This document shows, one piece after another, positions 1-37,954 of a DNA stretch of 37,954 bases. The stretch lies in contig QYZZ01000006.1 of the NCBI GenBank assembly GCA_003838145.1, positions 1 to 37,954 on the forward strand, given 5' to 3'. The DNA is from Tindallia sp. MSAO_Bac2 (lineage in GTDB: Bacteria; Bacillota; Clostridia; Peptostreptococcales; Tindalliaceae). Under the pieces are notes generated by a model, which worked only from the letters and a program-made list of their open reading frames with translations, was not told the DNA's origin and made no database searches. Numbering within the stretch: position 1 is the first letter of the stretch; each line of letters starts with the position of its first letter. Both the position numbers and the translations under genes were made by a program.

Positions 1-226
1 ATGGAGCAGACCAGCAAACGACTTCGCAAAGCAATTATGTGTCAACTACATCAGTGGATAGAGGATCTGCCCAGGTATATCAGGGCTTATCTGCCATTTT
101 CGCTCTGCGAAAGTTGAGTAAATAAAAAATGCTCGTTGCTGTACTTGTTGCTGTACTTGGAAATAAATACCGATTCTATCATTTATGTAAAAAACCCAAA
201 ACACACTGATACCAATTGATTGGTGG

Positions 227-302
227 TGGCGCACCTGGGAAGATTCGAACTTCCGACACCTGGTTTAGGAAACCAGTGCTCTATCCCCTGAGCTACAGGT
301 GC
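227..302 (-). tRNA. tRNA-Arg (anticodon CCU)
   Basis: Read on the minus strand, a complete cloverleaf is visible. The 7-bp acceptor stem is GCACCTG paired with CAGGTGC, followed by discriminator G and an encoded CCA. There is a D-arm with GTAGCTCAG, a 5-bp anticodon stem CTGGT/ACCAG around loop TTCCTAA, and a T-arm with GTTCGAATC. The anticodon CCT at 269-267 reads AGG, so this is an arginine tRNA. The total of 76 nt including CCA is standard. It sits alone, with no neighbouring tRNA genes in the window. Confidence 0.95.
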
Positions 303-311
303 ATATAATGT

Positions 312-340
312 CCTACCCAAAATGGGTAGGGTGTTTTTTT
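312..340 (+). terminator. hairpin with T-tract beside the tRNA gene
   Basis: CCTACCC at 312-318 pairs with GGGTAGG at 324-330 around AAAAT, followed by GTGTTTTTTT. It has the form of a plus-strand intrinsic terminator, but no convincing plus-strand gene is seen upstream in the window. A second, similar inverted repeat (ACTACCC with GGGTGGT, about 358-375) follows. The pair may instead separate the tRNA from a neighbouring transcript. Confidence 0.4.
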
Positions 341-540
341 GTATCTGCTTAAGAAAACTACCCTTTCCGGGTGGTTCCAAAATCTATAAATTGTCTCATA
401 ATGAATTAAAGACTGCCTTATACTATTATTATCAAAATTTATTGTAAAGTCAAGAAAAGAGGAGATGATTCAAAGAAAAACGTAATCCTTTTATCTTTTT
501 TTCTTTCTACTACCCAGTTTAATGAAAGGATGTGCTGTTT

Positions 541-2328
541 ATGTACCGAAAAGTATTCGCCTCATTATTAGTGATTGTGTTAATTTTTTCCATGCTCCCC
601 CTAACCGCCTTTGCGGCGTCCATCAGTGTTCAGCCCACTACCGTCCGGCCAGGAGAAGAAATAACCGCTTCTTTTTCCGGCACTGATCATACAAATGCCT
701 GGATTGGCTTTTATAAAACAGGCGCCGATGACCGGAATCTCACTTCCTATGCCTATGTTCGCAATACCAATGGAACTTACACGGTTACGGCACCTTATGA
801 TATTGGAACCTATAACTTCCGACTGTTTAATGATGGCGGTTATGGCCAGCGTATTGCCGTCAGCAGTTCAGTAACGGTAGTTCAGTTTAATCCGGTTTTT
901 ACTTTGCCAAAAACAACTTTTGCAGCAGAAGAAAACATGACGGTTCAATACTCGGATGCACCTTCTCATTCCCAGGCCTGGATTGGACTTTACAAATCCG
1001 GTTCTGATGACCGAAATTTTATTAAGTACGAGTACCTGAAAGGCACCTCCGGAAGTTATAATCTGGATTTGCCCAAGGATGCCGGACAGTATGAATTCCG
1101 GATCTTTCAGGATAACGGCTATACACGGGTAGGCACCAGCCAGGCGTTTTCTGTCAGCAGTTCTGCTACGGCTCCTGCAACACCAGAGCCTCCTGCTACC
1201 TCCAGTGACGGTGACATCATTTTTGATAACAACAATATCGCAGGCGTCGCCAACGGCCCCACCAACCCGACAACTTTCAGCATCAGTCAACCTCATGTCA
1301 TCACCAAGGTGGAAACCTATCACTGGAACAACCGTCAGGGATCGCCCGCCGGCTCCATAGGACTGCAGCATGCTGACGGAACCATGTATGGCCCCTGGCA
1401 GGCAACCGCACGAATCGGCTATCTTGATACTCCCAATGCTTACTGGTTTGTTGAGCCCAATGTCACCATCAAAGCCGGTACTTACACCATTATTGATTCA
1501 GAACCTTCCACCTGGTCCCACAACAGCCAGTCCAATAACGAAGGATTTGCGCAGGTATGGGGATATGCAACGGATTCAGCCCCTGCCACACCTGCTCCGA
1601 CACCAGCGCCAACACCACCGGCCACCGGAAGCACTTCTTCGGCTGAGTCTCACGACAGCGGAACCCGTATGGAATGGCCTACTGTCAGCGGCGCCCTGGG
1701 GTATCGGGTTTTCCGTTCTACCAATCCAAATGAGCTGGGTATTTCTGTGACCGACTTTTATATTACGGCACTACCGTTTATTGATGTTAACATTGAACCT
1801 AACACGGATTATTATTACACCGTTAAGCCAGTGCTTAAAGAAGCTAATCCTCTGCAGGGAATTGAAGAAGAATTGGGCGATGCCATTGCCACCTATACAG
1901 TGCGAAGCAGTTCCAATGTTATCGCCTCCGGAACCGGTGGTCAGCAGAGCTTTATCGTTTTACAGATTGACAATCCCCGCATGGTAGTTAATGGCGTTTC
2001 GGCAGAAATTGACCCGGGCCGTGGTACTACCCCGCAAATTATTTCCAACCGAACCATGGTACCTATCCGGGCTATCGTAGAAGCTATGGGCGGCAGTGTC
2101 GGCTGGGATGGCAGCGAAAGTAAAATTACGCTTAACGCCAAAGGCAATAACGTGGAAATGTGGCTGAACAGCAGGAATCTTCGTGCCAACGGGATTTCCA
2201 AAACCATGGACGTGGCTCCGGTTTCCATCGGTGGCCGAACCTTTGTCCCGGTCCGTTTTTCTGCTGATAATCTGGATGCCAAAGCCGACTGGATCAACAG
2301 CACCAGAGAGGTGGTTATTATATTTTGA
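541..2328 (+). CDS. secreted multidomain protein with C-terminal copper-amine-oxidase N-like (stalk) domain
   Basis: Start placed at ATG 541 (595 aa) because AAAGGA at 525-530 lies 10 nt upstream; the GTG at 532 is too close to it. Residues 1-26 form a Sec signal peptide (hydrophobic core, AFA cleavage site). Two homologous all-beta repeats follow, about 28-113 and 118-206, each containing AWIG(F/L)YK(T/S)G, DDRN and Y(N/E)FR(L/I)F. Next come a proline/threonine linker, an unfamiliar beta-rich domain (about 225-342) rich in Trp, a PAPTP linker, an Fn3-like segment (about 375-432), and a C-terminal copper-amine-oxidase N-terminal-like domain (about 480-595) with MVPIRAIVEAMGG and TFVPVRFSADNL. 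In Firmicutes that last domain is common on exported proteins and does not imply oxidase activity. No membrane anchor or sortase motif is seen, so it is probably released or wall-associated. Function unknown. Confidence 0.85.
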   Translation: MYRKVFASLLVIVLIFSMLPLTAFAASISVQPTTVRPGEEITASFSGTDHTNAWIGFYKTGADDRNLTSYAYVRNTNGTYTVTAPYDIGTYNFRLFNDGGYGQRIAVSSSVTVVQFNPVFTLPKTTFAAEENMTVQYSDAPSHSQAWIGLYKSGSDDRNFIKYEYLKGTSGSYNLDLPKDAGQYEFRIFQDNGYTRVGTSQAFSVSSSATAPATPEPPATSSDGDIIFDNNNIAGVANGPTNPTTFSISQPHVITKVETYHWNNRQGSPAGSIGLQHADGTMYGPWQATARIGYLDTPNAYWFVEPNVTIKAGTYTIIDSEPSTWSHNSQSNNEGFAQVWGYATDSAPATPAPTPAPTPPATGSTSSAESHDSGTRMEWPTVSGALGYRVFRSTNPNELGISVTDFYITALPFIDVNIEPNTDYYYTVKPVLKEANPLQGIEEELGDAIATYTVRSSSNVIASGTGGQQSFIVLQIDNPRMVVNGVSAEIDPGRGTTPQIISNRTMVPIRAIVEAMGGSVGWDGSESKITLNAKGNNVEMWLNSRNLRANGISKTMDVAPVSIGGRTFVPVRFSADNLDAKADWINSTREVVIIF

Positions 2329-2405
2329 TGCTGTCATTAAGGATCTTTTCGATGTTTTTCCAGAAATATTTTATGCATTAATGGCTTTTTAGGGGGCACA
2401 CAATA

Positions 2406-2444
2406 AACCGGGAACTGAGCGAATCAGTTCCCGGTTTCTTTTTT
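2406..2444 (+). terminator. intrinsic terminator of the secreted-protein gene
   Basis: A 13-bp perfect inverted repeat, AACCGGGAACTGA (2406-2418) with TCAGTTCCCGGTT (2424-2436), around a 5-nt loop, followed by TTCTTTTTT. It lies about 80 nt after the stop of the plus-strand gene and just before the end of the convergent minus-strand gene. It may act weakly in both directions. Confidence 0.9.
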
Positions 2445-2455
2445 CTTCAAAATCC

Positions 2456-2818
2456 TTACTGAATATTTGCCTGCTTTTCAGCAATGTCTCCCACTACCGG
2501 CAGTTTAAACCACTGATGCTTGTATGCCTTGTACATCATGACAATCCAAAGTACAAATGCTACTGGTGATAATAGCAGCAATACCAACCAGCCAAGGATA
2601 GGAATAAAGCCTAATACCGTTGAAAGAACCAAAAACGCAGCTGAAAGTAAAATAGACTGCATCGCATGGAACTTAACAAAACGACTTTCCTTCTCCAGAA
2701 CAAAAAAGATAATTCCGGTTACAAAGCCAAAAACATAGCTCAAAAGCCCGGCAACATTTTCGTCCATTCCCAATGATGATTTGTGTAATTTGTTTACTTC
2801 TCTTTCCTGATTTTCCAT
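2456..2818 (-). CDS. small DUF4870/Tic20-like membrane protein
   Basis: 120 aa. After a polar N-terminus the conserved lead-in (L-SYVFGFVTGIIFFVLEKES) and the motif RFVKFHAMQSI precede two further hydrophobic helices ending in MMYKAYKHQWFKLPVVGDIA. This order of short helix, FH(A)xQS, long hydrophobic hairpin and a C-terminal KLP-IG-like tail is that of the DUF4870 family of small integral membrane proteins, whose role is not established. A good Shine-Dalgarno (GAAGGAGGAAAAAGG) precedes the ATG. It appears to be a single gene, convergent with the secreted protein. Confidence 0.8.
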   Translation of the reverse strand: MENQEREVNKLHKSSLGMDENVAGLLSYVFGFVTGIIFFVLEKESRFVKFHAMQSILLSAAFLVLSTVLGFIPILGWLVLLLLSPVAFVLWIVMMYKAYKHQWFKLPVVGDIAEKQANIQ

Positions 2819-2969
2819 CCTTTTTCCTCCTTCATTAATCCAACGGTTTCCTGCCGCTTAGTTTCATGCCGTATGTAATGAAGGAATAATTTTTATTCCC
2901 GAGTATTCTTATGTATTTAATATAGTACCCGGTAAAAGCAAAACAAAAATGAGCCCTAAGTCTTATTTG

Positions 2970-3317
2970 TCAAAGCTGCTGGTTTTCCATTGGCTTCCCT
3001 TCCATAAAGGCTTTAATATTTCTGTAAGCAAGTTCAAAAGCCCTGTCCGGCACACTGGTGGATAAAAATGAAGCATGAGGCGTTGCTATTATTTTGGGAT
3101 GATCCCAGAGGGGACTTTTCTCCGGCAGTGGTTCTTCATGAAAAACATCCAGGGCTGCTGCTCTTAAGCCATTTTGGTTTAAATGATCCAGCAGCGCTTC
3201 TTCTTCGGATACCGGTTCCTTTTCATCCGACCATACCACTGGATTACAACCCAGTTCTCTGAACCGGTCAAGTTTGGCTTCCGTCATTTGATAACCGGCT
3301 GTTATCAGTATCTTCAT
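2970..3317 (-). pseudogene. D-2-hydroxyacid dehydrogenase remnant with internal in-frame deletion
   Basis: 115 aa where the family has about 310. Residues 1-38 (MKILITAGYQMTEAKLDRF... to EKEPVSEE) resemble the extreme N-terminus of NAD-dependent D-isomer 2-hydroxyacid dehydrogenases. From residue 39 the sequence continues directly with the family C-terminus: ALLDHLNQNGLRAAALDVFHEEPLP, then WDHPKIIATPHASF with the catalytic His. The whole NAD-binding Rossmann core (GxGxxG, catalytic Arg and Glu) is missing, about 200 residues. The junction falls in a GAAGAAG-rich stretch that both ends could share (VSEE and the usual VDEEAL), which fits a recombinational deletion. A strong ribosome site (AGGAGG) remains, so a stub could still be made. 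It lies downstream of the lysA-MFS pair on the same strand. Confidence 0.8.
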
Positions 3318-3350
3318 TGTTTTTCCTCCTGTTATCTTAGCTGTTGTTCC

Positions 3351-4592
3351 CTACCTTATCCTGCACTCTTTTTGATGGTGCCCCTCTTTCATAAAGAAGC
3401 TGGCGATAAATCCAATCAAAGCGGTTATCAGGAAAACCGTTGCACCGGTTTGATAGGTTGCTGCTGTTTCTCCCGTCCGTAAAAACCAGGCTACCACGCT
3501 GTTTATCAGAGATGTGCCGAAAAAAGGTGCCATATTAATAAACCCGGTGGCAATGCCCGTATATTCCGTCCTGGTCAGCTCTTTAATATTAGTGAAGCAA
3601 AGCATGGGACTGATGGATACGGATCCGGTAAAAAATAACACAATGACCAGCAGCCAGATTTGCTGCAGCCGGGGTAAAATCAGGATCATCAAAATCCATC
3701 CTGTCAGCAGCACCAGTAAAGCTGCCTGCAGTACCCGTTTTCGCTTTCCCAGCCCGTCGGAGATCCTGCCTATAAGCGGAGACCCGATGAGAATTCCGGC
3801 CATGTAAACCATGATCAGGTTCGCTGCCCTGTCCAGTGGCATGTCGTACACGTAACGGATGAAGTGTGGGCCCCACAGGCCGGAAAAGCTCATATAGGAT
3901 CCAAAAACCGTAAAAAGCACCACCATATTAATCCAGGTGTAACGATTGGCGGCTACTGTTTTTACTCCTTTTATCACGCTTATTTTCTGTGATCTGGCAC
4001 GCTGTTCCTGCTCCTTATCATCCCGGGGTGGCCGGTCCGTAATCATAAAAAAGATCACAAAGATGGGAATCAGGGTAATCACCGCCAGGACCAAGTGCCC
4101 TCCCCGCCATCCAATCACGTTGGTTAAGTGATAAAAGGGAGCTGTTGCCAAAATACCACCAGCGTTCCCTATAACAGCTGTCATGCCGGCAATAGTGGCA
4201 AATTCTGTTGGTTTAAACCAGAGTGCCTGAATCTTAAAAATGGAGGTAAAGACCGTTGCAGCCCCAAATCCTATTAAAATTCTGGCTAAATACAAAAGAA
4301 TAGGCGTGGGAGAGATGGCAAAAAACAAAGACCCCAGTAATACGGCTGACATCCCCGCTAATACCACTTTTCTGGGACCCTGAGCATCCACCATGATTCC
4401 GCAGGGAATCTGCAGAAATCCATAGGTGTAAAAATACATGGAGGACATCAGGCTGATACCAGCGGTGGAAAGCAATAAATCTTCCCGAAGCGGATCAGCA
4501 ATGACACCAATGGAATACCGGTGAAAAAATCCAATCATAAAGGCCAGTCCGAAGACCAGCCATACAATGTATTTCGATGTTATTTTCTTCAT
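3351..4592 (-). CDS. MFS transporter
   Basis: 413 aa with about 12 hydrophobic helices in two halves, the usual major facilitator size. The first cytoplasmic loop carries GIMVDAQGPRKV, a version of the MFS signature G-x-x-x-D-x-x-G-x-R-(R/K). The second half has the equivalent GRISDGLGKRKR. The central loop is charged (DRPPRDDKEQEQRARS). Its ATG overlaps the lysA stop by 4 nt (ATGA), so it is translationally coupled to lysA and made from the same mRNA. The neighbour suggests a substrate related to diaminopimelate or lysine, for instance amino-acid export, but no residue proves this. Confidence 0.85.
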   Translation of the reverse strand: MKKITSKYIVWLVFGLAFMIGFFHRYSIGVIADPLREDLLLSTAGISLMSSMYFYTYGFLQIPCGIMVDAQGPRKVVLAGMSAVLLGSLFFAISPTPILLYLARILIGFGAATVFTSIFKIQALWFKPTEFATIAGMTAVIGNAGGILATAPFYHLTNVIGWRGGHLVLAVITLIPIFVIFFMITDRPPRDDKEQEQRARSQKISVIKGVKTVAANRYTWINMVVLFTVFGSYMSFSGLWGPHFIRYVYDMPLDRAANLIMVYMAGILIGSPLIGRISDGLGKRKRVLQAALLVLLTGWILMILILPRLQQIWLLVIVLFFTGSVSISPMLCFTNIKELTRTEYTGIATGFINMAPFFGTSLINSVVAWFLRTGETAATYQTGATVFLITALIGFIASFFMKEGHHQKECRIR

Positions 4593-5875
4593 TCTACATC
4601 TGCCTCTCGTTCCCGTCGCAACAGGTCCTCGAAAGTTTCACGCCGAATCATCAGCCTGGCTTCATTACCTGTTAGAAGAACTGTCGCCGGTCGGGGTAAC
4701 CGGTTATAATTGTTGGCCATGGATTCGCCATAAGCACCGGTGGACAGCACTGCCAGGGTATCACCTCTTTGCAGCGGAGGCGCTTTCAGGTCATATATCA
4801 GAATATCGCCTGTTTCGCAGCATTTTCCGGCAATGGTGACGGTTTCCGTTTTTTCCTGGTCTGCCTTGTTTGCAACAATCGCATCATACTGTGCATCATA
4901 GAGAGCTGGCCGCACATTGTCCGGTAAACCGCCGTCCACGCTTGCATAAGTCCGTACTTCAGGAATTTCCTTTATGGCTCCAATAGTATAAAGCGTAATC
5001 CCGGCTTCTCCAATAATCCAGCGGCCCGGTTCAATTGTAACCGTTGGTTGCTTCAGTTTCAGTTCCCTGGATCTTTTAATTACCGTTTCCATTATGGCAT
5101 CTGTATACCAGGATGGTGGGTGCGGTTTGTCTTTTTCCGTATACCGAATGCCGTAACCGCCGCCGGCGTTTATTTCCTCCACCTCAAAGCCCAGCTTTTC
5201 CTTCAGCTGCTGGCAAAGCTGCAATACCTTCTCCACTGCTTCCACGTATATTTCCTGCTGAAACAGGTTGGATCCCAGATGAAAATGAAAGCCTTTCAGG
5301 TTGATATGAGGTGCCGCCAGTGCCGACTGTACGGCTTTTTCAATGATTTCCGGAACCAGCGGAATCCCAAACTTACTGTCTTTCTGTCCTGTCATAATGT
5401 GGCGGTGGGTTTCACCCTCCACTTCCGGAACGATTCGGATCTGAATATCCACACACCGGTTTTCTTCAGAAGCAATAGCTTCCAGTAATGTAATTTCTTC
5501 CGGATGATCCACCACGATCCGGCCGACTTTCCATTCAACAGCCATGGTCAACTCTTCCATGCTTTTATTATTGCCGTGAAAAATGACCCGCTCCATGGGA
5601 AATCCGGCTTCTCTGGCCGTATAAAGTTCCCCTCCTGATACCACATCCAGGCAGAGTCCTTCACTTTGGATGATTTTGCACATGGCCATGGATAAAAACG
5701 CCTTGCTGGCATAAGCAGCACGACTGCCCGGGTGTTTATCCAGAAACTCCGACCTGATCATCTGACAGCGATGCCGTATGATATCCTCCGAGACAACGTA
5801 CAGTGGTGTGCCATACTGTTGAGCCAAAGCCACCGTATCGTGACCGGCAAACTGATAGTTTTGGGAACTGGTCAT
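4589..5875 (-). CDS. lysA: diaminopimelate decarboxylase
   Basis: 428 aa, a fold-type III PLP enzyme that decarboxylates meso-diaminopimelate to L-lysine in the cytoplasm. Visible family marks are AAYASKAF with the PLP lysine at residue 58, HGNNKS, the phosphate loop GGGYGIRY, EPGRWIIGEAG, CCETGD with the catalytic cysteine, and GAYGESMANNYN with the substrate/PLP tyrosine. Ornithine or carboxynorspermidine decarboxylases share the fold, but CCETGD and GAYG..M..NYN fit LysA. GAGGAG lies 7 nt upstream of the ATG. No L-box lysine riboswitch is visible in the roughly 130-nt leader. First gene of an operon with the MFS transporter. Confidence 0.93.
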   Translation of the reverse strand: MTSSQNYQFAGHDTVALAQQYGTPLYVVSEDIIRHRCQMIRSEFLDKHPGSRAAYASKAFLSMAMCKIIQSEGLCLDVVSGGELYTAREAGFPMERVIFHGNNKSMEELTMAVEWKVGRIVVDHPEEITLLEAIASEENRCVDIQIRIVPEVEGETHRHIMTGQKDSKFGIPLVPEIIEKAVQSALAAPHINLKGFHFHLGSNLFQQEIYVEAVEKVLQLCQQLKEKLGFEVEEINAGGGYGIRYTEKDKPHPPSWYTDAIMETVIKRSRELKLKQPTVTIEPGRWIIGEAGITLYTIGAIKEIPEVRTYASVDGGLPDNVRPALYDAQYDAIVANKADQEKTETVTIAGKCCETGDILIYDLKAPPLQRGDTLAVLSTGAYGESMANNYNRLPRPATVLLTGNEARLMIRRETFEDLLRREREADVE

Positions 5876-5965
5876 GTCTTCACTCCTCGATTATTTCATC
5901 TTATCCCCACTATTTTATCAGAGTGTCGACCTTTTGAAAATGCCAACTTTTCCATTTCCTACACA

Positions 5966-5994
5966 AAAATACTAGTGACCATTAAATATATCAA
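5966..5994 (-). promoter_or_regulatory. candidate sigma-A promoter for lysA
   Basis: On the minus strand, TTGATA (5994-5989), a 17-bp spacer, and TATTTT (5971-5966). This gives a leader of roughly 85 nt before lysA. It begins just after the stop of the upstream receiver gene on the same strand, so lysA can be transcribed independently of it. Confidence 0.45.
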
Positions 5995-6009
5995 TCAGGA
6001 AGGTGTTTT

Positions 6010-6411
6010 TTATTCAGCTGGTGAGAACTCCATTTTTTCCAGAGTTTCATATATTTTTTCCTTTGTGTAAGGTTTGGTAATATAGGCGTCACAGCCTTCT
6101 TCGTAAGCTTTGTATATATTGTCTGTATCTCCTAATGCGGTTACCATAATGATTTTTGCGGAGGGCTGATCCGGATTCTTCATCTCTTTTTCAACTTCTT
6201 TGATGGTTTTTAATGTTTGCAGTCCATCCATTTTTGGCATCAGAATATCCAGGCATACCAGATCATATAGCGCATCTTCCTGAATAGACTGTACAAAATA
6301 GTTTACAGCTATCATGCCATTCTCAGCAATGGTGCATTCTCCAAAAGGCTCCAGCAGCTTTGCCAAAACAAAACCGGAAGGTTGGTTATCTTCAGCTATC
6401 AATATTTTCAT
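6010..6411 (-). CDS. stand-alone CheY-like receiver protein
   Basis: 133 aa, a single response-regulator receiver domain with no output domain. The acidic pocket is at residues 7-8 (AEDNQ), the phosphoacceptor is Asp55 in LVCLDILMPKMDG, the switch Thr91 is in VTALGD and the conserved Lys113 is in ITKPYTKEK. Such proteins act by binding a partner or as a relay station. The gene starts inside the 3' end of the HPt gene (20-nt overlap), so the two are co-translated. That makes the HPt protein its probable phosphate partner. Confidence 0.92.
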   Translation of the reverse strand: MKILIAEDNQPSGFVLAKLLEPFGECTIAENGMIAVNYFVQSIQEDALYDLVCLDILMPKMDGLQTLKTIKEVEKEMKNPDQPSAKIIMVTALGDTDNIYKAYEEGCDAYITKPYTKEKIYETLEKMEFSPAE

Positions 6412-7873
6412 CGTCTACCTCCTCAACAGTATTCTGCTCAACTACCCAGGCTTTACAGACTTTATGGATCATGTCTCGTTCATTTTCATAGAAAATGATT
6501 TTTCGGGTGATAGGCAGGTATGCTCCGCCTGTGTGAATTCGTTTTTTCATTTTCCCATCATTGACTAAAAACAGAGTTATTCCCTTTTCCTTAAGTTCCC
6601 GGTCTACCTTATCCAGGGTCATTATTTCGTCTTGTCTGAGTTGATTCAGCCGGCTGATATCTATCAGATATAGTTTATACCGCTGCTCATCCAGTTCCAT
6701 AGCTTTATTCTGAAATGTTAAAATGATATTCTGATTTTCTTTTACTCTATGGCGTCTCAAAAATGTTTCATTATTTGTTAGACGGTATGCATCGTACAAC
6801 AGCTGGATCAGCATTTCTTTAATCATCATAAATGCTGTTTCTGAGTTTCTGAATATTTTACAGTCTTCGGATTGAATCATTTCTTTCAGCGTTGTCAGTC
6901 CGTCTTTCCAGGATCGATAGTATGAATGGTCTTCCAAAAGAATTGCCTGTGAGTGAATTCTGACCAGATTATATTCTATTTTTGTCCAAAAATCATTATC
7001 CATTTTGGCTGATTTCCTGTTATCCATATCATAAAATATTTTTGCCATTTCAGCAAAATACATGAAGAAAAACTCTTTATCCGCAATGGTCAGTGCATGA
7101 GCTTGATATGCTTCTGACAAGTCAAATACAAAAAAATCCTTTATATAACCAAGATCTATCTCTCTTTGTATCTCTACACGGTCCAAGCTGCTGCGATAGA
7201 GAATTTCCATTTCATTTCCTTCAGTCATGTCTTCCATTGCTATTATAGCACTGGTATCGGGAGCAGAGTAGTCGATTGATCCTTTCTCAGCCAGGTTTTT
7301 ATGAACCAAAAATCGGGTAACAGCCGGCATTGGATTCCCGGTATCCATGACAAGGTGTATAAAGTATCTGTTTTTATAACTATGTACTTCATCTGCTGAA
7401 AGAACCTTTTCAGGCTGGACTTCTACTGCAGTCTCTTTTTCTTCAGGCAGTTCTTCCCTGGCTGGCAGGGATTCAAACTCTTTTTTGTCCAGAGTCTGTT
7501 TAAGTTGTTCCTTAAGACCTCTGGATAATTTAATAATAGATGAAATGTTGTCTGCTTCCAGAGAAGGATTCTTGCGGTTTTCCACCATTTTATATATGGT
7601 ATCCACTGATTCATAGGACAGATCTACAATAGATTCATCAAGCAACAGATCCTCTCTTCGCACTGCATCCCATACATCTTCCAGCTTATGGGCCAAATCC
7701 TGCACTTCTTCATATCCCATGGCAGCGGAAGAACCTTTTATAGAGTGAACGGATCGGAAAAACTGATCCATTTGGTCTTTAGAATAGGTTTTTTTTAATT
7801 CAGAGAGACAGACTTCACATTCATTCAGTTGTTCAAAGGTTTCTTCAAAATACGCAGCAGCTAAAGATTCCAT
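6392..7873 (-). CDS. HPt-domain protein with CheA-like linker and C-terminal STAS-like domain, no kinase domain
   Basis: 493 aa. Residues 1-100 form a histidine phosphotransfer domain (FFRSVHSIKGSSAAMGYEEVQDLAHKLEDV) with phospho-His43. Residues about 168-255 (RYFIHLVMDTGNPMPAVTRF ... DFFVFDL) resemble the regulatory segment between HPt and dimerisation domains in some CheA proteins. Residues about 256-380 are helical and unfamiliar. The last about 100 residues (NIILTFQNKAMELDEQRYKLYLIDISRLNQL...) read like a STAS fold. There is no dimerisation helix pair, GHKL ATPase or CheW domain, so it cannot phosphorylate itself and must receive phosphate from elsewhere. It overlaps the following receiver gene. 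AAAGGATG precedes the ATG. The HPt call is firm; the rest is tentative. Confidence 0.82.
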   Translation of the reverse strand: MESLAAAYFEETFEQLNECEVCLSELKKTYSKDQMDQFFRSVHSIKGSSAAMGYEEVQDLAHKLEDVWDAVRREDLLLDESIVDLSYESVDTIYKMVENRKNPSLEADNISSIIKLSRGLKEQLKQTLDKKEFESLPAREELPEEKETAVEVQPEKVLSADEVHSYKNRYFIHLVMDTGNPMPAVTRFLVHKNLAEKGSIDYSAPDTSAIIAMEDMTEGNEMEILYRSSLDRVEIQREIDLGYIKDFFVFDLSEAYQAHALTIADKEFFFMYFAEMAKIFYDMDNRKSAKMDNDFWTKIEYNLVRIHSQAILLEDHSYYRSWKDGLTTLKEMIQSEDCKIFRNSETAFMMIKEMLIQLLYDAYRLTNNETFLRRHRVKENQNIILTFQNKAMELDEQRYKLYLIDISRLNQLRQDEIMTLDKVDRELKEKGITLFLVNDGKMKKRIHTGGAYLPITRKIIFYENERDMIHKVCKAWVVEQNTVEEVDDENIDS

Positions 7874-7971
7874 ATAAGCATCATCCTTTTGTAATGGTGT
7901 AAGATTTTTTCCCGACTAGTTGTCCTAATACCCTTTAGAGTGTTTAATAATGATTTTTTTTTATTATTTAT

Positions 7972-8007
7972 GTAAAAACCGGCCAATATATGTTGGCCGG
8001 TTTTTAC
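7972..8007 (-). terminator. terminator of serS
   Basis: Perfect 15-bp inverted repeat: GTAAAAACCGGCCAA (7972-7986) pairs with TTGGCCGGTTTTTAC (7993-8007), with the A and T runs built into the stem. It lies 12 nt after the serS stop on the minus strand and before the HPt gene on the same strand. The symmetry would also allow it to work in the other direction. Confidence 0.9.
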
Positions 8008-8019
8008 ATCTTCATCCTT

Positions 8020-9297
8020 CTACTTTTCAATTTTCTCCATTCCGCCCATATAGGCACGAAGTGCTTCAGGGATAAGAACCGAGCCATCTGCCTGCTGACA
8101 GTTTTCCAGAATTGCTGCCAGGGTTCTTCCCACTGCCAAACCGGAACCATTTAAGGTATGAACAAAGGTAACTTTTCCTCCATCTTTAGGACGGTATCGA
8201 ATGTTGGCACGTCTTGCCTGAAAATCTTCAAAGTTACTGCAGGAAGAAATTTCCACATAACGTCCATAGCTGGGCATCCATACTTCCAGGTCATATTTAA
8301 AGGCTGCCGTAAAACCCAGATCTCCTGTGGCTATTTTGACAATCCGATAAGGAATATTCAGCTTTTGCAGCACTTTTTCCGCGTTTTCCACTAAGGTTTC
8401 CAGCTCAGCGTAAGAAGATTCCGGGGTGGTAAATTTTACCATTTCCACTTTATTAAACTGATGCTGTCGGATCAGTCCTCTGGTATCCCGCCCGGCAGAT
8501 CCGGCTTCGGAGCGGAAACAGGGAGTATAAGCGGCATAGTAAAGCGGCATGTCCTCTTCGTTTAATATTTCATCCCGATAAATATTGGTTACCGGTACTT
8601 CCGCTGTCGGTACCAGGAAAAAGTCTTTTTGTGGAATCCTAAAGGTATCCTCCTCAAATTTTGGCAGCTGGCCGGTGCCGGTCATACTCTGCCGGTTCAC
8701 CATAAAGGGTGGCATCAGTTCCTCATAGCCATGCTCGTTAATATGCAGGTCCAGCATGAAGTTAATAAGAGCCCGCTCCAGCCTGGCACCGGCTTTTTTA
8801 TAAAGCACGAATCGGGAGCCGGTAACTTTGGCGGCTCTTTCAAAGTCCAGGATATCCAGATCTCCTCCAACGTCCCAGTGTGCTTTAAAGTCAAAGTCAA
8901 ATTGAGGCTGATCGCCCCAGCGTTTAACTTCCACATTATCTTCGTCCGTATCTCCCTGAGGAACATCCGGATGGGGAATATTGGGGATTCGGAGCATTTT
9001 CTCCTGCAATGTATCTTCCACCAGTGCAACTTTTGCATCCAGATCCTTTATGTTAGCCGAAAGTTCCTTCATCTGCTGCATTACTTCCGTTGTATCTTCA
9101 CCGGCTTTTTTCAGCTTTGGTATTTCTTTTGATACCCGGTTTTGCTCACTTTTCATTTGTTCTACTTCCTGAAGCAGTTTTCTGCGTTCTTCGTCCAATG
9201 CCACCACTTCATCCAGGTCGATATCAGCTTCGCCCCGGCGATTCATGGCAGCTTTAATGCTATCCAACTCTGTTCGTAATCGTTTCATATCCAGCAT
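8020..9297 (-). CDS. serS: seryl-tRNA synthetase
   Basis: 425 aa, full length. It charges tRNA-Ser (and tRNA-Sec) with serine in the cytoplasm. Residues 1-110 form the long antiparallel coiled-coil arm that grips the variable arm of tRNA-Ser. The class II core follows: [18 protein letters not shown]; motif 2 [21 protein letters not shown]; and motif 3 with [18 protein letters not shown] near the C-terminus. AGGAGG lies 5-6 nt before ATG 9297. The gene is governed by a serine T-box leader with its own promoter and ends in a strong hairpin, so it is a one-gene transcription unit. Confidence 0.97.
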
Positions 9298-9351
9298 TTT
9301 TTATTTCCTCCTTTATGAAATTCTTCCTGAATTTATAACTAAATTTAAAAC

Positions 9352-9597
9352 AAAAAAGCCTCCATCCCAATGAAGGGACGAAGGCTTAAGCTCCGCGTTG
9401 CCACCCTGATTGACTTTACCTTTTGGTAAAATCCTCTTCAAAACCTTTTAACGGGGGTTGGCCGGCTTTTATCATAAGCGGTTCCAGGCTGGATTCAATT
9501 CATTTCTTTATCGGCTTTCACCTGCCGCCGACTCTCTGAAAAAGAAAAAGAATTTACTGGGCCCTTCTTCACCTGTCCATAAGGAATGGATACAGTT
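9352..9597 (-). promoter_or_regulatory. T-box riboswitch (serine) controlling serS
   Basis: The minus-strand leader has the full T-box order. Stem I carries AGAGAG after its 5' strand. The specifier loop has AGTA on the 5' side and GAA-TCC-A on the 3' side, so the specifier codon at 9493-9491 is UCC (Ser). The T-box core AGGGTGGCAACGCGG lies at 9407-9393. Its UGGC would pair with the GCCA 3' end of uncharged tRNA-Ser. The terminator follows: AAGCCTTCGTCCC / GGGATGGAGGCTT plus a T run at 9387-9352. Uncharged tRNA-Ser should favour the antiterminator and read-through into serS. Confidence 0.95.
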
Positions 9598-9603
9598 TTT
9601 TGT

Positions 9604-9632
9604 ATTTTATCATTTTTTTATGCTTTTGACAA
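9604..9632 (-). promoter_or_regulatory. sigma-A promoter of the serS T-box leader
   Basis: On the minus strand, TTGTCA (9632-9627), 17-bp spacer, TAAAAT (9609-9604). The expected start near 9597 leaves room for the whole T-box. It lies just downstream of the stop of the sigma-54 activator gene, in AT-rich DNA. Confidence 0.8.
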
Positions 9633-9668
9633 TTAGATTATTTGCATTATGATTATTTGTAAGAAAGG

Positions 9669-11522
9669 TTAAAGATATTTTTTTATTTTCCTGTAAGCTG
9701 TTGCTTGACTAATCCCCAAGGCTTCTGCCACTTTATAGCTATTACCATACTCCTGGTAAGCCCTTTCTATTAGTTTTTTTTCTAGTTGATTTACTGCATC
9801 CTCCAAATTTATGTGTTTTTGGGGTTCATTATTAGCATGACTAAATTTATTTGGTGTTAAATTATTAACAAAAAAGTACTGCTCATCACTTTCCTCAATT
9901 AGCTTTGACGGACTTGTTACAACGAGTCGCTCCATTGAATTCTCTAATTCTCTAACATTTCCTGGCCATTCATAATAGATCATGCTCTGTTTGAATCCGT
10001 CACTAACGGCTACATTCTTATTATATTTATTGTTATATTTTTCAAGAAAAAAATCAATTAAATAGTTAATGTCTTCTTGTCTTTCTCTTAGTGGGGGGAT
10101 GTATACAGGTATTACATTGAGCCGATAATATAAATCCAGTCTAAAAGTTCCTTTTTGAACCATTTTATACAAATCTTTATTTGTTGCTGCAATAATTCTT
10201 ACATCTACTTCTATTGGCTGGTTTCCACCTACTCTCATAATTTTTTTATCTTGTATCACTTGCAAAAGTTTGACTTGCAAATGTAATGGCATTTCGCCAA
10301 TTTCGTCAAGAAGCAGCGTTCCTTTATCCGCCATTTCAATTAAACCTGGTTTTCCACCTTTTTTTGCACCTGAAAAAGCTCCTGATTCATATCCAAGCAA
10401 CTCTGACTCTAATAGTGATTCTGGCAGCGCTCCACAATTAACTTCGATCATCCTTTGTCTTTTTCTTTGTCCAGTATCATGAATGTATCTTGCTACCATT
10501 CCTTTACCAACTCCCGATTCTCCAGAAATCAGAATTGTTGAATCTACATTTTTTATGTCATTAGATAATTGCAAAATACTGTTCATGCTCTCGCTCTTGC
10601 TTATAAAGGATTCTTTCTTTGTAGGTTTGTTTGATTTTACTGATTCGTTTTGTTGATTAAAGTATTTATTTATTATATTCAGTTCTTCAATATTGATAGC
10701 GTTTATTATTATTCTAAAAACATTTTTATTCTCATCAAAAACTGGTACCGCTGTTACTAGAGCTTCTTTGTTTGTTTCAAACTTTTGAATGATTGAGAGC
10801 TTCCTTTTTTCTTTTAAAATTAGTAATCCTATTGAAGGATTGTAGTATCCTTTTTCTTCCATTGTACGAACGTTCACACCAGTAACTTTTTCTCTGCTAA
10901 TCCCTGTTATATTTTCAAATTCTTTATTAACTCTAACAGTTATTCCTTCGCCATTCAAAATCACGAAAGAGTTCGGTGCATTTTCAAAAGCCTGATCAAG
11001 TTCTTGATACCATATTTTTATATCATGTAAATTTTGAATGACATTTTTTAACTGATTTTTTCCATCAAAAGGTCTCTTATCATTAATATATCTTCTCCCA
11101 GTGGTTGGCTCTCGTTGAAATGCCATTGTAAATCTAATAGTCTCTTTTAATATATACTCACTTAAATTATTTAATGATAAAACACCTTCAATTTTTTCCT
11201 TTTCATCTATAATAAGTATATGTTCACAGTTATAACTTAGCTCATAAAACAATTGATCTGTAACTAACGGTCTACACATTATTTTAATTTTTTTTGAAAT
11301 TAAATTGCTTACACCTTTTTCCATACCTTTACTATAGTAATAGGCTTCTAATAAATTCTGTTTTGTTAAAATACCAATGATTTTATTGTCCTTTAATACT
11401 GCTCCAGTATCAACATTGTTTTTATCAAAAGCACCAATTGTCTCTTCAAGACTACTGTTTTCAGCAATTATTATACAAGGAGTCAATGCAATATTGATAT
11501 CTCTTTTCTCGGATTTTTCCAC
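9669..11522 (-). CDS. sigma-54-dependent transcriptional activator (CBS-CBS-PAS-AAA+-HTH)
   Basis: 617 aa. Residues about 12-130 form a tandem CBS pair, a module that often binds adenine nucleotides. A PAS domain follows at about 172-285. The sigma-54 AAA+ domain (about 305-540) has Walker A GESGVGKG (334-341), the sigma-54 contact loop GAFSGA (381-386, a Ser variant of GAFTGA), Walker B GTLLLDEIGE (401-410) and the sensor region LYYRLNVIPVYIPPLRER. A Fis-type helix-turn-helix ends the protein (YKVAEALGISQATAYRKIKKYL). The start is GTG 11522, 9 nt after AAAGGA; the nearby ATG is out of frame. It is divergent from the M20/TRAP operon, which has a sigma-54 promoter, so that operon is the likely target. 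The signal is unknown. Confidence 0.92.
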   Translation of the reverse strand: MEKSEKRDINIALTPCIIIAENSSLEETIGAFDKNNVDTGAVLKDNKIIGILTKQNLLEAYYYSKGMEKGVSNLISKKIKIMCRPLVTDQLFYELSYNCEHILIIDEKEKIEGVLSLNNLSEYILKETIRFTMAFQREPTTGRRYINDKRPFDGKNQLKNVIQNLHDIKIWYQELDQAFENAPNSFVILNGEGITVRVNKEFENITGISREKVTGVNVRTMEEKGYYNPSIGLLILKEKRKLSIIQKFETNKEALVTAVPVFDENKNVFRIIINAINIEELNIINKYFNQQNESVKSNKPTKKESFISKSESMNSILQLSNDIKNVDSTILISGESGVGKGMVARYIHDTGQRKRQRMIEVNCGALPESLLESELLGYESGAFSGAKKGGKPGLIEMADKGTLLLDEIGEMPLHLQVKLLQVIQDKKIMRVGGNQPIEVDVRIIAATNKDLYKMVQKGTFRLDLYYRLNVIPVYIPPLRERQEDINYLIDFFLEKYNNKYNKNVAVSDGFKQSMIYYEWPGNVRELENSMERLVVTSPSKLIEESDEQYFFVNNLTPNKFSHANNEPQKHINLEDAVNQLEKKLIERAYQEYGNSYKVAEALGISQATAYRKIKKYL

Positions 11523-11548
11523 TAATATTCATCCTTTTCTATATATTT

Positions 11549-11652
11549 AATTCATATTTGAATTGTTAATTCATTTGTGAATTTTATCTTTTTAACGCAC
11601 CTATGTCAACATGTTTTATAAATTCATAATGCAATTAATTCATAAATGAATT
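11549..11652. promoter_or_regulatory. four palindromic activator sites (AATTCA-N4-TGAATT)
   Basis: Four 16-bp sites lie in the divergent gap: 11549-11564, 11568-11583, 11621-11636 (right half degenerate, GCAATT) and 11637-11652. Three are perfect AATTCA-N4-TGAATT palindromes. They form two pairs, the first with starts 19 bp apart and the second adjacent. The nearest lies about 100 bp upstream of the sigma-54 promoter, the normal distance for enhancer sites. Sites 1-2 cover the regulator's own -10 and start region. Inferred to bind the Fis-type HTH of the adjacent activator. Confidence 0.8.
11581..11609 (-). promoter_or_regulatory. sigma-A promoter of the sigma-54 activator gene
   Basis: Consensus TTGACA (11609-11604) and TAAAAT (11586-11581) with a 17-bp spacer on the minus strand, about 60 nt before the GTG start. 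The -10 and the expected start point overlap palindromic sites 1-2, so the activator probably represses or tunes its own synthesis. Confidence 0.8.
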
Positions 11653-11751
11653 ACGAATATTTATTGAAGTTTCTTCAACTATTTATAATTTGTATCTATA
11701 CAATTAAGCAATATTCTCATTTTTCTTAAATATTATTATAATTAAATAATT

Positions 11752-11767
11752 TGGCATGCTAATTGCA
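11752..11767 (+). promoter_or_regulatory. sigma-54 (-24/-12) promoter of the M20-TRAP operon
   Basis: TGGCAT-GCTAA-TTGCA matches the consensus TGGCAC-N5-TTGCA. The -24 GG is at 11753-11754 and the -12 GC at 11765-11766, with the required spacing. The expected start is near 11778, about 45 nt before the peptidase ATG. The divergent gene encodes the matching activator. Confidence 0.9.
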
Positions 11768-11822
11768 ATAATGTGTATTATGCCTACAGTAAATCAACAA
11801 TTAAAATTGAAAGGAGTCAATT

Positions 11823-13091
11823 ATGAACGAAACCAAAAAAAAAGTATCAATTTTGTTAGATAAAAAAATTAACGAAACAGTACGTATTTTAGCAGATTTT
11901 GTTCAATACCCAAGTCTTGCAGGGTATGAAAAAGAAGCTCAGGAATTTATAGCAAAAGAAATGAAGTTAGCATCTCTGGATGTTGATCTATGGGAACCAA
12001 CAATCGAAGACACTTATATTAACCCTACTTTCCTTACGACTGTAGATATCTTTAGTGGAAGTCCTAATGTAGTTGGAACTTTTAAAGGAACTGGTGGAGG
12101 AAAGTCTATGATTCTAAATGGACATGTTGACGTTGTTCCTGTGAATGATTCTGACTGGGATAAAAGCCCATGGAGCGGAGCTTATGAAGATGGACGGATT
12201 TATGGTCGCGGTGCCTCAGACATGAAGGGAGGTTTAGTTTCTCACTTAATGGCAATTAAAGCAATCGCTGAATCTGGAATTAAGCTAAAAGGTGATGTGT
12301 ATCTCCAGAGCGTTATTGGAGAAGAGACAGGAGGGATTGGAACTTTATCTGCCATTTCAAGAGGCTATTGCGCTGATGGGGCTATTATTTCTGAGCCAAC
12401 AGATCTTGTCATTTGTCCAGTATCTATGGGGGCTATGTGGTTCCGGATTTTCGTCAAGGGTAGAGCGGCACATGCTGGAACTTCCGAGTTTGGAGTGAAT
12501 GCAATTAGTAAAATGTGTCTTGTCATAGGTGCTTTAAATGAATTTAATGACTTTAGGAGTAAAAATACACGTCATCCGCTTTATAAAAACATATTAAATC
12601 CATTTAATATTAATGTTGGAGCTGTTCGTGGAGGCTCTTTTCCAACCAGCGTGCCAGATGAAATTTATATTGAAGGTAGAATGGCAATCTCGCCGGATGA
12701 GGAGGTGGAAGAGGCAAGGACGGCATTAGAAAACGCTGTTATGGAAGCAGCTACTAACGATGAATGGTTAGTAACTATGCCACCGCAGGTAGAATGGTAT
12801 GGGTTTTGTCTAAGTCCGGGTGGAATTTCACTAGAACATCCCTTAGTTAACACAGTAAAAAGTAATTGCCTTTCCCTTGGTCTATCAGAAACTGTTATTT
12901 CTGGAACACCTTGGGGCACTGATGCTGGTGCTTTAATTAAATATGCTAACACTCCAACAATTGTATTTGGACCTGGGCCTGGCTCAACTGCTCATCAAGC
13001 TAATGAATATATTGATGTTCAAAAAGTTATAGAAGCATCAAAAGTTATTGCTTGTACATTATTGGACTGGTGCGATTATGAAAAACTGTAA
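11823..13091 (+). CDS. M20 family metallopeptidase/deacylase (ArgE/DapE-like)
   Basis: 422 aa, a co-catalytic zinc hydrolase of the acetylornithine deacetylase / succinyl-diaminopimelate desuccinylase group. Metal and catalytic residues are visible: NGHVDVVP (His101, Asp103), GASDMKGG (bridging Asp133), GEETGG (catalytic Glu167 and metal Glu168), SEPTD (Glu191) and a late His in GSTAHQANEYI. The dimerisation lid carries GRAAHAGTSEFG. No signal peptide, so cytoplasmic. AAAGGAG precedes the ATG. It is first in a sigma-54-controlled operon with a TRAP transporter, so it probably hydrolyses the imported compound, likely an N-acyl amino acid or dipeptide-like acid. The exact substrate cannot be read from sequence, and an anabolic ArgE/DapE role is less likely here. 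Confidence 0.9.
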   Translation: MNETKKKVSILLDKKINETVRILADFVQYPSLAGYEKEAQEFIAKEMKLASLDVDLWEPTIEDTYINPTFLTTVDIFSGSPNVVGTFKGTGGGKSMILNGHVDVVPVNDSDWDKSPWSGAYEDGRIYGRGASDMKGGLVSHLMAIKAIAESGIKLKGDVYLQSVIGEETGGIGTLSAISRGYCADGAIISEPTDLVICPVSMGAMWFRIFVKGRAAHAGTSEFGVNAISKMCLVIGALNEFNDFRSKNTRHPLYKNILNPFNINVGAVRGGSFPTSVPDEIYIEGRMAISPDEEVEEARTALENAVMEAATNDEWLVTMPPQVEWYGFCLSPGGISLEHPLVNTVKSNCLSLGLSETVISGTPWGTDAGALIKYANTPTIVFGPGPGSTAHQANEYIDVQKVIEASKVIACTLLDWCDYEKL

Positions 13092-13116
13092 ATGAAAATT
13101 TTAAGGAGGAATTAAT

Positions 13117-14145
13117 ATGAAAAAATTTATGTCAATGATCATTGTGTTATCGTTATTACTTATTTTACCTGGATGTAGTGGTTCAAATGGTTCTGATAAT
13201 AGCGCCGCAAATAGAGGACAAGAAGAATTCGAACTCGGTATCACCTATGTCGTTGCAGAAACTCAATCCACTCACCTTGCAGCAGAAGTTTTTAAAGAAA
13301 AAGTTGAAGAAAGAACTGATGGTAGAGTTTCAATTGAGCTTTATCCAGCAGGATCACTATATGCTTCCGAGTTTGATGCATCTGAAGCTGTTCAGCTTGG
13401 TAACATTGAAATGACAATAACTGCAACTTCACCTTTAGCCGGTTTTATTGACGAATTTATGGTTATTGACCTTCCTTATCTATTTTCTGATGCTGAGTCA
13501 GCCTATGAAGCTTTAGATGGTGATTTAGGCGATCAATTGCTAGGGCTTTTGCCTCCACTTGGTTTGAAAGGTTTATCTTTCGGTGAAACAGGGTTTAGGC
13601 AAATTACAAATAATAGAGGCCCTATTGAATCACCTGATGATTTAAGTGGTTTAAGAATTCGAACCATGGAAACGCCAGCACATATACGGCCTTTCCAAGA
13701 GTGGGGCGCAAATCCTTCACCGCTTGCTTTCGGGGAGCTATATACAGCATTGCAGCAAGGAACTTATGATGCCATGGAAGCTCCAGTATCATTAATATAT
13801 TCTTCAAGATTACATGAGGTTCAAGATTATCTGACTGTTAGTAATCACTTTTATACCGCAACAATTATGCTTATAAATGATGACTTATTTAATGAAATGC
13901 CTGCAGACATTCAGGAAATTATTCAGGAAGAAGCTCTTGCCTTTAAGGATTTACAGAGAGAACTTGCCTCTGAACAAGAAGCGGAATGGTTTGAAGCAAT
14001 TCAAGAAGATGGAATTCAAGTGAATGAACTGTCTGATGATCAAAGAAATGTGTTCCAAGAAATAGGATTAACACTTTATGATGAGTTTGAAGATGAGATA
14101 GGTCGTGATCTTATTGATTTAGCAATAGAAATAAGTGAAAACTAG
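13117..14145 (+). CDS. dctP: TRAP transporter solute-binding lipoprotein (DctP type)
   Basis: 342 aa. Residues 1-20 are a lipoprotein signal with lipobox LPGC, so the mature protein is anchored outside the membrane through Cys20. The body has the DctP pattern: early GITYVVAETQSTHLAAEVFKE, then LSGLRIRTMETPAH with the arginine that usually clamps the ligand carboxylate, WGANPSPLAFGELYTALQQGTYDAMEAP, and the C-terminal helical stretch. The ligand is therefore probably a carboxylic acid. AAGGAGGAATTAAT precedes the ATG, 25 nt after the peptidase stop. It is followed by a stable hairpin and then dctQ-dctM. Confidence 0.92.
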   Translation: MKKFMSMIIVLSLLLILPGCSGSNGSDNSAANRGQEEFELGITYVVAETQSTHLAAEVFKEKVEERTDGRVSIELYPAGSLYASEFDASEAVQLGNIEMTITATSPLAGFIDEFMVIDLPYLFSDAESAYEALDGDLGDQLLGLLPPLGLKGLSFGETGFRQITNNRGPIESPDDLSGLRIRTMETPAHIRPFQEWGANPSPLAFGELYTALQQGTYDAMEAPVSLIYSSRLHEVQDYLTVSNHFYTATIMLINDDLFNEMPADIQEIIQEEALAFKDLQRELASEQEAEWFEAIQEDGIQVNELSDDQRNVFQEIGLTLYDEFEDEIGRDLIDLAIEISEN

Positions 14146-14170
14146 TTAGTTCGAAAGTATTTTTAACATT

Positions 14171-14206
14171 ACTCCGGAGCGAATTATTCTTGAAAAGCTC
14201 CGGAGT
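14171..14206 (+). other. intergenic mRNA hairpin between dctP and dctQ
   Basis: ACTCCGGAGC (14171-14180) pairs perfectly with GCTCCGGAGT (14197-14206) around a 16-nt loop. No T run follows (ATATATTG), so it is not a classical terminator. Its place after the binding-protein gene suggests a 3' stabiliser or processing stop giving more DctP than membrane subunits. Confidence 0.65.
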
Positions 14207-14248
14207 ATATATTGACACGCTACAACCTTTAGGATGAGAGGTGAAAAA

Positions 14249-14746
14249 GTGAATTTACTAAAGCTTCTTGATGAAAGAGCTGAGCAAGTACTGGCAGTAT
14301 TTGCTATGATTGTTATGGTTATCCTGGTATTTATACAGGTCATTTTTCGCTACGTTATCAACGCATCTTTAAGCTGGTCTGAGGAACTGGCAAGATACGC
14401 ACACATTTGGATGGTTTGGCTATCAGCTAGTTATGCTGTTCGAAAAAGTGCTCACATAAAAGTTGAAATGGTTAAAAATATATTCAATATGAAAACACAG
14501 AAGGTAATTAATGTTATTGCCTTACTGCTTTGGTTTGCTTTTGCATTATTTTTTGCTTGGCAGGGTCTCTCTATGGTTCTTTCCGTTATGGAGCGTGGTC
14601 AACGAGCCGCAGCGACTAGAATACCAATGTGGATTGTGTATATAGCTCTTCCCTTAGGTGGGTTTCTTATGTCTTTCAGGCTAGTACAACGTTTATATTT
14701 TTTATTTAACTCCGCAAAAGCAGCAGAGGAGGTTGAGACAAAATGA
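14249..14746 (+). CDS. dctQ: TRAP transporter small permease subunit (DctQ type)
   Basis: 165 aa with four hydrophobic helices. The start is placed at GTG 14249, 5 nt after GAGAGGTG; the upstream ATG 14234 has no spaced ribosome site. The family signature follows the first helix: QVIFRYVINASLSWSEELARYAHIWMVWLSASYAVRKSAHIKVE. The two later helices end in a short charged tail. It partners DctM in the membrane for ion-coupled uptake of the ligand delivered by DctP. The stop overlaps the dctM start by 4 nt (ATGA). Confidence 0.92.
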   Translation: MNLLKLLDERAEQVLAVFAMIVMVILVFIQVIFRYVINASLSWSEELARYAHIWMVWLSASYAVRKSAHIKVEMVKNIFNMKTQKVINVIALLLWFAFALFFAWQGLSMVLSVMERGQRAAATRIPMWIVYIALPLGGFLMSFRLVQRLYFLFNSAKAAEEVETK

Positions 14747-16023
14747 CAATTGCCTTTCTTTTTGGATCACTCATACTTTATATTGCTTTAAATATTCCTA
14801 TTGCTATATCTCTTGGATTATCTGCATTAACTACATTAATATTTGCCAGTAATGTATCCTATGGAATGATCGTTCAGCAAGCTGCTACATCTCTTAATTC
14901 ATTTCCTATCATGGCAATCCCTTTTTTCATGCTTGCCGGCATTTTAATGTCAAAAGCAGGTATTTCCAAGAGATTACTTAATTTAGCAAACGCACTAGTT
15001 GGATCTTTCACTGGGGGTCTTGCTCAAGCAACTATACTGGCTTCAATGTTTTTCTCAGCTATTTCTGGTTCTGGTCCAGCAACTGTTGCTGCAATTGGTT
15101 CTTTTATGATCCCAACAATGAAAGATAATAATTATGATAAAGGATTTGCGGCATCAATAACAGCTACTGCTGGTTCAATTGGTGTAATTATACCTCCGAG
15201 CATCCCTTTTGTTGTTTATGGCATTACGGGCGAAGTATCCATCGGCGCAATGTTTCTTGCTGGCATTATACCCGGCATAATAATTGGTTTGATGCTGATG
15301 ATATTTTCATACATTATCTCAAAAAAAAATAATTATTCAGCTGTTTACAAACGTGTTGGAATTAAGGGTTTAATCAAAGCTATAAATGATGCTAAATGGG
15401 CTTTAATGATACCTATTGTTGTTTTAGGGGGAATCTATGGAGGTATTTTTACTCCCACCGAAGCTGCTGTTATTGCAGTTGTATATGCAATTTTTGTTGG
15501 CCTTTTTGTTTATAGAGAAATGAGTTTAAAAGACCTTTATGATGGATTTGCTGAATCATGCTTGGTCGCTGGTACAACGATGGTTATTATTGCTCTAGCC
15601 ATTTCGTTTTCATATCTTATGACTGTTGAGCAAGTTCCAAGGACTATAGCCAATTTTATAACAAATTTTTCAGAAAATAAACTTGTTATTCTTTTGTTGA
15701 TAAATGTCTTTTTGATATTTGTCGGCGCCTTTATCGACACTATATCAGCTATTATTGTTTTAACACCAATGTTGTTACCTGTAGTGACTCAAGTTGGAGT
15801 TGATCCTGTTCATTTTGGCGTAATTCTGGTAGCCAATCTTGCGATCGGGTTCGTCACTCCTCCTGTTGGGGTAAACCTCTTTGTTGCTTCAAATATTGGT
15901 CTTGTAAGTATAGAGAGAATAGTAAGATCAATTATTCCTCTTTTTATAGCTCTTATTATTAGTCTGATCCTTATAACCTATATACCTTTTTTATCAACAT
16001 TTTTGCCTGAATTTTTTCTATAA
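14743..16023 (+). CDS. dctM: TRAP transporter large permease subunit (DctM type)
   Basis: 426 aa, about 12 membrane segments, full length for DctM. Family marks include NSFPIMAIPFFMLAGILMSKAG, SAISGSGPATVAAIGSFMIPTM, GSIGVIIPPSIPFVVYG, GIFTPTEAAVIAVVYA and GFVTPPVGVNLFVAS. This subunit forms the sodium-coupled translocation path. It is translationally coupled to dctQ and is the last gene of the sigma-54 operon, with a terminator about 35 nt later. Codons are AT-rich like the rest of the cassette and unlike the gene that follows. Confidence 0.95.
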   Translation: MTIAFLFGSLILYIALNIPIAISLGLSALTTLIFASNVSYGMIVQQAATSLNSFPIMAIPFFMLAGILMSKAGISKRLLNLANALVGSFTGGLAQATILASMFFSAISGSGPATVAAIGSFMIPTMKDNNYDKGFAASITATAGSIGVIIPPSIPFVVYGITGEVSIGAMFLAGIIPGIIIGLMLMIFSYIISKKNNYSAVYKRVGIKGLIKAINDAKWALMIPIVVLGGIYGGIFTPTEAAVIAVVYAIFVGLFVYREMSLKDLYDGFAESCLVAGTTMVIIALAISFSYLMTVEQVPRTIANFITNFSENKLVILLLINVFLIFVGAFIDTISAIIVLTPMLLPVVTQVGVDPVHFGVILVANLAIGFVTPPVGVNLFVASNIGLVSIERIVRSIIPLFIALIISLILITYIPFLSTFLPEFFL

Positions 16024-16056
16024 AAAATAAATGTTATTTATAGTTGCCCTCTTTTT

Positions 16057-16110
16057 AGCAATAAAAAGTGACTTCTCCAAATAAACAATCACTTTTTATT
16101 GCTTTTTCTT
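16057..16110 (+). terminator. terminator of the M20-dctPQM operon
   Basis: A 15-bp perfect stem, AGCAATAAAAAGTGA (16057-16071) with TCACTTTTTATTGCT (16089-16103), followed by TTTTTCTTT. It lies between dctM and the convergent UPF0182 gene and marks the right edge of the AT-rich cassette. Confidence 0.9.
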
Positions 16111-16150
16111 TATCTAGTTCAGTTAGAACCATACACTTTAATTTTCGCTA

Positions 16151-18961
16151 TTATTCTTCCAATCGCCTTAATGCTTCTTCCAACCGTTCCAGTGCTTCTC
16201 CGTAAGAAGCCCAGTCTCCCTGCTGCGATGCCTGCTGTGCATCATCAAAGGCCTGGTTAGCTTCCCGAATAATTTCCTGGATGGTGGCATCAGAAAAATC
16301 ATAAACAGGTGCTTCATCCGGTTCTGGTGTTTCTTCCAAGTCAGTGGCTTCCTCTAACGGATCTTCCAGTTCCAGCAATTCTTCCGGCAGAGCATCTTCC
16401 GGCACTTCATCATCTTCAGGAATGGACGGTGGTCCTGCTCCAAAGAGGGTTTCCAGTGCCTGATCCAATGTGTTTTCCATCACAATATCGTCCCCAAAAG
16501 CGGCGATCACCTGTTTTACTTCCGGCGGGCTTTCAGAATTGGCGGCTCTGATATAGAGTGGCTCCACGTAAAGCAGACTGTTTTCCACCGGGATTACCAG
16601 CAGATTGCCGCGTATAACTTCTGAGCCGCCTTCTCCCCACAGCGTCAGACTCTGGGAGATGGTTTCATTCTGATCGATCCGGGCTTCAATCTGCCTTGGT
16701 CCGTATATATTCCGGTCCTTGGGCATCTGATAAAGCACCAGCTCTCCATAATGCTCTCCGTCACTACGGGCCACCAGCATGGCTGTCATATTGTTCAGCC
16801 GGTTCGGGGTATAGGGAACGGATAACAGGAATTCTTCCTGATCCTCTTCCGGCAGCTTATAGATCATATACTGGGACTCTACCGGTTGGAACTGACCGGA
16901 ATAACGCTCCTGGGCAATGTTCCAGAGGTCTTCATCCAGATAAAAAACCGATGGATTTCCCATGTGGTACCGTTCATAAACAACGGTCTGAATATCAAAA
17001 ATTTCCTGGGGATACCGGATATGCTGCTGCAGTCCTTCCGGCATGACTTCCAGGGGCTGGAAAAGATCCGGAAAAATCTGACTGTAGGTCTGAATCAGCG
17101 GGTCTTCCGGCTCGGCAATGTAAAAGCTGGTATCTCCGTGGTAGGCATCCACTACAACTTTAACTGAATTACGGACATAGTTGTATCGATTATCTATATA
17201 AGGTGTTGAATAGGGATATTCTTCTCCCAGAGTAAAAGCATCCATGATCCAATATAGTCTTCCCTCATCGATAACCAGGTATGGATCTTCATCGTAATGG
17301 AGGAATGGTGCAATTTTTGTAACCCTCTCCATCACGTTACGATCGAAAATAATCCGGCTTTCTCCGGAAATACTGCCGGATAGAAAAATACGCGGGTTTC
17401 TTTCTCTCATGGCATACAACAGGCGGTTAAAACCCCGAAGGGGTATCCCGGCATCTCCTTCAAACCTGGTTTCTGCATTGTCCTGCCCCATGGGATAGTC
17501 AAATTCCATTTCATCTGTATTCACAATGATATAATGGTTGGTCAACTCGCCAAAGTAGATTTCCGGACGGGTAATTTCTTTATCAATAATACTGACGGGT
17601 GGAATATTCCGGATAAACAACTCCGGCTGTCCTTGTGCCGTCACCTGGTTTACCGGTGACATGGCCGCTCCATAACCGTGAGTATATTTAAGATGCATAT
17701 TCAGCCAGGTTTTGGCAGACTCGCTGATTCTTTCCATATTCAGTTCCCTGGCAGCCAAAAAAACCTGCCGGTATTCGCCGTTGATGGTATATCGGTCGAT
17801 ATCCACATCATTAAACTGATAATAAGGGCGTATGGCTTGCAGCTGATTATAGCTTTCCAGGGCCGGCCGATAATCATTGATTCGAATGTTTTTTATGGTT
17901 TCAGGATTATTGTCCAGGTCTTCCCGGGTCAGCCGGTAATCCACATCAAACTCAAGCTGACGTACTTCGTCCAAACCATAGGCCTTTCGGGTGTATTCAA
18001 TATTTCTTTCAATGTAGGGTGTTTCACGGGCCAGTACGTTTGGTTCTACCATAAAGCGTTCAACACCGGAAGCTGCTATCTGTCCCACCAGTGAAACAAC
18101 CAACAATATAATGGGGGCTGCTGCCATCAGCTTTGGCATCTTTTTTTTATATCCTACCAGGAGAAATAGTGCGGCTGCTATGCTAACTGCCATTTGAACG
18201 CGATACAAAGGCAGATTTACATGAAGGTCTGTATAACTGGCACCATAAACGGCTCCCTGAGGTGAATAAAGTATTTCATACAGGCTGACAAAATAACGTG
18301 CTGCGGTGGCCAGGAAAAACAAGGTTCCCAATACCACCAGGTTTCCGGCGGCAAAGGATAAAAACCGTTTCAGCATCTGAGTTCTTGGATCTTCGCCTTC
18401 CGTTACCTCTACCAGGGTAGGCCGTCGAAGCATCAGCATGGCACCAAAGAAAAAGGCCGTAACAATAACCAGCAGGAAAAGCAAAGTTATAAGAGTTCCC
18501 AATACTTCACGCAATAAAGGCCATGTAAAAAAATACCAGCCAATATCCCGGCCAAAGACCGGATCTGTGGCGTTAAATGGAACCTGATGACGGAATTGCA
18601 AAATTTGCCACCAATAGTTGCCGGCTATGGATACAGACGTTGCGATAGCCATAAAAGTCGCTGGCACTAACAGCCAGCGGTTAATGGTTTTATTGGATAT
18701 CACTTGCTGATAACTGGCAACTTTCTTCTCATAACGGTTTTTCATAAAGCGAAGGTAGTAGTAATACAAAAACCCTGAAATCACAAAAATAGGGATTCCC
18801 AGCATCAACTGGGTTTGGATTTTTTTAAGAAAAACATCTTCATATCCTAAATCCCGAAACCATTGAAAATCTGTAATAAAGTAAATAATCTCATTGAAAA
18901 ACAGCGTCCCAATGATGAGCGCCGCTATAACAGCTCCAGCTATTCTTTTTCCTTTTAGCAT
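16151..18961 (-). CDS. UPF0182 family membrane protein
   Basis: 936 aa from ATG 18961, chosen because GCAGGA lies 7 nt upstream; a longer frame from 18991 has no good ribosome site. The N-terminal third holds about seven hydrophobic helices with the family lead-in DFQWFRDLGYEDVFLKKIQTQLMLG and PVFGRDIGWYFFTWPL. A long extracytoplasmic part follows with YDEDPYLVIDEGRLYWIMDAFT, YNYVRNSVKVVVDAYHGD, FYIAEPEDPLIQTY and YRIANSESPPEVKQVIAAFGD-like stretches (here YIRAANSE...). The C-terminal about 90 residues are strongly acidic and helical. The size and motif order match UPF0182, a conserved family without an assigned function. Convergent with the TRAP operon. Base composition is clearly less AT-rich than that operon. 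Confidence 0.93.
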   Translation of the reverse strand: MLKGKRIAGAVIAALIIGTLFFNEIIYFITDFQWFRDLGYEDVFLKKIQTQLMLGIPIFVISGFLYYYYLRFMKNRYEKKVASYQQVISNKTINRWLLVPATFMAIATSVSIAGNYWWQILQFRHQVPFNATDPVFGRDIGWYFFTWPLLREVLGTLITLLFLLVIVTAFFFGAMLMLRRPTLVEVTEGEDPRTQMLKRFLSFAAGNLVVLGTLFFLATAARYFVSLYEILYSPQGAVYGASYTDLHVNLPLYRVQMAVSIAAALFLLVGYKKKMPKLMAAAPIILLVVSLVGQIAASGVERFMVEPNVLARETPYIERNIEYTRKAYGLDEVRQLEFDVDYRLTREDLDNNPETIKNIRINDYRPALESYNQLQAIRPYYQFNDVDIDRYTINGEYRQVFLAARELNMERISESAKTWLNMHLKYTHGYGAAMSPVNQVTAQGQPELFIRNIPPVSIIDKEITRPEIYFGELTNHYIIVNTDEMEFDYPMGQDNAETRFEGDAGIPLRGFNRLLYAMRERNPRIFLSGSISGESRIIFDRNVMERVTKIAPFLHYDEDPYLVIDEGRLYWIMDAFTLGEEYPYSTPYIDNRYNYVRNSVKVVVDAYHGDTSFYIAEPEDPLIQTYSQIFPDLFQPLEVMPEGLQQHIRYPQEIFDIQTVVYERYHMGNPSVFYLDEDLWNIAQERYSGQFQPVESQYMIYKLPEEDQEEFLLSVPYTPNRLNNMTAMLVARSDGEHYGELVLYQMPKDRNIYGPRQIEARIDQNETISQSLTLWGEGGSEVIRGNLLVIPVENSLLYVEPLYIRAANSESPPEVKQVIAAFGDDIVMENTLDQALETLFGAGPPSIPEDDEVPEDALPEELLELEDPLEEATDLEETPEPDEAPVYDFSDATIQEIIREANQAFDDAQQASQQGDWASYGEALERLEEALRRLEE

Positions 18962-19030
18962 AGTTTTTTCCTGCTTCCCATAATTCAACATCTTTCATAG
19001 TGGAATAATAAGGAGAAGATTATATTATTT

Positions 19031-19068
19031 CACCCTCTCCCTGGCCCTCTCCCGTCGAGGGAGAGGGG
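19031..19068 (-). repeat. interspersed GGGAGAGGG hairpin element, copy A
   Basis: CCCTCTCCC (19045-19053) pairs with GGGAGAGGG (19059-19067). On the minus strand it is followed by CCAGGGAGAGGGTGA. The same hairpin plus AGGGTGAGGGGG tail recurs on the plus strand at 34421-34460 and 36544-36584. It lies in the gap between sigB and the UPF0182 gene, beside a 7-nt-period array. Confidence 0.8.
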
Positions 19069-19103
19069 AACTTTTGCGATTAATATTTGTTGCTTTTAGT
19101 CAT

Positions 19104-19147
19104 TTGAACTTATCTTTCCAACTTATAACTTTTAACTTATAACCTGA
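19104..19147. repeat. 7-nt-period array (AACTTNN / NNAAGTT)
   Basis: AACTTAT-AACTTTT-AACTTAT-AACCTGA is the clear core (19121-19147), with a looser AACTTAT unit before it. Read on the minus strand it is GTTATAA-GTTAAAA-GTTATAA-GTT, the same family as the (GTTAAGA) array at 34148. It abuts the sigB stop and is preceded by TCATTTGAACTTA (19100-19112), a 13-mer that also precedes the array at 37887. Confidence 0.65.
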
Positions 19148-19148
19148 A

Positions 19149-19949
19149 TTACTGCATTGTTTTCTTCAGTTCCTTTTTAAACTTCTCGATAATCTTTTTT
19201 TCCATTCGGGAAACTGTCATCTGAGAAACCTGCAATGCATTGGCAACCTGCATCTGGGTTTTATTTTCGAAGAAGCGATCCTGCAATACTTTTCGTTCCA
19301 CTTCGTTCAATTTTTCCATGGCCTGATAAATAAAGTCCCGGTTTTCAATGAAGTCAAACATTTTATCCGGTTCACCAATCAAATCCATGAACTGTATATC
19401 TTTGTCCTCACCTTCATTATCATAGGTAAGATCCAAGGATTTTGGAGTATATACCTGATTTGCCTCCATGGCTTCGATGACTTCTTCTTCGGTGCATTTC
19501 AGGTACTCGGCTATATCTTTTATCTTTGGCGTTCGCTGCAGTTCCTGTTGTAATGTGGATTTAGTGGTGTTGATTTTCTTTGACAGCTCCTGGATTCTTC
19601 GCGGCACACGAATTGACCACCCTTTATCCCGGAAGTATTTCTTAATCTCTCCGATGATGGTTGGCGTGGCAAAGCTGGAAAACTCATATCCTCTGTCTGT
19701 ATCAAATCGTTCTATTGCATAAATCAGACCAAGTGATGCCACCTGATAAATATCTTCGTAATCGATCCCTTTATTTATATATTTTCTGGACAAAATTTCA
19801 GCAATGAACAGGTGCCTTCTTACCAGCTCATTTCGAATTTTAACGTCCCTATTTTTCCTGTAAAGTAAAAAAAGCTCTTTTTCACTGAGGGAGTCAAGTG
19901 GCGGTGCTTCTCGTTGTTCTGATGTATTTTTTGAAGAAGACGGTTTCAT
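19149..19949 (-). CDS. sigB: SigB/SigF-type RNA polymerase sigma factor
   Basis: 266 aa, a group 3 sigma factor. Region 2 has NELVRRHLFIAEILSRKYINKGIDYEDIYQVASLGLIYAIERFD and YEFSSFATPTIIGEIKKYFRDKGWSIRVPRR. Region 3 follows (TPKIKDIAEYLKCTEEEV). Region 4 carries the HTH KTQMQVANALQVSQMTVSRMEKKI. The start overlaps the rsbW stop by one base (TGATG), so the two are coupled. The gene order gyrA-rsbV-rsbW-sigma is the one I recall for C. difficile sigB, so general-stress SigB is preferred over sporulation SigF, which shares the fold and partners. Confidence 0.88.
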   Translation of the reverse strand: MKPSSSKNTSEQREAPPLDSLSEKELFLLYRKNRDVKIRNELVRRHLFIAEILSRKYINKGIDYEDIYQVASLGLIYAIERFDTDRGYEFSSFATPTIIGEIKKYFRDKGWSIRVPRRIQELSKKINTTKSTLQQELQRTPKIKDIAEYLKCTEEEVIEAMEANQVYTPKSLDLTYDNEGEDKDIQFMDLIGEPDKMFDFIENRDFIYQAMEKLNEVERKVLQDRFFENKTQMQVANALQVSQMTVSRMEKKIIEKFKKELKKTMQ

Positions 19950-20377
19950 CAGGACTCCTCCCTTAGGTTTTTTATCATTCTGATAGATGTGCCCTGGTTA
20001 CTTCCAGTATCGATATGCACGTCGTCCATCAATGATTTAATGATAAAAATTCCCAGTCCTCCTTCATTTAATTCATCAATTTTTGGCTCTTTAATCGCTG
20101 TTTCATCATATCCTTTTCCAAAATCTGAAACAGAAATAGTTAACTTGGCTTTTTCCAATAAAAACTGCACAAGAAAATTATCATTAACGTTACATCCTCC
20201 GTGCATTATTGCATTGGAACATGCTTCCGACAAAGCCACTTTTATATCTTCTATGTCCTCAATATCAAAGCCCATGCGATTAGCAATGGACGCAACTGTA
20301 AGGCGGATCAGACTCACGTATTCCGCTCGATGAGGGATAGAAACTTCTATCATCTCTTGATTGATCTCCTTATTCAT
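19949..20377 (-). CDS. rsbW: anti-sigma factor, serine kinase (RsbW/SpoIIAB type)
   Basis: 142 aa from ATG 20377, which has AAAGGAG 9 nt upstream; a longer GTG frame lacks a ribosome site. It is a small GHKL ATPase: N box SEACSNAIMHG (Asn55), G1 box VSDFGKGYD, G2 box NEGGLGIFIIKSLMDDV and a final GTSIRM. Proteins of this type hold their sigma factor inactive and phosphorylate the matching STAS antagonist on serine. The antagonist gene lies just upstream and the sigma gene overlaps its end, which completes a partner-switching module. Confidence 0.92.
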   Translation of the reverse strand: MNKEINQEMIEVSIPHRAEYVSLIRLTVASIANRMGFDIEDIEDIKVALSEACSNAIMHGGCNVNDNFLVQFLLEKAKLTISVSDFGKGYDETAIKEPKIDELNEGGLGIFIIKSLMDDVHIDTGSNQGTSIRMIKNLREES

Positions 20378-20445
20378 TTGGCTTAACTCCTTTATTTTCG
20401 GATTCACAGCTGGCTATACACCTTTCTCGCATTCTTATTAAATAA

Positions 20446-20760
20446 TTATTCCACTATTACTATTCTATCCAATCCTGTGATGTTTAATAATTTTTTTATG
20501 CTTGGTTTAATATTTGCGAGAATAATGTTTTTTTCCTCTTTTTGGAGTTTTTTCAGCGCACTTATAAATACACTGAGACCGGTGCTGTCTATATAATCCA
20601 GCCGGTCGCCAAGAATACGGATATCATCCAGTTTTTCACTTAACATTTGATTAACGGTTTCTTTAAGTTTATCGGCTGTATGCAGGTCAACTTCACCTTC
20701 TAGTACCAAAATCCATTTTCCTTCAGATTCGTTGTAAGACTTTTGGATTGTTAGTGCCAA
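20446..20760 (-). CDS. rsbV: anti-sigma factor antagonist (STAS, RsbV/SpoIIAA type)
   Basis: 104 aa from TTG 20760, which has GGGGGGAG just upstream and gives a normal family N-terminus (MALTIQKSYNESEGKWIL). Longer in-frame starts would add about 28 residues without homology. STAS features are VLEGEVDLHTADKLKE and YIDSTGLSVFISALKKL, with phosphorylatable Ser59 in DSTGL. When unphosphorylated it binds RsbW and frees the sigma factor. It is the first gene of rsbV-rsbW-sigB, 68 nt before rsbW, and follows the gyrA terminator, so it has its own transcription start. Confidence 0.88.
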   Translation of the reverse strand: MALTIQKSYNESEGKWILVLEGEVDLHTADKLKETVNQMLSEKLDDIRILGDRLDYIDSTGLSVFISALKKLQKEEKNIILANIKPSIKKLLNITGLDRIVIVE

Positions 20761-20892
20761 TATACTCCCCCCTTTTATCCTTTTCAAGCTTTTCAGCATA
20801 TTATTCATTGTCAATGCTTGCTTCCTTATTATAACAGATGACAACTAAATTCACCACGTTAAAGCAGTATTTTTTTAGCCTATTTGCTATTT

Positions 20893-20925
20893 AGACAAAA
20901 AATAAGAGCAGCTCAAAGCTGCTCT
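20893..20925 (-). terminator. terminator of the gyrA transcript
   Basis: AGAGCAGCT (20905-20913) pairs with AGCTGCTCT (20917-20925) around a 3-nt loop. On the minus strand a run TATTTTTTGTC follows. It lies 17 nt after the gyrA stop and separates the replication cluster from rsbV-rsbW-sigB. Confidence 0.93.
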
Positions 20926-20942
20926 CAGACTGAAGATAAAAT

Positions 20943-23402
20943 TTAGTCTTCCTCTATGGCTTTTTCCATCGGATCTTCTTCCCTGCGTGGTACCAATGCC
21001 ATCGAAATAATATAATGGTTTTCTTCTGTTCGCATAAGTTTTACGCCTTTTGTACGTCTGCTGATGCTTGGAATGTGCTGCATATCCAGGCGAATGATGC
21101 TTCCATCCTGGTTGATAAGCAGTAATTCATCATCATCGTAGGTAAGGCGGGCCCCTATCAGCTCACCTGTTTCTTCGCTGTACTGATAGGTATAAAGTCC
21201 TTTTCCTCCTCTGGATTGAACTTTATACTGTTTAATATCCGTTCTTTTTCCATAGCCTTTTTCACTGACTACCAAAAGATCTCCATCATCATCCGTTACC
21301 ACCATGGACACCAGTCGGTCGTCCGTTTTTAAGGTTATTCCTCTCACACCCATGGAAGTTCTTCCGGTTTCACGTATATCTTTCTCATTAAAGCGTATCC
21401 CTATTCCTTTTGCCGTTACCAAAACAATTTTCTGATCGTCGTTTACCATGCGAACGCTGATTAGTTCATCGTCTTCCCGAAGGCTGATGGCTATCAGGCC
21501 TTTTTTGCGACCCCGTTCAAACTGGCAAAGCTGTGTTTTTTTCACCAACCCTTTTCGGGTAGCCATCATCAGGTATTCCAGCTGGCAGTTTTTACTGACT
21601 GGAATGGTGGCGCTTATTTTTTCATCCGGATCCAGCTGCAACAGGTTTACTATTGCCGTACCTTTGGATTGCCGCTTTCCTTCCGGTATTTCATAAGCTT
21701 TCAGCCGGTAGGCTTTTCCTTTGTTAGTAAAGAACAATAGTGAATTATGAGTTGAAGTGATGATGAGTCTTTCAACAAAGTCATCATCCCGGGTACTGAG
21801 ACCACTTATGCCTTTACCCCCTCTTTTCTGGCTTTTGTAAACATCCAAAGGTACCCGTTTGCAATAGCCAAAATGAGTCATGGTAATGACCACATCTTCT
21901 TCTGCAATCAGGTCTTCCATGTTCAGTTCGTTGATATCCTCTTCTATATCTGTTCGACGGTCATCTCCGTATTTATCACGAATTTCCGTCAGTTCATCCC
22001 TAATAATTTCCTGAACCAGTTCTTCGCTGGCCAAAATAGCTCTAAGTTCTTCAATCAGCTTCATAGTGGCTTCGTAGTCTTCTTTTATTTTATCTCTTTC
22101 CAGACCGGTTAACCGTTGTAACCGCATGTCGAGAATAGCCTGTGCCTGCCGTTCAGAAAGGCCAAACTGGTTTATTAATCCCTCTTTCGCTTCAGCACCG
22201 GTTTGAGATCCTCTGATAAGCTTTATAACTTCATCCAGATGATCCAGGGCAATGCGCAGTCCTTCCAGAATATGAGCTTTATCTTCTGCTTTTTTAAGAT
22301 CAAATTTGGTTCTTCGAACAATAATTTCTTTCTGATGTTCCACATAATAATGGATCATTTCCTTCAGGTTCAGAATCTGCGGCTGTCCGTCCACCAATGC
22401 CAGCATGATAATGCTGAAGGTATCCTCCATCTGTGAATGTTTATAAAGTTTATTTAAAATAACATTGGCGTTGGCATCTTTACGCAGTTCAATAACAATC
22501 CTCATTCCTGAACGGTCACTCTCGTCCCGCAGGTCTGTGATGCCTTCAATTTTTTTATCTCTTACCAGCTGGGCAATTTTTTCTATCAGTTTAGCTTTGT
22601 TAACCTGGTAGGGAAGCTCTGTCACAATAATTTGCTGTTTTCCCTTATCCATTTGTTCAATAGCTGCCTTCGCTCTCACCTTTGCCCTTCCACGGCCAGT
22701 TCTGTAGGCTTCCAGAACGCCTTCACGGCCTATAATGGTGGCTCCCGTTGGAAAGTCCGGCCCCTGAATACTGGTCATTAGCTCTTCCAGGGCAATTTCC
22801 GGATCTTCCATGTATCGGATGGATCCATCAATTACTTCCCTGAGATTATGGGGTGGAATGGAGGTAGCCATACCAACAGCAATTCCGTTGGATCCGTTTA
22901 CCAGCAAATTTGGAAAACGACTGGGGAGCACTTTTGGCTCTTCCAGGGTTTCATCAAAGTTAAGGGTATAATCAACGGTGTCCTTTTGAATATCCCGAAG
23001 CATCTCAACGGCTATTTTTCCAAGCTTTGCCTCTGTATATCGCATAGCTGCAGGATTATCACCATCAACAGATCCAAAGTTTCCATGACCATCCACCAGT
23101 GGATAACGAATGGAAAAGTCCTGTGCCATTCTTACCATGGCATAATAAACAGCGCTATCGCCGTGAGGGTGGTATTTACCCAGGACGTCCCCTACGATAC
23201 GGGCTGATTTTCTGTGGGGTTTTTCCGGTGCAAGGCCCAGTTCGTTCATAGCATATAAAATCCGGCGATGAACCGGTTTAAAACCATCCCTTACATCCGG
23301 TAGTGCACGACCAACGATTACACTCATGGCATAATCAATATATGATTTTTTCATCTCATCCTCGATGCCTATCGGGAGAATTTTATCTAATTCATGCTCC
23401 AT
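20943..23402 (-). CDS. gyrA: DNA gyrase subunit A
   Basis: 819 aa. The breakage-reunion subunit of type IIA topoisomerase; with GyrB it introduces negative supercoils. The N-terminal domain has [40 protein letters not shown] and [10 protein letters not shown] with catalytic Tyr122. The C-terminal beta-pinwheel has the GyrA box QKRGGKG and repeated [10 protein letters not shown]-like blades, and the tail is acidic. Numbering coincides with E. coli here: Ser83 is kept, but position 87, Asp in E. coli and acidic in many species, is Tyr. Ribosome site AAGAGGGGG before ATG. It follows gyrB by 17 nt. Confidence 0.98.
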
Positions 23403-23419
23403 CTGTTTTTATCCCCCTC

Positions 23420-25674
<2,255 letters not shown>

Positions 25675-25768
25675 GTTGGTTTTGGATCAACTCCTCCGTG
25701 AATTGTCCCTAACACTCTTATTATATCGTTTTTGTTGGTTTTTGGAAAGCTTAAACCCTTTAATGCTT

Positions 25769-26875
25769 CTATTTATATATTTTTCCATCATTTATCCAAA
25801 AAATAAAATCATTAGCAGAGGTTTTCATTTTTTCATCCAGATGTGTTGTGGTAATAAAAGTCTGGACAGGCTTTAAATACTTCAATAAATACTCCTGCCT
25901 TTTCTGATCCAGTTCACTGGTTACATCATCCATCATTAAAACCGGGTATTCTCCGGATTCCTGCTTCATCCATTCCAGCACTGCCAGTTTTAATGAAAGC
26001 ACAACAGTTCTTTTTTGCCCCTGAGATCCAAATTGTCTCACTTCCATGTCGTTAATGGTGAAATGAACATCGTCCCGGTGTGGTCCCTGATGAGTAACTC
26101 TTCTGTAAAGATCATTTTTTCTGGATTTTTCCATTTCACACCTGAAATGACTTACCAGCTGATCCAGCTCCCATTCCGACCATCCTTCTGGCAAATTAAT
26201 TCCCGGTCTGTATTGCAATTCCATGTATTCTTTTTTTTCTGTTATTTCTTCATGTATGGGTCTGGCTAAATCCAGAAGATCTGATAAAAACTGATTTCTT
26301 AGCTGAATAATTCTGGCACCATAAGCAGACAGCTGATCATCCCATACCTCCAGCTGTTCTTCAGCAACTTTTTCATTTTTTAGCAGTTGATTACGCTGTT
26401 TTAAAATTTTCTGGTATCTTTTTAAACTGTGATAATAAAGCGGTGAAATTTGAATAAGTTCACTGTCAATAAACTGCCTTCGTTCCTGAGGACTGTCTTT
26501 AACAATTTTTAAGTCTTCCGGTGAAAAAAGAACGGCTTTCACCGTTCCCATTACGTCACCAATCGTTGTTACGCCCAGCCCATTTTTTCGGATTCTTTTT
26601 TTCTGATCCTGTTTCAACAACAATTCGAGTTTCTGTTCACCGTCTTGATTGGCGGCCATCAGGCGAAGATAAGCCTGCTCTTCATTTTTTTTAATCAGCT
26701 CCCTGTCTTTTCTGGTCCGAAAAGATCTGAGGGATGCACAAAGATATAGAGCCTCCAGCAGGTTGGTTTTTCCCTGAGCATTTTCACCTATAAAAATATT
26801 TAAACCTGGACCAAACGTAACTTCCACTTCTTCATAATTACGATAGTTTTTTAAAGTCATTTTTTTCAGGATCAA
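25769..26875 (-). CDS. recF: DNA replication and repair protein RecF
   Basis: 368 aa from TTG 26875, which has GAGGGG 8 nt upstream and gives the family N-terminus (M)ILKKMTLKNYRNYEEVEV. Longer frames run back over the yaaA end. An SMC-like ABC ATPase that binds gapped DNA with RecO/RecR and loads RecA. Walker A is FIGENAQGKTNLLEAL near residue 35, the signature is RQFGSQGQKRTVVLSLKLA, and Walker B is YPVLMMDDVTSELD followed by a switch region TFITTTHL. The yaaA-recF gap is 16 nt, the same order as in Bacillus. Confidence 0.96.
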   Translation of the reverse strand: MILKKMTLKNYRNYEEVEVTFGPGLNIFIGENAQGKTNLLEALYLCASLRSFRTRKDRELIKKNEEQAYLRLMAANQDGEQKLELLLKQDQKKRIRKNGLGVTTIGDVMGTVKAVLFSPEDLKIVKDSPQERRQFIDSELIQISPLYYHSLKRYQKILKQRNQLLKNEKVAEEQLEVWDDQLSAYGARIIQLRNQFLSDLLDLARPIHEEITEKKEYMELQYRPGINLPEGWSEWELDQLVSHFRCEMEKSRKNDLYRRVTHQGPHRDDVHFTINDMEVRQFGSQGQKRTVVLSLKLAVLEWMKQESGEYPVLMMDDVTSELDQKRQEYLLKYLKPVQTFITTTHLDEKMKTSANDFIFWINDGKIYK

Positions 26876-26891
26876 TCCATATTCCCCTCTT

Positions 26892-27101
26892 TCAGCAGAT
26901 GACCTGAATATGCGTCTGATCAATCATAATATCATCACCAGGATAAATTTTCTTTCCCCTTTGTTTTACCACTTCTCCATTAACGGTCACCATTCCGGCA
27001 TTAATAAAAATTTTAGCCTGTCCTCCGCTGTCCGCAACACTGGCTGCTTTCAGCAGTTGATCAAGTTTAATGTATTCACCCTCAATTTTAAAGGAGATCA
27101 T
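26892..27101 (-). CDS. yaaA: S4-domain RNA-binding protein YaaA
   Basis: 69 aa, one S4 RNA-binding fold: IKLDQLLKAASVADSGGQAKIFINAGMVTVNGEVVKQRGKKIYPGD. It belongs to the short S4 protein found between dnaN and recF across Firmicutes; in Bacillus it has been linked to ribosome assembly. AGGAG lies 9 nt before the ATG. It is 19 nt after dnaN and 16 nt before recF, so it is inside the dnaN operon. Confidence 0.93.
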   Translation of the reverse strand: MISFKIEGEYIKLDQLLKAASVADSGGQAKIFINAGMVTVNGEVVKQRGKKIYPGDDIMIDQTHIQVIC

Positions 27102-27120
27102 TCTATACCACTCCTATCTT

Positions 27121-28233
27121 TTATGCTTCTTCAGCTGCAGCCATCCTTACAGGAAGAATCAGATGCAGATACCGGTCTCCTTCCACTGGTTCAATGATAG
27201 CAGGACTTCGGTGATTAATCATTTTAATGGTTATTTCTTCATCTTCGATGACTCTTAATGCTTCCATTAAATAACGTGCATTGAATGCTATTTCCATATC
27301 CTCTCCCTGCTGATCTACAGGAACTTTTTCTATCATTTGACCCATTTGAGTCTGTGCAGTCATCACCAGTTCGCCATTCTTTAATACCCATTTCATTAAG
27401 CTGGATTTACCTTCACTAACCAGTAAAGAAGCACGGTCAACACTGCTGTATAAGGTTCCTCTATTTACAGTTACCTGTATTTCTGATTCTTTAGGGAGAA
27501 TATTTTCATATTCAATAAAAGGTTTTTCAATTCTTCTGGAAATTAATTTTGTATTATCCATGGAAAAAACAATCTGTTTATCTGTAAAAGCTATCTGCAT
27601 TGGATCCGAAGTATCCGGAATAATTTGGCTTAGTTCTGTCATGGCCTTTACAGGTATAGTAAAAGCAGCCTCTATTTCATTATCAATTGAACAATTTCTG
27701 TAAGCCAGTCTGAAACCATCTACTCCCGTTAAACGAAGCAGATTTTTTTTCGTTTCCACCCGAAGTCCTAACAGAGAAGGCTTTGTCTCATCCTGGGAAG
27801 CACAAAATACGGTTTGATGAATCATTTCCTTAAAGAGATCCTGAGGAACTTTAAAAGAATTTTCAGCCATTACAATGGGAAGTTCCGGAAACTCTTCTTT
27901 CTCCAGCAAGTGCAGCGTAAAGGAAATGTGATCACAGGAAATCGTTAATTGTTGTTGGCTGTCCATTACAAAGGTAACAGGTCTGGAGGGCAGTTTTCTT
28001 ATAATTCCTGATAAAAGCTTTGCATCTGCTACAAAAATACCTTCTTCTTCTATTTGTGCTGTTGTAAAATGCTCTATACCTATTTCCAGATCTGTTGTTA
28101 CCATTTTAAGATAATTTTCAGCAGCTTCGATTAAAATACCTTTTAAAACTGGCAGGGTTGTTTTTGATGATACACCTTTCTGGACTGTGGTAAGGCTTTT
28201 GATAAGTTCCTTTTGTTCAATTGTGAATCGCAT
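27121..28233 (-). CDS. dnaN: DNA polymerase III beta subunit (sliding clamp)
   Basis: 370 aa from ATG 28233, the usual clamp size; a longer frame to 28281 has no ribosome site. Three repeated clamp folds begin with MRFTIEQKELIKSLTTVQKGVSSKTTLPVLKGILIEA and end with IEPVEGDRYLHLILPVRM. The homodimer encircles DNA and tethers PolC and other partners. The Shine-Dalgarno AAGGAGG is separated from the ATG by exactly one perfect DnaA box (28234-28242), so bound DnaA would sit on the translation start region of the DNA. First gene after dnaA on the same strand. Confidence 0.97.
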   Translation of the reverse strand: MRFTIEQKELIKSLTTVQKGVSSKTTLPVLKGILIEAAENYLKMVTTDLEIGIEHFTTAQIEEEGIFVADAKLLSGIIRKLPSRPVTFVMDSQQQLTISCDHISFTLHLLEKEEFPELPIVMAENSFKVPQDLFKEMIHQTVFCASQDETKPSLLGLRVETKKNLLRLTGVDGFRLAYRNCSIDNEIEAAFTIPVKAMTELSQIIPDTSDPMQIAFTDKQIVFSMDNTKLISRRIEKPFIEYENILPKESEIQVTVNRGTLYSSVDRASLLVSEGKSSLMKWVLKNGELVMTAQTQMGQMIEKVPVDQQGEDMEIAFNARYLMEALRVIEDEEITIKMINHRSPAIIEPVEGDRYLHLILPVRMAAAEEA

Positions 28234-28503
28234 TGTGGATAACCTCCTTTTATTATACTGAGTGGAATTTATAACCAACAAAAAAGTAAAAGTCAGCAGT
28301 CATAGTAATAGGGCCTGTGAATTTGTTTAAAAACGGTCTGGAGCGTTGAAATTTCAAATAAGAGAGTGGTGGAAAAACTTGTGGGAAAAATGTTTTTTTA
28401 TCCACATTTACCACAGGTTTAATCAAAAAAGAAATGGATAATTATTTATCCACAATTTATCCACAGGCACTTCACAAATTTTACACAGGAGGATGGGGAC
28501 TGA
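28234..28503. other. oriC, dnaA-dnaN part, with candidate unwinding element
   Basis: Perfect DnaA boxes TTATCCACA lie at 28398-28406, 28446-28454 and 28457-28465 (plus) and at 28234-28242 (minus). On the minus strand at 28311-28291, after GGCC, CTATTACTATGACTG resembles a DnaA-trio run, followed by T-rich DNA to 28262. In Bacillus the equivalent gap is where the duplex opens. The AT-rich gap contains no gene. Confidence 0.75.
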
Positions 28504-29883
28504 TTAATCTCCACCTTTAATTTCCTGTAACATTTTTTCAATTCGGTGCTTTAAGCTGTCATCGTTTTCCATTTCATTTACAATTTTATCATGAGCATGC
28601 ATAACCGTAGTATGATCCCTGTTTCCGAACTCACTTCCTATTTTAGGCAGGGATAAATCCGTCAGCTCACGCGTAAGGTACATGGCAATTTGCCTGGGAA
28701 AAGCAATAGAACGAGTTCTTTTACTGGAATCTAAATCTTCCGGGCGTACACTGTATTGGTTGGATACATACTCTTTAATAAATGAAACGGTTATCTGTTT
28801 TGATTTCGTTGTAAAAACTTCATTTATTATTGTACTGGCTGTATCTATATTAAGTTCATTATTATGTAGTTTACAGTGAACTACTATTCTGTTAAGAGCA
28901 CCTTCCAGTTCCCGAATATTAGACTGAATTTTTTTTGCAATAAAGAGCAGCACATCGTCAGATACATTTAACTGCTCCAAATGGGCTTTTTTTCGAAGAA
29001 TGGCAATTCGCGTTTCATAATCCGGAGGTTGAATGTCGGCAATCAGACCCCACTCAAAACGACTTCGAAGCCTTTCTTCCAGTGTTGGTATCTCTTTTGG
29101 AGGACGATCACTTGAAATAATAATCTGTTTGTTGTATTGATGGAGTGCATTAAAGGTATGAAAAAACTCTTCCTGGGTTCTTTCTTTATTGGCGATAAAC
29201 TGGATGTCATCGATTAACAGGACATCCACATTTCTGTATTTATTTCGAAATTCGATATTCCGATCATCCCGGATAGAATTGATCAGTTCATTCGTAAATG
29301 TTTCCGAGGAAGAATAGTATACTTTCATATCCCTGTTATTCTGTAATATGTAGTGACCAATGGCATGCATCAGATGTGTTTTTCCAAGTCCTACACCACC
29401 ATAAATAAATAAGGGGTTATAGGCTTTAGCAGGCGCTTCCGAAACAGCGACTGATGCAGCGTGTGCAAAGCGGTTGCTATTGCCTACAACAAAGGTGTCA
29501 AAAATATATTTAGGATTCAGATTATTGCTGGGTACCTGTATTCTTGAATTTTCATAGGTGCTGTTTTTTTCTTCGGCTTTATCTTCCTTAACTTCTGTAA
29601 CTAATGAAGCATCAGCAGTTTGTTCTTCTTCCGGAAGCTGAAAAACAACATCATAGGAACAGGATGTTACTTCTTTGATGGCATTTTTAATAAGGATAAG
29701 ATAGCGATCACTTAAGATGTTTTTGATAAATTGGTTTGGGGCTTTAAAGACAATCTGATTAGCATCGTCCTTTACCTGTAAAGGTTCAATAACCTTAATC
29801 CAGGTATTAAAACTAACACCAGTCATTTCCTGTTCAATGACATCAAGTGTTTCGTTCCAAATTTGAGTTAACTGCTGGTCCAT
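28504..29883 (-). CDS. dnaA: chromosomal replication initiator DnaA
   Basis: 459 aa from ATG 29883, which has AGGAGG 8 nt upstream. The frame stays open another 110 codons, but that stretch is origin DNA and non-homologous. Domain I (about 1-85) begins [20 protein letters not shown]. An acidic linker follows, with [16 protein letters not shown]+ domain III has [21 protein letters not shown], Walker A GGVGLGKT (162-169) and Walker [10 protein letters not shown]. Domain IV carries the box-binding signature [15 protein letters not shown]. It binds the boxes on both sides of its gene and opens the origin. Confidence 0.98.
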
Positions 29884-29959
29884 GCTGTAAACCTCCTGTA
29901 GCCCTGACATATTTATGATAAATAAACAATCAGAGTCTATAATTTCTGTAATATTGCTG

Positions 29960-30310
29960 TGTGTGCTGTGAATAAAATTGTGGATGAAATGAAAAAGGCT
30001 GTTGATGAATACTATTATATAAAGAGTGTGGATATATAGCAAATGAGCCTTTATCCACAAAACACATTTTCTCTTTCTGATAAAATCACCGCATTTTATC
30101 CGCAGGACAGCGGATTTACCCACAATTTTATCCACACCCTGTGGATAACTATGAATAAAAACACAAAATTCATTGTAATTCTTAAGCCATGATAAATCAA
30201 GGTATTTATATGCTTTTCCCATGAAACAGTTATATTTTTTATAAAATTATCCACATAAATTTGGGCAAAAAATTTTTTCCACATATTTTTGGAAAAGAGT
30301 TTTCCACATA
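29960..30310. other. oriC, dnaA-rpmH part: DnaA box cluster
   Basis: Perfect TTATNCACA boxes lie at 30051-30059, 30128-30136 and 30247-30255 (plus) and at 29967-29975 and 30140-30148 (minus). One-mismatch boxes lie at 29979-29987 and 30027-30035 (minus) and at 30096-30104, 30116-30124, 30275-30283 and 30300-30308 (plus). Boxes 30128 and 30140 face each other across CCC. The gap is AT-rich and gene-free. Confidence 0.88.
30014..30042 (-). promoter_or_regulatory. sigma-A promoter of dnaA with a DnaA box in its spacer
   Basis: TTGCTA (30042-30037), 17-bp spacer, TATAAT (30019-30014) on the minus strand, giving a leader of about 125 nt. The spacer contains a one-mismatch DnaA box (30027-30035) and a perfect box flanks it at 30051-30059, the usual layout for autorepression. 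Confidence 0.8.
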
Positions 30311-30320
30311 TTTTCTTTTC

Positions 30321-30349
30321 TTGACACTATAAAAGGATATCGTTATAAT
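30321..30349 (+). promoter_or_regulatory. consensus sigma-A promoter of rpmH-rnpA
   Basis: TTGACA (30321-30326), 17-bp spacer, TATAAT (30344-30349): a perfect consensus. The start near 30356 leaves a leader of about 84 nt before rpmH. A one-mismatch DnaA box (30300-30308) ends 12 bp upstream of the -35. Confidence 0.93.
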
Positions 30350-30439
30350 CTATGTGTGTTACTGTCTGATTCTTGAGTAATTTTGAATCGGGAAATGAAA
30401 CATTCGCCGCTGACCATATGTAAAGGGGGTGCAAGTCCG

Positions 30440-30574
30440 GTGAAAAGAACCTACCAGCCAAAGAAAAGACAAAGAAGCAGAGAGCATGGTTTTCGTAAGA
30501 GAATGAGAACAAAGAGCGGAAGAAATATATTGCGTAAAAGAAGACAAAGAGGTAGAAAAGTACTGACTGCATAA
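30440..30574 (+). CDS. rpmH: 50S ribosomal protein L34
   Basis: 44 aa from GTG 30440, which has AAAGGGGGTG 8 nt upstream. The sequence [20 protein letters not shown]... to RGRKVLTA is the near-invariant, very basic L34. A longer frame from 30383 adds residues foreign to the family. It is the first gene of the rightward arm, with a consensus promoter, and is followed by a hairpin that may lower read-through into rnpA. Confidence 0.97.
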
Positions 30575-30597
30575 GGCCGCGGGATGTGGCCTTTTTC
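30573..30597 (+). terminator. short hairpin between rpmH and rnpA (attenuator)
   Basis: AAGGCC (30573-30578) with GGCCTT (30588-30593), then TTTTCTG. The stem overlaps the rpmH stop. With only 6 bp it should be leaky, letting abundant L34 mRNA be made with less rnpA. Confidence 0.55.
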
Positions 30598-30618
30598 TGT
30601 CCACGGGAGGTCCATACT

Positions 30619-30978
30619 ATGAAACCCATCCCGACGATTAAAAAAAACAAAGAGTTTAGAGTGATTTATCAAAAAGGAAAATCGGTGGCGAATCGAAATC
30701 TGGTCCTTTATTATCGAAAGAACAACCTGTCTTTTACAAGAATCGGAATAACAGTATCAAAAAAAGTCGGAAAAAGTGTGGCACGGAACAAGATTAAAAG
30801 ACGGCTAAAAGAAATATTACGGGAAAAGGGTGACCAGCTGCCCCAGGGCTATGATTTGGTATGGATAGCTCGTATCAGCTGTAGTGATGCAGATTACCGC
30901 ACGCTGCAAAAAGCCGTTGCGCATTTACTTGATAAAACGTTCTTTTCGAAAAAAAGATCCGGAAATAAAAGACTGTAA
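30619..30978 (+). CDS. rnpA: ribonuclease P protein component
   Basis: 119 aa from ATG 30619, which follows GGGAGG by 7-8 nt. The protein partner of the RNase P RNA, which trims tRNA 5' ends. Family features are IKKNKEFRVIYQKGKSVANRNLVLYY, the basic RNR motif region VSKKVGKSVARNKIKRRLKEILRE, and YDLVWIARISCSDADYRTLQKAVAHLL. A longer upstream frame lacks similarity. It lies directly behind rpmH as in nearly all bacteria. Confidence 0.97.
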   Translation: MKPIPTIKKNKEFRVIYQKGKSVANRNLVLYYRKNNLSFTRIGITVSKKVGKSVARNKIKRRLKEILREKGDQLPQGYDLVWIARISCSDADYRTLQKAVAHLLDKTFFSKKRSGNKRL

Positions 30979-31070
30979 ATGGATCTGGTGAATAGAATGA
31001 AACCCTGTAAATACTTAAAATGAAAAAAAAAGTGGATGAACTGGACTGATGGAAGCAGGTGCAATAGTTA

Positions 31071-31295
31071 ATGGGCTTAAAGAAGATGGTTGTTTGCCTC
31101 ATTAAAGGATATCAACGCTTTATCTCTCCTTTAACGGGAAGAAGTTGCCGGTTTTATCCAACCTGCTCTCAGTACAGCCTGGAAGCGTACGAAACTCATG
31201 GTTTATTGAAAGGAACCTGGCTGACCCTAAAACGAATATCAAAATGTCATCCCTTTCATCCAGGAGGAGTTGACCGGGTCCCCGGGAAAAAGTAG
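31071..31295 (+). CDS. yidD: membrane protein insertion efficiency factor YidD
   Basis: 74 aa. The motifs [39 protein letters not shown] and [17 protein letters not shown] are the YidD signature with its conserved cysteines. It is a small peripheral membrane protein that assists YidC/Sec insertion. AGGTG lies 9 nt before the ATG. The gap from rnpA (92 nt) is longer than usual, since these genes often overlap, and I see no gene in it. Confidence 0.95.
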
Positions 31296-31339
31296 ATATA
31301 CCTCTTTAAGAGGCATATTAATTAATGGAGGTTATGATT

Positions 31340-32056
31340 TTGAGATTTTTTGCTGAACCCTTAAGTCAGCTGCTTCACCTGGTTTATGGCTTTGTTGGAG
31401 ATTATGGTGTATCCATTGTTATCTTTACTATTTTGGTAAAGCTGGTAATGATTCCATTAACCGTTAAACAGACGAAGTCAATGAAAAAAATGCAGGATAT
31501 CCAGCCTAAGATAAAAGAACTGCAAAAGAAATATAAAAACGATAAAGAAAAAATGAATCAGAAGGTTATGGAACTCTATAAAGAGCATAATGTCAATCCG
31601 GCAGGCGGTTGTTTGCCGCTGCTGGTTCAGTTTCCTATCATTATTGGACTCTTTACAGTACTGAGAGTTCCGGCGGATTATGGATTTACACAGGAAATGG
31701 TTCAACAGGGATTTTTATGGATCGAAGATATTTCTGCAACGCCTAACATTGTATTCAGTGAATTCTCTGCTTCTATGATTCCTGAAATGATCATGCCTCT
31801 GTTGGCTGGTGCAACCACATATTTATCCAGTAAAACCATGCAGGCCGGCAACAAAGGCGGTGGAAATCCTCAACAGGAATCCATGCAGAAGATGATGCTT
31901 TATTTCTTCCCCTTGATGCTGATTTATATGTCTATGCAGTTTCCCAACGGATTGATTTTATACTGGGTGGTAAGTAACCTTTTCCAGACAGTACAACAGC
32001 TAATCATCAACCGACCCACCCCCTTATCTACCGGTAAAGGAAGTGAAGCCTCATGA
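31340..32056 (+). CDS. yidC: membrane protein insertase YidC/SpoIIIJ/Oxa1
   Basis: 238 aa from TTG 31340, which has GGAGG 8 nt upstream; ATG 31325 and ATG 31334 would overlap or touch that ribosome site. Short Gram-positive YidC: no large periplasmic domain. Features are YGVSIVIFTILVKLVMIPLTVKQ with the membrane-buried positive residue, the cytoplasmic coiled-coil KKMQDIQPKIKELQKKYKNDKEKMNQKVMELYKEH, NPAGGCLPLLVQFPIIIGLF and the C-terminal helices LPLMLIYMSMQFPNGLILYWVVSNLFQTVQQ (Trp in the last). I see no lipobox cysteine. Overlaps jag by 4 nt. Confidence 0.95.
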   Translation: MRFFAEPLSQLLHLVYGFVGDYGVSIVIFTILVKLVMIPLTVKQTKSMKKMQDIQPKIKELQKKYKNDKEKMNQKVMELYKEHNVNPAGGCLPLLVQFPIIIGLFTVLRVPADYGFTQEMVQQGFLWIEDISATPNIVFSEFSASMIPEMIMPLLAGATTYLSSKTMQAGNKGGGNPQQESMQKMMLYFFPLMLIYMSMQFPNGLILYWVVSNLFQTVQQLIINRPTPLSTGKGSEAS

Positions 32057-32676
32057 TACAAAAGATTCAGGCATCTGGTAAAACCATTGATGAAGCCGTG
32101 GAAAATGGGCTAAAAGAATTGGGATGCTCGAAGGATGATGTAGAAGTAAAAATACTGGAAGTCCCATATAAAGGATTTTTAGGAGTATTTGGTAGCAAAG
32201 ATGCTCAGGTGGAATTGGAGCTGAAAGATCAGACTGAGGATGCAACCAGGCAGTTTTTACAGTCCATGTTTCAGGCCATGAACCTGGAAGTTCAAATTGA
32301 TATTGAGTATCAGAAGGATCAGCTTAATATAGAACTGAGCGGACCAAATATGGGAGTGGTTATAGGGAAGAGAGGACAGACCCTCGACTCTATTCAATAC
32401 CTTACTTCTTTGGTGGCAAACAAAAATCGGGACAAATATGTAAAAGTATTTATGGACACAGAAAATTACCGCAAGAAAAGGGAAGAAACACTTGTTCGAC
32501 TTGCCAGTAAAATGGCTAAAAATGTTAAAGCTACCAGAAGAACCATGGTGCTTGAGCCAATGAACCCTTATGAAAGAAGAATTATACACGCAGCTCTTCA
32601 GAGCGACCCTAAAATACAGACTTACAGTGAAGGTGAAGAGCCTTATCGCAAAGTAGCCATTTCACTGAAGAAGTAG
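32053..32676 (+). CDS. jag: RNA-binding protein Jag/KhpB (Jag_N-KH-R3H)
   Basis: 207 aa. The Jag N-terminal domain (about 1-55) has IQASGKTIDEAVENGLKELGCSKDDVEVKIL and the KGFLGVFGS motif. The KH domain has NIELSGPNMGVVIGKRGQTLDSIQYLTSLVANK with GKRG. The R3H end has MNPYERRIIHAALQSDPKIQTYSEGEEPYR. It is an RNA-binding protein implicated in cell-wall and division control in Firmicutes. Its ATG overlaps the yidC stop (ATGA), so the pair is coupled. A terminator follows. Confidence 0.95.
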   Translation: MIQKIQASGKTIDEAVENGLKELGCSKDDVEVKILEVPYKGFLGVFGSKDAQVELELKDQTEDATRQFLQSMFQAMNLEVQIDIEYQKDQLNIELSGPNMGVVIGKRGQTLDSIQYLTSLVANKNRDKYVKVFMDTENYRKKREETLVRLASKMAKNVKATRRTMVLEPMNPYERRIIHAALQSDPKIQTYSEGEEPYRKVAISLKK

Positions 32677-32693
32677 ATGAGAAAAGAAGACTT

Positions 32694-32721
32694 AAAACCC
32701 GGTGAAAACCGGGTTTTTGTT
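32694..32721 (+). terminator. terminator between jag and mnmE
   Basis: AAAACCCGG (32694-32702) pairs with CCGGGTTTT (32709-32717) around a 6-nt loop, followed by TGTT. It lies 18 nt after the jag stop and before the mnmE ribosome site, splitting the arm into two units or attenuating the second. Confidence 0.8.
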
Positions 32722-32757
32722 AAATTACATTTAGAAGGAGAAAGGAGGAGTTGGAAA

Positions 32758-34140
32758 ATGGAAGATACAATAGCGGCCATTTCTACAGCTCCTGGTGAAG
32801 CCGGTATAGGCATTATACGAATCAGTGGTGCAGAATCGCTTCAAAAGGCTCTAATGATCTATCGGGATAAACATAATAAGACGGTTAATGAATTAAAAGA
32901 CAGAAGATTAACCTATGGAAAAATTATTCATCCTGAAGATGGATCCATGATTGATGAAGCACTTATTTGTTATATGAAAGCACCTTATACATATACAGCT
33001 GAAGATGTTGTCGAAATTCAGTGTCATGGTGGATATGTTTCTGTAAAGAAAATTATGGAAACATTGATGGCTTTAGGAGTAAGGGCAGCGCAGCCCGGTG
33101 AGTTTACAAAGCGTGCATTTCTTAATGGAAGGCTTGATTTATCTCAGGCGGAAGCCGTAATGGATTTAATCAGCTCCAGAACAGAGTTAGGACACGAAGC
33201 TGCTCTTGGACAACTGGAAGGCTTTCTTTCTGTAAAAATAAAAAAGATGAGGGCAACACTCCTGGATTTGATGGCAGAAATGGAAGTTTCCATTGATTTT
33301 TCAGAAGAAGAAGATATTGATGAAGTAACTTACGACGAAGTTATGGAAAAGACCACACCTATAATAGAGCAATTAAAAAAACTGATAGATTCTTCAAAAA
33401 CCGGAAAAATCATTCGTAACGGACTAAAAACCGTTATTGCAGGGAAACCTAATGTGGGAAAATCATCATTAATGAACGCATTGCTTAAAGAAACCAGAGC
33501 GATTGTTACGGATATTCCGGGAACTACCAGGGATGTTATTGAAGAGCAGTTGAATTTGAGGGGAATACCATTAGTTCTGATGGATACCGCTGGTATAAGA
33601 GATACGGATGATTTGGTGGAGAGAATAGGCGTCGACAGAGCAAAACAGTTATTTGATGATGCAGATCTTGTTATGATGATGCTTGATGCTTCGACTCCCC
33701 TGTCCAATGAGGATTTGGAAATTTTGAATATGATCCAGAAGCGAAAAGCGCTGGTAATTATCAATAAGACAGATTTACCGCCAGTGATGAAGGAATCGGA
33801 TTTGCCCGAATGGATCGATGCCAGCCAGGTTCTTAAAATTTCCCTTCTGGAGGATGAAGGGATGGATCAACTGGAAGAAGCTTTGGAAAAATTAATCTTT
33901 GAGGGAGAAAAGCAGGCCAGGGAAAAAGAACTGGTGACACATATCCGTCATCAGCAAGCTCTGGAGAATGCCTTACAGGCTCTTGAAGAAGGAATTAAAG
34001 CGCTGGATGCCAGAATGCCATTGGATTTTGTCCAGGTAGACTATCAGGAAGCCATGGATCAGTTGGGTGCCATTGTTGGTGAAAGTGTGAAAGAAGATCT
34101 GATTGATCATATTTTTTCTAACTTTTGTATAGGAAAATGA
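32758..34140 (+). CDS. mnmE: tRNA modification GTPase MnmE
   Basis: 460 aa from ATG 32758, which has AGGAGG 10 nt upstream; a longer frame from 32677 reads through the terminator hairpin. With MnmG it makes the carboxymethylaminomethyl modification of U34 in tRNA. The N-terminal folate-binding domain starts DTIAAISTAPGEAGIGIIRISG. The helical domain follows. The inserted G domain has G1 GKPNVGKSS, G2 IPGTTRD, G3 DTAG and G4 NKTD. The protein ends in CIGK with the conserved cysteine. A 424-nt repeat-filled gap separates it from its partner gene. Confidence 0.97.
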   Translation: MEDTIAAISTAPGEAGIGIIRISGAESLQKALMIYRDKHNKTVNELKDRRLTYGKIIHPEDGSMIDEALICYMKAPYTYTAEDVVEIQCHGGYVSVKKIMETLMALGVRAAQPGEFTKRAFLNGRLDLSQAEAVMDLISSRTELGHEAALGQLEGFLSVKIKKMRATLLDLMAEMEVSIDFSEEEDIDEVTYDEVMEKTTPIIEQLKKLIDSSKTGKIIRNGLKTVIAGKPNVGKSSLMNALLKETRAIVTDIPGTTRDVIEEQLNLRGIPLVLMDTAGIRDTDDLVERIGVDRAKQLFDDADLVMMMLDASTPLSNEDLEILNMIQKRKALVIINKTDLPPVMKESDLPEWIDASQVLKISLLEDEGMDQLEEALEKLIFEGEKQAREKELVTHIRHQQALENALQALEEGIKALDARMPLDFVQVDYQEAMDQLGAIVGESVKEDLIDHIFSNFCIGK

Positions 34141-34147
34141 TAAGGTC

Positions 34148-34218
34148 AGTTAAGAGTTAAGAGTTAAGAGTTAAGAGTTAAGAGTTAAGAGTTGAAAGTT
34201 GAAAGTTAAAAGATAAAG
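34148..34218 (+). repeat. 7-nt-period array (GTTAAGA)n
   Basis: Five near-perfect GTTAAGA units are followed by drifting units GTTGAAA, GTTGAAA, GTTAAAA, GATAAAG. It begins a few bases after the mnmE stop. The drift from perfect to degenerate units suggests replication slippage at the left end. The same family as 19104-19147. Confidence 0.85.
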
Positions 34219-34220
34219 CT

Positions 34221-34256
34221 TGTGCCCGGAACGGGTACCTGTGCCCGGAACGGGTA
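34221..34256 (+). repeat. tandem pair of a 17-bp palindromic unit
   Basis: TGTGCCCGGAACGGGTA occurs at 34221-34237 and again, identical, at 34240-34256. Each unit contains the inverted repeat GCCCG-GAA-CGGGT and could form a small hairpin. Confidence 0.85.
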
Positions 34257-34297
34257 TGGAAAGCGGAAAGCAGAAAGTGGAAAGCAGAAAGGAAAAG
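34257..34297 (+). repeat. 7-nt-period array (GGAAAGC/AGAAAGT)
   Basis: Units GGAAAGC-GGAAAGC... alternate with AGAAAGT/AGAAAGG at a 7-nt step. It is a second array of different unit within 100 bp of the first, separated by the 17-bp tandem pair. Confidence 0.75.
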
Positions 34298-34402
34298 ATA
34301 GTTAAAAGAGGAGCATCACTGAAAGCGGGCACTTTGATGTTGTTTGTTTTGTCTTTTTCTGACCAACACCCTCAAGGGTGCAGGCTGACCAAATTCCCTC
34401 AA

Positions 34403-34507
34403 CCGTAAAGGCTGCGAAGGTCCCCTCTCCCCTGGCGGGAGAGGGATAGGGTGAGGGGGATATATAGTAAACCTTTCACCGCAAAGGCCGCGAAGGGGCG
34501 CAAAGGA
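34403..34507 (+). repeat. nested repeat block: GCAAAGG/GCGAAGG units flanking GGGAGAGGG element copy B
   Basis: CCGTAAAGGCTGCGAAGG (34403-34420) and CCGCAAAGGCCGCGAAGG (34479-34496) differ at two positions and flank the hairpin element CCCTCTCCC (34423-34431) / GGGAGAGGG (34437-34445) with its AGGGTGAGGGGG tail. Another GGCGCAAAGG follows at 34497. The rest of the 34298-34402 gap shows no gene. Confidence 0.75.
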
Positions 34508-34564
34508 AAGATTAAAACCTTCTATTTTATTTAAACGCAATTTAAAAAAGAACGGGTGAATTTA

Positions 34565-36445
34565 ATGAAATATGATGCTGGAAATTATGATGTCATCGTT
34601 GTAGGTGCAGGTCATGCTGGATGCGAAGCTGCGCTGGCTCCTGCCAGGATGGGCTATAAAACTTTGTTGCTTACCATTTCTTTGGATGCTATTGCCATGC
34701 TGGCCTGCAATCCCTCTATCGGAGGAACTGGAAAGGGCCATTTAGTCAGAGAAGTGGATGCCCTTGGCGGACAGATGGGCCTCACAACAGATGAAGTTTT
34801 TATACAGAGTAAAATGCTAAATACTGCCAAAGGTCCTGCTGTACACTCCCTGAGAGCTCAGGCAGATAAAACCCATTACCATCAGTCCATGAAAAAAACC
34901 ATTGAAGAACAGGAAAACCTGGATCTGGTTCAGGCTGAAGTTGTAGATTTATTGATAGAAGAGCAGACTGCCAAAGGTGTTATCGCACGAAGCGGCGCCG
35001 TTTATCACGGCAAAATGATTGTTTTGGCAACAGGCGTTTACTTGAAAAGCAAAATCTTTATAGGAGAAGTCAATTATTCCTCCGGGCCCAGCGGGATGTT
35101 TCCAGCGGAGTTTCTTTCAGAAAAACTTGAGGAACATGGAATTAAGCTCAGAAGGTTTAAGACTGGAACACCAGCCAGAGTAGATGGAAAGACCGTTGAT
35201 TTCAGTCGTATGAAGCGGGAAGACGGTGATGCGGAAATAGTTCCTTTTTCTTTCCTGAATCGGGACCTGAACATCGATCAGATTCCTTGCTGGCTCAGTC
35301 GCACCACAGAAGAGACGAAAGCTGTGATCGAAGCAAACCTTCACCGATCCGCCATGTACCGTGGTGATATTCACAGCACCGGTGTCAGGTATTGTCCTTC
35401 TATAGAGGATAAGATCGTTAAATTTAATGAGAAGCCTACCCATCAATTTTTCCTGGAACCGGAAGGCAGAGACACCTGTGAAATGTACGTGCAGGGAATG
35501 AGCACCAGTCTTCCGGAAGAAGTTCAGCTGCAGATGTATCGAACCATGATTGGTCTGGAGAAAGTAAAAATGATGAGACCTGGTTACGCCATTGAGTACG
35601 ACTGCATAGATCCGACGCAGCTCAGCCTTTCTTTGGAAATGAAGCATATAGAAAATCTGTTTTGTGCCGGACAATTTAACGGATCCTCTGGTTATGAAGA
35701 AGCTGCGGCACAGGGATTAATGGCTGGCATAAATGCAGTTTTAAAAATTCGGGAAGAAGAGCCTTTCGTTCTGGACAGATCCCAGGCTTATATAGGAGTA
35801 CTGATTGATGATCTGGTGACAAAGGGAACCAACGAACCTTACCGGATGATGACCTCCCGGGCTGAATACCGGCTGGTTTTGCGTCAGGATAATGCGGATG
35901 AGCGATTAACAGAAATGGCTTACCATATAGGATTGGCAACAGAGGAGAGATATCAACGCTATCTTGAGAAGAGAGATCAGGTGGAAGCTGAGATGAAACG
36001 TCTGGAAAGTACGGTAATTCCTCCCGATCTCATTAATCCATTTTTGAGAAATATGGATAGTACAGAAGTAAAAGTGGGACTTTCGCTAAAAGATGCGATA
36101 AAGAGGCCTGAAATAAATTATAAATCTTTAAAAGAAATCGATCTGGAAAGACCGGATGATATAACAAGAGAAGTGGCATCTCAGTGTGAAATAAGAATTA
36201 AGTATCAGGGATATATTGATAAACAGTTAAAGCATGTGGAACAGTTTAAGAAAATTGAGAGAAAACCGCTTCCGGCGGATCTTGATTATTATTCCATTAA
36301 AGGCTTAAGGTTAGAGGCTCAGGAAAAATTAACAAACTTAAAGCCTTTGTCTGTTGGCCAGGCTTCCCGCATAACTGGTGTTTCACCTGCGGATATTCAG
36401 GTTTTACTTGTATATTTGGAGCAGCAGAGAAGAATGAAAATGTAA
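34565..36445 (+). CDS. mnmG: tRNA modification FAD protein MnmG (GidA)
   Basis: 626 aa from ATG 34565, with GGGTGA about 6 nt upstream; GTG 34556 lacks a ribosome site. FAD-binding partner of MnmE. The dinucleotide fold [21 protein letters not shown] lies at the N-terminus. Family motifs include [59 protein letters not shown] and [30 protein letters not shown]. The C-terminal helical domain binds tRNA and MnmE. The 3' end of the gene was copied downstream in a partial 85-bp duplication (see 36426-36527). Confidence 0.97.
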
Positions 36446-36527
36446 CCTCTAAATAATTCCTTCCCCACTGGGGAGATAAAATTAACAAGTCCCCTCTCCT
36501 CTGGTGTGAGAGAGAAGAATGAAAATG
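36426..36527 (+). repeat. direct duplication of the mnmG 3' end
   Basis: AGAGAAGAATGAAAATG occurs at 36426-36442, covering the last codons of mnmG, and again at 36511-36527. The similarity continues past each copy (ACCTCTAA... / AACTCTAA..., then a TTCC-CCC tract). The offset is 85 bp. A degenerate GGGAGAGGG element (copy C, about 36490-36515) lies inside. Confidence 0.7.
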
Positions 36528-36543
36528 AAAACTCTAAGCATGG

Positions 36544-36584
36544 TTCCCTCTCCCCTGGCGGGAGAGGGTTAGGGTGAGGGGGAA
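36544..36584 (+). repeat. interspersed GGGAGAGGG hairpin element, copy D
   Basis: CCCTCTCCC (36546-36554) with GGGAGAGGG (36560-36568) around CTGGC, then TTAGGGTGAGGGGG. It is nearly identical to copy B at 34421-34460 and ends about 40 nt before rsmG. The nearby 36461-36476 stretch (TTCCCCACTGGGGA) may be a further decayed copy. Confidence 0.85.
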
Positions 36585-36621
36585 TTAGAACTCAACATTG
36601 TAATGGTAAGGGTGTGTACTT

Positions 36622-37350
36622 ATGAATGACATACAAAAACAACGAATGATTCAAGGAATGGAAAAGCTTAATCTTAATCTTGAAGTTAATCAACTAATTC
36701 AATTTGAACAATATCTTGATTTATTAAATGAATGGAATAAAAAAATGAATTTGACAGCTATTAAAGATCCTGATGAGATGATTACGCATCATTTTCTTGA
36801 TTCAGCTACCTGCTCCTTGCATCCTTCCTATAATGATTGTAAAAAAATTTTAGACCTGGGAACCGGCGCCGGTTTCCCAGGAATTCCATTAAAAATTCTT
36901 TTTCCTGAGCAATATTTTACTTTAATGGACTCACTTAAAAAAAGACTAACCTTTTTAGAAGTTGTTAAACAATCTTTAAATCTTGATAATCTGGAGCTGA
37001 TTCACGCAAGAGCAGAAGAAGGAGCCAGAAAAAATGAGTATCGGGAGCAATTTGATGCGGTTGTTTCAAGAGCTGTTGCCTCTCTGCCTACTTTATTAGA
37101 GTATACGATTCCTTTTATAAAAGTGAATGGATGGTTTTTTTGTCAAAAAGGGCCACTTTGGAAAGAAGAGATCGAAGATGCTAAAAAAGCAATGCAAGTC
37201 CTATCAGTTAAACTAGAGGACAGTATGGAAGTTAAGGTGCCTTTTACTGATTTGAACCATCAGTTGCTGGTATTCAGAAAAACAGCTGCAACACAGAAAA
37301 CGTATCCCCGAAAAGCTGGGACCCCAAGCAAAAAACCAATAATGAACTAA
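36622..37350 (+). CDS. rsmG: 16S rRNA (guanine-527-N7) methyltransferase RsmG (GidB)
   Basis: 242 aa. SAM-dependent methylation of G527 in 16S rRNA; loss of this enzyme is a known route to low-level streptomycin resistance. Features are QFEQYLDLLNEWNKKMNLTAIKDPDEMITHHFLDS, SAM motif ILDLGTGAGFPGIPLKI, VVSRAVASLPTLLEYTIPFIK with Ser-Arg-Ala, and GWFFCQKG. The short basic C-terminal tail KTYPRKAGTPSKKP is typical. AAGGG lies 9 nt before the ATG. It is the last core gene before the parS site; noc/parA-type genes would be expected beyond the window. Confidence 0.96.
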   Translation: MNDIQKQRMIQGMEKLNLNLEVNQLIQFEQYLDLLNEWNKKMNLTAIKDPDEMITHHFLDSATCSLHPSYNDCKKILDLGTGAGFPGIPLKILFPEQYFTLMDSLKKRLTFLEVVKQSLNLDNLELIHARAEEGARKNEYREQFDAVVSRAVASLPTLLEYTIPFIKVNGWFFCQKGPLWKEEIEDAKKAMQVLSVKLEDSMEVKVPFTDLNHQLLVFRKTAATQKTYPRKAGTPSKKPIMN

Positions 37351-37378
37351 TGAGTTGAATGTTAAACTTTAATTCCAA

Positions 37379-37410
37379 AAAACCTTCCAATCGTTGATAT
37401 GGAGGGTTTT
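37379..37410 (+). terminator. terminator of rsmG
   Basis: AAAACCTTCCA (37379-37389) pairs with TGGAGGGTTTT (37400-37410), one G-U pair, 10-nt loop. The T run is only the end of the stem, so efficiency is uncertain. The parS palindrome begins 6 bp later. Confidence 0.65.
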
Positions 37411-37415
37411 CGCGT

Positions 37416-37437
37416 AAGTGTTTCACGTGAAACACTT
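37416..37437. promoter_or_regulatory. parS centromere site
   Basis: The core 37419-37434 is TGTTTCACGTGAAACA, a perfect match to the ParB/Spo0J site. The dyad extends three more bases on each side, 22 bp in all. Position next to rsmG near oriC is standard. Confidence 0.97.
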
Positions 37438-37440
37438 TGA

Positions 37441-37870
37441 TCTTCATTTGCTCCTGGATCTATCCGGAAGCGTAGTTCCTAAGGCACTGTGGGGACGTGA
37501 GGCCATTTACTCCATGGTTTTTGGGGAAAAGGAGCTCCGTCCTCATAGTGATGCAACCGCTCGAAGTATACGAGGGCTGACCAGATGCTTAGACAGACGG
37601 TTAAGCAACGCCGGCTCTTTTTTCAGCTTGGTGTGCCTTCTTTGCTCCTGGTTCTATCCGGAAACTCACTCCCTTAGCTGAGAAAACAAGCGTGCCTGGC
37701 CGTTGTTTACGTCTACCCGCCCGAATCGCCCTCCTGGCTTAGCGGGCGGCAGTGCGACGTCCTGTCGCACTGTACGACGCAAACTGCCGTCTATGCACCG
37801 GGTTTTCTGACAGCACGGTCATAGGCTTCCTTGTAGAACTCAGGAGCTTCAGTCGGCACAACGGTTTCTA
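37441..37870. other. GC-richer gene-free block with hairpins and a 23-bp direct repeat
   Basis: No frame here looks like a known protein. TTTGCTCCTGG-(A/T)-TCTATCCGGAA occurs at 37447-37469 and 37641-37663 with one mismatch. A perfect 9-bp stem CAGTGCGAC / GTCGCACTG (37750-37758, 37764-37772) has a 5-nt loop; an alternative stem CGGCAGT (37747-37753) / ACTGCCG (37783-37789) would compete with it. CCGCCC and GGGCGG (about 37717-37750) form another. Composition is visibly richer in G and C than flanking genes. It could be a structured RNA, a mobile-element remnant or a repeat. Confidence 0.5.
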
Positions 37871-37886
37871 TAATCATTTGAACTTA

Positions 37887-37936
37887 ATTGTCAATTATCC
37901 ATTATCAACTATCAATTCGCCTTTATCCATTGTCTG
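37887..37936. repeat. 7-nt-period array (ATCAATT/ATCCATT)
   Basis: GTCAATT-ATCCATT-ATCAACT-ATCAATT-CGCCTTT-ATCCATT-GTCTGCT reads in 7-nt steps. It is preceded by TCATTTGAACTTA (37874-37886), the same 13-mer found before the array next to sigB. Confidence 0.65.
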
Positions 37937-37954
37937 CTAAAGCACTGGTTCAGC

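Follow-up and report, generated by a model that had tools for sequence, protein, structure and literature searches.

A putative sigma-54 switch with tandem AATTCA-N4-TGAATT palindromes between a CBS-PAS activator gene and an M20/TRAP operon of Tindallia sp. MSAO_Bac2

The 300-bp, AT-rich gap (11523-11822) between a sigma-54 activator gene and a divergent operon for an M20-type enzyme and a TRAP transporter contains three perfect copies and one imperfect copy of the palindrome AATTCA-N4-TGAATT together with a sigma-54 promoter box, and it is very probable that this region constitutes a one-operon sigma-54 switch driven by the activator bound at the palindromes. The window, that is, the whole stretch of 37,954 nucleotides that was analysed, belongs to a draft genome (2,484,674 bases in 129 contigs, 97.47% complete) which also encodes sigma-54 (PF04552, E 7.5e-67). 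The switch supplies a defined candidate operator for an activator with CBS and PAS domains and ties it to the M20 family NF005373. Moreover its operator format, with half-sites linked to the recognition helix, is a pattern whose presence can be tested in the DNA around many activators of anaerobic metabolism.

Table 1. Features of the putative switch and of its flanking genes (positions in the window)
Feature	Position	Strand	Basis and remarks
Sigma-54 activator gene	9669..11522	-	617 aa, GTG start; Pfam
HTH coding region	9675..9815	-	Pfam; recognition helix read as starting SQAT
CBS pair coding region (sensor part 1)	11112..11489	-	two CBS stretches, predicted model, Foldseek
Palindrome 1	11549-11564	.	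AATTCA-N4-TGAATT, 12/12; motif scan
Palindrome 2	11568-11583	.	AATTCA-N4-TGAATT, 12/12; 19 bp from palindrome 1; shares 3 bases with the activator's -10
Likely sigma-70 promoter of activator	11581..11609	-	TTGACA-17-TAAAAT (11/12); promoter match
Palindrome 3	11621-11636	.	10/12 (2 mismatches); 53 bp from palindrome 2
Palindrome 4	11637-11652	.	AATTCA-N4-TGAATT, 12/12; 16 bp from palindrome 3
Sigma-54 promoter box TGGCATGCTAATTGC	11752-11766	+	pattern scan, shuffles; aligns with the boxes of two orthologous gaps
Target gene 1, M20 ArgE/DapE-type deacylase/peptidase	11823..13091	+	NF005373
Target gene 2, TRAP solute-binding protein DctP	13117..14145	+	domain searches
Target gene 3, TRAP small permease DctQ	14234..14746	+	Pfam
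Target gene 4, TRAP large permease DctM	14743..16023	+	domain searches

Palindromes, promoter box and target operon

A preliminary description of this DNA had listed three perfect palindromes and one imperfect, in two pairs, about 100-200 bp upstream of a TGGCAT-N5-TTGCA box. A scan of the gap confirmed the sites and their placement, with 197, 178, 125 and 109 bp between the palindrome centres and the -24 GG downstream of them; counted from the putative M20 transcription start, this would put pair 1 near -221/-202 and the other two palindromes near -149/-133. The two-pair layout was found for palindromes 1 and 2, whose centres are 19 bp apart, but the second pair is closer, at 16 bp, below the 18-21 bp range of the activator class considered further on.

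Not one of 1,000 dinucleotide shuffles of the gap contained a perfect palindrome, and in the rest of the genome no further perfect copy was found, the reversed control pattern also giving none. With up to three mismatches there was no enrichment in the whole window (50 found, 53.9 expected), so that the palindrome signal rests on the exact copies. The 14-bp core ATTCA-N4-TGAAT occurs at six sites in the genome, three of them in this gap (reversed control: one), and one of the three extra sites faces a sigma-54 box near another activator. As a means of finding the regulon, which had been proposed for it, the operator thus gave a divided result: the perfect 16-bp sites mark one operon, but three further core sites exist. 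The box TGGCATGCTAATTGC is the sole exact match to TGGCA-N6-TTGC within the window, and a box of this pattern arose on that strand in one of 1,000 gap shuffles.

The M20 enzyme passes the cut-off of NF005373 (500.7 against 428 bits). To judge from domains and gene content, the operon probably imports and hydrolyses an anionic amino-acid derivative or peptide. Among solved structures there are many relatives of DctP and few for the M20 enzyme, those only distantly named, and in the literature no paper was found on this M20/TRAP operon and no substrate for NF005373.

The activator and its orthologs

The divergent gene had been read as a sigma-54 activator with a CBS pair, in which Pfam, the two CBS stretches, the structure model and Foldseek agree. 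The protein is composed of the CBS pair (about residues 12-137), a PAS domain (183-279), the AAA+ domain (307-473; Sigma54_activat, PF00158, E 7.8e-66), the lid (479-546) and a C-terminal Fis-type HTH (570-616; HTH_50 E 4.8e-12, HTH_8 E 2.1e-5); the PAS domain, which follows the CBS pair and precedes AAA+, extends the earlier account, which named the CBS pair only. The GAFTGA-type loop is GAFSGA here and GAFTGA in the other five proteins of the alignment. The structure model of residues 1-290, built from two sequences, has a mean pLDDT of 60.5 and is poor in the PAS part; ten-residue blocks of residues 11-120 have values of 77-92, except 61-70 (65), followed by 61 for 121-130 and 49 for 131-140. 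It shows two beta-alpha-beta-beta-alpha units and falls on CBS pairs in Foldseek, where the best match is a CBS protein (E 9.6e-9). The sequence GILTKQN of the first CBS resembles what we take to be an adenosine-type ligand signature.

The best NCBIfam score, over residues 169-616 (PAS-AAA-HTH), was that of PrdR (NF041552). Identity with PrdR was rejected: the score is 391.7 bits against a cut-off of 795, and the alignment starts only at residue 169 and leaves the N-terminus unaligned. The PrdR motif is given as of the TGT...ACA type (PMC6615313). The sensor combination had also been presented as one not recognised as characterised. It is indeed uncommon, and no study was found in the literature on a CBS-PAS sigma-54 activator of this kind, but CBS is among the sensor domains listed for Clostridiales activators by Nie et al. 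in 2019 (PMC6615313) and other CBS-PAS activators occur at loci L205 and L161. The one at L205 (2724-6625) is a 705-aa protein with a strong CBS pair and a PAS domain, a second PAS being suggested; with TTGCA-type palindromes nearby and an HpaB-family neighbour gene, it represents another type of CBS-PAS sigma-54 activator.

When 247 genomes of the order were searched (a sample of a larger group, scoring no more than five candidates in each), five activators from four other genomes aligned from residues 19-45 on, the CBS part included, at 42-52% identity. A CBS-PAS profile run over 393 genomes of the order recovered the same five and our own (E < 1e-110) plus two much weaker matches, so that in this sample the system is of rare and patchy occurrence. 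Of six other genomes of the family none matches over the whole CBS-PAS part, the CBS part alone matched only our own genome in a class-wide search of 391 genomes, and a protein-pattern scan of the genome contigs found no relative.

An M20-type gene is present near all five orthologs, but it differs in type or position. In G397, taken to be Geosporobacter ferrireducens, whose activator shares 52% identity over residues 21-617 (51% in the alignment), the divergent first gene encodes an M20 enzyme of NF005373 that is 60% identical to the one of the window, and the far side of the activator carries DctP, DctM and another M20 gene. In G308 and G300-C68 an NF005373 enzyme (48% and 50% identical, respectively) is encoded about 4 kb downstream, beyond a transporter gene, CoA-transferase-like genes and one thiolase-like gene (the CoA-transferase and thiolase likenesses were read by eye from translations). 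The M20 gene near the activator of G362 belongs to another subfamily, and in G300-C62 the neighbouring gene encodes 491 aa, of which nothing but an M20 dimerisation domain was matched (E 4.7e-7); this protein shares 53% identity with one beside the G687 activator that is itself a weak M20 match. The nearest transporters are BCCT in G397, a Na/Ala symporter in G362, a short-chain fatty acid transporter in G308 and G300-C68, and SSF in G300-C62.

Sites matching at least 10 of 12 positions number four in the window, three in G397 (12, 11, 12), two in G300-C62 (11, 11), two in G362 (10, 10), one in G308 (10) and none in G300-C68, and the observed count was matched by 0, 1, 1, 7 and 33 of 500 shuffles for the first five of these gaps. 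Gaps on the opposite side of ortholog genes (n=4) had 0, 0, 0 and 1 sites, the single one being reached in 54 of 500 shuffles. The pair spacing is 19 bp in G397, as in the window, and 20 bp in G300-C62. A third site stands 55 bp from the pair in G397 and the imperfect palindrome 53 bp from it in the window, a likeness which makes palindrome 3 a plausible real site. When the gaps of the window, G397 and G300-C62 are aligned, conservation is, by eye, clearest at the palindrome pair and at the sigma-54 box.

The conservation in orthologous gaps on which the preliminary description had let its operator depend was therefore found in part: clear pairs (11-12 of 12) exist in two of the five, G397 and G300-C62, but the sites are weak or altered in G362, G308 and G300-C68. 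The last two have one good half per palindrome and a 20-bp spacing, at a score of 15/20 that unrelated loci also reach, and their recognition helices read SQSSAHRK or SQSTAHRK against SQATAYRK in the window protein; a drift of specificity is possible there. A further CBS-PAS activator, 37% identical over residues 22-617, came to light by the DNA motif alone in a Thermosediminibacterales metagenome-assembled genome (L161), with a 19-bp pair at the 3' end of the activator gene. As had been suggested, the operator can thus find relatives, but it is common to a broad activator class and not to these relatives alone.

Operator format in a wider class of activators

By its distribution in the genomes, a half-site-N4-half-site unit repeated every 18-21 bp is the format of a broad activator class. 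A blind scan for two ATTCA-N4-TGAAT 14-26 bp apart, made in one genome per species and ignoring activators, gave at least 119 stretches, activators being called within 2.5 kb from tblastn hits to the window protein (E 1e-30; loci of up to 8 kb, some of them cut). Among the matches listed, 31 of the 76 pairs at 18-21 bp had an activator within 2.5 kb against 0 of the 43 at other spacings (L080, with a spacing of 25, has one at 2.6 kb, just outside the limit), and for 45 of the 76 no activator was found within that distance. Likewise, among these matches, a box pointing away within 300 bp accompanied 30/76 well-spaced pairs and 3/43 others, and a box pointing toward the pair, taken as control, 3/76 and 0/43. 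The activator-bearing loci include Bacilli, Clostridia and Halomonas. In 26 of the 31 the tblastn alignment begins at residue 142 or later, past the CBS pair, the exceptions being L109, L138, L153, L161 and L176; CBS was tested in L138, which shares the motif sequence of G397 and is taken as the same locus, and in L161, and both were positive. Tandem-array-like runs of ATTCA-N4-TGAAT were also observed at L093, L098, L106, L123 and L130, where no activator was found in the locus.

A motif-free look at activator flanks brought up other half-sites in the same N4 unit with the same 18-21 bp repeat. When the expectation was taken from activators of other helix classes, spacer 4 was in excess for ATTCA in the class whose recognition helix begins with SQ (61 observed, 10 expected), for ATGCA in the [ND]Q class (28 and 5.2) and for TTGCA in the D[AP] class (27 and 2.6); smaller excesses were seen elsewhere, among them at spacer 8 in the SQ class (27 against 8) and at spacer 2 of the inner orientation in the D[AP] class (18 against 4.8). 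Among 110 activators, ATTCA pairs scoring at least 17/20 accompany 22/55 of the SQ class and 0/55 of the others; ATGCA pairs 10/22 [ND]Q, 0/55 SQ, 3/16 D[AP] and 2/17 other; and TTGCA pairs 8/16 D[AP], 0/55 SQ, 0/22 [ND]Q and 2/17 other. As a control, spacings of 11-14 and 26-29 bp were counted over all 110 together and yielded 6 and 0 pairs for ATTCA, 1 and 1 for ATGCA, and 1 and 2 for TTGCA.

The code was guessed from loci that are part of this set; the fair test is given by the regions fetched later, which share their order with many of those loci. There, 17 of 20 classed motif-bearing activators fit the code and 0 of 20,000 label shuffles do as well, the exceptions being L216 (a tie), L244 and L268. 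The earlier activator filter gave 12/15, equalled by 3 of 20,000 shuffles, and a threshold of 18/20 gave 7/7, a weak test, for 599 of 20,000 shuffles equal it; neither threshold (17 or 18 of 20) was set in advance. Activators were recovered in 51 of the 80 later-fetched regions by the earlier filter (29 without) and in 63 by the looser one, which also loses some, the D[AP] class dropping from 25 to 16. Relatives are not independent, the 22 motif-bearing activators forming 8 groups, and the blind-scan and helix-code sets share at least two loci (L138/L043 and L111/L053).

Where activator-gathered loci carry a class-matched pair, a box points away within 300 bp in 33/40 and toward the pair in 1/40, no recognisable box pointing away being found for the other seven; where the pair scores lower the figures are 22/53 and 2/53. 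The window locus has the features of the class in its 19-bp pair 1, its SQAT helix and its box pointing away. We propose that a large class of PAS-containing sigma-54 activators may share the N4 dyad and that the first two helix residues may set the half-site (SQ for ATTCA, NQ/DQ for ATGCA, DA/DP for TTGCA), a proposal that in our judgement could equally well hold or fail. The rule is incomplete, since 33 of the 55 SQ activators, including all seven SQSK ones, have no pair of at least 17/20; moreover each helix class probably corresponds to a clade, of which the residues may be no more than a marker. If true, the code would make it possible to predict, from a few residues, which operator and which regulon an uncharacterised activator has.

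Some variation of the SQ half-site was observed as well, toward ATACA in the flanks of L211, L228, L231, L262 and L273 (SQPT/SQPS-[IV]VRK helices) and toward AGTCA in those of L217 and L222 (SQST-VVRKLRKYGC helices). On contig C74 of our own genome (L202, 6758-6984) one ATTCA-N4-TGAAT lies about 200 bp upstream of a TGGCACGAATATTGC box that faces a gene of the Na+/H+ antiporter family; another SQ-type activator gene is some 2 kb away. L202 is a candidate for a second operon of this operator class in the genome.

Mode of action, known systems and other readings

In the switch that we propose, activator dimers would bind the AATTCA-N4-TGAATT palindromes through the SQAT-type recognition helix, and the tandem dimers, 100-200 bp upstream, would build up an AAA+ hexamer. 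Through looping, the hexamer would contact sigma-54 RNA polymerase at 11752-11766 and switch on the M20-peptidase/TRAP operon. Activation would be gated by the CBS pair, which probably senses an adenine nucleotide, and by the PAS domain, probably responding to the substrate or a metabolic cue. In a less sure step, activator on pair 1 would probably lower its own synthesis by covering the -10/+1 of its likely sigma-70 promoter. This explanation is favoured by the exact sites, confined within the genome to this gap, by the sigma-54 gene, by the pairs of G397 and G300-C62, by the blind-scan association and by the box orientation; it is weakened by the three of five orthologs with weak or no sites, by the 16 bp of pair 2 and by the differing target operons.

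We take argE, ygeY and pepT to be M20-type genes. In the 2019 survey of Clostridiales activators the first two are targets of DioR and the third of XcyR; the activators described there are mostly one-component, are encoded next to the operon they control and frequently have multiple upstream sites, in most cases 100-250 bp from the box (PMC6615313). The main text of that survey does not use the word TRAP and its target table holds no pairing of an M20-named gene with TRAP, but the activator of the window or its motif may already be among the published logos, G. ferrireducens being one of the species covered (PMC6615313). A literature search for the literal motif found no paper; a motif printed as a logo would escape it.

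Tandem palindromes with an N4 spacer as sites of a sigma-54 activator, like CBS-bearing clostridial activators, are already known (PMC4894688, PMC6615313). For the TyrR-like GcsR of Pseudomonas aeruginosa the binding sites are three 18-bp palindromes in tandem, TGTAACG-N4-CGTTCCG, placed upstream of an RpoN box; its target operon adjoins the gcsR gene, and the authors of that study reason that the hexamer is fed by three dimers (PMC4894688). The window switch is similar in its tandem N4-spaced palindromes, sigma-54 box and neighbouring target operon, whereas GcsR has other half-sites and responds to glycine, and the available text of its paper mentions no CBS pair. In Clostridium difficile, expression of cdsB needs cdsR and a region (153-223) that includes, at -179 to -211, a pair of 12-bp inverted repeats with a spacing of 21 bp (PMC5767170). 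Paired repeats 21 bp apart resemble the window layout, and TTCA-N4-TGAA is also 12 bp long, a likeness of length and layout; the target, a cysteine desulfidase, is different. As to the helix, motif similarity is reported to follow HTH similarity in Clostridiales (PMC6615313), but a Desulfovibrio study notes that the two are not always in step (PMC4641369).

The part played by pair 1 is less certain than the activation itself. Pair 1 may also serve autorepression, as it overlaps an 11/12 sigma-70 promoter aimed at the activator gene, and there is a precedent in SoxR of Bacillus thuringiensis, which through one site activates sigma-54 promoters and represses its own gene, with a binding sequence and target unrelated to those of the window (PMC4941409). 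All four palindromes could instead be enhancers of the M20/TRAP promoter only, a reading that we consider possible but somewhat doubtful. The 109-197 bp that separate them from the -24 fall within the 100-250 bp of most clostridial sites (PMC6615313), so that distance alone would explain pair 1. In addition, the gap of G397 has no convincing promoter beneath its pair, the sigma-70 promoter sought there being rejected as no better than chance (one found, 1.3 expected). In the window, 50 of 1,000 gap shuffles contain a match of at least 11/12 on the strand of the activator gene, and autorepression, though likely, is therefore not secure.

It is very improbable that the palindromes belong to another regulator, such as an ArgR-type repressor, with the sigma-54 activator binding elsewhere. 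The inner reading of pair 1, TGAAT-N5-ATTCA, resembles the ArgR box, which we take to be TGAAT-N4-ATTCA, the target enzyme is ArgE-like, and the inner orientation is mildly over-represented near SQ-class activators at several spacers. Near these activators, however, the sharp excess occurs at ATTCA-N4-TGAAT; the inner orientation reaches at most 21 at any spacer, and an ArgR-type operator was rejected on this lack of a comparable peak. Moreover the half-site letters track the recognition helix of the activator, which is not expected of a third-party regulator. That the palindromes are chance or cruciform-like features can practically be discarded: this reading could draw on the AT-richness of the gap and on the lack of any excess of relaxed matches across the window, but the shuffles, the conservation in G397 and G300-C62 and the activator association of the blind scan all speak against it.

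Other features were observed in the window outside the switch. A T-box leader (RF00230, 120 bits) is present at 9371-9578 on the minus strand, before serS (8020-9297). On the same strand, a 115-aa ORF (2970-3317) matches the 178-position profile of 2-hydroxyacid dehydrogenase only over positions 131-177 and is remnant-like. Just downstream of gyrA, near the dnaA region, a sigma-70-type sigma factor gene and a histidine-kinase-like ATPase gene are encoded on the minus strand (19149-20407), and they resemble what we take to be sporulation sigma/anti-sigma pairs.
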